In this document: piece by piece, positions 1-64,000 of the stretch | Numbering within the stretch: position 1 is the stretch's first letter | Layout: each line of letters opens with the position of its first letter | Notes under the pieces: model-generated | What the model was told of the DNA's origin: nothing | Database searches by the model: none | The model's input: only the letters and a program-made list of their open reading frames with translations | Translations under genes and position numbers: made by a program | NCBI GenBank assembly: GCA_016936455.1 | Contig: JAFGXV010000047.1 | Coordinates: 1 to 64,000 of the forward strand | Origin: Desulfuromonadaceae bacterium | GTDB taxonomy: Bacteria > Desulfobacterota > Desulfuromonadia > Desulfuromonadales > Desulfuromonadaceae | Reading direction: 5' to 3' | DNA: 64,000 nucleotides

Positions 1-109
1 CGGACTGGCGAAATAGAAGGACAAACTGTTTGAGGGCTGTTGCAAACAGACCGAGTTTTTGTCCTTCCGCCAGGGAGCCCTTTTATGGAGGGAACCCCCG
101 AAGGGGGCA

Positions 110-190
110 AGGCGCGGGGTGTCGTTTCTTTGCTGACTTTCTTTGGACAAGCAAAGAAAGTCAGGCGTCGTGTGGGGCGCAACCCCACGT
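110..190. repeat. Double-hairpin extragenic palindromic element
   Basis: Perfect 13-bp inverted repeat CTGACTTTCTTTG-gacaag-CAAAGAAAGTCAG (133-164) followed by GTGGGG-cgcaa-CCCCAC (172-188). Confidence 0.6.
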
Positions 191-258
191 CATGGGGGAA
201 ACCGACCGCATTATCGCCTTTCTTCAATCTGTTACAGAGAGACCGCGTATAAAAAAAG

Positions 259-1125
259 CTATTTCCCCAGCAACCCCTTAGGCCGCACAAACAACACCAG
301 CAGCAGCACCACAAACGCCACCACATCCTTATACGCACTCGACCAGTACCCCGCCGAGAGTGATTCAAGCAGTCCCAGACCGATGCCACCGAGAATCGCG
401 CCCGGAAACGAGCCAAATCCCCCGAGGATCGCCGCGGCAAACCCTTTCAAGCCGAGCAGCACACCAACATCGTAACTCAGGGTGGTGATCGGCGTCACCA
501 ACACCCCGGCCAAACCACCCAGTGCCCCGGCAATACCGTAGCTGGTGAGGCGGATGCGTCCGGCGCGGATGCCGACCACGGCCGCCGCTGTCGGGTTGGA
601 CGCCACGGCGCGCATGGCCAGACCGAGCGGTGTGTGGTGAAAGAACCAGTGCAACAGGCTGATCGCCACCACGGTCAGCACCAGAATCCACACCGCCTGC
701 GGCAGGATGGTTGCGCCGAACAGGGCAATCGGTTCCTCACCACTGAGTGGCGGCAGAGCCATGCGATTGGTACCCCAGATCAGCTTCATCGCCCCACGCA
801 GGATGATTGACAGACCGATGGTGAGAAAGATCAGCACCAGCTCGTTGTGCGAGCGCGATGGGCGCAGGCCGAAGCGTTCCACCAGCATGGCCACCAGCGC
901 CACTCCAGCCACGGCCAGCAGCAAGCCCGGCATCATCGGCAGACCGAGGGTGAGCAGGGCGGAAAACATCAGCATCCCACCCAGCGACACGAAGTCGACC
1001 TGGACGAAATTGACGATGCCCATGGTGTTGTGCACCACGCTGAAACCGAGCGCAATCAGGGCATAGATGGCGCCGGTGGTCAGCCCGGCAATGATAAATT
1101 GCAGAAAGTCGTTGGATGCTTGCAA
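259..1125 (-). CDS. livH: Branched-chain amino acid ABC transporter permease (LivH family)
   Basis: 288-aa membrane protein with LivH-like GLTTGAIYALIALGFSVVHNTMGIVNF N-terminus and GLKGFAAAILGGFGSFPGAILGG motif. Confidence 0.9.
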   Translation of the reverse strand: MQASNDFLQFIIAGLTTGAIYALIALGFSVVHNTMGIVNFVQVDFVSLGGMLMFSALLTLGLPMMPGLLLAVAGVALVAMLVERFGLRPSRSHNELVLIFLTIGLSIILRGAMKLIWGTNRMALPPLSGEEPIALFGATILPQAVWILVLTVVAISLLHWFFHHTPLGLAMRAVASNPTAAAVVGIRAGRIRLTSYGIAGALGGLAGVLVTPITTLSYDVGVLLGLKGFAAAILGGFGSFPGAILGGIGLGLLESLSAGYWSSAYKDVVAFVVLLLVLFVRPKGLLGK

Positions 1126-1224
1126 AAAACCGCTCGTTCGTCAGGGGGATACAGAATCCGCACAGGGTATGTCAGATGGCCGAAAAGATCAACAAAGCCG
1201 GCGGATAGGCAGCATCACAGCGGA

Positions 1225-2829
1225 TCAGATGCCGCCCAGCCACAGCAGGTTGAGCAGGCCGATCAGAAAACCGAGCAGAGCGCCGAACAGGTTGATGTAC
1301 TTGAACTGTTCCTTCATGATGCCCATCAGCAGGCCCTCGACCTGAAGCAGATCAAGGCTGTTGACCTTGTCTTCGACGATGCGGCAGATGTCGAGGCTGG
1401 TGACCAGCGGCGGCACCTCTTTTTTCATCAGGCCCACCAGCTGCTCCAGCAGGCCCTGGCACAGTTCCTCTCGCGCGTCGCTCGGCAGCCAGGCGGCCAG
1501 CTCGCCGATGGGGCGCTGGTAGAGCCAGTACTGAGTTTTGGCGGTCAGCCAGTCGTCGCAGCGCTGGCGGAAGCGCTCTTGGTGCAGGGTGCGGAGCAGA
1601 CTGGTGCTGAGGGTTGCGGCGACCTCGTTTAGAGCGGTGCCGTTGTTTTTCAGCGGCAGCAGCTCTTTCAGGGCCCGGTCTCGGTGCTGGCTGTAGACGT
1701 CATCGATGAAGGCCCAGAGTCTGTTGTGCAGCTCGGGGTGCTGCAGCAGGGCGATCAGCCGTTGACGCACGCCGGTGCGCAGGTCGCGGACCTGTTCATA
1801 GCTCAGTTGCTCGATCCAGCTGTGGAAGGGGCGCTGCAGCAGTTCCTCCACCTGGTGTTGCAGCAGGCGCTCCAGTCGTTTGCGAAAGGACTTGGATTTG
1901 AGCCACTCGGTCACATCGCCCAGACCGCGGTCGAGTACCTGCGGCAGGCGGGCATAGAGTTTTTCCATGTCGAATAGGGCGCCGATGAGGGCGGACAGCC
2001 CCTCGATGGAATCGATGAAGCGGCCGACCATCTCCCGCGCTTTCTGTTCCAGTGCCTCGCGATTTTTGCCGAGCAGCAGTTCTTTGGCCAGGGCGGAGGT
2101 GAGGCCGGGCAGCTCTTTGCGGATCAGTTCGTGGATGATGTTGACCCCCTCTTCGCCCAGCAGTTGAGCGGGAGTGACCGTCGATTCCATGAACTGATCC
2201 AGCCAGCCGTCGAGACGACGATCCATGGCCTTGACTGTTTGCGGATCCTGAAGGCGTGCATTGAGGCTCAGGATCAGCTGGTCGCGCCACGCATCGTAGC
2301 GCTCGGCTGGCAGCAGCTCGCCGAGGTCCTGTTGCAGAAAGCCGTTCAGGGCCTGATGACAGAAGTCCTGCAGCTGTTGTCGGGTTTTTTCGGCGTGCAG
2401 CAGTTTGTCCAGGCGTTGCTGGATTTTCCAGTTCAGCAGGCCGAGGATCTCCTCGCAGCGGGGATGAAAGTGGGCGGGGATCAGGCTGATCAGCGGACCC
2501 AGCGGTCGCTGCAGAACCGTGTCGATCCGTGTGGCAATGGCCTGGTAGAGGGTGTGGCGAAAGGCCGGTTTTTCCAGCGCCCGCCCCACGTCCTGCGGCG
2601 TCAGCAGGTGCTCGCCGACCATTTCACCCATCTTGCGTGCCAGGTCGCCGCGCCGCGACGGGATGATGCCGGGAGTCAGCGGCACCCGCAGCCCCAGCAC
2701 ATGCCAGGCTTTGAGCGGACGGAACAGCATGCGGATGGCGATATAGTTGGTGACGTAACCGATCAACGCGCCCAGCAGGGGAGGGAACAGGTACGGCCAG
2801 TAGGGCCACTGGGAGAACGAGTCAACCAT
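1225..2829 (-). CDS. DUF445 family membrane protein
   Basis: 534 aa; N-terminal PPLLGALIGYVTNYIAIRMLFRPLK and C-terminal TM region are typical of DUF445. Confidence 0.85.
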   Translation of the reverse strand: MVDSFSQWPYWPYLFPPLLGALIGYVTNYIAIRMLFRPLKAWHVLGLRVPLTPGIIPSRRGDLARKMGEMVGEHLLTPQDVGRALEKPAFRHTLYQAIATRIDTVLQRPLGPLISLIPAHFHPRCEEILGLLNWKIQQRLDKLLHAEKTRQQLQDFCHQALNGFLQQDLGELLPAERYDAWRDQLILSLNARLQDPQTVKAMDRRLDGWLDQFMESTVTPAQLLGEEGVNIIHELIRKELPGLTSALAKELLLGKNREALEQKAREMVGRFIDSIEGLSALIGALFDMEKLYARLPQVLDRGLGDVTEWLKSKSFRKRLERLLQHQVEELLQRPFHSWIEQLSYEQVRDLRTGVRQRLIALLQHPELHNRLWAFIDDVYSQHRDRALKELLPLKNNGTALNEVAATLSTSLLRTLHQERFRQRCDDWLTAKTQYWLYQRPIGELAAWLPSDAREELCQGLLEQLVGLMKKEVPPLVTSLDICRIVEDKVNSLDLLQVEGLLMGIMKEQFKYINLFGALLGFLIGLLNLLWLGGI

Positions 2830-3062
2830 AACAATCCTCTTGTCGGTTAGAAAAGCGGGAACAGGCTATGGGTATACCGGGAAAGTCGGCGTCTGGCAAG
2901 GCTTCTCCCCCCCCCACCACCACCTGGGGCTCGGTGGCTTGCCTCTTCTTCCGGGTGTGGTAATTTTTTACCATGTTTTACAGTGGCGGTTTGTGATGAA
3001 GGTGTTGGAGTGTGGTGCGCGCGTCGCATGTCGAATGGGATTCCCCTAGAACAGGAGAGAGC

Positions 3063-3653
3063 ATGCTGAAAGAACTTTTGCAAAAAAATCGTAGTTATCG
3101 CCGTTTCAACGAAGCCGTTTGTGTGACTGAACAGCAGTTGAGCGACCTCGTCGCCCTGACCCGGCTGTGTCCCAGCGCGGCCAATCTGCAGCCCCTGCGC
3201 TATCTGCTGTCCTGCGATCCGCAGCGCAATGCCCGCATCTTCCAGTACTTGGCCTGGGCCGGCTATCTCAAGGGCTGGCCCGGTCCGGCGGAAGGGGAAC
3301 GGCCCACGGGCTATATCCTCGTGCTCGGCGACACCACCATCGGCGAGAAATTTACCTGCGATCTGGGCATCGCCGCGCAGTCGATTCTGCTGGGCGCGGT
3401 GGAGCAGGGGCTGGGCGGCTGCATGATCGGGGCGTTCCAGAAACAGAAGCTGCGCGAGGAGTTCAATATCCCCACCCGCTTCGATATCCTGCTGGTCATC
3501 GCCATTGGTCAACCGGCGGAGGAGATCCGGCTGGTTGACAAACAGGAGGGGGGCGACATCAAGTACTGGCGTGACGAACAGGGGGTGCATTACGTACCGA
3601 AGCGGACCCTCAACCACCTGATTCTGCACTGGCCGACGCAGAGCGGCGAATAA
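3063..3653 (+). CDS. Nitroreductase family protein
   Basis: MLKELLQKNRSYRRF N-terminus and IGQPAEE motif; internal ATG of the 3012 ORF preceded by GGAGAG. Confidence 0.85.
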   Translation: MLKELLQKNRSYRRFNEAVCVTEQQLSDLVALTRLCPSAANLQPLRYLLSCDPQRNARIFQYLAWAGYLKGWPGPAEGERPTGYILVLGDTTIGEKFTCDLGIAAQSILLGAVEQGLGGCMIGAFQKQKLREEFNIPTRFDILLVIAIGQPAEEIRLVDKQEGGDIKYWRDEQGVHYVPKRTLNHLILHWPTQSGE

Positions 3654-3700
3654 CCTCTTGTGCAGTGACGGCTGGAACGGTCGTTGGTGCTGGCGAAACA

Positions 3701-3738
3701 ATACGGGGCGCGCTGCTTGGATGCAGCACGCCCCGTAT
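3701..3738. terminator. Bidirectional terminator between convergent genes
   Basis: ATACGGGGCGcGCTGC-ttggat-GCAGCaCGCCCCGTAT stem between nitroreductase (+) and hsp20 (-). Confidence 0.6.
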
Positions 3739-3772
3739 GAGTTTCTGGCATGTTGAGCTTTTTGCAACAAGC

Positions 3773-4159
3773 TCAATGGATCTCGATTTTACGCGGCTTG
3801 GCGGTTTCCGCTTTCGGCAGGGTCAGGGTCAGCACTCCCTGGTCGAAGCTGGCTGTGGTTTTTTCCGTGTCGATGCTCTCGGTGATTTTGAATTGGCGGT
3901 AGTAACGAGCCTCATCAAATTCGCGCAGCAGATCGCTGCCCTCTTTTGCCAGCCGCAGCAGACCACTGATGGTCAGCACGCCTTTTTCGATCTGGATGTC
4001 CAGATCCCGCTGGTCAACGCCGGGAAGGTCACCGATCAGGGTAAGCTGGTCGTCGGTCTCAACAATATCGACGGCAAAGGCGATGGTGTACTGCGGATCA
4101 TAGGTGGTTTCACGCTGCAGCGTTGCTGCATTTTTCTCCGTGGTCTGAATGGCGCTCAT
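3773..4159 (-). CDS. Hsp20/alpha-crystallin family small heat shock protein
   Basis: 128 aa; LIGDLPGVDQRDLDIQIEKGVLTISG and FDQGVLTLTLPKAE signatures. Confidence 0.9.
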   Translation of the reverse strand: MSAIQTTEKNAATLQRETTYDPQYTIAFAVDIVETDDQLTLIGDLPGVDQRDLDIQIEKGVLTISGLLRLAKEGSDLLREFDEARYYRQFKITESIDTEKTTASFDQGVLTLTLPKAETAKPRKIEIH

Positions 4160-4186
4160 GGCAGTCTCCTTTTATCGTTTGCGTTA

Positions 4187-4630
4187 TTACCCTTCAATGG
4201 CGATTTTGCGTGCTTTCAGTTCCTCCGCCTTGGGCAGGTGGATGTGAAGCAGTCCGTTTTTGTATGAGGCGGTAATCTTCTCTGCGGCGATGTCGCTGGG
4301 GAGTTCCAGCGTGCGACGGAAGGCGCCGTAGCCACGCTCCTGACGGTGCCAGGTGCCGTTGGAGATCTCCCCGACTTTGCGCTCACCCGCCAGAGTCAGG
4401 GTGTTGCCCAGGGCATTGAGTTCGATGTCCTCGGCTTTCAGCCCCGGCAGTAACGCCGTGACCTCGAAGTGGTCGACCTGCTCCGAGACGTTTAGGCGCG
4501 GATAGTCGCGCGGGGTAAAGCTGGTCAGAAGCGAGGATGGCAGGCGGTTGTCGCGGCCTAAACCACGAAATGCCTGATCGACTTCGCGACGCAGTAGATC
4601 CAGTTCCTGAAACAGATTCAAGTGAGCCAT
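4187..4630 (-). CDS. Hsp20/alpha-crystallin family small heat shock protein
   Basis: Start at MAHLNLFQELDLL; ALLPGLKAEDIELNALGNTLTLAGER and YKNGLLHIHLPKAE signatures. Confidence 0.9.
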   Translation of the reverse strand: MAHLNLFQELDLLRREVDQAFRGLGRDNRLPSSLLTSFTPRDYPRLNVSEQVDHFEVTALLPGLKAEDIELNALGNTLTLAGERKVGEISNGTWHRQERGYGAFRRTLELPSDIAAEKITASYKNGLLHIHLPKAEELKARKIAIEG

Positions 4631-4851
4631 GATAATTCTCCTTTCCGGTTTAAGGGGGCGATTGGTGTATGGGTGTCTTACATCCATATCAAGTCCTGTG
4701 CCAGCCCAAAGAAAAGAGAAATGTTTTTAGAAAAGCATATAAAATCAGATAGTTAAGAATGATATGGCGTATTGTGTAGCCGCGGGCGCGAGGGGTGGTG
4801 GTGCTGGGCAACGTCGCTTGCGACAGGGCTGCGACGTCGCCCGCGACAGGG

Positions 4852-5085
4852 TCAGCACAGCAGCTTTTCCAGTTCGCTGACGCTGGGAGCCCGGCCCGTG
4901 AGAATGACGGTTCCGTCGACCACCAGCGCTGGTGTCACCATGACGCCGAAGGCGAGGATGCGGTTGATCTCCGTTACCTTTTCCAGCGTATATTCCAGGC
5001 CGAGCTGATCGGCCGCCAGCTGGGTGTTGGCGGCCAGTTTTTCACATTTGGCGCAACCGGTGCCGAGGATCTGAATTGTTTTCAT
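4852..5085 (-). CDS. Small redox thioredoxin-like protein
   Basis: 77 aa MKTIQILGTGCAKCEKLAANTQ...VMVTPALVVDGTV; CxxC motif and cis-Pro. Confidence 0.88.
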   Translation of the reverse strand: MKTIQILGTGCAKCEKLAANTQLAADQLGLEYTLEKVTEINRILAFGVMVTPALVVDGTVILTGRAPSVSELEKLLC

Positions 5086-5102
5086 GCTGTGGGTCCTTTC
5101 AT

Positions 5103-6410
5103 TTAAAAGAGCGCGCCGTAAATCAGGCCGCTGAGGGTCGCCATGGTCACCACCAGGGTGACGAAGACGGCGGTTTTCGCTGTGCCCATGATGCTGCGGA
5201 TCACCAGCATATTGGGCAGGGAAAGGGCTGGCCCGGCCAGCAGCAAGGCCAGGGCCGGGCCCTTGCCCATGCCGGCACTGAGCAACCCCTGGAGGATGGG
5301 GACTTCGGTCAGGGTGGCAAAGTACATCAGAGCGCCAAAGGCTGCGGCAAACAGGTTGGCGAACAGGGAATTGCCGCCGACCAGCGACACCACCCACTGA
5401 GACGGGATGAGCCCCTCCTGCCCGGGGCGACCCAGCAGCAGGCCGGCGATGAGCACCCCGATCAGCAGCAGGGGCAGAATCTTTTTGGCGAAGTCCCAGC
5501 TTTCATCAAACCATTGCCCCGGCTCCTGGTCGCGATGAGGCGCGAGATGCAGCAGGATCGACAGACCAATGACGCCAAAGGTGAAAGCGAGCTGCGGCTG
5601 TTGCGGTTGGATGAGTGCGGCCAGCAGGGCTGGCAGTGTCCCCAGCACAATCAGTGCGAAACGGATATGGAACAGCCGCTGCAGCAGCAGGGCCAGAACG
5701 AGGGCGAAGCCGCTGGTGATCCACCACTTGGCAACATACAGGCTATGCCAGGTGCCGCTTGCCTGCTCGGGTTTGCCCCAGTTGGCGAAAACCAGAATGC
5801 CGACCAGGGTGGCAAAGAAGAGCGCCGTCTGCCACAGGGGGCGCGAGGTTTCTTCGGTTTCGGCCAGGGCCGCTGCCGCAGCTTTGGCGCTTTCCTCGCG
5901 GCGGAAGAACAGGTGCATCAGCAGGCCGATGATGACGGCAAAGACCACGGCGCCGACGGCCCGGGCAATGCCCATTTCGGGGCCGAGGATACGCGCCGTG
6001 AGAATGATGGCCAGGATATTGATGGCCGGTCCGGCGTAGAGGAAGGTGCTGGCCGGGCCGAGGCCGGCGCCCATACGGTAGATGCCGGCAAACAGGGGCA
6101 GGATGGTGCAGGAACAGACAGCGAGAATGGAGCCGGCTACCGAGGCCACGCCATAAGCGAGCAATGGTCTGGCTCCGGGCCCCAGGTATTTCATGACCGC
6201 GCCCTGGCGCACGAAGACCGCTACGGCTCCGGCAATGAAAAAAGCCGGAATCAGGCACAGCAGCACGTGTTCGCGAGCGTACCATTTGACCAGGGACAGG
6301 GCCTCGATCACCGCCTGCTGCACCCGCGCTGTTTCGATCGGCATGAAAAAGCACAGGGCAAAGAGAGCAACGATCCACAGCAGGGGCTTCCAGTCGGTTT
6401 TCAGATTCAT
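5103..6410 (-). CDS. Permease, ArsP/DUF318 family
   Basis: Polytopic membrane protein with CSCTILPLFAGIYRMGAGLGPASTFLYAGPAINILA; paired with redox thioredoxin. Confidence 0.85.
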   Translation of the reverse strand: MNLKTDWKPLLWIVALFALCFFMPIETARVQQAVIEALSLVKWYAREHVLLCLIPAFFIAGAVAVFVRQGAVMKYLGPGARPLLAYGVASVAGSILAVCSCTILPLFAGIYRMGAGLGPASTFLYAGPAINILAIILTARILGPEMGIARAVGAVVFAVIIGLLMHLFFRREESAKAAAAALAETEETSRPLWQTALFFATLVGILVFANWGKPEQASGTWHSLYVAKWWITSGFALVLALLLQRLFHIRFALIVLGTLPALLAALIQPQQPQLAFTFGVIGLSILLHLAPHRDQEPGQWFDESWDFAKKILPLLLIGVLIAGLLLGRPGQEGLIPSQWVVSLVGGNSLFANLFAAAFGALMYFATLTEVPILQGLLSAGMGKGPALALLLAGPALSLPNMLVIRSIMGTAKTAVFVTLVVTMATLSGLIYGALF

Positions 6411-6503
6411 CCGCGCCTCATCGGGTATAATTTTGTTTGTTGGCAAAATAACCAAATACTGGCTGTTCGTCAAGGAGTTTGTCGGTCGTTTGCTTCGCCC
6501 CTG

Positions 6504-7802
6504 TTATGACCAGAATCGAAGCTGGGATGCTCCCCGAGTCTGGCCGGCCGTGTCCTGATGCAGATCATACAGCTCGTCAAAATGGTTGAGCAGCGTACGG
6601 CAGACGCTTTCGCTCAGTTTTCCGGGCGCAAAGCCGGCCAGTTCAGAACGGATTGTTTTTTTGCTCAGGGCGGGACGGTAGGGACGCGTTTCCGTCAGGG
6701 CGGAGAAGATGTCGGCGTAGGCAATCACGTCCATCTCCGGCGTCATCTGGCTGCCATGCAGCAGCATGGGATAGCCCGACTGGTCGCGCCGTTCATGATG
6801 ATTGGCGGCGTAGGTTGCAATATTCTGCAGTCCGTCAATGGTGGAAAGAATCCAGGAGGAATAAAGGGCATGCTGCTGGACATGGGTGTACTCCTGCGGC
6901 TCCAGCTGATCCGGTTTCTCCAGCAGTTCTGTCGCGATCCCGATTTTTCCGATATCGTGCAGATAGCCGGCAATTTTCAGATCGTAGCAGATCTGTTCGT
7001 CCAGTCCGGTTAACTGGCCGAGGCGGTAGGCGATGGCGCCCACGCATTCGGAATGCGCGGCGGTCCAGGGACTTTTCAGGTCGACCATGCGGGCGAAAAT
7101 CAGGGCCAGCTGGTCCAGGTCCTGTTGTTCGAGGGCGACGACATCTTCGGGAATCGCGCGCAGCAGCAGGTCGCGGAAGCAGGTCTGATCAATGTTGTCC
7201 CAGAAGGTGGCGCTCGCCGCGAGTTGCTCAAAGGTCTTTTGGAGAAATGGCGCGAAAACGCTGCCAAAGCGGGCACGGATTGCCTCGATGGTGTGCGCGA
7301 TGCTGTCCCCCGGATCGGGCGCGGTGGTCAGTAGCACATCGATGCGGTCAGCCAGGTGGAGGAAAAAACATTCAATCGGAACTTCGTGGCAGGGGAGAGT
7401 GCCGTTCGAGACGTCCTGGTAATGAACATGGTGATGGCGCAGAATGGTGCTGATTTTTTGTAGCGGCGCAAAATCCTGCAGCATGGCGGCCCCGAGTTGT
7501 TCATGGGGCTCGGGATGGACCATATCCACTTCCAGCAGCTGATCGCGCTCGCTGATGTACAGAGCTCCAATGTCGTGCAGTGAGGCGGCCAGAACCAGAT
7601 TGTTCAGCTGCTGCGGTGCCAGACCGTATCGGTTGCCAATCTGATAAGCGATAACGCTGGTTCGGCGGTGGTGGTCTTTGAGCAGGAAATTGTGCAGGTC
7701 GATCGCTTCGATCAGCGAGGCGAGCAGTTGTTTGCGCGAGATGTAGTGGGTCATCGTCTCGTCTCCTTCAGGTGGGGCATGATTTGACTCTGTCATCGCC
7801 AC
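6504..7802 (-). CDS. HD-domain (HD-GYP-like) protein with two HD motifs
   Basis: Two HD motifs (SLHDIGALYI; YLHDIGKIGI) and HHERRDQSGYP. Start could be MTHYIS at about 7754. Confidence 0.8.
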   Translation of the reverse strand: MAMTESNHAPPEGDETMTHYISRKQLLASLIEAIDLHNFLLKDHHRRTSVIAYQIGNRYGLAPQQLNNLVLAASLHDIGALYISERDQLLEVDMVHPEPHEQLGAAMLQDFAPLQKISTILRHHHVHYQDVSNGTLPCHEVPIECFFLHLADRIDVLLTTAPDPGDSIAHTIEAIRARFGSVFAPFLQKTFEQLAASATFWDNIDQTCFRDLLLRAIPEDVVALEQQDLDQLALIFARMVDLKSPWTAAHSECVGAIAYRLGQLTGLDEQICYDLKIAGYLHDIGKIGIATELLEKPDQLEPQEYTHVQQHALYSSWILSTIDGLQNIATYAANHHERRDQSGYPMLLHGSQMTPEMDVIAYADIFSALTETRPYRPALSKKTIRSELAGFAPGKLSESVCRTLLNHFDELYDLHQDTAGQTRGASQLRFWS

Positions 7803-7846
7803 GGACTCCTCTGGCGGACATCCGGATCAGTCTGACTCTCTCCGGA

Positions 7847-9373
7847 TTACTTCGCCGACTGACGATCCAGGCTGCGATACTGAATGGCTTCTGCCAGGTG
7901 CGGAATGCCGATCTGTTCTGCTCCGGCCAGATCCGCGATGGTGCGGGTCACTTTGAGGATGCGGCTGTAACTGCGCGCCGACAGGCCGAGTTTCTCTGTG
8001 ACCTGCTCCAATAGCTGGTGGCCAGCGCTGTCCAGAGTGCAGAATGTGCGCAGATGACGGGCCTGCATCTGGCTGTTGGTGTGCAGGCCGAAGCGTTCCA
8101 GTCGCTGACGCTGGCAGTCCCGGGCGGCGGTGACACGCTGACGGATGCTGGACGAGGATTCCGGCGCGGCGCCAACTGAAAATTGCTGGTAGCTGATCCG
8201 GGGCACTTCGACATGCAGGTCGATGCGGTCAAGCAGGGGACCGGAGAGCCGGTTGCGGTAGCGTTGCAGCATCTGTGGTGTGCAGTTGCAGGGATGAACC
8301 GGGTCACCGAGGTAGGCACAGGGGCAGGGATTCATGGCCGCCACCAGCATGAAGCCGGCGGGAAAATTGAGTGTCTGGGCGGCGCGGCTGATGGTGACCT
8401 GGCCATCCTCCAGCGGTTGCCGCAGCATTTCGAGCACGTTCTTCTTGAACTCCGGCAACTCATCGAGAAACAGTACCCCGTTGTGGGCAAGAGAGACTTC
8501 ACCGGGGCGCGGAAAGGTCCCACCTCCAATCAGGCCAGCGTCGGAAATGGTGTGATGCGGTGAACGGAAAGGGCGTTGCTGAATCAGCGCATCGCTCTTG
8601 GTCAGCAGGCCGCTGATCGAGTGGACGCGTGTGGTCTCCAGCGCTTCGTTAAAATTCAGTTGGGGCAGGATGGTGGCAAGACGCCGGGCGAGCATGGTCT
8701 TGCCGCTGCCGGGCGGCCCGATCATCAGCAGATTGTGTGCTCCGGCGGCAGCGACCTCCAGTGCCCGTTTCACATGCTGTTGGCCGCGAACTTCGGCAAA
8801 ATCCTCTCCCTGGCCGACATGGTCTTTTGCCTGCCACACCGGTGCCGGGGTGGGCACCAGTCGGGTTTCACCGTTGAGAAAGGCCACGGCCTGGGCCAGG
8901 TCCTGTACTGCGTAGACTGGCGGTCCATTGACGACGGCGGCTTCGGCAGCGTTTTCCACCGGAACGATCAGGCCATCGATCTCCCAGCGCGCTGCGGACA
9001 TGGCCACAGCCAGACAGCCGTGCACCGGTTTGATCCGGCCATCGAGAGAAAGTTCGCCCATGGACAAATAGCGCCGCGCCTGTTCCCCGACGCTGCCGCA
9101 GGCGGCCAGAATGCCGATGGCCATGGGCAGATCCAGCGAGGCCGCATCCTTGCGGATGTCCGCCGGGGCCAGATTGACGGTAATGCGCCGCAGGGGAAAA
9201 TCGTAACCGCTGTTTTTGATGGCGGACTTGACGCGATCCTTGCTCTCCTTGACGGCGCCTTCGGGCAGGCCGACGGTGGCAAATTGCGGCAGTCCCTGGG
9301 CGACATCGACTTCGACTTCAACCGGGTAGGCATCAATGCCGATCAGGGCGCCGGAAAGATGGCTGGCGAGCAT
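7847..9373 (-). CDS. YifB/ComM family Mg-chelatase-like AAA ATPase
   Basis: 508 aa; GPPGSGKTMLARRLATILP Walker A, NGVLFLDELPEF Walker B, AAMNPCPC. Confidence 0.95.
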   Translation of the reverse strand: MLASHLSGALIGIDAYPVEVEVDVAQGLPQFATVGLPEGAVKESKDRVKSAIKNSGYDFPLRRITVNLAPADIRKDAASLDLPMAIGILAACGSVGEQARRYLSMGELSLDGRIKPVHGCLAVAMSAARWEIDGLIVPVENAAEAAVVNGPPVYAVQDLAQAVAFLNGETRLVPTPAPVWQAKDHVGQGEDFAEVRGQQHVKRALEVAAAGAHNLLMIGPPGSGKTMLARRLATILPQLNFNEALETTRVHSISGLLTKSDALIQQRPFRSPHHTISDAGLIGGGTFPRPGEVSLAHNGVLFLDELPEFKKNVLEMLRQPLEDGQVTISRAAQTLNFPAGFMLVAAMNPCPCAYLGDPVHPCNCTPQMLQRYRNRLSGPLLDRIDLHVEVPRISYQQFSVGAAPESSSSIRQRVTAARDCQRQRLERFGLHTNSQMQARHLRTFCTLDSAGHQLLEQVTEKLGLSARSYSRILKVTRTIADLAGAEQIGIPHLAEAIQYRSLDRQSAK

Positions 9374-9481
9374 TTGCTGTCCTTGTGTGGGCTATAATAA
9401 TGAAAAATTAATCAGCTGAGTATAGCAGGTGTGACTGGAATGGCCAGTCACGGATAGAAAAAAGGTGGCAGGATAAAAAAA

Positions 9482-9509
9482 GAGCGGTCTGCCGGAAGGG
9501 CGACCGCTC
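9482..9509 (-). terminator. Rho-independent terminator downstream of trxB
   Basis: GAGCGGTC...GACCGCTC followed by a T-tract when read on the minus strand. Confidence 0.7.
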
Positions 9510-9538
9510 AAAATCTGCTTGGGAAGGGAGAGGCTGAA

Positions 9539-10468
9539 TCAGGGATTGTCGGCCAGATATTTCTCGATCATCCAGGCCGCCGTGGCCCCGCTGCCGACGG
9601 CGGTGGAGATCTGCTTCAGGCTGTCGCCGCAGACGTCACCCGCAGCGAAGACGCCGGGAACGGAGGTCTGGCCGTGACGGTCGGCAACGATGTAGCCTTC
9701 TTTGTCGAGTTCGAGGGTGTCGCCGAGGAAAGCCGTTTTCGGTGTCACGCCGATGGCGACGAAAAGGCCCTCCGTTTCCAGCAGTCGCTCGCTGCCATCG
9801 ACAGTGCTTTTCAGGCGAAGTTTTTTCAGACCACTGTTATCACCGAGACACTCGGTGACTACATGGTTCCAGATGATTTCGATCTTTTCGTTGGCCTTGA
9901 TGCGTTCCTGCAGCACCGAGGTCGCACGCAGCTGGTCGCGGCGGTGGACGAGGTAGACTTTGCTGGCAAAGCGGCTGAGGAACATGGCCTCCTCTGCTGC
10001 GGTGTCGCCGCCGCCGTTGATGGTGACGGGGACATTGCGGAAGAAGGCACCGTCGCAGGTGGCGCAGTAGGAGACGCCGCGGCCTGTCAGCTCCACCTCG
10101 CCGGGAACGCCGAGTTTTCGAGGTTGCGCACCCGTGGCGATGATGACAGCGCGGGCTTCGACGATGCTGTCGCCGAGCTGTATTCGCTTGAGTTTGCCGC
10201 TGAAGTCGAGGCCGGTCACATCCGCGTCGCGCTGCTCAAGGCCGAATTCAAAGCAGTGTTTCTGGAAGCGCTCCATCAGTTCAGGACCGCTGATGCCACC
10301 GGGAAAGCCGGGGTAGTTTTCAACATCCGTGGTGGTCAGCACCTGTCCGCCAATGATCATCTTTTCAATCAGCAGCGTTTTCAGGCGGGCGCGGGAACAG
10401 TACAGGCCGGCTGTCAGACCCGCGGGCCCGCCGCCGATAATCACCACATCGTAAACCGATTGCGTCAT
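9539..10468 (-). CDS. trxB: Thioredoxin-disulfide reductase
   Basis: 309 aa; FAD motif GGGPAGLTAGLYCSRA, redox CATCDGAFF, AAGDV. Confidence 0.95.
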   Translation of the reverse strand: MTQSVYDVVIIGGGPAGLTAGLYCSRARLKTLLIEKMIIGGQVLTTTDVENYPGFPGGISGPELMERFQKHCFEFGLEQRDADVTGLDFSGKLKRIQLGDSIVEARAVIIATGAQPRKLGVPGEVELTGRGVSYCATCDGAFFRNVPVTINGGGDTAAEEAMFLSRFASKVYLVHRRDQLRATSVLQERIKANEKIEIIWNHVVTECLGDNSGLKKLRLKSTVDGSERLLETEGLFVAIGVTPKTAFLGDTLELDKEGYIVADRHGQTSVPGVFAAGDVCGDSLKQISTAVGSGATAAWMIEKYLADNP

Positions 10469-10593
10469 GGATTATATTCCTTTCAATTCTGCGCCAGCCC
10501 GGTAACGCGTGCTGGCGATTGCTTTTCGATTGGCTTCGTCCTACACTGCGCGGCAACGGCTTTCCCTTCTCTGCCTGCTGCGAGTGCGTGATC

Positions 10594-10965
10594 ATGAAAA
10601 AACTGGCCAAGTTTTTATTCTGGTTGAGTCTGTTCCTGCTGGTGCTGCTGGCCGCGGATCAGCTTCTGCTGCGGGCCACGGGCCTGAGCGGCTTCTGGCT
10701 CGACGTGCAGCGCTTCCATCATGGTTTCCGCCAGCGGTTGTTCGAAGCGCCTCAGCGCGTCACGCCGAATCCTGCGGCTCCCCCTGCAGGCCGTCCTTCT
10801 GCTCCAACGATTGAGACCCTGATCGAGACCCGGAGTCAAGCCCCGGCGGTGGATGCATCCATGCGCTATCTGTATCTCAACGAAGAGAACTCAATTGAGT
10901 TCGCCTCGTCGCTGGAGGAAATCCCGCCGCGCTACCGGGCCACGGCCCAGCGATTGAAAGAGTGA
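10594..10965 (+). CDS. Hypothetical protein with N-terminal TM/signal anchor
   Basis: MKKLAKFLFWLSLFLLVLLAADQLLL hydrophobic N-terminus; C-terminal region suggests a DUF4124-like periplasmic protein, not certain. Confidence 0.6.
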   Translation: MKKLAKFLFWLSLFLLVLLAADQLLLRATGLSGFWLDVQRFHHGFRQRLFEAPQRVTPNPAAPPAGRPSAPTIETLIETRSQAPAVDASMRYLYLNEENSIEFASSLEEIPPRYRATAQRLKE

Positions 10966-10969
10966 CCGA

Positions 10970-11761
10970 TCAGCCCAGCTGACCGTAGACTTCGGGCCGA
11001 CGATCGCGGAAGCAGGGGATCTGGGTACGGTACTTGACCATCTCTTCCGGGTTGAAGAGTGCGGTGAGTTCGGTATTTTTCTCACCACCTTCCGCCAGCA
11101 CCTCGCCCCAGGAGGAGATCAGCAGGCTCATGCCGAAAAAGTCGAGCTTGCCCTGAATGCCGCAGCAGTTCGCCGCAGCGACAAACAGCTGATTCTCGAT
11201 GGCACGGGCGCGCAGCAGGGTGCGCCAGTGTTCCTGGCGCGGCTTGGGCCATTCCGCCGGCAGGCAGATGATTTCAGCGCCTTCGAGAGCCATTTTGCGA
11301 AACAGTTCCGGAAAGCGCAGATCATAACAGATGGCGAGGCCGAGACGGCCGACGGAGGTCGGCACGACGCAGGTCTGGTTGCCGGCGGCGAGGAAGCGGT
11401 CTTCCCCCATGTTGGAGAACAGATGCAGCTTGCGATAGCTGCCAACGACCTGCCCCCCATCCACGACGAACAGGGTGTTGTACAGGGTGTCGTGCTCTTT
11501 TTCCGGCAAGCTGCCGACGATCACCAGATTCAGTTCCAGCGACAGGGTCTGCAGGTGCAGCAGCACGCGCGGGGTTTGCTCGGCCAATGTCTGCAGATGG
11601 CGGTAGTCGTAGCCGGTGCTCCACATTTCGGGCAGCACGGCCAGTTGGGTCTGCTGCTGAGCCAGGCGGCGCAGGCCTGCGCTGGCGGTCTGCAGGTTGG
11701 TATCTACATCGCCGAGCGCGATATTGAACTGGACAATGCCGGCCTTGATTTCCTGTTTCAT
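10970..11761 (-). CDS. Carbon-nitrogen hydrolase (nitrilase/omega-amidase family)
   Basis: 263 aa; Glu/Lys/Cys triad context (LPEMWSTGYD, YRKLHLF, ICYDLRFPELF). Confidence 0.92.
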   Translation of the reverse strand: MKQEIKAGIVQFNIALGDVDTNLQTASAGLRRLAQQQTQLAVLPEMWSTGYDYRHLQTLAEQTPRVLLHLQTLSLELNLVIVGSLPEKEHDTLYNTLFVVDGGQVVGSYRKLHLFSNMGEDRFLAAGNQTCVVPTSVGRLGLAICYDLRFPELFRKMALEGAEIICLPAEWPKPRQEHWRTLLRARAIENQLFVAAANCCGIQGKLDFFGMSLLISSWGEVLAEGGEKNTELTALFNPEEMVKYRTQIPCFRDRRPEVYGQLG

Positions 11762-11958
11762 GGCGAGAGACCTTCCTTTATTTATTTGAGTGCTACACCT
11801 GCTGAGGCGATCGGTTTATCGTGATGCGCGAGTATAGCCTTGTCGACGAATTCCTGCAACAATCCGTCACGTTGGGCTTTGATCGGCTTTAAGATTCCAC
11901 CACATGTGGTAGTTTGTGGCTCATATCAGGCAAAAAGTAACAGATATCGTTTGAAGGC

Positions 11959-11987
11959 TTGACAGTACAGGTCCCCGGTGCTAGAAG
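11959..11987 (+). promoter_or_regulatory. Sigma70-type promoter upstream of nhaD
   Basis: TTGACA (11959-11964), 17-bp spacer, TAGAAG (11982-11987). Confidence 0.6.
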
Positions 11988-12086
11988 GTAGCGTTTGGTT
12001 TTGGTTGGGCACTTAAGTAGTCAAGACATAGCGGGTTTTTGGGTAGAAACCTGGCTGAAAACATTTTCTTGTTGTGTGATTTGTCG

Positions 12087-12130
12087 GACGGGCGCTGCGG
12101 CGCTGCGTCTGTTGTTTTATTTTCTTTTTT
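12087..12130 (+). promoter_or_regulatory. Terminator-like hairpin and U-tract in nhaD leader (candidate attenuator)
   Basis: GACGgGCGC-tgcg-GCGCtGCGTC stem followed by TCTGTTGTTTTATTTTCTTTTTT, before GTG start at 12143. Confidence 0.5.
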
Positions 12131-12142
12131 ACGGGGGAAATT

Positions 12143-13549
12143 GTGAAAAGTCTTATTACTCTGTTGTTCAGCCTGGTCGCCTTCCCGGCCTGGGCAAGTG
12201 AAGGTGGCCATCAGGTGGTGGATATGACCGGCTCGGCGCTGGGTATCTTTTCGCTGGTGCTGTTTGTCGGTGCCTATGCTCTGGTCATCATGGAAGAGCA
12301 GCTGCACATGCGCAAGAGTAAGCCGGTCATGCTGGCTGCCGGGATCATCTGGGTACTGGTGGCGATCGCGTTTAAAAAGGCGGGCCAGCCGGATGCGGCG
12401 CATCACGCCATCATGCACAACCTGGTCGAATACGCCGAACTGCTGCTGTTCCTGCTGGCGGCGATGACCTATATCAACGCCATGGAAGAGCGCAACGTGT
12501 TCCAGGCCCTGCGTTCCTGGCTGGTCTCCCGCGGTTTCTCGCTGCGCGTAATTTTCTGGATCACCGGTCTGCTGGCGTTCCTGATTTCTCCGGTGGCGGA
12601 CAACCTGACCACGGCTCTGCTGATGGGTGCGGTTGTTATGGCCGTCGGTGGTTCCAACCAGCGCTTCGTGGTCATGGCCTGTATCAACGTCGTGGTCGGC
12701 GCCAATGCCGGCGGCGCATTTTCCCCGTTTGGTGACATCACCACCCTGATGGTCTGGCAGAAGGGCATGGTCGAGTTTGGCGAGTTTTTCTCTCTGTTCC
12801 TGCCGTCCCTCGTTAACTGGATTGTGCCGGCCCTGATCATGAACTTCTTCATCAGCAAGGATCGTCCGCAGGCGCTGGACGAGGCGGTCAAGATGAAGTT
12901 CGGTGCCAAGCGCATCATTCTCCTGTTCCTGTCCACCATCGTCACCGCGGTTTCGTTCCACAACTTCCTGCACCTGCCTCCCGCTACCGGCATGATGCTG
13001 GGTCTGGGTTACCTGGGCATGTTCTCCTACTACATCAAGAAGAAGGATCACGCTTCGACTCTGACCGATGAGCCGATGGACATGACCAGCGAGGAGCCCC
13101 ACGCCGGTTTCGATCTGTTCCGCAAGATTGCCCGTGCCGAGTGGGATACCCTGCTGTTCTTCTACGGCGTCATCCTCTGCGTCGGCGGTCTTGGCCAGTT
13201 CGGCTACCTGGCGATGGCTTCCCATGCCATGTACACCGAACTCGGCGCGTTCAACGCCAACGTGCTGGTCGGTATCATGTCAGCGATTGTCGACAATATC
13301 CCGGTCATGTTCGCAGTTCTGACCATGGAGCCCCACATGTCGCATGGCCACTGGCTTCTGGTGACTCTCACCGCCGGTGTTGGTGGCAGTCTGTTGTCCA
13401 TCGGTTCGGCGGCTGGCGTCGCCCTGATGGGTACCGCTCGCGGCATCTACACCTTTGGCCGTCACCTGGTATGGACCCCGGCGGTGGCACTGGGTTATGC
13501 TGCCAGCATCGCCCTGCATATGATTGTGAACGCGGCCAAGTTTCACTAA
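12143..13549 (+). CDS. nhaD: Sodium:proton antiporter, NhaD family
   Basis: 468-aa polytopic protein; SPVADNLTTALLMGAVV, ANAGGAFSPFGDITTLMVWQ, DNIPVMFAVL typical of NhaD. Confidence 0.9.
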   Translation: MKSLITLLFSLVAFPAWASEGGHQVVDMTGSALGIFSLVLFVGAYALVIMEEQLHMRKSKPVMLAAGIIWVLVAIAFKKAGQPDAAHHAIMHNLVEYAELLLFLLAAMTYINAMEERNVFQALRSWLVSRGFSLRVIFWITGLLAFLISPVADNLTTALLMGAVVMAVGGSNQRFVVMACINVVVGANAGGAFSPFGDITTLMVWQKGMVEFGEFFSLFLPSLVNWIVPALIMNFFISKDRPQALDEAVKMKFGAKRIILLFLSTIVTAVSFHNFLHLPPATGMMLGLGYLGMFSYYIKKKDHASTLTDEPMDMTSEEPHAGFDLFRKIARAEWDTLLFFYGVILCVGGLGQFGYLAMASHAMYTELGAFNANVLVGIMSAIVDNIPVMFAVLTMEPHMSHGHWLLVTLTAGVGGSLLSIGSAAGVALMGTARGIYTFGRHLVWTPAVALGYAASIALHMIVNAAKFH

Positions 13550-13573
13550 GCCGTGATTGATAGCAAAAAATTG

Positions 13574-13612
13574 AAACGCCGGGGTGCTGCATCCCGGCGT
13601 TTTCGTTTTTGT
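13574..13612 (+). terminator. Rho-independent terminator of nhaD
   Basis: AAACGCCGGG-gtgctgcat-CCCGGCGTTTTcgttttt. Confidence 0.75.
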
Positions 13613-13636
13613 TTCTCCCCGTAACGAGTTTCATCC

Positions 13637-14773
13637 ATGCCCGCTGTTTATCTGCATATCCCCTTCTGTCGTGCCAAGTGCCCTTACTGCGACTTCTATT
13701 CCCTGCCCGCGTCTGCTGATGCGGAGATCGATGCGTATGTGGCACTGCTGTGCCAGGAAATCCGGCTCTGTAACGAAGTCGGGATGGGCGATCCAGCCAT
13801 CACCAGCCTGTTCCTCGGGGGCGGAACGCCCTCGCTGCTGAGTGTGGAGCAGCTGTCGCGGCTGCTGGATGCGCTGGTGCAGAGGTATGGTTTCGTCTCG
13901 CAGGCCGAGATCAGCATGGAGGTGAATCCCGGTACGGTGACGCCAACCTGGCTGCGCGAGGTCCGGGCTCTGGGGATCAACCGCCTGTCCATCGGGGTGC
14001 AGTCCTTTCAGGACGATCAATTGCGCTGGCTGGGCAGGATTCATGATGCGGCTCAGGCCTTGGGGTGCATAGAGGCTGCGCGTTCTGCCGGGTTTGACAA
14101 CCTGAGCCTCGATCTGATGTTTGCCCTGCCCACGGCGACAGTGGCTCAGCAGCAGGCGGATCGTGAGTGGGTGGCGCGTCTTGCCCCCGAACACTGCTCG
14201 GTGTATGGCCTGACGGTTGAAGAGGGGACACCGCTGGCGGATCGGATCGCAGCCGGTGATTTTGATGAAGTCGAGGAACGTCACTACTGCGACCAGTTTC
14301 TGGCCTGGCATGAAACGCTGGCGGCGCTGGGCTATGAGCATTACGAAATTTCCAATTATGCCCGGCCCGGGCTTGTCTGCCGTCACAATCTGAGCTACTG
14401 GCTGCGCCAGCCCTGCCTGGGTTTGGGTGCGGGTGCGCACAGTTTTCTGCTCAATGGCTGGGGTGAGCGCAAGGCCAATGGCGACGATGTGGCCGCTTAT
14501 CGCGATGCTCTGGTACGGAGTGACAGCCCGCGTCAACTCATTGAGCGTTTTACTGCGGACAGTGCCATGCGCGAATGGACCTATCTGCGGTTGCGCACCC
14601 GGCAAGGGGTCTGCGAGCAGGAGTTTCAGGCCTGTTTCGGGCGGTCGTTTGCAGATGTTTTCGCGACGGCTCTGGACCGTGCCGCTGCCGTCCTGTCGCA
14701 TCGGCACGGGTGCTGGTCTTTCACCCCGCAGGGCTGGCTGCTGTTCAACCATTATGTCAGAGAATTCCTGTAG
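13637..14773 (+). CDS. hemW: Radical SAM protein HemW-like (coproporphyrinogen III oxidase-like)
   Basis: 378 aa; HIPFCRAKCPYCDFYS radical-SAM motif, FLGGGTPSLL, hrcA neighbourhood. Confidence 0.93.
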   Translation: MPAVYLHIPFCRAKCPYCDFYSLPASADAEIDAYVALLCQEIRLCNEVGMGDPAITSLFLGGGTPSLLSVEQLSRLLDALVQRYGFVSQAEISMEVNPGTVTPTWLREVRALGINRLSIGVQSFQDDQLRWLGRIHDAAQALGCIEAARSAGFDNLSLDLMFALPTATVAQQQADREWVARLAPEHCSVYGLTVEEGTPLADRIAAGDFDEVEERHYCDQFLAWHETLAALGYEHYEISNYARPGLVCRHNLSYWLRQPCLGLGAGAHSFLLNGWGERKANGDDVAAYRDALVRSDSPRQLIERFTADSAMREWTYLRLRTRQGVCEQEFQACFGRSFADVFATALDRAAAVLSHRHGCWSFTPQGWLLFNHYVREFL

Positions 14774-14801
14774 TCCTGGCCTTTCAGCGCCGATTGGCGA
14801 C

Positions 14802-14830
14802 TTGACAAAGACCGGGGCCGTTGTTATCTT
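14802..14830 (+). promoter_or_regulatory. Sigma70-type promoter of the hrcA operon
   Basis: TTGACA (14802-14807), 17-bp spacer, TATCTT (14825-14830), directly before CIRCE. Confidence 0.65.
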
Positions 14831-14839
14831 TCACTCCTG

Positions 14840-14866
14840 TTAGCACTCGACTGGCCTGAGTGCTAA
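14840..14866. promoter_or_regulatory. CIRCE element (HrcA operator)
   Basis: TTAGCACTC-gactggcct-GAGTGCTAA, perfect match to TTAGCACTC-N9-GAGTGCTAA. Confidence 0.98.
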
Positions 14867-14913
14867 CGTTGTCGGTAGAGCCGGCAGGGGGTTGTGGACC
14901 GGAGTGGCATGAG

Positions 14914-15951
14914 ATGGAACTGAACGAGCGCAGTCTGAGTATCCTGGAAGCCATTATCGAAGGCCATATCGCCTCCGGCGAGCCGATTGGTTCGCGTACC
15001 ATTGCCAAGCAGGGCAAGCTCAAGCTGTCCCCGGCGACGGTGCGCAACGTCATGTCCGACCTTGAGGAAATGGGTTATATCGTGTCGCCCCACACCTCGG
15101 CCGGTCGGGTGCCGACGGATAAGGGCTACCGTTTTTACGTCGACAGTATGCTGCAGGTGCGGGACCTCAGCAGCGAAGAGCGGCAGTGGATCGATACCCA
15201 CTGCAATGCAACGGGGTTGCAGACGGAGCAGCTGCTCAAGCGGGCCGGCCATATTCTGTCCAGAATGTCGCGCTATACCGGAATCGTGCTGGCACCGCGC
15301 TTTTCCTCGACCACTTTTCGCCACATCGAATTTCTGCCCCTGTCTCAGGGACGTTTGCTGGTCATCTTCGTCTCCCAGTCCGGGGTGGTGCAGAATAAAA
15401 TTATCGAGATGGAAGGCGATCTGCCCGAGCGTCATGAACTGGAGCAGGTGACCAACTATCTGAACCATTCCTTCAGTGGCATGACCATTGAAGCCGTGCG
15501 GGGGCAGATTCTCACTCAGATGCGTGAGGAAAAGGCCCTGTATGACAAGATGCTGGCCCGTGCCCTGGCCCTGTCGAGCGAGGTTTTTGTTGGCGAGGTG
15601 GAGGATGACCTGTTTGTCGAAGGTCTGGCCAACATGCTCGACCAGCCGGAATTTTCCGACTCGAACAGCATGCGGCGACTGGTCAAGGCGTTTGAACAGA
15701 AGCGCAACCTGATTCAGCTGCTGGATAAAACCCAGTCGGCGCAGGGGGTACAGATCTATATCGGCAGCCAGTCCCAGTATCAGGATTTTGAGGGCTGCAG
15801 CCTGATTACCGCCAACTACACCAACGGCAAGCAGACCCTGGGATCTCTGGGCGTCATCGGCCCCAGCCGCATGGCTTATTCTCAGGTGGTGCCAGTGGTC
15901 GATTATACGGCCCGTCTGCTGAGCCGGATTTTGCATAAAGAACTCGAATAA
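14914..15951 (+). CDS. hrcA: Heat-inducible transcription repressor HrcA
   Basis: MELNERSLSILEAIIEGHIASGEPIGSRTIAK; internal start downstream of CIRCE. Confidence 0.95.
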   Translation: MELNERSLSILEAIIEGHIASGEPIGSRTIAKQGKLKLSPATVRNVMSDLEEMGYIVSPHTSAGRVPTDKGYRFYVDSMLQVRDLSSEERQWIDTHCNATGLQTEQLLKRAGHILSRMSRYTGIVLAPRFSSTTFRHIEFLPLSQGRLLVIFVSQSGVVQNKIIEMEGDLPERHELEQVTNYLNHSFSGMTIEAVRGQILTQMREEKALYDKMLARALALSSEVFVGEVEDDLFVEGLANMLDQPEFSDSNSMRRLVKAFEQKRNLIQLLDKTQSAQGVQIYIGSQSQYQDFEGCSLITANYTNGKQTLGSLGVIGPSRMAYSQVVPVVDYTARLLSRILHKELE

Positions 15952-16034
15952 ATGAATCTGTCACGTCACGGGTGTATGGGGATTCGACCGCAAGGCGTGT
16001 CACGGTGATTAACAGAAAAAAGAGAGGAAAAACG

Positions 16035-16640
16035 GTGTCAGAACAGAAAGCAGAGCAAAGCGAGCAGGTAGAACCTTCGCCGGTGGACGGAATGTCGGAT
16101 GGAGCTGAAAAGGGCGAAGAGGGGCCTGTTGCGGCGGATGAACTGGTTGCTGCCGCAGAACTGAAAGCCTGTCAGGAGGAACTGGCGGCGCAGAAGGATA
16201 GCTACCTGCGGGCGCGGGCGGATCTGGAGAACTATCGCCGCCGGACCCAGCGCGAAAAAGAGGAACTGAGCAAGTTTGCCAATGAAAATATTCTGCGCGA
16301 GATTCTCCCGGTGATCGACAACCTCGAGCGGGCCGTTTCTCATGCCCGCTGTGAAGAGGCGGATGCGGCCGGTCTGCTGGCCGGCGTCGAAATGACCCTC
16401 AGCCAGTTCCAGAAGGTGCTGGAAAAGTTTCAGGTCACTGTCATCGAGGCACTGAATCAGCCGTTCGATTGCGCCTGTCATGAAGCGATGGGGCAGATTG
16501 AGAATGGCGAATGCGACCCCAATACGGTGGTTCAGGAGCTGCAGCGGGGCTATCTGCTCAATGGCCGCTTGTTGCGCCCGGCCCTGGTTATGGTGTCCAA
16601 AGCTCCGGCGGCACCGGCGCCAGCTGAAACCGAGGCCTGA
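16035..16640 (+). CDS. grpE: Nucleotide exchange factor GrpE
   Basis: GTG start after AGAGAGGAAA; RADLENYRRRTQREKEEL...ILPVIDNLERA; between hrcA and dnaK. Confidence 0.93.
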   Translation: MSEQKAEQSEQVEPSPVDGMSDGAEKGEEGPVAADELVAAAELKACQEELAAQKDSYLRARADLENYRRRTQREKEELSKFANENILREILPVIDNLERAVSHARCEEADAAGLLAGVEMTLSQFQKVLEKFQVTVIEALNQPFDCACHEAMGQIENGECDPNTVVQELQRGYLLNGRLLRPALVMVSKAPAAPAPAETEA

Positions 16641-16688
16641 GCCGCTTAATCATTTTAGATACGAACCTCACTCAAGGAGAAATAGATC

Positions 16689-18596
<1,908 letters not shown>

Positions 18597-18703
18597 GTCC
18601 TGTTAAGGACGGGAGAAAGAGCCGGCGGTGTCCTGAAACGGGATGCCGTCGGTTCGTTTGTGCGGGTTTTTCCCCTTAAGGAAACCCGACAGAGGATGCT
18701 GTT

Positions 18704-19822
18704 TTGGCAAAGCGTGATTATTACGAAATCCTTGAGGTCAACCGGAACGCCAGCGAAGCGGAAATCAAGAAGGCGTACCGGCGTCTGGCCGTCAAGTATC
18801 ATCCGGACAAGAATCCGGGCGACAAGCAGGCCGAGGAGCGTTTCAAGGAACTGACCGAAGCCTATGCCGTGCTGTCCGACAACCAGAAGCGGGCGACCTA
18901 CGATCAGTTCGGTCATGCCGGCGTGGACGGCAGCGGTGGCGGCTTCTCCAGCGGTGGTTTCCGCGGCAGCCCCTTTGAAGATATTTTCGGCGATATTTTC
19001 GGCGATATCTTCAACACCGGCAGCAGCTCACGCCGTAGCAGCCGGGGGCAGCGTGGCGATGATCTGCGCTATAACCTGACCATCAGTTTTGAGCAGGCCG
19101 CTTTTGGTACCGAGACCTCGGTCCAGATTCCACGCCACTACAGCTGTGAAACCTGTGGTGGCAGCGGTGCGGCGCCGGGAACGAGCCCTAAAACCTGTCC
19201 GACCTGCGGTGGCGCCGGCCAGGTTCGCTATCAGCAGGGTTTTTTCCAGCTCACCCGTCCCTGCCCGGACTGTGGAGGCACCGGCACGCGCATCGAGACC
19301 CCCTGCCCGGACTGCCACGGCAGCGGTCGTGTCAAGGACAAACGCAAGCTGTCGCTGAAGATTCCTGCCGGTGTAGAGACGGGGACCCGCCTCAAACTCA
19401 GTGGCGAAGGCGAGAGCGGCCTGTATGGTGGCCCTCCGGGCGATCTGTATGTGGTGATCACCGTCGAGGAGCATCCGATCTTCAAGCGCGAGGGGCGTAA
19501 TGTGATCTGCGAAACGCCCATCTCCTTTACCCAGGCCGCGCTGGGTGGTGATATCGAAGTGCCGACGCTGGATGGCCGGGTCAAGATGAAGGTGCCGGCT
19601 GGCACCCAGTCGGGCAAGATTCTGAAACTGGCGGGCAAGGGCATTCCCGATCTGCAGGGCCACCGTCGTGGTGATCAGCTGGTGGTGCTGCGGGTCGAAA
19701 CGCCCACCAAGCTGACGGCGCGCCAGAAGGAGCTGCTGGAAGAGTTTGCCCGCGAATCCGGCGATGATGTCCATCCCATCGGCAAGGGGTTTTTCGACAA
19801 GGTGCGCGAAATCTTCGATTGA
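18704..19822 (+). CDS. dnaJ: Chaperone DnaJ
   Basis: TTG start; J-domain with HPDKNPG; four CxxCxGxG-type zinc repeats. Confidence 0.98.
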
Positions 19823-19960
19823 AAAGACCACCCTGTGGTCGCCGATAAAAATCGCCCTGTTCAATGGGACGAACTGTGTTAGAGTCGACAGCTGTATCTG
19901 TGATGAAATGGGTACAGCTGTTTTCCTTTGTAGTCCGGTCGGGATTGCGCTGCGGGGAGA

Positions 19961-21934
19961 GTGATGAGAAATTTAGCCAGGGTAACCGTTGTGCTGGTTA
20001 TGTGGTGCGCAGGCCTGTCGCTGTGGTGCGGGAGCGGGGCGCAGGCTGAGGTTATCGCCTCGGTGTCGGAGTCGCGCGACGACCTGGGACCGGCCTACCG
20101 TTATGCGCAGCAGGGTCAGCTGGATGACGCGGTTTCTTTCCTGCGTCAGTATTTGCTGGAGTCGGCGGACAGCCCTCGTCTTGATGAGGCCACGGTGTTG
20201 CTGTGTCAGCTGTTTATCCGTCAGGGGCGCGATGAGCAGGCATTGCTCTACGCCGAACGATTACCCGACCGTGCGCGGGATGCGGATATCCGCCTGCTGC
20301 TGGTGCGCGATGCCTTTGCTCGGGCCGACCTGTCGGCCGCGGCGCAACAGCTGGCGTCGCTCGACGTTGCGCATCTGACGGCTGACCAGAAGCGCCGCTA
20401 TCTCCAGGCCGAGGCGGAGCTCTCCCTCGATCGCGGTGAGGCCTTGCAGGGGCTGGTTTTTCTGCTTGATGCGCTGAAGCTGGTCAGTGACGATGATGCG
20501 GAAACGTCTGTGTTTGAGCAGCTTCAGCAGCTCGTGAACCAGCTCGATGATCTGACCGCCGACGAGGCGCGGTTTATGTTTGCGGCGACGCCGGTTGCCG
20601 CTCTCATGGAACTGGATCGCCTGCAGCGCAAGTTTGAGCTGGCCGAGACAGAACAGGAGCGCCAGACCCTGATCGGGCCCCTGAATGAGATCCTGGCCGG
20701 CGCGAAGTTCTTCTGGCTGCAGCGCAGGGCGGGACAACTTCTCGACCTGGTTCAGCCCGAGGGCTGGCGACGCCGGGCTATTGGCGTGATTCTGCCATTA
20801 AGCGGGCGCTTTGCTCCCTTTGGTGAACTGGTTCGTCAGGGACTTGAACTGGCACGGCAGCATTTTCCGCAGCAGGATGTGAGCTGGATTTATGTCGACA
20901 GTCGCGGTGATGCCGGTCTGGCACCGCAGCTGGTACGACAGCTGGCCCTTGGTCAGCGGGTTCAGGCGATTATCGGCCCCCTCATCGGCGAGGTGGCCGA
21001 GCCAGCGGTTGAGACGGCCCAGCAGCTGCAGGTGCCGATTCTGACCCTGTCGCACTGGCCCGGATTGCCCCAGCGCGGCAGCTGTGTGTTTCGTCATGCG
21101 CTGACGGCGGCCCAGCAGGCGGAGGTGCTCGCGGATTATGCCATTGAACAGCTCGGTCTCAACAGCTATGCCATTCTGCAGCCGAAAACCGCCGCCGGCA
21201 ATGAAGCGGCACGCCTGTTTGCTGCCGCTATTGAACGGCGGGGTGGCGATGTGGAGTATTGGCAGAGCTATGATGCGGAGGATACGGATTTTCGTCGGCC
21301 TCTGCTGGCGTTGCGCGGTCTCGATGCCCGCATCGAGCGGACGGATGAGGAAGAGGCTGAAATCGAAGCTGCCCGGGTGGCGCTGCGCGATCAGGGACTG
21401 CCGACGGTTGACTTCGAGGGGTTGTTTATTCCGGATTTTGCCGACCGTGTAGCGCTGATCGCGCCGCAACTGGCCTATTACGGAGTTGAAAATGTGCAGT
21501 TGCTTGGCACCAGTGGCTGGAATGCAGCGTTGTTGCAGGAGCAGGCCGGTCGCTACGTGCGGAACGCGGTGATCTGCGATGGCTTTTTTATCGACGCGGA
21601 TGAGCCGGCGGTGCAGCGTTTTGTCCGCGATTATCAGCAGCGGTATGGCGAGGCACCGACAATTCTGGAAGCGCAGGCCTATGACTGTGCCAGTTTTCTG
21701 CTGGCTTTGCTCGGGAACGAGGCCTCCCGCAGTGGCCAGTCGCTGTGCCAGCTGTTCCCGCGTGCCGTCGGGTTTGACGGTGTCAGTGGCCTGCAGGGAT
21801 TTGATGGCCGGGGCGAGGCGCAGCGGACGTTGTCCCTGCTGCGTGTTACCCGGAGCGGTTTTGAGCTGATCGGTGAATCCATGGTTGCCCCGCTTGAGGC
21901 GGCTACGACGGCTCTGCCTGCTTCCCGGCACTGA
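19961..21934 (+). CDS. LppC/LpoA-like, periplasmic-binding-fold protein (penicillin-binding protein activator family)
   Basis: 657 aa; signal-like N-terminus, TPR-like N-half, IGVILPLSGRFAPFGELVRQGLELA ligand-binding fold. Confidence 0.75.
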   Translation: MMRNLARVTVVLVMWCAGLSLWCGSGAQAEVIASVSESRDDLGPAYRYAQQGQLDDAVSFLRQYLLESADSPRLDEATVLLCQLFIRQGRDEQALLYAERLPDRARDADIRLLLVRDAFARADLSAAAQQLASLDVAHLTADQKRRYLQAEAELSLDRGEALQGLVFLLDALKLVSDDDAETSVFEQLQQLVNQLDDLTADEARFMFAATPVAALMELDRLQRKFELAETEQERQTLIGPLNEILAGAKFFWLQRRAGQLLDLVQPEGWRRRAIGVILPLSGRFAPFGELVRQGLELARQHFPQQDVSWIYVDSRGDAGLAPQLVRQLALGQRVQAIIGPLIGEVAEPAVETAQQLQVPILTLSHWPGLPQRGSCVFRHALTAAQQAEVLADYAIEQLGLNSYAILQPKTAAGNEAARLFAAAIERRGGDVEYWQSYDAEDTDFRRPLLALRGLDARIERTDEEEAEIEAARVALRDQGLPTVDFEGLFIPDFADRVALIAPQLAYYGVENVQLLGTSGWNAALLQEQAGRYVRNAVICDGFFIDADEPAVQRFVRDYQQRYGEAPTILEAQAYDCASFLLALLGNEASRSGQSLCQLFPRAVGFDGVSGLQGFDGRGEAQRTLSLLRVTRSGFELIGESMVAPLEAATTALPASRH

Positions 21935-21942
21935 GTTTTGCG

Positions 21943-23082
21943 ATGTCAACCGGTCTCGGGATCAGTATGGCGGCGGTTATTCTCGTCAGCTTTCTGTGCA
22001 GTCTGGTCGCAGGCTATGTCATGCACCGTGCCGATTACTGCCTGGCCGGAATGTTTCGCGATCTGTTTTTGTTCCGGCGCCTGGGTTTGCTGCGTTGCCT
22101 GATTGTGCAGGTGGTCGCGACGCTGGTGCTGCTGGAGATTGCCCGGATCGCCGGTCTCTGGTCCGGGGGCCCCTATGTTTATACCCAGTCGGCCAATCTG
22201 AAAGCGGCTGCCGGCGGCCTGGTTTTTGGCCTGGGGATGGTGTTGTGTGGCAGCTGTGTGGTCGGCTGTCTGTACAAGATGGCGGCGGGCAGCGCGCTCA
22301 ACCTCTGTGCCTTTCTTTCCATGCTGGCGGGGGCGGCGTTTTTTGCCGAGCTGGCGCCCTGGTGGGGTGGTCTGGTCAAAAGCTGGCAGCTTTCTTCAGC
22401 CAGGACGCTGCCCGCCCTTCTCGCCTGGCCGACACCCGGTGTCCTGTGGCCGGTGGCTGCGACGGGGGCGCTGTGGCTGGGGTGGAGTCTGCGGCGTAAA
22501 CCGCTGACTGTCCGGGCCTATGCACGGGGATTTGTTCAGCCGTGGCGGGCGGCGTTGATCCTGTCGGTGGTTACCCTGGTGTTGTGCCTGGTTGCCGGGG
22601 TGCCCCTCGGGATCACATCGACCTATGTCAAGCTCGGGTTATGGGTCGAGCAGTGGCTGGCGCCGGAACATGTGGCGCAGTTGCGCTATGCCAATAGCGT
22701 TGTTCTGCACTATCGGCCGCCACTGGCGCCCGAGGCGGCCGGTGCGCTGGCGTCGACACTTGGCCCACAGTTTACCGATGGGCTGAGCCTGTTGCAAATG
22801 CCGGTAATTTTTGGCATTGTGGCGGGGAGCGGCTTCTCGGCCTGGCGCCTTGCCGAGTGGCGCTGGCAGTGGCGGGCTCCGCGCTGGAACTATCTGCTGG
22901 TGGTGATTGGCGGGGTTCTGACCGGCCTCGGTGCGCGGATGGCTTCCGGTTGTAATGTTCATTTTTTACTTGGTGAGTTGCCCCTGCTGACGATCAATGC
23001 GTTGCTTTTCCTGGGTGGCCTGTTACCCGGCAGTTGGCTGGGCAGCCTGATCCTGAAACGACTGCATGATCGTCTGGGCTGA
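21943..23082 (+). CDS. YeeE/YedE family sulfur-compound transporter
   Basis: 379 aa; MHRADYCLAGMFRDLFLFR, CGSCVVGCLYKMAAGS, GARMASGCNVHFLLGELPLL Cys motifs. Confidence 0.85.
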   Translation: MSTGLGISMAAVILVSFLCSLVAGYVMHRADYCLAGMFRDLFLFRRLGLLRCLIVQVVATLVLLEIARIAGLWSGGPYVYTQSANLKAAAGGLVFGLGMVLCGSCVVGCLYKMAAGSALNLCAFLSMLAGAAFFAELAPWWGGLVKSWQLSSARTLPALLAWPTPGVLWPVAATGALWLGWSLRRKPLTVRAYARGFVQPWRAALILSVVTLVLCLVAGVPLGITSTYVKLGLWVEQWLAPEHVAQLRYANSVVLHYRPPLAPEAAGALASTLGPQFTDGLSLLQMPVIFGIVAGSGFSAWRLAEWRWQWRAPRWNYLLVVIGGVLTGLGARMASGCNVHFLLGELPLLTINALLFLGGLLPGSWLGSLILKRLHDRLG

Positions 23083-23093
23083 GCGGAGGGGAT

Positions 23094-23336
23094 GTGGAGA
23101 GACTGGAGTTTGACATCTGTGGACAGATCTGTCCTTCAGCTCTGCTGACGGCGTTGCGGGAAGTCAACCGCTACAAACAGGTGCTCCGGGCCGGGACCGC
23201 ACAATTGCTGGTCTATACCGATGCCCGTGATGCCACCCATACCATTCCCGAGGCGGTGGAGAATATGGGCTATCAGGTGGTGGTCGAGCCGTGCCCGCAG
23301 GGGTATCGACTCTGTATTTATGTCGAGAGAGCGTAG
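23094..23336 (+). CDS. TusA/SirA-like sulfurtransferase-family protein
   Basis: 80 aa; LEFDICGQICPSALLTALREVNRYK; directly after YeeE/YedE gene. Confidence 0.8.
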   Translation: MERLEFDICGQICPSALLTALREVNRYKQVLRAGTAQLLVYTDARDATHTIPEAVENMGYQVVVEPCPQGYRLCIYVERA

Positions 23337-23345
23337 CGGGGTTGC

Positions 23346-25970
23346 ATGACGCCGAAGCTGACGCCAGAATCGCCCGCCGCAGAAGGGCCGCCCCGTACCG
23401 AGTTCGAGCAGCGTCTCACGGGCTATATCCGTGCCAAGGTTGACCAGTTGCTGCAGGTGATCGGCACGCTGCCACTGCGTCCGGAAGAACTCGATGACGA
23501 GACCCTGATCAGCCTTGATCCCATCGGGATTCTGGCCGAGAGTTTCACCCAGGTTCTTGAGCATCTGCATGAGATGCACGACGAACTCAATCTGGCGCAT
23601 GATGAGTCCCGGGCCATTCTGGATTCCGTCGGTGCCGCCATCCTGGTCCTGGATGGGAACTTTTCCCTCTGTAGCTGTAATGCCTATGCCCTCGACAGCT
23701 TTGCTCTGCCGGCCACGGTCAAGGATGGCACCACCCGCCTCGATGCGGCGGTGCTGCTGCCTGCGGATCTGCTGGCAAGATTGAAGCAGGCCAGCGAACC
23801 CTTCGAGCTGACCGAATTCCTGCTCCGCAACAAAGCCTACCATCTCTCGGTCATGCCGGTAATGGGGTCGAATCAGGTCCCGCGCCTTTTTGTGCTGATG
23901 TTTCATGATGTCACGGAACAGCGCCACACGGAGAAAGTGTTGCTGGAGGCCCAGAACCGCCTGTCGACCATTCTCAACAGTATGATTGCCGGGGTATTGC
24001 TGATCGATCCGCGGACGCATCGCATCGTCGAAGCCAATCAGGTGGCGGTGCGCATGATCGGTGAGCGGAGAGATAAAATTATCGGGATGGAAAGCCACCG
24101 CTACTTTTGCTCCTACAACGCCGGTCGGCAGCCGACCCGGGAATTGAAGCAGGTGCTGGAGGCTTCAGAAGGGCTGCTGCTGAGTGTCTATGGCGACGAA
24201 ATTCCGGTCCTGAGAACCGCTACCCTGCTTGAGATCGACGACCGCAGCTTTATTCTGGAAAGCTTTATCGACATCGGCAAGCGCAAGCAGGTGGAAGAGG
24301 ATCTGCGCCTGAGCGAGCAGCGCTATCGGGCGCTGTATGCCTCGATGAACGAGGGCCTGATCGTTGGTGAGCTGATCTGCAATGCGCAGGGTCAGGCCAT
24401 CGATTTCAGGGTGCTGGATGGCAATGCCGCCGCTGGTCTGCTGCTGGAATGTCCGCCGGACCAGCTAGTGGGTGAGCGGGGCAGCGCATTGTACTGGCAG
24501 CAGGATATTCCGTATCTGGATCTGATGGCCGCGGTGGTCAGGGATGGTGAGGCACGCGAGTACGAAATCCGCTATGCCCAGCGCGAACTTCACGTATCGC
24601 TGTCACGCCCGCAGGCGGGACGTTTTGCCGCGCTGCTCAGCGATGTGACGGATATGAAAAAAGCCCAGCGTGAGATTGAGCGTCTGGCCTATTTTGATGA
24701 TCTCACCAGTTTGCCCAACCGCTCATTGATCCGTGACCGGCTTGATCATGCCATTGCTCAGGCACAGCGGCAGCGCAATCTGGTGGCGGTACTGATGGTT
24801 GATATCGACCAGTTCAAGAAGATCAACGACTCCCTCGGCAATGTCAGCGGCGATCAACTGCTGATTCGTGTCGCCGAGCGGTTGCAGGAACGGCTGCGCA
24901 GTGGAGACAGCATCGGGCGCATGGGTGGCGATGAGTTCGTGGTGGTCAGTACCTGTCGCTCCCAGCAGGATATTGTCACCATGGCCGGAAAGATTCTTGA
25001 TCTGATGGCCGAGCCATTCTGGGTTGACGGTCATGAGATTCCCGGTACCGCCAGTCTGGGGATTGCCGTTTATCCCATGGATGGCGATGGCAGTGAATCT
25101 CTGCTCAAGAATGCCGATACCGCCATGTACCAAGCCAAGGAAAACGGGCGCAATACCTACCAGTTCTATACCCCGGAGATGAACCGGCGCGCCTTCGAGC
25201 GGTTGTTTCTCAGCACCGATCTGCACCGGGCGTTGGAGCGCAACGAGTTCGAGCTCTACTATCAGCCCCAGATCCGGCTCAGCGATCAGCAGGTGGTGGG
25301 CGTCGAGGCGTTGCTGCGCTGGAATCACAGCAGTCGCGGTCAGATTTCGCCGGTGCTGTTTATTCCCCTGGCAGAGGAATCAGATCTGATTCTGTCCATT
25401 GGCCAGTGGGTGCTCCAGCAGGCGTGCTGTCAGGCCCGCCAGTGGCACGATGCGGGTTATCGCCAGCTGCGGGTGGCGGTCAATGTTTCGGCGCGTCAGT
25501 TTACCAACAGCCTGCCGCTGGTGGTTGAAGAGGCCCTGAAGACAGCGCAACTGTCGCCGCAGCTGCTGGAGCTCGAATTGACGGAAAGTCTGCTGATGGA
25601 CAAGCCCCATCAGGTGCGCTCGATTCTCGAGCGGTTGCAGAAGCTCGGTACGACGACGGCCATCGACGACTTCGGTACGGGCTATTCCTCCCTCAGTTAT
25701 CTGAAGCATTTTCCCATCAATCGGTTGAAGATTGACCGTTCCTTTGTCAAAGATCTTTCGCAAGACAGTGATGATGCCATTCTCGTTAACGCCATCGTTG
25801 CCCTGGCTCACAGTCTGAAGCTTGAAGTTGTCGCCGAAGGGGTTGAAACGGATGAACATATCGCGTTCCTGCGCCGTAACCACTGTGATCTCATCCAGGG
25901 CTATTACGTCGCCCGGCCCATGAGTGCGGCGCAGCTGATGAGCTTTTTGCGCGAGGGGACACTGCAGTAG
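23346..25970 (+). CDS. PAS-GGDEF-EAL domain protein (c-di-GMP metabolism)
   Basis: 874 aa; IGRMGGDEFVVV, VGVEALLRWNH, IDDFGTGYSSLSYLKHFPINRLKID. Confidence 0.93.
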   Translation: MTPKLTPESPAAEGPPRTEFEQRLTGYIRAKVDQLLQVIGTLPLRPEELDDETLISLDPIGILAESFTQVLEHLHEMHDELNLAHDESRAILDSVGAAILVLDGNFSLCSCNAYALDSFALPATVKDGTTRLDAAVLLPADLLARLKQASEPFELTEFLLRNKAYHLSVMPVMGSNQVPRLFVLMFHDVTEQRHTEKVLLEAQNRLSTILNSMIAGVLLIDPRTHRIVEANQVAVRMIGERRDKIIGMESHRYFCSYNAGRQPTRELKQVLEASEGLLLSVYGDEIPVLRTATLLEIDDRSFILESFIDIGKRKQVEEDLRLSEQRYRALYASMNEGLIVGELICNAQGQAIDFRVLDGNAAAGLLLECPPDQLVGERGSALYWQQDIPYLDLMAAVVRDGEAREYEIRYAQRELHVSLSRPQAGRFAALLSDVTDMKKAQREIERLAYFDDLTSLPNRSLIRDRLDHAIAQAQRQRNLVAVLMVDIDQFKKINDSLGNVSGDQLLIRVAERLQERLRSGDSIGRMGGDEFVVVSTCRSQQDIVTMAGKILDLMAEPFWVDGHEIPGTASLGIAVYPMDGDGSESLLKNADTAMYQAKENGRNTYQFYTPEMNRRAFERLFLSTDLHRALERNEFELYYQPQIRLSDQQVVGVEALLRWNHSSRGQISPVLFIPLAEESDLILSIGQWVLQQACCQARQWHDAGYRQLRVAVNVSARQFTNSLPLVVEEALKTAQLSPQLLELELTESLLMDKPHQVRSILERLQKLGTTTAIDDFGTGYSSLSYLKHFPINRLKIDRSFVKDLSQDSDDAILVNAIVALAHSLKLEVVAEGVETDEHIAFLRRNHCDLIQGYYVARPMSAAQLMSFLREGTLQ

Positions 25971-25972
25971 CC

Positions 25973-27367
25973 ATGGTGGTCGCAGAGACGCTTCTCCCGG
26001 CCCTCTCTCCTCAGCTGACGGTGGTGCGTGGTGCGCACTCCGGCTGGCTGGTGGAACAGGTCGGCGACCTGCTGCAGCCCTTCGTGACGAGTGAACCGGC
26101 GCTGCGGGTCTCCCTTGACCGGGCGTTCTCCACGGCCCAGCCTCCCCTGTCTGAACTCGCGGATGAGGTTGTGAATCACGGGCGCGCGCTCTATTCCGTC
26201 AGCGTGCGGCTACAGTGCCCCACCACCGGCCAGTTCCGGCTGTTTCAGGTCGATGCCGCGCTGGCCCGTCAGGATGAAACCCGTTCGCTGTGGCGGGTAC
26301 AGTTTCTGTTTCAGCCCCAGTCTGCCTCGCAGGCGAGCGTTTCCGCTCCGGCGTTTCATGGTCTGGTCGGCCGCAGTCTGGCCATGCAGGAGGTGGTGCG
26401 CAAGATCCGCCTCTATGCTGCCTCCGATGCCGCGGTGGTGATCACCGGGGAAACCGGCACCGGTAAGGAACTGGTGGCGCGCGCCCTCCATGGCGAAAGC
26501 CGTCGCCGCCATGGTCCCTACGTGGCTCTCAACTGCAGCGCCATTGCCGAGGAGCTGCTGGAATCGGAACTGTTCGGCCATGAGAAGGGTGCCTTTACCG
26601 GGGCGTTGCGTCGCCATCGCGGGCGCTTCGAGCGCGCCGACGGTGGCAGCCTGTTTCTTGACGAGATTGGCGACATGCCACTGCACACTCAGACCCGCCT
26701 GTTGCGGGTGCTGGAGGAACGCAGCGTCGAACCCCTGGGATCCGAGCGGCTGCATCCGGTGGATGTGCGGGTGATCAGCGCCACCAACGTGGCGCTGGAA
26801 GAGGCGGTGGGGCAGGGACGGTTCCGCAGCGATCTCTATCATCGACTCAGCGTGTTGCGCATTCACCTGCCGCCGCTACGTGAGCGCACGCAAGATATCC
26901 CGCTGCTGGTCGAGGTGTTTCTCAACCAGCTCGCCGCAAGCTACGGCCGGCGCGTCGAGCGCCTGACGCCCGAAGCCCTGAATCTGCTGCAGTCCTATCT
27001 GTGGCCCGGCAATATTCGCGAGCTGCGCAACGTCATGGAGCGGGTGTTTGTCGAAAATCAGGCTCCGGTCATTGGCGCGCGGGCGTTTTCTGAATGGGTG
27101 CGCGAACGGCAGAAGTTTGCACATCCGCGCTGGGACGAGCAGTTGCCTCAACCGGCGCCGGTGCTGATTCCACCCTATCCTGATCCGGCATCGCAGGCGC
27201 AATTACGACAGGCACAACCCGTCGTGCTGACCCCGGAGCGGATACGGGAAGCCTATCAGGCCTGTCAGGGGAACCTGGCTGCGGCCGCGCGCCGCTTGGG
27301 CGTTCATCGTGCCACCCTCTATCGTCACCTGAAAAAGATGCGCTTGGAGCGCGACGAACTCAACTGA
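25973..27367 (+). CDS. Sigma54-dependent transcriptional activator (AAA+ and Fis-type HTH)
   Basis: 464 aa; [21 protein letters not shown] loop, C-terminal [23 protein letters not shown]. Confidence 0.95.
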
Positions 27368-27381
27368 AGCGCACGAAAAAC

Positions 27382-27430
27382 CGTCGCAGGTTTGTCGCAC
27401 GGATGTCGCAGGCGACGGGTGCGACATCCG
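27382..27430. promoter_or_regulatory. Palindromic activator/operator site upstream of clpB
   Basis: Perfect 11-bp inverted repeat CGGATGTCGCA-N9-TGCGACATCCG (27400-27430) plus upstream TGTCGCA (27393-27399) and CGTCGCA (27382-27388). Confidence 0.65.
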
Positions 27431-27491
27431 TTCCTAACCGTTCTGCCTTCACCTGTCCCTCTAATTATCTGTTTTTGCAGACTTCTCTCGC

Positions 27492-27507
27492 TGGCACAGT
27501 CTTTGTA
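27492..27507 (+). promoter_or_regulatory. Candidate sigma54 (-24/-12) promoter of clpB
   Basis: TGGCAC-N5-TTGTA, GG-N10-GT spacing; near match to TGGCAC-N5-TTGCW. Confidence 0.55.
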
Positions 27508-27617
27508 GCAATAAAGGGAAAAGCTGAAATCAGGAGCGTGCAGTTGCCCTGAGGCCAGACTGTGGCAAGCTCATACCAGGCCACCCACGCATGGCGCCGG
27601 TTCGAAAGGAGAAGCTG

Positions 27618-30266
<2,649 letters not shown>

Positions 30267-30300
30267 CGTGTGGCATGGTTCGATATGGCTGAATAGCGCA

Positions 30301-30336
30301 ACGGGGCACATCTTTTGGGGGTGCCCCGTTTTTTCG
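30301..30336 (+). terminator. Rho-independent terminator of clpB
   Basis: ACGGGGCAC...GTGCCCCGTTTTTT. Confidence 0.85.
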
Positions 30337-30514
30337 TTCCAGCAGCGCGGTTTGAGCGATGGCATGGGCTAAAATCGACCGGCCACATGAACATTAGAGA
30401 TCTTGAAAGAAAAAGGCGTTTTGTTTATCTTCAATTCCGGGTGCGTGGATCAGCGTGCGACAGCGCTCCTGCCGGCGCACCATGTTGCCACAGTCGTTAA
30501 TCCCTGCTCTGTAG

Positions 30515-30940
30515 GAACACCTGATTCATGTCAAGAAGGTCCATGAAAAAGACCTGAATGATGGCTGGGGTAAGGTTCCGTTACCAAATGCCCTTGACCG
30601 GAAATATCCGAAAGCACCCTGGGACTGGCGCTGGCAGTGGGTTTTCCCACAAGCAAACCGCTGGAAAAATAAAATCACCGGCGAAGAGGGGCGACATCAT
30701 GTACACGAAACGATTTTGCAACGAGCTGTCCGTGAAGCGGTTTCCCGTGCCGGTGTCGTCAAAAGAGTCGGGTGTCACACCTTTCGCCACTGTTTTGCAA
30801 CCCATTTGTTGGAAGCTGGGTACGATATTCGTACAATACAGGAATTGCTGGGACATAAAGATGTCAGTACGACCATGATTTACACCCATGTCCTGAACAA
30901 GGGAGGAAAAGGGGTGAAGGGCCCGATGGACGGTCTTTGA
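30515..30940 (+). pseudogene. intI: Integron integrase (IntI-type tyrosine recombinase), 5'-truncated remnant
   Basis: In-frame [140 protein letters not shown]; stop (TAG at 30512) just upstream; HxxR and catalytic Tyr kept, N-terminal half absent. Confidence 0.88.
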
Positions 30941-30946
30941 AATGGG

Positions 30947-30966
30947 TTTATGCAGCTCCGCATAAA
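30947..30966. repeat. Short hairpin downstream of intI remnant
   Basis: TTTATGC-agctcc-GCATAAA perfect inverted repeat 6 nt after the integrase stop codon. Confidence 0.5.
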
Positions 30967-30981
30967 ACGGGTATGAAATCG

Positions 30982-32730
30982 TTATGTTTTTTTAACATGC
31001 TGATTTCAAATAAATAAATTGAAGATCTAGTAAATTAGTAAAGAGATTTATACAGCTGATATCTTCTGTATTTTAAGTTTTATACAGAACTGTCTATTTA
31101 TAGTTGGGCCAATTGGAGATGAAAATGGATATCCTAGAATGGATCGATGTCGGTAAGATCTCAGCCGAACGAGACGATCAATTGTCAGAATACTTTTATG
31201 ATAATGGTGTTCTTACTCGCGTCATAAATAGCCGCTCCCTATTTCTGGTTCTTGGTCGAAAAGGGGCAGGGAAAACAGCTGTTTTCAAATATTTAAGTGA
31301 GAACCCGTCAAAATTCTTGGGGCGGGATGACCAGCTAATCTCACTCTCCTTTGAAGATTACAATTGGAATGTCCACTCTTTATTAATAAACCGCGATTCT
31401 GCTGAATCCCTTGCATATAAGCAATCATGGCGTTTCGTTCTTCTAGTCGAAGTAATCAAAGCGCATGTACAACACCTTGAAGCTTCTGGCGCAGTCATAC
31501 CTATGTCTTTAGCAAAGGCAAAAAAACTCTTACAGAAACTTTTTGATGAACCTATTCCGTCAATATATTCGATCGTTGGCAGGAAACTACTCTCATTATC
31601 ACGGCTCAGTCTGCCAAAAGGTGGACTCGATCTAGAATCTGGCGAGATTGACAGCCTAGAACTTAACGGAGGCGAAGTTTCCTTTGATACAGTTCAGAAA
31701 GACACATCGCTCCAGGATCGTCTCTCCCAAAATATTGAGAACATCATTCGTCTGCTGGAGAACGCAATTTCCCAATGTCAGCCACTTAAGCCCCGAATCT
31801 ATATAGCTTTTGATCGAGTTGATGAAGCTTGGGATGACATATCAGTGGAATCCTCAAAGAAGGTCATAGCTGGTCTCATAAGTGCCGCTGACTCAATCAA
31901 TGCTCAATATAATGCATCAATACGTCCCATCGTTTTTTTGCGAGAAGACATTTTTGATGTCCTCAGCATAAATGATGCAAACAAACTTAGGGAGGATTGT
32001 GGTGCGCTCTTGCACTGGGACCGGGATTCCTTGTTTAAACTGGTTCTTCAGCGTATCAATTTCTTCGCGGAACAAAACAAAGTAGAAAAGATCCAAGATT
32101 TGGATACCCTTTTCGACAAAAAGGAGATGAGGCAGCGAACACGACCATCAAACTACCTTCTTAAGCGAGCAATGATGCGCCCTCGCGACTTAATATGCTT
32201 CATGCGTCGTATTATCGACACGATGAAAGAAAGGGCTGCTGATCCCTTTGCTGAAACAACTGAAACCTTCACAGCTCTTCAAGCCGAGTTGATTTACGAC
32301 GCTGAACCCGGGTACTCGGAGTGGCTCAAGCAGGAGCTGTTAGATGAGTGGGCAGTACAGTTCCCTGATATTCGGAAACTGTTTGATGCCATCCAGAATA
32401 TCGGTTCCACGAACATCACCTGTGATCAACTGATAGGTGAGTTTGGCAAAATGGGAACTACACTCCAGCGTGGCGAGGCGCTAAGGCATTTAAGATTTCT
32501 TTTCGATAACTCAATTATTGGTTTCAAGTCTGGGGCGTCCACAATTTGGAAATATAAATGCTTCTACCCTTCTCAAGGATTTGTCGAGACGGATGACTAT
32601 CGGGTCCATGATGGCATAGTTCGATCCCTGAACCTGAAAGAGCCACGCGAACGAGAATAGAGCCCAACAAATGCGTAAACTCGGATTGCTTTTTCCGCTA
32701 GCGCTCCAAAAGCAACCGGTTACGCCAACG
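30982..32730 (+). mobile_element. Integron gene cassette carrying a P-loop ATPase gene
   Basis: Single-ORF unit bounded by CGTTAT at 30980-30985 and 32729-32734, ending in attC-like structure; AT-rich relative to flanks. Confidence 0.7.
31122..32660 (+). CDS. P-loop ATPase, probably Sll1717/FunZ-like family (candidate defence ATPase)
   Basis: MDILEWIDVGKISAERDDQLSEYF...LFLVLGRKGAGKTAVFKYL (Walker A), PRIYIAFDRVDEAWDD (Walker B-like), C-terminal wHTH-like region. ORF track begins at 31104; later Met codons at 31122 and 31128 are equally possible. Confidence 0.75.
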   Translation, partial: KMDILEWIDVGKISAERDDQLSEYFYDNGVLTRVINSRSLFLVLGRKGAGKTAVFKYLSENPSKFLGRDDQLISLSFEDYNWNVHSLLINRDSAESLAYKQSWRFVLLVEVIKAHVQHLEASGAVIPMSLAKAKKLLQKLFDEPIPSIYSIVGRKLLSLSRLSLPKGGLDLESGEIDSLELNGGEVSFDTVQKDTSLQDRLSQNIENIIRLLENAISQCQPLKPRIYIAFDRVDEAWDDISVESSKKVIAGLISAADSINAQYNASIRPIVFLREDIFDVLSINDANKLREDCGALLHWDRDSLFKLVLQRINFFAEQNKVEKIQDLDTLFDKKEMRQRTRPSNYLLKRAMMRPRDLICFMRRIIDTMKERAADPFAETTETFTALQAELIYDAEPGYSEWLKQELLDEWAVQFPDIRKLFDAIQNIGSTNITCDQLIGEFGKMGTTLQRGEALRHLRFLFDNSIIGFKSGASTIWKYKCFYPSQGFVETDDYRVHDGIVRSLNLKEPRERE

Positions 32731-32736
32731 TTATAT
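32662..32736 (+). other. attC recombination site (59-base element)
   Basis: R'' GCCCAAC; L'' GCGTAA(a)C(t)CGG(a)TTGCTTTT pairs with AAAAGCAA-CCG-G-TTACGC; R' GTTATAT; three extrahelical bases and unpaired spacer between R and L boxes. Confidence 0.88.
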
Positions 32737-32762
32737 TGCATAAAAAATTAATAGATTTATGA

Positions 32763-32897
32763 ATGAGCCATCAACCGGAAGCGCTGAAAGAAAATCTGTC
32801 GGGGTTCTGGTCGCGTCGGATTGATGACACCAACAGGCTGGTCTATGTGGTAAACGACGAGGCCATCACAATTATTTCATGCCGCTACCACTATTGA
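32763..32897 (+). pseudogene. YoeB/Txe-type toxin, 5'-truncated fragment
   Basis: MSHQPEALKENLSGFWSRRIDDTNRLVYVVNDEAITIISCRYHY* matches the C-terminal half of YoeB toxins; TGA stop just upstream in frame. Confidence 0.82.
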
Positions 32898-32917
32898 AAA
32901 GAACTTGACGTAGAATA

Positions 32918-32950
32918 GTCAGCGCATCGTCAGCGCATCGTCAGCGTATG
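32918..32950. repeat. Three tandem copies of an 11-bp repeat
   Basis: GTCAGCGCATC / GTCAGCGCATC / GTCAGCGTATG. Confidence 0.8.
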
Positions 32951-32971
32951 ACTTTCATGCGGGTGAAAACA

Positions 32972-33006
32972 ACAACGGGGCGTGCCCAAAAGTCACGCCC
33001 CGTTGT
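32972..33006 (-). terminator. Terminator of the rimO operon
   Basis: ACAACGGGGCGTG-cccaaaagt-CACGCCCCGTTGT perfect 13-bp stem just downstream of rimO. Confidence 0.7.
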
Positions 33007-33024
33007 GTTTGCAAGGGAGACGAA

Positions 33025-34377
33025 TTACGCCTGATCAGCAGGATCGACGATTTCGCCGATGAGATCGTATTCCGTGGTGTCGGTGATGCGCAGCGCGACG
33101 ATGTCACCGACGTTGGCCTGGCCGTCGGTAATGTAGACCAGGCCGTCGATGTCCGGGGCCTGGCTGATGGCGCGGCCTTGCAGCAGCAGCTCGGTTTCCT
33201 CACTGTAGCCTTCCACCAGCACCGGCAGGCTGGTGTCGAGCAGTTGCCGGTGCTTGCGGAACGACACCCGGCTCTGGGCTTTCATCAGCTTGTCCTGCCG
33301 CCGTTTCTTGACGCTCTCGCTGATCTGGTTGTCCAGCGTGGCGGCCGCAGTGCCCTCCTCGCGCGAGTAGCAGAAGACGCCCACCCGGTCAAAATGGCCT
33401 TCTTCGACGAACTGCAGCAATTCGTTGAACTGCTCCTCGGTTTCACCGGGAAAGCCGACAATGAACGAGGTGCGAAGCGTCAGGTTGGGAATCCGACCGC
33501 GCAGCCGCCGGATCAGCTGGTCGATGCCGGCCCGGTCGATGCGGCGGTTCATCAGTGCCAGCTGCTCGTCGGCCACGTGCTGCAGCGGCAGGTCGAGGTA
33601 GGGGCAGATTTTTTTCTCGCTGGCCATCAGCTCGATCAGCTCGTCACTGATGCCGTCGGGATAGGCGTAGAGCAGGCGCAGCCAGCGCAGCTCCTCAATC
33701 TTGACCAGCTCCTTCAGCAGTGCTTCCAGGGTGGCCCCATCCTCGCGGTCACGGCCATAGGCGGTGATGTCCTGGGCGATGAGGTTGACCTCCCTGACGC
33801 CGCCGGCGACACGGCGCTGCACCTCGGTGACGATGGAGTCGATGGGCCGGGAGCGCAACGGACCGCGCAGCTTGGGGATGATGCAGTACGAACAGTTGTT
33901 GCTGCAGCCCTCGGCGATCTTGATGTAGGCGCTGTAAAAGGGCGAGGCCTGGACGCGTGGCGTATCGTGATGATAGAGGCTGTCGGGCTCCCCGATGCTG
34001 CAGTGTTGGCACCGCTCTCCCTGCCAGTGATCGATCAGTTCAACGATGCGCGCCGCATCACCGGTGCCCATGAACAGGTCCACCTCCGGCAGCTCGGTAG
34101 CCAGTTCCTCGCGGTAACGCTGGGGCAGGCAGCCGCAGACAATCAGCATGGAGCAGCGGCCTTCCTCCTTGAAACGCGCGGCTTCAAGGATGGTGTCGAC
34201 GGACTCTTCCTTGGCGTCGTTGATGAAGGCGCAGGTGTTGATGATGAGGATGTCGGCCTCGTGTTCATCGGTGGTGATGGTGAACCGGTCCGGTGGCAGA
34301 TGGCCGAGCATCACCTCGGCATCGACCAGATTTTTCGGACAGCCGAGGCTGATCAGGCAGACACGCTGGGTTTTCAC
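33025..34377 (-). CDS. rimO: Ribosomal protein S12 methylthiotransferase RimO
   Basis: 450 aa; [16 protein letters not shown], radical [19 protein letters not shown]-terminal TRAM. Confidence 0.97.
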
Positions 34378-34388
34378 GATCGGCCCCG

Positions 34389-34874
34389 TTAGGAACGCAT
34401 GTTGACGAACTGGAGTTCGAGTCCGAGGTCCTTGCCCTTGAGCAGCTGGATCACCTCCTGCAGATCGTCGATCTTCTTGCCGCTGACGCGCACCTCATCC
34501 TCCATGATCTGGGGCTGGACCTTGAGCTTGCTGTCCTTGATCACCTTGATGATCTCCTTGCCTTTTTCCTTGGAGATGCCCTGCACCAGGTCAATGTGCT
34601 GGCGTACCGCGCCCGCGGAGGCCGGTTCAGCCTTCTGGAAATCGAGGCACTTGGTGGAGACGTTGCGTCGACTCAGCTTGCCCTTGAGAATCTCCACCAC
34701 GGCCTGGAGCTTGTAGTCGTCGGCGGCCAGAATGGTGATGCGGTCCTTGCCGAGTTCGATTTCATTGTGGGTGCCTTTGAAGTCGTAGCGCTGGCCGATT
34801 TCTTTGCTGGTCTGGTTGACGGCGTTGTCCACTTCCTGCAGGTCGATTTTCGACACGATGTCAAAACTGGGCAT
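34389..34874 (-). CDS. yajQ: YajQ family cyclic-nucleotide/nucleotide-binding protein
   Basis: 161 aa; [35 protein letters not shown]. Confidence 0.96.
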
Positions 34875-34914
34875 GATGTTTTCTCTCTTTCTAAAATTCT
34901 TCGATTCTTGGGGG

Positions 34915-35667
34915 CTAGTTGGCGCGGCCGGTCAGGTCGGTGGGCCGCACGATGTCCACCCCTTGCGGAATGGTGAAATGAAAGGTTTCGCTGGCCGGGT
35001 GCTGGTTGAGCTGGACATCGCGAAACTCGATCGCGGTGGTGGTGCCGTAGGGGGTGGCGACCACCACGCCCAGCAGCGGAAAACGGGGCGCTTGTTCCGC
35101 CACGAGCAGCTGTTGGGGGACGACCAGGGTCAGGTGCTGAATGTAGGCGGAAGGCTGCTTCGGTGTCAAGCGCACCAGAAAGTCGCCTGCGGCTGTCTGC
35201 ATCGGCGAGTCCCACGCCAGATCGAAATGACGCTCCAGATGACCGAGGCTGCGCAGAAACAGCAGCGGGTCGTCGGCCTGCTTCAGATGGTCGGCGATGC
35301 TGGAAACCATGACACGGTGGTTGTCCGGCAGGTAAACCCACAGGGTCACGCCGTCGCTGATCAGGTGCTGCACCTCGGGGACGCTGTAATCCCAGCGGAA
35401 GCGGGTCAGTGATTCGTTGTTGCCGTCCGGGGCAAAACCGACGGTCAGGGTGCCGCGGCCGGTCTGGGTGCGGTTCAGGCTGGCGATGCGGGCCTTCTGG
35501 AAAAAGTCGGCGCTGAAGTCATGAATATTTGTCGCCGCTTCGTTCTGGTTGAACGGGGCCTGCAGGCGCTCGACAACGGTGGCCAGCGAGGGCGCCTCGG
35601 CCCACAGGGGTGTGGTCAGTGAGCACAGTATGAACAGCGCAACAAGCAGATGAAGGATACGGGGCAT
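34915..35667 (-). CDS. lolA: Outer-membrane lipoprotein carrier protein LolA
   Basis: 250 aa; signal peptide; [30 protein letters not shown] typical of LolA. Confidence 0.88.
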
Positions 35668-35707
35668 GAAACAGGCCTTTCAGGGTCAGGGGAATGGTAG
35701 CGGTGGG

Positions 35708-36733
35708 TCAGCCGAAAAAATGGTTGAAACCGCGCGGCGCAACCGGCCGTGTTCGACCGTCGCTGTCAACCAGACAGAGGCCAGCTGACGGTTGCGTGAT
35801 GGCGCCGATAGCGGTCAGTGGCAAGTCCAGCTCGCGGGCCAGCTGCTGCAACGCATCGTCGTGCGCAGCCGCAGCGGTGAACAGCAGTTCGTAATCCTCG
35901 CCACCCTGCAGCAGGGCGGAAAAATCCTCCGGCCAACGGGCGGTATGTTCACGGGCGGCCGTGGACCAGGGCAGGCTTGCCTGCTGGACACAGGCGCCGA
36001 CGGCGGACTGCTCCAGAATATGGCCCAGATCGGCGAACAGCCCATCGGACAGATCGATCATGGCGGTGGCCAAGCCACGCTGCGCCAGCTGGCGACCCAG
36101 CGCCAGCCGCGGTGTTGGCCGATGGTGGCGCACCGCCAGCTCTGGCGGCGGCGTCTGGCCGCGGCTCAGCTGCAGCAGGGCCAGGGCGCTGTCGCCCAGG
36201 GTGCCCGAGACATACAGCCGGTCGCCGGGACGTGCACCGCTGCGCCGGATCAGCTGATCGCACGGCACGCTGCCCTGCACGGTGACGGAGATGAACAAGC
36301 CCTGGCCGGAGCGGCAGGTGTCGCCGCCGGACAAGATGGCTCCGGCCGCTGCCGTTTCATCGAGAAAGCCACGGCTGAAGTGATCGATTTCTTCCAGCGC
36401 CAGGTCAGGGGGCAGGCCGATGCCGAGAAAGATGGCGAGCGGCGTTCCACCCATGGCGGCGATATCGCTGAAATTGACGGCGGCGCTCTTGCGGCCTAAA
36501 TCGTAGAGGTTGCACCAGTCGCGGCGGAAATGCACCCCTTCAATGAGCAGGTCGGTGCTGGTCAGCAGCAGTTCGCCCTCGGGCATGGCGTAGGCGCTGC
36601 AATCGTCACCGATTCCCAGAACCAGCCGTTCATTGCGGGTGTGTTCGAGGTGTTGCTTCAGCCGTTCGATCAGGCCGAATTCACCCAGCTCATTTAATGA
36701 TTTTTCGACAGGAGTTTTTTTCATCGGCGACAA
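35708..36733 (-). CDS. thiL: Thiamine-monophosphate kinase ThiL
   Basis: 341 aa; GELLLTSTDLLIEGVHFRRDW, NFSDIAAMGGTPLAIFLGIGLP, MIDLSDGLFADL. Confidence 0.96.
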   Translation of the reverse strand: MSPMKKTPVEKSLNELGEFGLIERLKQHLEHTRNERLVLGIGDDCSAYAMPEGELLLTSTDLLIEGVHFRRDWCNLYDLGRKSAAVNFSDIAAMGGTPLAIFLGIGLPPDLALEEIDHFSRGFLDETAAAGAILSGGDTCRSGQGLFISVTVQGSVPCDQLIRRSGARPGDRLYVSGTLGDSALALLQLSRGQTPPPELAVRHHRPTPRLALGRQLAQRGLATAMIDLSDGLFADLGHILEQSAVGACVQQASLPWSTAAREHTARWPEDFSALLQGGEDYELLFTAAAAHDDALQQLARELDLPLTAIGAITQPSAGLCLVDSDGRTRPVAPRGFNHFFG

Positions 36734-36970
36734 GATTAGGCAAAGATGCGCAAAAAGTCCAGCGCTGCGCGATGGAGGCTGGTTCGAAGGAAGATTTGGT
36801 ATTTGAATTGTGCTAGCCTGTGCGGGAAATGGGTTGCAGTTGCCGTTGTCGTTTCCTCTGTTGTCATGGCAGTAACTATTTGTAAATAAAGCTTTGTATA
36901 TTTATGTAAAGTGTATTTATAGAGTGATAACTGCTGTTTTTGTGAATTTTACACCGGGTTGGAGTAACGC

Positions 36971-37828
36971 ATGGCGAACAACGATAAAAAATGGATTGGT
37001 GCCCACGTCAGTGCCTCAGGAGGGGTCAATAAAGCGCCCTGGAATGCACGTCAGATCGGGGCAAATGCCTTTGCCCTGTTCGTTAAAAACCAGCGGCGCT
37101 GGCAGGCTCCGCCGCTGACGATGGTGCAGATTGAAGGTTTCAGGTCAGGTTGTGTTCAGTATGGGTACCTGCCCGAGCAGATTTTGCCTCATGCGGGTTA
37201 TCTGATCAATCTGGCTCACCCGGAATCAGAGGCGTTGGAAAAGTCGCGCCAGGCTTTTGTCGAAGAGATGCGACGTTGCGCGGCTCTGGGATTGACGCAG
37301 CTGAATGTTCATCCAGGCAGCACTCTGGGCGGGCTGGAAAGCAGAGACGGGCTGGCGCGGGTGGCTGATTCGATTAACTGGGCGCTGGAGCAGGTGCCAG
37401 GAGTGACCGTGCTGATCGAGAACACCGCCGGCCAGGGCGCGTACCTCGGCAGCCGGTTTGAGGAGCTGGCCGACATTATTGCGGGCGTGACCGACCGCGG
37501 CCGCGTCGGCATCTGTCTTGATACCTGTCACCTGTTTGCCGCGGGGTATGATCTGCGTGACCGGGACCGCTTTGAGAACACCTTTGCCGATTTTGAGAAG
37601 CTGCTTGGCTTCGGCTGGTTGCGCGCCATGCACCTGAATGACTCCCTGATGCCGCGGGCTGCCCATGTTGACCGCCACGCTCCCCTCGGGGACGGGAAAA
37701 TCGGCTGGGAGTGCTTCCGGTGCATCATGCGGGATGCGCGTTTTAATGGTATCCCGTTGATTCTGGAGACTCCTGAGCCGGATCGGTGGGCTGAGGAGAT
37801 CGGACGACTCAGAGCGTGCGAGGTGTAG
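36971..37828 (+). CDS. nfo: Deoxyribonuclease IV (endonuclease IV)
   Basis: 285 aa; [57 protein letters not shown]. Confidence 0.96.
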
Positions 37829-37862
37829 AGTCATCAGGGGTGGCTACGTCGAGGTGTTTCGC

Positions 37863-37902
37863 ATACAAAAAGGGCTGCCCGGTGGGGCAGCCCTTTTTGT
37901 AT
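37863..37902. terminator. Bidirectional terminator between nfo and pckA
   Basis: Perfect 18-bp stem ATACAAAAAGGGCTGCCC-ggtg-GGGCAGCCCTTTTTGTAT. Confidence 0.92.
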
Positions 37903-37920
37903 CGTGTCTGATGAGTGCTG

Positions 37921-39525
37921 TTAGCGGGCCAGCGGGCCAGCCTGTCGGACCTCTTCGGTGACACCGTCAGCAAACTTCTCGAAGTTCTTGTGGAAGGCCT
38001 TGGCCAGTTCCGTGGCCTTGGCATCGTAGGCAGAAGCATCGTGCCAGGTGTTGCGCGGATTGAGAACCTCGGCCGGAACGTCCGGGCAGGACTGGGGAAT
38101 GTGCAGGCCGAAGATGGGATCCTGGGTGTAGGCCACATCGTCCAGTTTGCCTTCGAGGGCCGCATTGAGCATGGCGCGGGTGTAGCGGATCTTCATGCGG
38201 GAGCCAACGCCGTAGGGACCACCGCTCCAGCCGGTGTTGACCAGCCAGCAGGACACCTTGTTCTCGCGGATTTTTTCCTTCAGCAGGTTGCCGTACACCG
38301 AGGGGTGCATGGGCATGAAGGGGGCGCCGAAACAGGCCGAGAAGGTGGTCTGCGGCTCGGTGACGCCTTTTTCGGTGCCGGCCAGCTTGGCGGTGTAGCC
38401 GGAGATGAAGTGGTACATGGCCTGCTCCGGTGTCAGCTTGGAGATGGGCGGCATGACGCCGAAGGCATCGGCCGTCAGCATGATGATGTTTTTCGGAATG
38501 CCGGCCTGCAGCTCCGGAACGATATTCGGGATGTGCGTGATCGGATACGCTGCGCGGGTATTCTCTGTGATACTGGCATCATCGAGGTCGATGTGGCGGG
38601 TGGTCGCATCAAGGCCGACGTTTTCGAGAATGGTGCCGAACTTGCGCGTGCACTGGTAGATCTCCGGCTCGGCTTCGGGGCTGAGATTGATGACCTTGGC
38701 ATAGCAGCCCCCCTCGAAGTTGAACACGCCCTTGTCGGTCCAGCCGTGCTCGTCGTCGCCGATCAGGCGGCGGTTCGGGTCGGCGGACAGGGTGGTTTTG
38801 CCGGTGCCGGACAGGCCGAAGAAGACAGCCGTATCGCCGTTGACGCCGACGTTGGCGCTACAGTGCATGGGCAGTACGTTGCGATGAGGCAGCAGATAGT
38901 TGAGAACCGAGAAAACGCTTTTCTTGATTTCACCGCTATAGGCGGCCGCTGCGATCAGAACCACTTTTTTCTCGAAATTGATGACAATGCCGGCTTCGCC
39001 CCGGGTGCCATCAATCTTGGGATTTGCTTTGAAGTCGGGTGCCGCGATGACGGTAAAGCCCGGCACGAAGTTGGCCAGCTCTTCCTTGGTCGGCAGGATG
39101 AGCATGTTGCGGGCGAACAGGCTCTGCCAGGCCAGGGAGGTGATGACGCGCACCGGCAGGCGGTACTCGCTGTCGGCGCCGGCAAAGGCGTCCTGCACGT
39201 AAATCTCGCGATTCTGCAGGTAAGCCATCATGCGGTCGTAAAGGATGTCGAATTTTTCCGGGCTGAAAGAACGGTTGACGTCCCCCCACCAGATGTCGTT
39301 GGCACTTTCACCCTGCTGCACAATGTAGCGGTCGTTGGGAGAACGGCCGGTGTACTTGGGGTTGTAGACAACGATGGGACCCTGGTGCGAAAGGTGGCCC
39401 TCATTGCGACGGATAATCTCCTCGTACAGCGCCGGGGTCGACATGTTACGGCAGACGGATTTGGCGTTGATGATGCCGTATTCCGCGAGATCGATTTCGC
39501 CACAGGTGGTCGGGGCAGCATTCAT
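37921..39525 (-). CDS. pckA: Phosphoenolpyruvate carboxykinase (ATP)
   Basis: 534 aa; FFGLSGTGKTTLSADPNRRLIGDDEHGWTDKGVFNFEGGCYAK. Confidence 0.98.
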   Translation of the reverse strand: MNAAPTTCGEIDLAEYGIINAKSVCRNMSTPALYEEIIRRNEGHLSHQGPIVVYNPKYTGRSPNDRYIVQQGESANDIWWGDVNRSFSPEKFDILYDRMMAYLQNREIYVQDAFAGADSEYRLPVRVITSLAWQSLFARNMLILPTKEELANFVPGFTVIAAPDFKANPKIDGTRGEAGIVINFEKKVVLIAAAAYSGEIKKSVFSVLNYLLPHRNVLPMHCSANVGVNGDTAVFFGLSGTGKTTLSADPNRRLIGDDEHGWTDKGVFNFEGGCYAKVINLSPEAEPEIYQCTRKFGTILENVGLDATTRHIDLDDASITENTRAAYPITHIPNIVPELQAGIPKNIIMLTADAFGVMPPISKLTPEQAMYHFISGYTAKLAGTEKGVTEPQTTFSACFGAPFMPMHPSVYGNLLKEKIRENKVSCWLVNTGWSGGPYGVGSRMKIRYTRAMLNAALEGKLDDVAYTQDPIFGLHIPQSCPDVPAEVLNPRNTWHDASAYDAKATELAKAFHKNFEKFADGVTEEVRQAGPLAR

Positions 39526-39564
39526 GTTCGTTTTCTCCTGACAGTATTTAGAACAGCAGTGTTG

Positions 39565-39586
39565 ATGTGATCGTCATCGATCACAT
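39565..39586. promoter_or_regulatory. Palindromic operator candidate upstream of pckA
   Basis: ATGTGATCG-tcat-CGATCACAT, perfect 9-bp arms, 40 bp upstream of pckA start. Confidence 0.5.
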
Positions 39587-39799
39587 GTCGGATAAAAAGA
39601 GTTTTACCGATATTGAAGTTTCTTTACATAGCCCCAGAAGCCTCGTCAGTCAAGAAAAACTGATTATTTTTATCCCGGATGAATGAAAAAATGAGCACAG
39701 ACGCCCTTGTTTCGGAGCCAGGAGAGAAAAGGGTGAAATTCTGTGAAATGTGAGAATGTCAGGCCGCCGGGTTCAGCCAAAATAAAATTTTGTTCAACA

Positions 39800-39841
39800 A
39801 AGAATCCCCTGTTTTCACAACAATGGAAACAGGGGATTCTT
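39800..39841 (-). terminator. Terminator downstream of mrp
   Basis: AAGAATCCCCTGTTT...AAACAGGGGATTCTT perfect 15-bp stem. Confidence 0.75.
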
Positions 39842-39865
39842 ATTCATGGGTTCAGGATGCGGAGG

Positions 39866-40762
39866 TTACGCCTCGTCTGTAAGAGCTTCTGTCCCCGCTA
39901 CCGGATTGATGCAGCGCAGGGTCAGTTCCTGGGCCACATCCATCAGTGCCCGCGCAGTAGGCGAATCGGCGTTGCCAACGACAACAGGAACACCGCTGTC
40001 GCCCGCTTCAACCATGCGCGGGTCGACGGGGACGGCACCGAGGAAGGGAACCGTCATTTCGGCGGCCATGGCTCGACCGCCACCCTTTTTGAAGATGTCG
40101 ATGACCTCATTGCATTTCGGGCAGACAAAGCCACTCATGTTTTCGACGATGCCAAACACCGGCAGCTGCAGCTGCCGACAGAAGGTGACGGATTTGCGCA
40201 CATCGACCAGGGCGACCTTTTGCGGGGTCGTCACCAGAACGGCGCCGGAATTTTTATTGCCGATCAGCTGGGCAATGGTCAGGGGTTCGTCGCCGGTTCC
40301 CGGTGGACAGTCAACCACCAGATAGTCCAGGTCGCCCCAGCTGACGTCCTTGATGAACTGCTGGATGACGCCGGCCTTGACCGGTCCGCGCCAGATCAGA
40401 GCGTCATCCTGATTCTGGATCAGAAAGCCGATCGAGATGACTTTGATGCCCTGGTGGTCGATGGGCACCATGTTGCCCTCTTCCACTTCCGGTCGCCGGC
40501 CTTCAAGCCCGAGCAGGGTCGGAACGCTGGGTCCGTGCAGGTCGATATCCATCAGGCCCACCTTGGCGCCCTGCTGTGACAGCGCCATCGCCAGGTTGAC
40601 CGCTGTCGAACTTTTGCCAACGCCGCCCTTGCCCGACATCACCAGGATTTTATGTTTGATGCGCGACAGATTGTCGTCCAGCCGTTGCTTGTCACACGCC
40701 TTCTTGTCGCTATCGGAACAGCTGCCATTCTTCGAGCAGCCGCTGCACTGTGATTCTGCCAT
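39866..40762 (-). CDS. Mrp/NBP35-type Fe-S cluster carrier ATPase
   Basis: VMSGKGGVGKSSTAVNLAMAL; CxxC near C-terminal region (FVCPKCNE); Cys-rich N-terminus. Confidence 0.94.
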   Translation of the reverse strand: MAESQCSGCSKNGSCSDSDKKACDKQRLDDNLSRIKHKILVMSGKGGVGKSSTAVNLAMALSQQGAKVGLMDIDLHGPSVPTLLGLEGRRPEVEEGNMVPIDHQGIKVISIGFLIQNQDDALIWRGPVKAGVIQQFIKDVSWGDLDYLVVDCPPGTGDEPLTIAQLIGNKNSGAVLVTTPQKVALVDVRKSVTFCRQLQLPVFGIVENMSGFVCPKCNEVIDIFKKGGGRAMAAEMTVPFLGAVPVDPRMVEAGDSGVPVVVGNADSPTARALMDVAQELTLRCINPVAGTEALTDEA

Positions 40763-41056
40763 GATTCCCTCCATGATTGAATTTCAGGGCCATACTTGCC
40801 ACGCAGGGGAGACTAATCTGCCGGGGCCGCGGTTGTCAAATAGGTTTCTGCTTCTTTTTTCGCTGTAAAAGTGATTTCACCAGATTAGCTCAATGTTTGA
40901 TGGAGATAAAAAAACACTACATGTTTTTATAACTCCGTTTGTTTTTCTTGCCACCATACATAAAACTTGCTAGCTTCGCTCAATTCTGCCGCCCTGCCTG
41001 CCACGCAATCGGCTGCGGAAGCTTACTTTTTCTTTTTAACAAGGAGGTTAGGACAG

Positions 41057-42439
41057 ATGAAAGCTGTAAAAATTCTGGCCGTGATGGTGCTGACACTGGC
41101 ACTGACGGCTCCGGCCTATGCCGTCATCGATTTCTTCGGTACAGCCAAGGTCAAGCCGACGTATTACAAGAACTTTGATTTTGATGACAGTGCCAGCGAT
41201 ATGTTTATGATTAATGAGGCTGGTGCTGTAAAAGGCGAGCATATTCGCGCCGAGCTGCGTTTAGGTTGGAAAGCTTCTGGAGACAATTGGTCTGTTAAAA
41301 TGATTTCCGAGGCGGATGTTGTCATGCAGAAGGATACCGCAGACCGCACGTATTACACGACGGCTCAAAAGAATGACAATCCGAACACCGGTGGCGAGTT
41401 TGGTATTGAGCGAGTAGAACTGCTCTATAAATTTAACCCTGCTCTGGAACTGGAGACTGGTTGGGATATCCGTGCTCTGGACATCAAAACTGGCGGCTTG
41501 CTATACGGTGATGACCATCCGTTCATTGGGTTTCGCGGAAAGGTGGCAGAGGGCACCAGCTATGAGGTTCTTTACCTCCCTATTCAAAATTTGAGCTCTA
41601 TCACAACGGATCCATTCGAGAGTGATGAGATCAACGACTGGCGCGTTTACTCGCTGAAACTGAATCAGCAGGTTGGCCCTTTCAATATCAGCCCATTTTA
41701 CGCTTACAGTGATAATGATCAGAGACAGGCTAAAGTTCATTACTACGGCGCAGAAATGACAGGCAAAGTTGGTAAAATCAAGCCTTCCTGTGAAGTCGTT
41801 TTTGCTGATGGCGAATTTGATAGCGGTGTTGATATTTCATCGTGGGCATTTTTTGCCGGGGCAGAGATGGAAGTTGCCAAGGCGTTTACTCCTTATGTCG
41901 CGGTTCGTTACACCCAAGGCGACGATGATGCCGCTGATAATGATGTTGAGGGCTGGGTTGGCATCACGGATATCGGCCGTTTTACTCCGTTAATGGGTAT
42001 GGACGGTGGCATTCTGAGTGAAGACTTGGGCCAGAGCTATGGTGCAACGCTTTATTCCTATGCTCCGGAGCGCGAATTCACAACCAATCGCTATGGTGGA
42101 ATCAGCAATGGCGGTTCTGGTGATAACCCTGGACAAATTATTGCGGCAGTTGGTGCTAAGGGTGACCTGTCGTCTATGATCGACAAGCTGAGCTACAAGA
42201 CCCAGGTCTTCTTTATCTGGTACGATGAGACCGATAATTTGGTCAATGTTAAGAACCCTGGCAGTAATGTTGATGATTATGCAGGAACAACGTTTGACCT
42301 TCAGCTCACCTACGCACTTTCGAAGAACTTTGGAATTGACTATATCTTCGGCGTTTTTGTCCCGGGTGACGGTATTGAAGATACCGAAGGTGATGATGTT
42401 GCTATGACCAACTGCTTGACCCTGTCCTGGACCTACTAA
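41057..42439 (+). CDS. Outer-membrane beta-barrel (porin-like) protein
   Basis: Signal peptide MKAVKILAVMVLTLALTAPAYA, alternating beta pattern, terminal aromatic residue (LTLSWTY); RBS AAGGAGG. Confidence 0.75.
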   Translation: MKAVKILAVMVLTLALTAPAYAVIDFFGTAKVKPTYYKNFDFDDSASDMFMINEAGAVKGEHIRAELRLGWKASGDNWSVKMISEADVVMQKDTADRTYYTTAQKNDNPNTGGEFGIERVELLYKFNPALELETGWDIRALDIKTGGLLYGDDHPFIGFRGKVAEGTSYEVLYLPIQNLSSITTDPFESDEINDWRVYSLKLNQQVGPFNISPFYAYSDNDQRQAKVHYYGAEMTGKVGKIKPSCEVVFADGEFDSGVDISSWAFFAGAEMEVAKAFTPYVAVRYTQGDDDAADNDVEGWVGITDIGRFTPLMGMDGGILSEDLGQSYGATLYSYAPEREFTTNRYGGISNGGSGDNPGQIIAAVGAKGDLSSMIDKLSYKTQVFFIWYDETDNLVNVKNPGSNVDDYAGTTFDLQLTYALSKNFGIDYIFGVFVPGDGIEDTEGDDVAMTNCLTLSWTY

Positions 42440-42468
42440 TCCGGGACAAGTTGGGCGCACCCAGTAAG

Positions 42469-42506
42469 AAAAAAACCCCGGCACTTGCTGCGCCGGGGTT
42501 TTTTTC
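42469..42506 (+). terminator. Rho-independent terminator
   Basis: AAAAACCCCGGC-acttgct-GCGCCGGGGTTTTTTT. Confidence 0.9.
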
Positions 42507-42570
42507 TTAGGATGAATGCCGGATAACAGGTTCATGCTCGGATACCAAACATGATAAGGGAGGGAACACC

Positions 42571-44070
42571 ATGCGCAGTCGACTGTTAAGCGCACTGATG
42601 CTGCTGGTCCTGCTGTCGTCGGTCGCGGTTGCGGCCACCTGGCCGCAGCTGGAAAAGAAACTGCAGGACTGGTCGGGCGATAAGGAAATTGTCATTGCCG
42701 GGGAACAGGACCCGCTGGCGGACGAGGCGCTGATGCCACTCGTCGAACTGTTGCTGGAGAGCGGCTATGTCGTGTTGACCGATCCGTCAGCTGGAGCTAA
42801 AGGATTGATCCTGGAAAAAAGGGCGACGGCCCAGGGGACGACGCTGGTGCTGAAACGCGCCGCTGATGGCGGAATGCTGGCCCTGCAGCGTCTTAGTGAA
42901 CAACCTCCGGCGGTTGCCGTGTCCCGTCCTCAACCCGTCCCGCTGGCCGTGTCTCGTCCTGCTGTGGCACCGGCCGTGGTGGCTCCGGCCCCCGCTGCGA
43001 TCAGCGTGCCGTTGGTGGCGCCTTCGCAGCGTATTGACCAGGTGCGGCTGCAGGCGGCTGTGGTGGCGGGCAGCGACGTCCTGTTTGAGCTGGATGGCCA
43101 TCCGCTCCGGATCGCGGTCTGGCCGGGTCGCAACCCGGAGTCGTTTGAGCTGTTTCTGCTGTACGACAAGACCCTCGAACGCTATCGCTGTGATGGGCGG
43201 GAGCTGAAACATGTCAGCAGCTTTGTGCCGCCGTCATTTGTTTCTGCTGGCCTGTCTCTGGACGTGGCGGACATGAATCAGGATGGGACGCCGGAACTTG
43301 CCGTGGTCTGGACCGAGGACTATCGGGGCGTTGCGGATGGAACCGATTCCCATCTGCATAGCTGGCTGTTGGGCACAGGGTCGGAGCAGCTGGCGGTTTT
43401 AAGCGGGGACCTCGAAGGCTATCTTCACTTTGTCGGTCACAGCCTCAAGTTGCAACGGCGCAGTGAATTTTCTCTGTTTGCGCCGGAGCTGTTTGAGGTG
43501 GAGCTCGCCGGGGACAATGCTCGTGTCCGTCCGCAGCCCGAGACGGAAAACCGCTGGCTGATGAATTATGTGGTGTGGCCCGATGCGTCACAGCGACTGG
43601 TTTGGAACGCGGATCAGCGTCTGATGCTGGAGGATGCCCAAAGCCGCCAGCGCCGGGCCGGTACGACGTTGCTGCTCGATTTTGGCAAGTATCAGGGATC
43701 TCCGGTTCATGTGCGGTTGGAAACGCCGGAGTACCGCAGCGGTTTTTCGGCTGCGGACAAGGTGATGTCGAAACCGCACTTCATCGTGCGGCGCTTGCAG
43801 CAGGTGGGCGCCGATGTGTTTACCCTGGTGCGGGGGCGGACTCCTGGTTTGCCCTTGGTGGGCCGCGCCTCGGGCAAGGATCAGCTGGTTCAGATTGAGT
43901 CGGTCGATGGCGGCTTGCAGGCACGTTACCCCTTTGCCGCAGTGGAGGCTTTTATGCTCGATTTCGGTATTCTAACAGCAGACGGGACTCTGACGGCGGT
44001 TGCCTTGATGAACGAAAAGGAAGACGGTCAGGGGGCCGCTTATCTCTGCCTGCAGAAGGCTCAGCATTGA
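42571..44070 (+). CDS. Secreted hypothetical protein with VCBS/FG-GAP-like motif
   Basis: 499 aa; signal peptide MRSRLLSALMLLVLLSSVAVAA; SLDVADMNQDGTPELAVVW. Confidence 0.65.
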   Translation: MRSRLLSALMLLVLLSSVAVAATWPQLEKKLQDWSGDKEIVIAGEQDPLADEALMPLVELLLESGYVVLTDPSAGAKGLILEKRATAQGTTLVLKRAADGGMLALQRLSEQPPAVAVSRPQPVPLAVSRPAVAPAVVAPAPAAISVPLVAPSQRIDQVRLQAAVVAGSDVLFELDGHPLRIAVWPGRNPESFELFLLYDKTLERYRCDGRELKHVSSFVPPSFVSAGLSLDVADMNQDGTPELAVVWTEDYRGVADGTDSHLHSWLLGTGSEQLAVLSGDLEGYLHFVGHSLKLQRRSEFSLFAPELFEVELAGDNARVRPQPETENRWLMNYVVWPDASQRLVWNADQRLMLEDAQSRQRRAGTTLLLDFGKYQGSPVHVRLETPEYRSGFSAADKVMSKPHFIVRRLQQVGADVFTLVRGRTPGLPLVGRASGKDQLVQIESVDGGLQARYPFAAVEAFMLDFGILTADGTLTAVALMNEKEDGQGAAYLCLQKAQH

Positions 44071-44092
44071 GCAGCCTGTGAGTCATGACAGG

Positions 44093-44135
44093 AAAAACGG
44101 CCGGAGCAGGGTTGCTGCTCCGGCCGTTTTTTTTT
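44093..44135 (+). terminator. Rho-independent terminator
   Basis: AAAAACGGCCGGAGCAG-ggttg-CTGCTCCGGCCGTTTTTTTTT. Confidence 0.92.
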
Positions 44136-44154
44136 GTGCCAGTGGTGTGAAGGA

Positions 44155-46143
44155 TTAGCCCAACAGCTGCTGGGCCTGGGCCACCACGTTTTCCGTGGTA
44201 AAGCCGAAGTGTTTCATTAGCTGGCCACCCGGTGCGCTGGCACCGAAGCCGGTCATGCCGACCACTGCGCCGTCGAGACCGACGTAGTGTTCCCAGCCAA
44301 AGGTAGAGGCGGCTTCGATGGCCAGGCGTTTGCGGCAGCCACTCGGCAGAACCTGCTCTCTGTAGGCGGCGTCCTGCTGTTCAAACAGTTCCCAGCTGGG
44401 CATGGAGACGACGCGCACGCCGAAACCCTGCTGCTGCAGCTGTTCGCGGGCGGCCAGGGCGTGATGGACTTCGGAGCCGCTGGCCAGCAGGATCAGGCTC
44501 AGTTCACCCTGCTCCTCAGCCAGCACATAGGCACCCTTCTGGACTGCCTCGGCCGCGGTGTACTGGTTGCGGTCGAGAGTCGGCAGGTTCTGGCGGGTCA
44601 GCACCAGTGCCGTGGGGCCGCGGCGGTTGAGCAGTGCGGCTTTCCATGCCTGCGCGGTTTCATTGGCGTCACAGGGGCGGATGACGGTCAGGTTGGGGAC
44701 GCTGCGCAGCCCGGCCACTTGCTCGATGGGCTGGTGGGTCGGACCGTCTTCACCGACGCCGATGGAGTCGTGGGTGAAAACATAGACGGGCGCGATCCCC
44801 ATCAGGGCTGCCATGCGCATGGGCGGGCGCATGTAGTCGGAGAAGATCATGAAGGTGGCGCCGAAGGGCAACAGGCCTTTGGTGTGGCACAGGCCATTGA
44901 GGATGGAACCCATGGCATGTTCACGAATGCCGAAGTGGATATTGCGTCCGGCCTGACAGGCGCTGAATTCACTTTCACCCTTGAGGTGGGTGTTGTTGGA
45001 CGGTGCCAGGTCGGCGCTGCCGCCGAGCATCAGAGGCAGCCCTTTAGCCAGCGCATTCAGAACCTGGCCACTGGATGAGCGGGTCGCCAGCGAGCCACCG
45101 GCTTCGAAGGCTGGCAGCAGGGCTTCAAGCTGCTCAGCCGTTGGCAGCGCGCCGTCGCACCAGTTTTTCAGGGCACTGTTGCTGGCGGCCTTGGTGTCGC
45201 AGGAGGCCTGCCACTGTTTTTCCAGCTCGGCTCCACGTTGCTTCAGGGTGGACATGTGGGCATAGACGCTGTCGGGAACGACAAAGCTCTGCTGCGGATC
45301 AAATCCCAGCGCCTGCTTGGTCAAGGCCAGTTCATCCTTGCCCAGCGGTGCACCGTGGGCCGCTTCGCTGCCCTGCTTGTTTGGCGAGCCCTGGCCGATA
45401 TAGGTGCGGGTAATGATCAGTGACGGCCGCGGGTCGCGCTTGGCGCGCTCAATGGCGGCGTCTACTTCGGCCAGATCCTCGCCGATCACCCGTTCAACGT
45501 GCCAGCCGTAGGCGAGGTAGCGTGTGGCCACCTCTTCGCTGAAGGCCAGGTTGGTGTCTCCCTCGATGCTGATCTTGTTGTCGAGGTAGAGATAGATGAG
45601 ATTGCCCAGCTTCAGGTGGCCGGCCAGGGATGCGGCTTCGGAGGCCACGCCTTCCATGATGTCGCCATCGGAACAGAGGGCATAAACACGGTAGTCGAAC
45701 AGCTCTTTGTCCAGGGTGTCAGCCAGGTAGCGGGCGCCCATGGCCATGCCGGTGCCGACGGCAATGCCCTGGCCGAGGGGGCCGGTTGTGGTTTCAACCC
45801 CCGGCGTGTGGCCGAATTCGGGGTGGCCGGGTGTTCTGCTGCCGAACTGACGGAAATTTTTCAGATCGTCGAGGCTGACGCCGTAGTCGCACAGATGCAA
45901 CATGCTGTACAGCAGCATGGAGGCGTGACCACAGGACAGGATGAAGCGGTCGCGGCCGGCCCAGTCGGGATTGGCCGGGTTGTGGCGCATGTGGCGGGCG
46001 TAGAGCAGATAGGCCAGCGGTGCGCCTTCCATGGGGGTGCCGGGGTGGCCGGAATTCGCTTGCTCGACGGCGTCGGCCGAAAGCAGGCGGATGGTATCAA
46101 TGGTTTTTTTGCTGATCGCGGAGTCGATCTCGACAGCGTGCAT
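44155..46143 (-). CDS. tkt: Transketolase
   Basis: 662 aa; [26 protein letters not shown]-like [33 protein letters not shown]. Confidence 0.98.
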
Positions 46144-46255
46144 GGGGGATTCTCCTTGTTGAGGACGAATGCAGCGGATGTGCAGATAAAATGAAAATCG
46201 AGCTATTCAAGCAGGAATAGGATTTTTTTGCAACGGGTGAGTCACCCGCAATGAA

Positions 46256-46281
46256 AAGCGCCGGTCCCAGGGAACCGGCGC
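46256..46281 (-). terminator. Terminator of aminotransferase gene
   Basis: AGCGCCGGT...ACCGGCGCT followed by TTTTCAT on the minus strand. Confidence 0.6.
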
Positions 46282-46304
46282 TGTGCTGTATCGGACTTCA
46301 GTTT

Positions 46305-47609
46305 TTAGGAATTGAGGTATTCCGTAATGTTTGCAGCAATGTTGGCAAAGATCTTGGTAAATTCCTGTTCGTTGCGTTCGAGCAGCGTGATGCGGAATCC
46401 CAACTCCGGTGTCGAGAACGAACTCAGGGGCACAACGCAGATGCCGGTGGACGCCAGCAGGTAGTAGACAAAGCGCTTGTCCAGCGACGTACCGGGGGTG
46501 GACACCAGGCCCTCGACCAGGGCGCGGACTTCCTTGTTTTCAATCGGCAGGGTCTGCTTGCTGGTCAGCTTGCCCTTTTCAAATGCAACGCTCATGTAGA
46601 AGGCCCCGTTGGTGCGGTTGACTTTGATGCCGGGTACGCCTTTCAGCAGCTCGTAGGCGATGTTGGAGAACTTCTCGTAGCGGCTGGTGCGCTCCTTCAG
46701 GTAGACCGGGTACTGCGGGTGGGTCATGATGAGGGGAATCGCTTTTTGCGGCAGCGTGGTTGAGCAGACCTCGACCATTTTGGAGTCGAAGATCGACTGG
46801 ATGTAGCGTTTGAACACCGGATCTTTTTCCCGGTTGTAGACTTCGATCCAGCCACAGCGCGAACCTGGCCACGGCAGCTCCTTGCTGATGCCCTTCATGG
46901 CAATGGCCGGAACGTCACCGATAAGATCGGAGATCGGTTTGGTCGACTCGCCGTTGTAGATAATGTTGTGGTAGATCTCGTCGCAGATGATGAACAGATC
47001 ATATTCTTTAGCGATTTTGATCATCTCCACCAGGATGCGCTCCGGGTAGACGGCACCGGTGGGGTTGTCGGGATTGATGATCAGCAGGCCACAGATGGCC
47101 GGATTGTATTTGACCGACAGACGCAGATCGTCGAGATCGGGATACCAGTTGTTCGACGGGTCCAGCCGGTAAGAAACCGGAGCCTGGCCGGCGTGGGCGG
47201 CTTCACCCGAAGAATGGGTAGAGTAGGTCGGTGAAGGTCCGATGACACGGGCTTCCCGCTTGAGCAGGCCGTAGACCTTCTGGATGGCATCGCCCAGACC
47301 GTTAAAAAAGATGATGTCCTCCGGCGTGATCTGCGCCTTGCCGCGCTTGTTGGTCAGATCCGCCAGGAACTTGCGGGTCTCCAGAATGCCCTTGGTGGCG
47401 CAGTAGCCATAGGAACAATCTTTCATGGCCAGGTCGGCGACAATTTTTTTCATCCATTCCGGGATCTTTTCGCCCTTGGCAATGGGGTCGCCAATGTTTT
47501 CCATATTGGTTTTAATGCCCAGTTGCCCGAGCTTTTCAGCAATTTCAACAATGGCGCGGATCTCGTACGTCAGTTCTCCGGCTCCGATGTGAACGATGTT
47601 GTTTCGCAT
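46305..47609 (-). CDS. PLP-dependent aminotransferase class I/II
   Basis: 434 aa; GLLIINPDNPTGAVYPERIL, FIICDEIYHNIIYNG, MKGISKELPWPGSRCGW. Confidence 0.92.
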   Translation of the reverse strand: MRNNIVHIGAGELTYEIRAIVEIAEKLGQLGIKTNMENIGDPIAKGEKIPEWMKKIVADLAMKDCSYGYCATKGILETRKFLADLTNKRGKAQITPEDIIFFNGLGDAIQKVYGLLKREARVIGPSPTYSTHSSGEAAHAGQAPVSYRLDPSNNWYPDLDDLRLSVKYNPAICGLLIINPDNPTGAVYPERILVEMIKIAKEYDLFIICDEIYHNIIYNGESTKPISDLIGDVPAIAMKGISKELPWPGSRCGWIEVYNREKDPVFKRYIQSIFDSKMVEVCSTTLPQKAIPLIMTHPQYPVYLKERTSRYEKFSNIAYELLKGVPGIKVNRTNGAFYMSVAFEKGKLTSKQTLPIENKEVRALVEGLVSTPGTSLDKRFVYYLLASTGICVVPLSSFSTPELGFRITLLERNEQEFTKIFANIAANITEYLNS

Positions 47610-48065
47610 GAGTGTGGTGTTCCTTCTTCAGTTAAAGAATCAGTCTTGATAAGCGTACTGACTGGCTGTGGATTCAGCTTGAAACGAAAAAGGCCACGGT
47701 GTTCCGTGGCCTCCTGTTTTTGTATCATCATCTCTTGATCGGTTACAGAAGGCCGGGCGATAGGTAAACGGCTGCCGCGCACGCTCGCGATGCGTTGATC
47801 GAGCTTGCCTTCAAAGCTGCTGCGGAGACGAAAGTAATCTTCATTGTCATGTTGTGACCATATTCCTTGAGCCCAGGAACCGAGACCAAAGGATCTGATT
47901 GCGCTAAAATTTGTGCTCTATCGCGTTTCGCACGTGGTTAACATGCTGTTTTGCAAATGTCAAACAGAAATGGGATGGGCTGGCGGCTGTGGCATGAAAA
48001 GCGCTCAAGGTCAGTATTTTGTTTGTGTGGGATAACGTGTAAATCAGCGGCCGAAGATATGTCGT

Positions 48066-48088
48066 AGATTGAATACTGTATACAATCT
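48066..48088. promoter_or_regulatory. Palindromic operator candidate upstream of nuo operon
   Basis: AGATTGaATACtGTATaCAATCT, near-perfect 23-bp palindrome. Confidence 0.5.
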
Positions 48089-48186
48089 GAAATTTTTATG
48101 TAAACAGCGTTTTGCTTGTAAATGATGTTATTTCAGCTTGTTGCGGTGGGGGTTGGTGGCAGTGTGGCGGGTGTCCTAATAAATTC

Positions 48187-48215
48187 TTGACAAGGACAGG
48201 GCGTTCCGATAGAAA
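48187..48215 (+). promoter_or_regulatory. Sigma70-type promoter of nuo operon
   Basis: TTGACA (48187-48192), 17-bp spacer, TAGAAA (48210-48215). Confidence 0.6.
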
Positions 48216-48334
48216 ATACAGGATTTTTTGCGTGCATTTACCATGTGTGCGTAAAAAGCCGTACATATCTTATGTTTTAGCAGGTGTCATCCCGTGGGGG
48301 TGGCACACAATGCCCTGCAGGGAGGCAAAGCGGT

Positions 48335-48724
48335 ATGGCCGAACAGTATTTGGTCGATTATGTGTATGTGTTGGTGTTTCTGGTTGTGGGGATTGCCTGC
48401 GGCCTGGGCCCGCTGGTCATCTCCAGATTGATCGCACCGCGGATTCTCTATCGCAAGACTCTTGATCCTTACGAGTGTGGTATGGATCCTTACGGGTCGG
48501 CCTGGAATATCCGTTTCGACATCGCTTACTATCTGTATGCGTTGATCTTTCTGGCGTTTGACGTTGACGTTCTGTATCTGTTCCCGGTGGCAACGGCCTT
48601 TGACAAGGTTTCAGCAGTGCGGGGCATTTCGGAGCTGGTTATCTTTGTTGGTATTTTGTCCCTGGCGATCATCTATGCCTGGGTCAAGGGAGTTTTCACG
48701 TGGCCGAGAAGAAGAGTTTGCTAA
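48335..48724 (+). CDS. nuoA: NADH-quinone oxidoreductase subunit A
   Basis: [46 protein letters not shown]. Confidence 0.96.
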
Positions 48725-49305
48725 GAGTTCACTCCTACTCAAAGGAGTGTCAGGAGCGTTACGTCAAAGGGCCTAGCGAGAGCACGCGGGTTTCTGATCC
48801 GGGTGCGATGGTGCAGATGGAGCTGGCGGACAAGATTCTCAATGTCTGTCGCGCAAACTCCCTGTGGCCGATGACCTTTGGTCTGGCGTGCTGTGCGATC
48901 GAGATGATGTGTTCCGGTATGGCGCGGTTTGATATCTCGCGTTACGGTGCGGAGGTTTTCCGCCCCTCTCCGCGTCAGTCTGACCTGATGATCGTCGCCG
49001 GGACCGTGAACAAGAAAATGGCACCGGCTGTTGTGACGCTGTATGAGCAGATGCCGGCACCCCGCTACGTTATCGCTCTGGGGAACTGCGCCATCTCCGG
49101 CGGTCCGTTCGCCGTTGAGGCGAATTATGACGTGGTACTGGGCGTCGATCAGCTGATTCCGGTGGATATCTATGTCCCCGGCTGCCCGCCCCGTCCGGAG
49201 GCATTGATCGAAGGGATTCTGCAGCTGCAGGAGAAAATTGCCGGTACCCGTCATCCGTTCCCGCAGAACAAGATGCCTAAGAGCGCATTGCCGAAGGGAG
49301 CCTGA
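48700..49305 (+). CDS. nuoB: NADH-quinone oxidoreductase subunit B
   Basis: GTG start; [38 protein letters not shown]. Confidence 0.97.
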
Positions 49306-49310
49306 TTGCT

Positions 49311-49832
49311 ATGAACGTCAAGCAGATTGAAAAAAAATGGCAGGGTCTCGGCGCCAAGGTTGAGGCTGTCGCGTACGCGCAGACTGGCTATGACTACGAT
49401 GTGACCCTGACTCCGGAGTCGCTGCATGGCTTCGCCGAAGTGATGCTCGCTGAAGGCTTTTATCTTGTTGACCTGATGGCGGTCCACGTGAAGCCTGCGA
49501 TTGAGGTGGTTTATCAGTTTGCCCATTTCGGCGGCCAGCGCTGCCGGGTGATGGGGCGGACCTTTGTCGATGCTCAGGGGGCGCTGCCGACCATTTCCGA
49601 TGTCTTCCAGGGCGCAAACTGGCACGAGCGTGAAGCGCGTGATTTCCACGGTGTGGTCTTTGCGGGTCACCCCAACCTTCAGCCGCTCATCCTGGCGGAA
49701 GAGGATGTGGATCTCAAGCCGCTGCTGAAGGATGAGAAAGTGCTGAAGGACGTTGCTGCAATCCGTCGCCAGGTGCCCGAAGCGGAAGCCCCGGCCGCCG
49801 AAAAAGCCGCCAAACCCGAAGCCGCTAATTAG
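49311..49832 (+). CDS. nuoC: NADH-quinone oxidoreductase subunit C
   Basis: 173 aa; LPTISDVFQGANWHEREARDFHGVVFAGHPNL. Confidence 0.94.
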   Translation: MNVKQIEKKWQGLGAKVEAVAYAQTGYDYDVTLTPESLHGFAEVMLAEGFYLVDLMAVHVKPAIEVVYQFAHFGGQRCRVMGRTFVDAQGALPTISDVFQGANWHEREARDFHGVVFAGHPNLQPLILAEEDVDLKPLLKDEKVLKDVAAIRRQVPEAEAPAAEKAAKPEAAN

Positions 49833-49844
49833 TACGGAGCTGAG

Positions 49845-50978
49845 TTGACTGCCATGATGAATGTAGATGTATTACAAGACGAAAGACATCATCGCTTCGT
49901 CCTGAACATGGGCCCGCAACATCCCAGTACCCACGGGGTTTTGCGTGTGCTGCTGGAGATGGAGGGCGAGTACGCCCTTGAGCTGCAGCCTGTTCTCGGA
50001 TATGGCCACCGGTGTCATGAAAAAATCGCCGAATACAAACCGGCGAAAAACTTTATGCCGAATACGGCGCGCATGGACTACCTCGGAGCGCTGATTTATA
50101 ATCACGGCTATGCCATGCTGCTTGAGCGCGCCTGCGGTATCGAAGTGCCACGCCGTGCCGAGTATATCCGTGTCATTGTCGACGAGCTGAACCGCATCCA
50201 GAGCCACTTGCTGTGGCTGGGTGCCTACCTGCTTGACCTCGGGGCCTTTACGCCGATCATGTACTCCTTCGATGATCGCGAGGAAATTCTCGATATTCTC
50301 GAAGATATTACCGGCTCCCGCCTGACCTATTGCTACATGCGTGTAGGCGGTGTGTGCAAAGACATCGACGACAAGTTCGTCAGCCGGACCCGCGCCTTTA
50401 TCGATCGCCTGCGCAGCCGCTACTCGATCTATGAGGAACTGGTGAACGGCAACGTGATCCTGCAGAAGCGTCTGATCGATGTCGGGGATTACACCCCTGA
50501 GATCTGCGCCCGCTATGGTGTAACGGGTCCTTTGCTGCGTGGCACCGGGGTTGAGTACGATCTGCGCAAGGCCGAGTCCTACTCGGTCTATTCGGAGTTT
50601 GATTTCGAGATTCCGACGGAACAGCGTGGCGATTCCTGGGCGTCCTATAATGTCCGCTACCGTGAGATCGAGCAGAGTCTGCGAATCATCGAGCAGGCAC
50701 TGGACAAGCTGCCTGAGGGCGACTTTATCGCACCGAAGGTGCCCAAGAAGCTGAAGATCCCTGCAGGTGATTACAACAGCTCCGTTGAGGCGCCGCGTGG
50801 CGAGCTGTCGTACTATCTGGTTTCTGACGGCAGTGACATGCCTTACCGTCTGAAAATCCGGACCCCGTCGTACTGTAATCTGAGCGTGCTGCCGGAAATG
50901 TGCAAAGGCATGATGATCGCCGATGTCGTTGCCTGCATGGGAGCACTTGACCTTGTTATCCCTGAGATTGACAGGTAG
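49845..50978 (+). CDS. nuoD: NADH-quinone oxidoreductase subunit D
   Basis: 377 aa; LNMGPQHPSTHGVLRVLLEMEGE; ACMGALDLVIPEIDR. Confidence 0.98.
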   Translation: MTAMMNVDVLQDERHHRFVLNMGPQHPSTHGVLRVLLEMEGEYALELQPVLGYGHRCHEKIAEYKPAKNFMPNTARMDYLGALIYNHGYAMLLERACGIEVPRRAEYIRVIVDELNRIQSHLLWLGAYLLDLGAFTPIMYSFDDREEILDILEDITGSRLTYCYMRVGGVCKDIDDKFVSRTRAFIDRLRSRYSIYEELVNGNVILQKRLIDVGDYTPEICARYGVTGPLLRGTGVEYDLRKAESYSVYSEFDFEIPTEQRGDSWASYNVRYREIEQSLRIIEQALDKLPEGDFIAPKVPKKLKIPAGDYNSSVEAPRGELSYYLVSDGSDMPYRLKIRTPSYCNLSVLPEMCKGMMIADVVACMGALDLVIPEIDR

Positions 50979-51964
50979 TGAATATGGAAACCTTGAATAG
51001 TATCACACCCGAATTAATCCGCATTGTCATGGCGGTTGTTGGTGGCGTGGTGATCGTTTTCGGCAATGCCCTGGTCATGGGCTACCTGGAGCGTAAACTC
51101 GCCGGCCATTTCCAGCGGCGCCCCGGCCCGATGGAAGTTGGTTTCCACGGGATTCTGCAGCTGCTGATCGACGGCGTCAAGCTGATGGGCAAGCAGTTGG
51201 TGGTTCCCGCCCAGGCGGACAAAAAACTGTTCATGCTGGCACCGATGCTGTCTTTTGTCCCCGTTTTTCTGCCGCTGCTGGTGATTCCGTTCAGCGACAA
51301 GATGCAGGCCTTTGACCTGGATGTCGGCCTGCTGTTCATTCTGGCTGTTGCCGCCATCAACGTGCTGGCGATTCTGGTCGGCGGCTGGGGTTCGAACAAC
51401 AAGTACTCCCTGTTCGGTGCCTTCCGCTCCGTCGCCCAGAACGTTGCTTACGAGATTCCGATGCTGATTTCGCTGTTGGCCATTGTTTTCATGACCAACA
51501 CCTTCAGCTTGAAAGGGATTGTTGAGGCGCAGAATATCTGGTTTGTCGTGCTGCAGCCGGTGGCCTTCCTGATCTACCTGGTCTGTATGGTGGCCGAGAC
51601 CAACCGCGCGCCGTTCGACCTGCCGGAAGCGGAGAGTGAACTGACCGCCGGTTTCCACACGGAGTACAGCGGCATGGGCTTCAGCTTGTTCATGATGGCG
51701 GAATACACCAACATGTTCATTTGCTGCAGCATCGCCACGGTCTTTTTCCTCGGCGGCACGTCAGGAATTCCCCTGCCCTATTTTGAGTACACCGGTGCGA
51801 TCTGGTTCGTGGCCAAGGTCTACTTGCTGATGTTCTTCCTGGTATGGATCCGCTGGACCTATCCGCGTACTCGTTTTGATCAGCTGATGAACCTGTGCTG
51901 GAAGTACCTGATTCCGTTCTCCCTGGTTAATCTCCTAATTACTGTTGTGGTAGTGAAGCTATGA
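50978..51964 (+). CDS. nuoH: NADH-quinone oxidoreductase subunit H
   Basis: 328 aa; YLERKLAGHFQRRPGPMEVG; AETNRAPFDLPEAESELTAGFHTEYSGM. Confidence 0.98.
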   Translation: MNMETLNSITPELIRIVMAVVGGVVIVFGNALVMGYLERKLAGHFQRRPGPMEVGFHGILQLLIDGVKLMGKQLVVPAQADKKLFMLAPMLSFVPVFLPLLVIPFSDKMQAFDLDVGLLFILAVAAINVLAILVGGWGSNNKYSLFGAFRSVAQNVAYEIPMLISLLAIVFMTNTFSLKGIVEAQNIWFVVLQPVAFLIYLVCMVAETNRAPFDLPEAESELTAGFHTEYSGMGFSLFMMAEYTNMFICCSIATVFFLGGTSGIPLPYFEYTGAIWFVAKVYLLMFFLVWIRWTYPRTRFDQLMNLCWKYLIPFSLVNLLITVVVVKL

Positions 51965-52401
51965 AAGCCTATTTTACTGAACTGTTTACGGGATTTTGGA
52001 GCCTGATCGTCGGTCTCAAGGTGACGCTCAAGGCATTGTTTTCACCCATTGTCACCACGCAGTATCCCCGGGAAAAGATTGAGATTACACCGAATTATCG
52101 GGGGCATATCGATCTGCTCAAGGACCCGGAGACCGGAACCCACAAGTGCATCACCTGCGGTTCCTGTATGCGCGAGTGCCCGTCGGACTGCATCGTGATC
52201 GATGGTGAAAAGCGCGAAGGCGTCAAGGGCAAGGTGCTGACCGTCTTTACACTGGATTTCACCAAATGCAGCCTGTGCGGAGCCTGTGTCGAAACCTGCC
52301 CGACTGGCGCCATTGACTACTCCAATGAGTATGAACTGGCCGGACGAGCGCGCAGTGATTTTTATTACGATTTGATCAAGAGGATGGAGGAACGGCAATG
52401 A
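51961..52401 (+). CDS. nuoI: NADH-quinone oxidoreductase subunit I
   Basis: Two 4Fe-4S motifs CITCGSCMRECPSDCI and CSLCGACVETCPTGAI. Confidence 0.96.
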   Translation: MKAYFTELFTGFWSLIVGLKVTLKALFSPIVTTQYPREKIEITPNYRGHIDLLKDPETGTHKCITCGSCMRECPSDCIVIDGEKREGVKGKVLTVFTLDFTKCSLCGACVETCPTGAIDYSNEYELAGRARSDFYYDLIKRMEERQ

Positions 52402-52922
52402 TCGTTTATCGTTATATCGCCGAGGCCCTCTTTTATGCCTTCATGATTCTCACATTCATGGGCGGTTACATGGCCGTACGCTCCCGGATGCTGATGCATG
52501 CTGTGCTGGGTCTGGCGGTCTCGTTATTGGGTGTGGCAGGGCTGTACTTCCATCTCGGAAGTCCGTTTTTGGCCACCATGCAGATCCTGATTTACGTTGG
52601 TGCGGTCTGTATCATGATCGTGCTTGGTGTCATGCTCGGTAATACGCCGGATCAGTTGGCCGCCAAGAATTTCAAGGGTCGCAATCTGGTGCTGGCGCTT
52701 GGAGCCTGCACGGCCGCCTTTATGACTCTGTTTGTGACGTTGAGCCAGACCCGGTTTGCACCGGCAGCTGAGCGGGTTGGTGACATGTCCATCCGCTTCA
52801 TCGGTGAAAATCTGCTGTTCCAGTACTGTCTGGCCTTCGAATTGATTTCCGTCATTCTGTTGACAGCGATTATCGGTGCCATCATTCTGGCGCGCGATGG
52901 CCGGGAGGAGACAGCGAAATGA
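52398..52922 (+). CDS. nuoJ: NADH-quinone oxidoreductase subunit J
   Basis: 174-aa membrane protein, MQILIYVGAVCIMIVLGVML, operon position. Confidence 0.94.
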   Translation: MIVYRYIAEALFYAFMILTFMGGYMAVRSRMLMHAVLGLAVSLLGVAGLYFHLGSPFLATMQILIYVGAVCIMIVLGVMLGNTPDQLAAKNFKGRNLVLALGACTAAFMTLFVTLSQTRFAPAAERVGDMSIRFIGENLLFQYCLAFELISVILLTAIIGAIILARDGREETAK

Positions 52923-53236
52923 TTATCAGCGATAACCTGAATACCTATTTGATTATCGCAGCAATCCTGCTGGTAATCGGTCTTTACGGCATGCTGCAGC
53001 ATCGCTCCTTGATCGGCATGTTGATTTCAAGTGAGTTTATCCTCAACGGTGCCGGACTCAACTTCATGGCGTTCAATCGCTTTGTGGCGCCGAACCCGGC
53101 AGTCGGTCAGATTTATACCCTGTTTATCATGGGTATTGCGGCGGCTGAGGCGGCGATCGTGGTCAGTATCATCATTGCCGTTTACCGTAAGTACCGCAAT
53201 GAGGATCCGGCTGAGGTTCAGGATCTGAAACTCTGA
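52919..53236 (+). CDS. nuoK: NADH-quinone oxidoreductase subunit K
   Basis: 105 aa; LLVIGLYGMLQHRSLIGMLISSEFILNGAGLNFMAF. Confidence 0.97.
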   Translation: MIISDNLNTYLIIAAILLVIGLYGMLQHRSLIGMLISSEFILNGAGLNFMAFNRFVAPNPAVGQIYTLFIMGIAAAEAAIVVSIIIAVYRKYRNEDPAEVQDLKL

Positions 53237-53321
53237 TCCTGTACGGCTGATGGTTATGTTATCTGTAACGGCTGTTTCGATCCCTTGAGGATCGGGACCA
53301 CCACCTGAGAAAGCACTTGTA

Positions 53322-54815
53322 ATGAACACGATAATCACGAGCAAGATTGTTCTGACCATGCTGATCCCGATGGTCACGGGAGTGCTGGTCATGTTTTCGG
53401 GGAAGAAGCCGAATCTGCGTGACAGCTGGTCGACGCTCGGTGCGATCCTCACTTTTGCATCGGTGCTGCAGTTTCTGCCGACCATACTGGATGGTACCCA
53501 GCTCCAATATACGCTGTTCGAGCTGTATCCGGGTATCACGGTCAAGCTGAACCTGGATGGCCTGGGCGTGGTCTTTGCCCTCGTTGCCTCGTTCCTGTGG
53601 ATTCTGGCCAGTCTTTACTGCGTCGGCTACATGCGCGGACTCAACGAGCATGCTCAGACCCGTTTTTATGTCTGCTATGCCGTCTCCGTTGGCGCAGCCA
53701 TGGGTGCCGCGTTTGCCGGCAACCTGTTTACCCTGTACCTGTTCTACGAGATCGTTTCGATCTTTACCTATCCTCTGGTCATGCACCATCAGGATGAAGA
53801 GGGGTATGCCGGTGCCAAGAAGTACATTGTCTACCTGATGTTCACCTCCAAGGCGTTTTTGCTGCCGGCGATGGTGATTATCTACGTCCTGGCGGGAACC
53901 CTCGACTTCCAGACCGCAGGCATCGCGCAGGGCATTTTCCCGGCTGAGGCGGATCGCTTTGTCGTTGGCATCGCCTACCTGCTGTGCCTGTTCGGCTTTG
54001 CCAAGTCCGGTATCATGCCGCTGCATAACTGGCTGCCGGACGCGATGGTTGCACCGACTCCGGTCAGTGCGTTGCTCCATGCGGTCGTCGTTGTTAAGGT
54101 CGGTGTCTTCTCGACCTGCCGCGTCATGCTGTCGATCTTCGGCACCAACATCCTGCATGAAACCGGACTGGGGATTTTTACCGCCTACTTCGTGTCGGTG
54201 ACGATTCTGACCGCCTCGATCATAGCTCTGACCAAGACCAATCTCAAGGCGCGACTGGCCTACTCGACGGTCAGCCAGCTGTCCTATATCATCCTCGGTG
54301 TGGCCATGTTGACACCGAACTCGATTACGGGTGGTCTGATTCACATTGCCAACCACGCTTTTGCAAAGATCACGCTGTTCTTCGCGGCCGGTTGTATCTT
54401 CGTTGCCAGCGGCAAGAAGGATATCGGCGAGATGGGTGGCCTGGGCTACCGCATGCCCTTTACCCTGATTGCCTTCGCTGTGGCCTCGCTGGGCATGATC
54501 GGCGCTCCACCCGTGGGTGGCTTTGTCACCAAGTGGTATCTGGCACTGGGCACCATGGACATCCACAACTGGATCCTGCTGTGCGTGCTGCTGGCCAGTA
54601 GCTTGCTCAATGCCGGGTATTTTGTGCCCATCTTCCTGCAGGCTTTCTTCGGCAAGCCGTTGCCGGAAGACGAAGGTGTGACCGGAAGTCTGGAAAACAA
54701 GCCGCTGATTATGTTCATGGTGGTGCCGCTGGTCATTACCGCGACGCTGTCGGTACTGGTCGGTATTTATCCGGATCTGTTCCTGAACCTCATTAACCTG
54801 ATGGTGAAGTCATGA
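53322..54815 (+). CDS. MrpD/NuoM-like proton-conducting antiporter subunit
   Basis: 497 aa; LFYEIVSIFTYPLVMHHQDEEGYAGAKKYIVYLMFTSKAFLLPAM; KSGIMPLHNWLPDAMVAPTPVSALLHAVVVVKVGVF. Confidence 0.88.
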   Translation: MNTIITSKIVLTMLIPMVTGVLVMFSGKKPNLRDSWSTLGAILTFASVLQFLPTILDGTQLQYTLFELYPGITVKLNLDGLGVVFALVASFLWILASLYCVGYMRGLNEHAQTRFYVCYAVSVGAAMGAAFAGNLFTLYLFYEIVSIFTYPLVMHHQDEEGYAGAKKYIVYLMFTSKAFLLPAMVIIYVLAGTLDFQTAGIAQGIFPAEADRFVVGIAYLLCLFGFAKSGIMPLHNWLPDAMVAPTPVSALLHAVVVVKVGVFSTCRVMLSIFGTNILHETGLGIFTAYFVSVTILTASIIALTKTNLKARLAYSTVSQLSYIILGVAMLTPNSITGGLIHIANHAFAKITLFFAAGCIFVASGKKDIGEMGGLGYRMPFTLIAFAVASLGMIGAPPVGGFVTKWYLALGTMDIHNWILLCVLLASSLLNAGYFVPIFLQAFFGKPLPEDEGVTGSLENKPLIMFMVVPLVITATLSVLVGIYPDLFLNLINLMVKS

Positions 54816-55060
54816 TCGTTCAAGTCATTACTTATTTGCGTGAGAGATCGGCCATGATGAAGTGGATTTTCCTCTCTTATCTGGCTTTCGCTCTCGTCTT
54901 CGATTTCTTTGCAGACCGGCATCATGCCCATTTCTGGGGGGATCATGTGATCGGCTTCTGGGCGATCTTTGGCCTCCTGGGTTGTCTGCTGATGATTGTT
55001 TTCTGTAAAGGGCTGTCGCACGTATGGCTGGAGAGGGATACGGATTATTATGACAAGTAG
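54812..55060 (+). CDS. Small membrane protein embedded in the complex I operon
   Basis: 82 aa with two predicted TM helices; ATGA overlap with upstream gene and overlap with downstream gene. Confidence 0.7.
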   Translation: MIVQVITYLRERSAMMKWIFLSYLAFALVFDFFADRHHAHFWGDHVIGFWAIFGLLGCLLMIVFCKGLSHVWLERDTDYYDK

Positions 55061-56816
55061 TATTTTTATGCACCCGGCGGCGCTTTTCCTTGTCGGCGCG
55101 CTGCTGCTTCCCCTGTTCCGGAAGTTCAATGCCCAGAAGATCTGGTTGGTGGTTGTCCCTCTGCTGGCGTTTCTGCAGATCAAATACCTGCCTGCTTCTT
55201 TTGGCTGCGTCGAGTGGCTGGGTTTCAAGATGCAGTTTGGTCGTGTTGACCAGTTGACGATGGTCTTTCTCCACGTCTTTACCCTGATGGCGCTGATCGG
55301 CAGTATCTTCGGTCTGCACGTCAAGGAAAGCGGCCAGCATGTTGCTGCCTGGCTGTATGTGGCCGGCTCCCTCGGGACGACGCTGGCGGGCGATTACCTG
55401 ACTCTTTTCATCTTCTGGGAGCTGATGGCGTTTGCCTCGGTGTTCCTGGTCTGGTACCGCAAGAAGAAGCGCTCCATTGAGGCCGGTTTCCGCTACCTGC
55501 TGGTGCATACCTTCGGTGGTCTGGTGTTGCTCGGTGGTATCTTTCTGCGCTATCAGGCAACGCATGATCTCAGTTTTGAGCTGATTTCGCCGGATACGGC
55601 GACACTGGCCGAGTACCTGATCATGATCGGTTTCATGCTCAATGCGGCGGTTCCGCCGATTCATGCCTGGTTGCCGGACGCTTATCCCGAGGCGACGGTT
55701 ACAGGTGCGGTTTTCATGTGCGCCTTCACCACCAAGACAGCCGTCTACGTGCTGGCTCGCGGGTTTGCCGGTTTTGAAGCCCTGGCCATCATGGGTGCCA
55801 TCATGACCCTGTATGGCGTTGGCTACGCGGTTATCGAGAATGATGCGCGGCGCATTCTGGCTTATCACATCGTCAGCCAGGTCGGCTACATGGTCTGCGG
55901 CGTCGGTATTGGTACTGAAATGGCGATCAACGGTGCCTGCGCTCACGCCTACGCGCACATTCTCTACAAGGCCCTGCTGTTCATGGGTGTCGGCAGCGTT
56001 CTGGAGATGACGGGTCGCTCCAAGCTCAGTGAGCTGGGCGGTTTGTACAAATACATGCCGTTCTCCATGATCTTCACTGTGATCGGCGGCATCGCGATCT
56101 CCGGTTTCCCGTTGACCAGCGGTTTCATCAGTAAGTCGATGATTATCGCCGCAGCCGGTAATAATCACCAGCTGATCCTGATGTGCATGCTGTCTCTGGC
56201 AGCTGTCGGTACCTTCCTGTCGGTCGGTATCAAGCTGCCTTACTTCATCTGGTTCGGTCCCAAGGATTCCGGTCTCAAGCCGAAGGAAGCCTACTGGAAT
56301 ATGCAGGTCGGTATGTTCATGGCCGCCTTTATGTGTATTTTCCTCGGTGTCTATCCAGACTACCTGTACAATATGCTGCCCTACGCGGTGCACTACCATC
56401 CGTATAACAGCTACCACCTGACAGAGACCTTCCACCTGCTGGGCTTTACGGGTCTGGGTTTCTACATCATGGTGAAGTACCTCAAGCCCCACGATGTTTC
56501 CAATCTGGATCTCGACTGGTTCTACCGCCGCGGTGCAGGCTGGTTCATGTGGGTTGCGCGTAACCCCATCAATGCTGTCAATGAGTTTGTCAGCAATGTT
56601 TACCAGACAGTCGGTCTGCGTTTCACCATGGCGGCCGCACGTGCCTTGTCCTGGTTTGACTGGGAAGGCATCGACTGGGCGCTGGACGGCAGCGCCAAGG
56701 GGATCGTGCAGGGGGGTGAGCAGGTCCGCCAGTTCCAGACCGGTAAACTGCAGCAATACATCGGTGCAGCGGTTGCTCTGCTGTTCCTGGTGCTCATCGT
56801 CGTGGTGTTGATTTAA
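55050..56816 (+). CDS. NuoL/MrpD-like antiporter subunit with C-terminal extension
   Basis: Start MTSSIFMHPAALFLVGALLLPLF; AVPPIHAWLPDAYPEATVTGAVFMCAFTTKTAVYVL; C-terminal GIVQGGEQVRQFQTGKLQQYIGAAVALLFLV resembles the NuoL C-terminus. Confidence 0.85.
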   Translation: MTSSIFMHPAALFLVGALLLPLFRKFNAQKIWLVVVPLLAFLQIKYLPASFGCVEWLGFKMQFGRVDQLTMVFLHVFTLMALIGSIFGLHVKESGQHVAAWLYVAGSLGTTLAGDYLTLFIFWELMAFASVFLVWYRKKKRSIEAGFRYLLVHTFGGLVLLGGIFLRYQATHDLSFELISPDTATLAEYLIMIGFMLNAAVPPIHAWLPDAYPEATVTGAVFMCAFTTKTAVYVLARGFAGFEALAIMGAIMTLYGVGYAVIENDARRILAYHIVSQVGYMVCGVGIGTEMAINGACAHAYAHILYKALLFMGVGSVLEMTGRSKLSELGGLYKYMPFSMIFTVIGGIAISGFPLTSGFISKSMIIAAAGNNHQLILMCMLSLAAVGTFLSVGIKLPYFIWFGPKDSGLKPKEAYWNMQVGMFMAAFMCIFLGVYPDYLYNMLPYAVHYHPYNSYHLTETFHLLGFTGLGFYIMVKYLKPHDVSNLDLDWFYRRGAGWFMWVARNPINAVNEFVSNVYQTVGLRFTMAAARALSWFDWEGIDWALDGSAKGIVQGGEQVRQFQTGKLQQYIGAAVALLFLVLIVVVLI

Positions 56817-56862
56817 TTTATCGTTGCGATCTGGCAATATTCTCATACGACAGTAGGAAGTC

Positions 56863-58497
56863 ATGGAAAAGTATCTAATCCTGAACACACTGAACTACCC
56901 GATTTTGTCGATGCTGCTGCTGGTGCCGCTGATCGGGGCCGTTGTCGCCATGTTCCTGCGTGGCGATACCCTGCAGAAGTTCTGGGCTCTGGCCGTAACG
57001 ACTGTCACGGCTGTGATCTCCATTCCCCTGTGGAACTGTTTTGACCGTTCCACAGCCAAATACCAGTTCGTTGAACTGCGCCACTGGTTCCCGGCGCTGA
57101 ATCTGGATTACGTCGTCGGCGTTGACGGCATCAGCGTACTGCTGGTTCTGCTGACCACCTTTGTCATGCCGCTGTGTATCCTGTGCTCCTGGACCTACAT
57201 CCAGAAGCGGATCAAGGAATTCATGATCGTGACCCTGCTGATGGAAACCGCCATGCTCGGTGTCTTCGTCAGCCTGAACACGGTCCTGTTCTACATCTTC
57301 TGGGAAGGCATGCTGGTTCCCATGTACCTGATCATTGCGATCTGGGGTGGTGACCGCAAGGACTACGCGTCCATCAAGTTCTTCCTCTACACCTTTGCCG
57401 GAAGTATCTTCCTGCTGGTGTCGATTGTTGCCCTGTATATCCATACCGGGACCTTCTTTATTCCCGAACTGATGGATCATACCTATGGCTTCGCGTTCCA
57501 GATGTGGGTATTCCTGGCTTGCGCTCTGGGTTTCGCCATCAAGATGCCGATGTTTCCGTTCCACACCTGGCTGCCGGCTGCGCACGTTCAGGCGCCGACG
57601 GCGGGATCGGTTATCCTGGCCAGTATTCTGCTGAAGATGGGTGGTTACGGATTCCTGCGTTTCTGCCTGCCGATTGCCCCGGCTGCAACCTTCTACTGCA
57701 TGCCGTACCTGATCATCATGTCGTTGGTCAGCATTATCGTCGGTGGTTATCTGGCTCTGGGTCAGTCGGACATCAAGAAACTGATTGCCTACTCATCCGT
57801 CGGTCACATGGGTTTTGTCACCTTGGGGATTTTCCTGCTCAATGATGCTGGGATCAAAGGGGCCATGCTGCAGATGATCAACCATGGTGTGACGACAGGG
57901 GCGCTGTTTATCCTGATCGGTCTGATCTACGAGCGCACCCACAGCCGTGAGCTGTCGGTGAATAACAAGCTTGGGATGATCATGCCGATCTACGTCACCT
58001 TCCTCGGTATTTTCTCGCTGTCCTCGCTGGCCTTCCCTGGAACCAACAGTTTTGTCGGTGAGTTCCTGGTGCTGTTCGGCGCATTTGAAAAGTATCCTCT
58101 GGTGGGTGCCATGGCTATTCCCGGTGCCATTCTGGCAGCGGCCTACATGCTGCGCATGCTGCAGAAAATGGTATGGGATGATTCCGATGGTCATGGTCAT
58201 CACCATGATGACGACCACGGCCATGGCGATCATGGCGACGCACACGGCCATGACAGCCATGTCCTGGCGGACTGTAATTTCCGTGAGATTCTTCAGCTGG
58301 CGTTTCTGACGATCTTTGTGTTCTGGATCGGTCTTCATCCCACGCCGCTGCTGGATATGATGGATACAAGTATTGCTCACCTGATTCATCAGGTGGATGC
58401 CGGCAGTGTGGTTCACGATGCTGTCCAGCATCATGGTGAGCATCATGCTCTGCTGAATCAGGCTGGTGCCTGGGTCAAGAGTATCGTTAGCTTCTAA
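56863..58497 (+). CDS. nuoM: NADH-quinone oxidoreductase subunit M
   Basis: 544 aa; FYIFWEGMLVPMYLIIAIWGG; FPFHTWLPAAHVQAPTAGSVILASILLKMGGYGFLRF; His-rich insert near the C-terminus. Confidence 0.95.
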   Translation: MEKYLILNTLNYPILSMLLLVPLIGAVVAMFLRGDTLQKFWALAVTTVTAVISIPLWNCFDRSTAKYQFVELRHWFPALNLDYVVGVDGISVLLVLLTTFVMPLCILCSWTYIQKRIKEFMIVTLLMETAMLGVFVSLNTVLFYIFWEGMLVPMYLIIAIWGGDRKDYASIKFFLYTFAGSIFLLVSIVALYIHTGTFFIPELMDHTYGFAFQMWVFLACALGFAIKMPMFPFHTWLPAAHVQAPTAGSVILASILLKMGGYGFLRFCLPIAPAATFYCMPYLIIMSLVSIIVGGYLALGQSDIKKLIAYSSVGHMGFVTLGIFLLNDAGIKGAMLQMINHGVTTGALFILIGLIYERTHSRELSVNNKLGMIMPIYVTFLGIFSLSSLAFPGTNSFVGEFLVLFGAFEKYPLVGAMAIPGAILAAAYMLRMLQKMVWDDSDGHGHHHDDDHGHGDHGDAHGHDSHVLADCNFREILQLAFLTIFVFWIGLHPTPLLDMMDTSIAHLIHQVDAGSVVHDAVQHHGEHHALLNQAGAWVKSIVSF

Positions 58498-58516
58498 CTA
58501 AAGAATCGGATCAATT

Positions 58517-59935
58517 ATGCTGAACACAGTTTTTATGCCCGAGTTGGCACTGATGTTAATGGTCCTGGTTTTGTTTTTCATGACCTTGGGCAAGTTCCGT
58601 ACGGGAACCATTCAGGGTGTCAGCCTTGTACTGAGCGCTGTTACCATTGTGGCGGCAGTCGCCAGCTTTAAAGCACAGGGAAGCCTGTTCTTTGACGTGT
58701 ACCAGGTTGATACACTGTCGCAATTGTTTAAACTGATCATCCTGAGCGGCCTGTTCCTGATCTTCTATCTGGGCCGTGGCCTGACTGGCATTACCGCCAA
58801 GCTTCATGCCGAGTACAACATGTTTCTCAGCATCAGTGCCCTGGGTCTGGTGTTCCTGAGCAGTTCCGTTGAACTGTTGACGATTCTGCTGAGCTTGGAA
58901 ATTTCTTCTTACGCTCTGTATGTCGTCATTCCTTTCCGCAATGGCCAGGGTCGCATGCATGTTGAAGCCGCGATTAAATATGTTCTTTTTGGTGCGGCAT
59001 CGACGGGTCTGACTTTGTATGGCATGAGCTACATCTTTGGTCTGGCACATACAACGTACTTGAATGAACTGGCTAAAATCGTTCCGGCACTGGTGGCAAC
59101 GCAGCCGCTGGCCATTATCGCCATGATTCTGGTGCTGGTTTGCTTCTTCTACAAGTTGGCTATGTTTCCCATGCATTTCTGGACCCCGGACGTTTATCAA
59201 GGGGCCGCAAATGAAACGACCAGTTTCGTAGCGACCCTGCCGAAAGCAGGTGCGGTGCTGCTGCTGCTGCGACTGGTGTCCGTTGCTGGAGCTGATATTA
59301 CTCAGGTCACCTGGGTACTGGCGACCATTGCCGTCTTCTCCATGACCCTGGGAAATATGTCGGCGCTGGTTCAGACCGATCTCAAGCGCCTGCTGGCTTA
59401 TTCCAGTATCGCGCATGCCGGTTACGTGATGCTCGGCATCCTGACTGCGGATGAACTCGGCATGGCCGCTGCCGTGTTTTACGTTATCGGTTACCTGTTG
59501 ATGAATCTCGGCTGTTTTTACGTGATCTATAACATTTCTCCCGAAGGCCAGAACGTGACCTTTGACGACCTGAAGGGCTTGTCAAAACGTGCGCCGCTGC
59601 TGGCGTTGACCCTTCTGGTGTCCGCGTTCGGCATGGCCGGTATCCCGCCGACCATCGGTTTTATTGGTAAGTTCATCATCTTCACAGGCGCGATCCACAA
59701 AGGTTTCTATGCACTGGTGATTATCGCCGTGATTAACGCTGCGGTGGCCGCTTTCTATTATCTGAAGATGGCACGTGCTGCGTATACCAGCAGTGAAGAT
59801 GATGTGGCGCCGATCGCTCTGCCGATTACCACGAAAGCCTTGGGCGTTTTCTTCATTCTGGCTATTATCCTCATCGGTTCACTGCCTCAGAGTTTTCTGG
59901 CTGTGGCGAAAGAGGCTGTTGCTGGTCTGCTGTAA
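58517..59935 (+). CDS. nuoN: NADH-quinone oxidoreductase subunit N
   Basis: 472 aa; YKLAMFPMHFWTPDVYQGAANETTSFVATLPKAGAVLLLLR. Confidence 0.96.
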   Translation: MLNTVFMPELALMLMVLVLFFMTLGKFRTGTIQGVSLVLSAVTIVAAVASFKAQGSLFFDVYQVDTLSQLFKLIILSGLFLIFYLGRGLTGITAKLHAEYNMFLSISALGLVFLSSSVELLTILLSLEISSYALYVVIPFRNGQGRMHVEAAIKYVLFGAASTGLTLYGMSYIFGLAHTTYLNELAKIVPALVATQPLAIIAMILVLVCFFYKLAMFPMHFWTPDVYQGAANETTSFVATLPKAGAVLLLLRLVSVAGADITQVTWVLATIAVFSMTLGNMSALVQTDLKRLLAYSSIAHAGYVMLGILTADELGMAAAVFYVIGYLLMNLGCFYVIYNISPEGQNVTFDDLKGLSKRAPLLALTLLVSAFGMAGIPPTIGFIGKFIIFTGAIHKGFYALVIIAVINAAVAAFYYLKMARAAYTSSEDDVAPIALPITTKALGVFFILAIILIGSLPQSFLAVAKEAVAGLL

Positions 59936-59957
59936 AAAACGACACATACAGTTGATT

Positions 59958-59990
59958 AAAAGCTCCCGCAAAGCGGGAGCTTTTTTTTTA
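59958..59990 (+). terminator. Rho-independent terminator of nuo operon
   Basis: AAAAGCTCCCGC-aaa-GCGGGAGCTTTTTTTTT. Confidence 0.93.
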
Positions 59991-60073
59991 TCATCTGGTG
60001 ATTGATACGCTGTGCGCGTGCGGTTCGAGTAAACTCTGGTAAGGTAGTTGAAACGAGTCGAGGAGGTGATTGT

Positions 60074-60982
60074 ATGCAGCTTGGGATGGTCGGATTGGGC
60101 CGTATGGGTCTTGGTATGGTGCGTCGGCTGGTGGAACGCGGTCATGAAGTTGTGGTGTGGAACCGGAGTGCTGATAAGGTTTCCGAGGCCGCGCGCTATG
60201 GTGCCACAGTCAGTTCAGATCTGCACGACATGATTGAGAAGTTGACGCCGCCAAGGGTGGTGTGGCTGATGCTTCCGGAATCCGTGGTGGATGATTACCT
60301 CGACAAAATCGCTCCCTGGCTCGAAGCAGGTGACTGTCTCGTAGATGGGGGAAACAGCCATTACAAAAAAGATATTCAACGTTTCGACAGGCTCAAGCAG
60401 CAGGGTTTGCGGTATGTTGATGCCGGAGTCAGTGGCGGAATCTGGGGGCTGGATGTTGGCTATTGCCTGATGGTCGGTGGCGAAAAAGAGGTTTACGAGA
60501 AGTTGGAACCGATATTCATTGATCTCGCACCGCCTCAGGGCTGTTTATACTGCGGGCCCGCTGGAGCAGGACATTTTACCAAGATGATTCATAATGGAAT
60601 CGAATACGGCATGATGCAGGCCTACAGCGAAGGGTTTGCGTTAATCCATGCGTCCCCCTATGCCGAGCAGCTGAACTTTGCCGAGTTGGCAAGATTGTGG
60701 AATCAAGGTAGCGTTGTGCGCTCCTGGTTGCTGGAGCTGCTTGAAAGGGCCTTTGTCCAGGATCCCCGGCTTGAACAGCTCTCGGGGTATGTCGACGATT
60801 CCGGGGAGGGGCGCTGGACGGTTGAGCAGGCCATTGAAACGGCGGTTGCAACGCCGGTTATTGCCGCGGCGCTGTTCCAGCGCTTCCAGTCTCGAACTGA
60901 AAATTCATTTAATGATCGTGTCCTGGCCGCGCTTCGCCAGCAATTTGGGGGCCACGCAGTAAGGTCGGGACTAAAAGAATAA
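60074..60982 (+). CDS. gnd: 6-phosphogluconate dehydrogenase (short decarboxylating form)
   Basis: 302 aa; MQLGMVGLGRMGLGMVRRLVERGHEVVVWNRS; VDGGNSHYKKDIQR; AGHFTKMIHNGIEYGMMQAYSEGF; RBS AGGAGG. Confidence 0.95.
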   Translation: MQLGMVGLGRMGLGMVRRLVERGHEVVVWNRSADKVSEAARYGATVSSDLHDMIEKLTPPRVVWLMLPESVVDDYLDKIAPWLEAGDCLVDGGNSHYKKDIQRFDRLKQQGLRYVDAGVSGGIWGLDVGYCLMVGGEKEVYEKLEPIFIDLAPPQGCLYCGPAGAGHFTKMIHNGIEYGMMQAYSEGFALIHASPYAEQLNFAELARLWNQGSVVRSWLLELLERAFVQDPRLEQLSGYVDDSGEGRWTVEQAIETAVATPVIAAALFQRFQSRTENSFNDRVLAALRQQFGGHAVRSGLKE

Positions 60983-60995
60983 ACAAGAGGGTGCC

Positions 60996-62546
60996 ATGAA
61001 TGAAACGGCTCGAGACACAGCAAACAACAGGGGGGGTGACCGCGCATCGTTGCAGGGCGTCTGTCGACTGTTTGATCCGGATCTGCTGCAATCCTGTAGC
61101 CTGGTGATCCTTGGTGCCTCCGGTGATCTGACGGCCCGCAAGCTCATTCCGGCGCTGTTTCATCTCTTTCTCCAGCAGGCATTGCCCGATCCGTTTTTGA
61201 TTGTCGGTTGTGGTCGTTCGGATTTAAGCCGGGAAGATTTCTGCCGCCAACTGCGAATCTTTGCCAGCGAACAGGTTTTTTACACTGTCCAGGCCTGGGA
61301 TTCGTTCTGCCGAATTCTGCATTACCAGCGCCTTGACTATGAAAAGCCGGAGGATTGGAAGGCCCTGAAGTGGTGGCTGGATGAACAGCGATGTGCGGCG
61401 GGCATCGGAGAGAACCACCTGTTTTATCTGGCTCTTCCGCCCAGCCAGCACGCTGAGGTCAGTCGTCAGCTCAAAGAGGTCGGGCTGAGTTCCGAACAGC
61501 CGGGGCGTTTCTGGACCCGCCTCGTGGTCGAAAAACCTTTTGGCCATGACCTGGCCAGTGCCGTTGCGCTGGATGAGCAGCTGCATCGCAGCTTTCAGGA
61601 ACACCAGATCTTTCGCATTGATCATTATCTGGCTAAGGAAACGGTGCAGAACATCCTGATGATGCGGTTTGCCAACGCGATTTTTGAGCCGGTGTGGAAT
61701 CGCAGCCATATCGATTATGTCGGCATCATCGCCATGGAAGATCTGGGCGTTGAGCATCGTTCCGGCTATTACGAGCAGGCCGGTGTGCTGCGCGACATGT
61801 TCCAGAATCACATGATGCAGATGCTGTCTCTGGTGGCCATGGAGCCCCCCAGCCGTTTTGAACCGGATCGCGTGCAGGATGAAAAGGCCAAACTGTTCCG
61901 CAGCCTGCGGCCGTTTAATCCGAAAACGGCGACGCAAAACCTGATTCTCGGACAATACACCGCAGCAACCGTTGGCGGTCGCGGCGTGGTCGGATATCGC
62001 GAAGAACCTGGCGTCCATGCAGAGTCGTGCGTCGCCACCTATGCCCTGATGCGGCTGTTCGTGGACAACTGGCGCTGGAGCGGGGTGCCGTTCTATCTGT
62101 TATCAGGCAAACGTCTGGCGCGCAAGGAGACGAAAATCGTCATTCAGTTCAAGGATGTTCCCCATTCCATGTTTCGCCATCTGGTGGATGAGGCGGTCCC
62201 GGCGAATCGACTGGAACTGGGGATTTACCCTGAAGAGCGCATCGCTTTGCGGATCGAAACCAAAAGTCCCGGCGGCGCCGTGTGTCTGCAACCGGCCGAT
62301 CTGACGTTTGACTATGGCGATCGCTGGCAGGGGATGCGCCTGGATGCCTACGAAAAGGTGCTGCTCGACTGTCTGCAGGGCGAACGCATGATGTTCTGGC
62401 GCCAGGATGGCGTTGAGCTCTCGTGGCAGTATCTGCAGCCCGTCCTTGGCCGCTGTGGTGAGCAGGCGGTTTATCCCTATCCGGCCGGCAGTCTGGGGCC
62501 GGAGCAGGGCCGTGACTGGACTCGTCAGATTCTGGAACTCTACTAG
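60996..62546 (+). CDS. zwf: Glucose-6-phosphate dehydrogenase
   Basis: 516 aa; ILGASGDLTARKLIPALFHL; VVEKPFGHDLASA; RIDHYLAKETVQNILMMRFAN. Confidence 0.97.
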   Translation: MNETARDTANNRGGDRASLQGVCRLFDPDLLQSCSLVILGASGDLTARKLIPALFHLFLQQALPDPFLIVGCGRSDLSREDFCRQLRIFASEQVFYTVQAWDSFCRILHYQRLDYEKPEDWKALKWWLDEQRCAAGIGENHLFYLALPPSQHAEVSRQLKEVGLSSEQPGRFWTRLVVEKPFGHDLASAVALDEQLHRSFQEHQIFRIDHYLAKETVQNILMMRFANAIFEPVWNRSHIDYVGIIAMEDLGVEHRSGYYEQAGVLRDMFQNHMMQMLSLVAMEPPSRFEPDRVQDEKAKLFRSLRPFNPKTATQNLILGQYTAATVGGRGVVGYREEPGVHAESCVATYALMRLFVDNWRWSGVPFYLLSGKRLARKETKIVIQFKDVPHSMFRHLVDEAVPANRLELGIYPEERIALRIETKSPGGAVCLQPADLTFDYGDRWQGMRLDAYEKVLLDCLQGERMMFWRQDGVELSWQYLQPVLGRCGEQAVYPYPAGSLGPEQGRDWTRQILELY

Positions 62547-62547
62547 C

Positions 62548-63270
62548 GTGGAACGCTTCATCTTCCCCACCTATGCCGAACTTATCCAAGCGCTGGCCGC
62601 AGAGCTGGTGGATCAGGCCCAGCAGGAGGTTCGCGCGAAAGGCTTTGTAACGATCGCCTTGAGTGGTGGGTCGACACCGCAGGGACTCTATCGTTTGCTG
62701 GCCACGCCTTTCTGGCGCGCACAGATACCCTGGTCCCGGTGCTGGATTGTATTTGGCGATGAACGGGCCGTCGGTCCCCACCACCCGGACAGCAATTACG
62801 CGGCGGCATGGAATACGTTATTGCAGCATATTGACGTCCCTGCCCATCAACTGATGCGTATCCATGGCGAGCTGGGGGCCGTTGCGGCCGCGTCAGACTA
62901 TAGAGAACGCTTGCATGATCACCTGCCCGGACAGGGTGCGTATGATTATCCGCAGTTGGATATTGTTTTACTCGGCATGGGAGAAGACGGGCATGTCGCC
63001 TCCCTGTTTCCCTGTGGTGACGAGTTGCAGTCCTTGGAAACCGTGGTGGCGGTCGATGCGCCCGCCGATGCCAGCCCCCCCGTTGCGCGGGTCAGCCTGA
63101 CCCTGCCAGTCTTTAACCAGGCGCGTTTTCTCGTGATTCTGGCCAGCGGCCAGCGCAAGATGGATTTGCAGGATAAAATTCAATCTCAGAGGAAAGAATG
63201 CCGTGATCTTCCGGCGGCACGACTGCGACCACAGGGTGCCGCGGCCTGGTATCTTTCCCGGATGGCCTGA
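62548..63270 (+). CDS. pgl: 6-phosphogluconolactonase
   Basis: GTG start directly after zwf stop; IALSGGSTPQGLYRLLA, FGDERAVGPHHPDSNY, LLGMGEDGHVASLFP. Confidence 0.93.
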   Translation: MERFIFPTYAELIQALAAELVDQAQQEVRAKGFVTIALSGGSTPQGLYRLLATPFWRAQIPWSRCWIVFGDERAVGPHHPDSNYAAAWNTLLQHIDVPAHQLMRIHGELGAVAAASDYRERLHDHLPGQGAYDYPQLDIVLLGMGEDGHVASLFPCGDELQSLETVVAVDAPADASPPVARVSLTLPVFNQARFLVILASGQRKMDLQDKIQSQRKECRDLPAARLRPQGAAAWYLSRMA

Positions 63271-63299
63271 AATTCGCCAGCGGGTGAGAAATTTCCGTT

Positions 63300-64000
63300 T
63301 CAGCTGAATCCGAACAGCTTCGGGAACAGGACCAGGATGCCCAGTACCAGCATTTGCAGCAGAATAAAGGGTATGGCTCCGCGGTAGATGTCGGTGGTGC
63401 GAACCTCGGGTGGCGCCACTCCTTTGAGATAAAAAAGACTGAAACCAAAGGGCGGTGTCAGAAATGAGGTTTGCAGGTTCATGGCGACCAGGATGGCGTA
63501 CCACAGCGGATCGATCTGAAGTCTGTAGGCGATGGGGGCCAGAATCGGGACGATAATGTAGGCAATTTCGACGAAGTCGATAAAGAAGCCCAGAACCATG
63601 ATGGCGCTCATGGAAAAAATGATGAAACCCCATTTTTCACCTGGAAGCTGCATCATCAGATCCTCGACCAGATAGTCCCCCCCTGTATAGGTAAAGACCA
63701 TGGAGAAAGCGGTGGCACCGACCAGGATGGCAAAAACCATCGCCGTGACCTTGACGGTTTCGACCGCGCTGTCCCAGACCATGCACAGCGAAGCGCGGCG
63801 GTAAAACGCGGCAAGAACGATCGCGCCGACACCGCCGACGGCGGAGGACTCCGTGGGTGTGGCAACCCCGGAGATGATGGAGCCCAGCACGACGATGATC
63901 AGAATCAGGGGGGGCAGGATGGCTTTGAGGGCGACGAAAATCTGCTTGCGCCGTGTTTGCTGGTTATGGTGCAGCCGGATTGGCGGCGCAAGATCCTTGT
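63300..64000 (-). CDS. TRAP transporter large permease (DctM family), partial at window edge
   Basis: GVATPTESSAVGGVGAIVLA; FIDFVEIAYIIVPILAPIA; NLQTSFLTPPFGFSLFYLKGVAPPEV; frame stays open to the window end. Confidence 0.92.
   Translation of the reverse strand, partial: KDLAPPIRLHHNQQTRRKQIFVALKAILPPLILIIVVLGSIISGVATPTESSAVGGVGAIVLAAFYRRASLCMVWDSAVETVKVTAMVFAILVGATAFSMVFTYTGGDYLVEDLMMQLPGEKWGFIIFSMSAIMVLGFFIDFVEIAYIIVPILAPIAYRLQIDPLWYAILVAMNLQTSFLTPPFGFSLFYLKGVAPPEVRTTDIYRGAIPFILLQMLVLGILVLFPKLFGFS

Follow-up and report, generated by a model that had tools for sequence, protein, structure and literature searches.

The window, as we call the whole 64,000-nucleotide stretch of Desulfuromonadaceae DNA that was analysed, carries an insert between clpB and rimO. 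The insert has a GC content of ~43%, compared with ~63% outside, and consists, from left to right, of an intI remnant, an attI site, a gene cassette and a fragment of a YoeB-type toxin gene (Table 1). Genome comparison placed clpB and rimO as close neighbours, free of the insert, in several genomes of the same bacterial family, and the left junction between chromosome and integron was set at 30475/30476 by aligning the window to the sister genome G001 and to integron copies in relatives. In G001, the clpB-rimO gap is broken at the same point by a different island of nearly 10 kb (L039:2881-12630), whose genes were judged by eye to include a lipase-like gene, a PP2C-like phosphatase gene and two protein-kinase-like genes; the gap appears to be a hot spot for insertion. 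On the right side of the window insert, the truncated YoeB-type toxin gene directly follows attC, and no antitoxin gene was seen adjoining it.

Table 1 Features of the integron insert and of its chromosomal flanks, in window coordinates
Feature	Position	Strand	Evidence or remark
clpB	27591..30266	+	left chromosomal neighbour, outside the cassette
intI pseudogene (integron integrase, C-terminal 155 residues)	30476..30937 (155-residue match 30473-30937)	+	TIGR02249; 5'-truncated, one internal TAG
attI region, about 165 bases	30938..31103	+	conserved upstream of divergent first cassettes in relatives
Complete gene cassette, linear form	31104..32730	+	from G^TTGGGC of attI to G^TTATAT of attC; R'' and R' exactly complementary
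Sll1717-family P-loop ATPase, 511 aa	31125..32660	+	NF047389 match; Walker A GRKGAGKT, Walker B FDRVDE, FLREDIF, RPRD motif
attC site	32662..32736	+	R'' 32662-32668, R' G^TTATAT at 32730; stem-loop in which one side has unpaired bases
YoeB-like toxin gene, 3' fragment, 44 aa	32763..32897	+	PF06769 E 4.2e-19, profile 40-80 of 80
rimO	33025..34377	-	right chromosomal neighbour, outside the cassette

The intI remnant, including its one TAG, matched TIGR02249 with 235 bits over profile positions 161-315, and its open part alone gave E 3.6e-38. Its direction of transcription is toward attI and the cassettes, as in the co-oriented integrons of Treponema (PMC3607928); in contrast to those, intI in the window has decayed to a pseudogene, and the family carries scattered attI copies. 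In the window genome, which is 79% complete, no further IntI passed the family cut-off, nor was the functional intI of a complete integron found there. Within attI, TTTATACAG direct repeats occupy positions 31047-31055 and 31079-31087, and a promoter-like match at 30992-31020 lies within chance expectation. An exact attI pattern occurred 14 times in 7 of the 14 family genomes, with no occurrence of a reversed control. Thirteen other attI copies from relatives align to about 31105 and diverge right after; since each matches as far as the same G^TT before running into a sequence of its own, we place the crossover at 31103, where the cassette side reads G^TTGGGC. The first-pass annotation had started the element at 30982, a start that this alignment rules out.

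The R'' element of attC, GCCCAAC at 32662, is exactly the reverse complement of GTTGGGC at the cassette start, a match predicted for a cassette whose excised circle re-forms a full attC. The bottom strand of this rebuilt site folds at -21.2 kcal/mol compared with a shuffle mean of -10.6 (z -4.7), and no shuffle folded as well. Across the 14 attI sites, the same R''/R' rule is exact at nine and holds with one mismatch at four, the remaining site having no R''/R' partner before the contig end. The stretch thus has both an attI crossover at its start and an attC with R''/R' complementarity and a folding bottom strand, and together with the GC drop in the insert these data exclude chance as the source of the structure. 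We conclude that 31104-32730 is a true integron cassette in the first position of a decayed integron and that, as annotated earlier, a single ATPase ORF lies between the IntI remnant and attC.

In relatives, attI copies are scattered over several chromosomal places, and each is followed by a different cassette (L040-L052; genomes G001, G002, G003, G005, G007 and G008). They often retain just the 3' end of intI or lack the gene altogether: the sister genome G001, which is 100% complete, has three attI sites but lacks an IntI that passes the family cut-off. In G007 and G002, attI has an open, full-length IntI next to it. The first cassettes at other attI sites include genes for a PADLOC candidate ATPase (PDC-S59, E 1.8e-82), a SIR2 protein (E 6.7e-20, with ThsA and LmuA matches) and a HEPN-like protein that falls below the Pfam cut-off; these defence-like cassettes, found at L040:5685-7077, L049 (reverse strand) and L047:4964-5960, come from a small number of sites overall.

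Next, we considered the protein itself. Its most likely start is ATG 31125, giving 511 aa rather than the 518 aa proposed previously: homologues begin with MDIL or MSIL, which fits this codon, and GGAG at 31115-31118 lies six bases upstream of it. The alternative start for a 518-aa protein, TTG 31104, is ruled out by the attI alignment, which puts it within the recombination core. The protein matched NF047389, the NCBIfam model of the Sll1717 P-loop ATPase family, with 266 bits (cut-off 75) over profile positions 2-453 of 454, confirming its suggested assignment to this family, and both the Walker A motif GRKGAGKT and the Walker B-like IYIAFDRVDE are present as described. In an alignment of 21 family sequences, G47, G49, K50, D230, W298, P353 and R354 are invariant and D233 nearly so; the window ORF is intact and keeps every invariant residue. 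The protein matches the family model over its full length and carries all family motifs, but the tight, rare clade to which it belongs, whose members are 57-81% identical to it, shares ~16-27% identity with the other aligned Sll1717 members.

Comparisons beyond the family were less conclusive. A Pfam search of the window protein returned ORC-CDC6-like and AAA matches only below threshold (PF24389, 19.7 bits vs a cut-off of 27), and the PADLOC candidate PDC-M28C was matched below the level of membership, with 38 bits over residues 205-358 only. There was no clear relative among solved structures; the best match of the family profile was Cdc6/Orc1, weak at E 0.002 and with its signal distributed across the P-loop and the lid/wHTH region. 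An AlphaFold model built from three sequences had a mean pLDDT of 50, and its fold matches (E 3.8e-3) are leads only because the model is poor. Weak similarity to Cdc6/Orc1 and to the defence AAA/STAND ATPases RdrA and Avs4 extends over the ATPase and lid/wHTH region, but it is too weak for membership and the model is of low confidence. The C-terminal wHTH-like region noted at first pass is therefore plausible from the profile similarity, although the model is too poor to confirm it.

The clade of the window protein is rare and scattered. Homologues were found in a Chlorobiaceae MAG (81% identity over the whole length of the window protein), Desulfovibrio (65%), a conjugative Klebsiella plasmid (59%) and E. 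coli (57%), and a sample of 395 other genomes from its own phylum contained no close relative, the best full-length match there being 29%. Among 5,426 E. coli genomes, six carry a homologue. The gene stands alone between ttcA, the Rac prophage site, and an integrase remnant in all four copies inspected (L134, L135, L136 and L137), and IS1 splits four of the six E. coli copies. The Klebsiella plasmid copy lies near pifC and pifA, the latter a known phage-exclusion gene (PADLOC E 2.7e-284). No attC was seen, by eye, beside the Chlorobiaceae and Desulfovibrio homologues, and a search of annotated phages yielded a single match at 22%. Both in the window and in E. coli, the slot contains no intact gene other than that of the ATPase. 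Unrelated settings of this kind, with no fixed partner gene, argue for a self-contained function, and they fit, along with the attI/attC structure, the original description of a stand-alone mobile gene carried as an integron cassette. The homologues were thus not mostly core-chromosomal genes in a housekeeping context, but rare, patchy and located on a plasmid, in an integron or at the E. coli slot marked by an integrase, with L008 and L009, which are flanked by ordinary chromosomal genes, as exceptions.

A link to antiphage defence comes from DS-41, which the DefensePredictor study (PMC13092281) validated, along with other systems, by challenging E. coli with phages, and which is, like the window protein, an ATPase of the same superfamily. 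Against the DS-41 equivalog model NF053860, the window protein scored 60 bits (E 2.1e-16), far below the cut-off of 370, and it is therefore not a DS-41 member. Two E. coli plasmid proteins that do exceed the DS-41 cut-off (414.7 and 392.6 bits), however, also exceed the Sll1717 cut-off, which places validated DS-41 and the window protein in one family, even though DS-41 members share only 16-17% identity with the window protein and stand far from it in the tree. The earlier description of the gene as a candidate for an undescribed system was accordingly too strong, given that NCBIfam already holds the Sll1717 family and its defence-validated relative. Elsewhere in the family, the fusion protein L087 carries an N-terminal nucleoside deoxyribosyltransferase-like domain (29.7 bits vs a cut-off of 28.8), and L013 shows, as judged by eye, a nuclease-like motif in a C-terminal extension. 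Such fused extra domains would match the build of sensor-plus-effector systems; the window clade is without them. Downstream of the Klebsiella Sll1717-family ATPase, at L013:10453-11454, lies a gene for a 334-aa protein that opens with a RelB/DinJ-like domain.

The neighbourhoods of the wider family gave a more equivocal picture. We compared 160 neighbour proteins at 15 Sll1717-family loci with 136 proteins encoded in 15 regions picked arbitrarily from the same genomes. The neighbours of the family included AbiE, a type II restriction pair, SspH and several PDC candidates, and the control regions included type I restriction genes and SIR2-HerA. Defence neighbours at the 15 family loci were not clearly commoner than in the 15 arbitrary regions, and we claim no enrichment because the control regions also held restriction and SIR2-HerA systems. 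The proposed candidacy of the gene for defence is supported by a validated family member, DS-41, while defence-island enrichment of the wider family was not clear against these control regions.

Together, these data suggest that the 511-aa Sll1717 ATPase is probably a self-contained, horizontally moving, putative single-gene antiphage system. This assignment follows from the family it has in common with a validated antiphage protein, from its scattered distribution and from its position as a stand-alone gene in its slot; arguing against it are the low identity to DS-41 and the missed DS-41 cut-off, the chromosomal contexts of L008 and L009, the lack of a clear neighbour enrichment and the low pLDDT of the model.

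The remote Cdc6/Orc1 similarity, as well as the occurrence of homologues with integrase remnants, on a plasmid and in an integron, would also be accounted for if the ATPase served mobile elements, acting in an ORC/Cdc6- or TnsC/IstB-like manner in target selection, replication or the exclusion of competing elements and spreading as their cargo. We regard this as unlikely, as no transposase or replication gene accompanies the ATPase across its contexts and its slots in E. coli and the window contain no other intact gene. Slightly less probable still is a host regulator or stress-response ATPase unrelated to phages and captured by chance as a cassette. Most integron cassettes are without known function, no function has been published under the Sll1717 family name, and the neighbour comparison is compatible with such a role; yet the gene is rare, patchy, moved between phyla and IS1-broken in most of its E. 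coli carriers, features more in keeping with a costly, conditional gene than with a host regulator. That the cassette is an inactive relic of an integrase-less integron, neither expressed nor functional, is improbable: although both intI, a pseudogene, and yoeB, the gene that comes next, are truncated and the promoter-like match in attI is no better than chance, the ORF is intact in first-cassette position, keeps all the family-invariant residues and is 81% identical to the Chlorobiaceae protein over its full length.

For the favoured antiphage function, we propose that the ATPase would act as an ORC/Cdc6-like (STAND-type) ATP switch whose C-terminal region would bind DNA or a ligand. In the resting state the protein would be nucleotide-bound and inactive, a phage product or replicating phage DNA could serve as the trigger, and the output might be a block of phage replication or cell arrest. 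The output is the least certain step, since the window clade has no recognisable enzymatic effector domain; our preferred but tentative version is ATP-dependent engagement of phage DNA.

The comparison with other integrons bears on how such a gene may be maintained. In a published screen, ~10% of V. cholerae integron cassettes were antiphage (PMC12409362), and the antiphage cassettes of Vibrio and mobile integrons likewise consist of a small self-contained gene with its own attC in first position; the window differs from them in gene and host lineage, and in having an orphan attI without a working integrase. A speculative extension is that the locus holds, at an orphan attI, a minimal single-protein immune switch without a recognisable effector, and that the integrase-less sites of attI plus cassette, scattered around the genomes of this one bacterial family, hold largely immune genes and become fixed one-gene defence islands after integrase loss.

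If the gene protects its host, the DS-41 finding would extend to the widespread and so far unexplained main Sll1717 family. It would also represent a compact single-protein system that, being present in E. coli as well, is easy to test. By extension, a non-Vibrio integron lineage would be added to the evidence for cassettes as a reservoir of immunity, including at sites that have lost their integrase.
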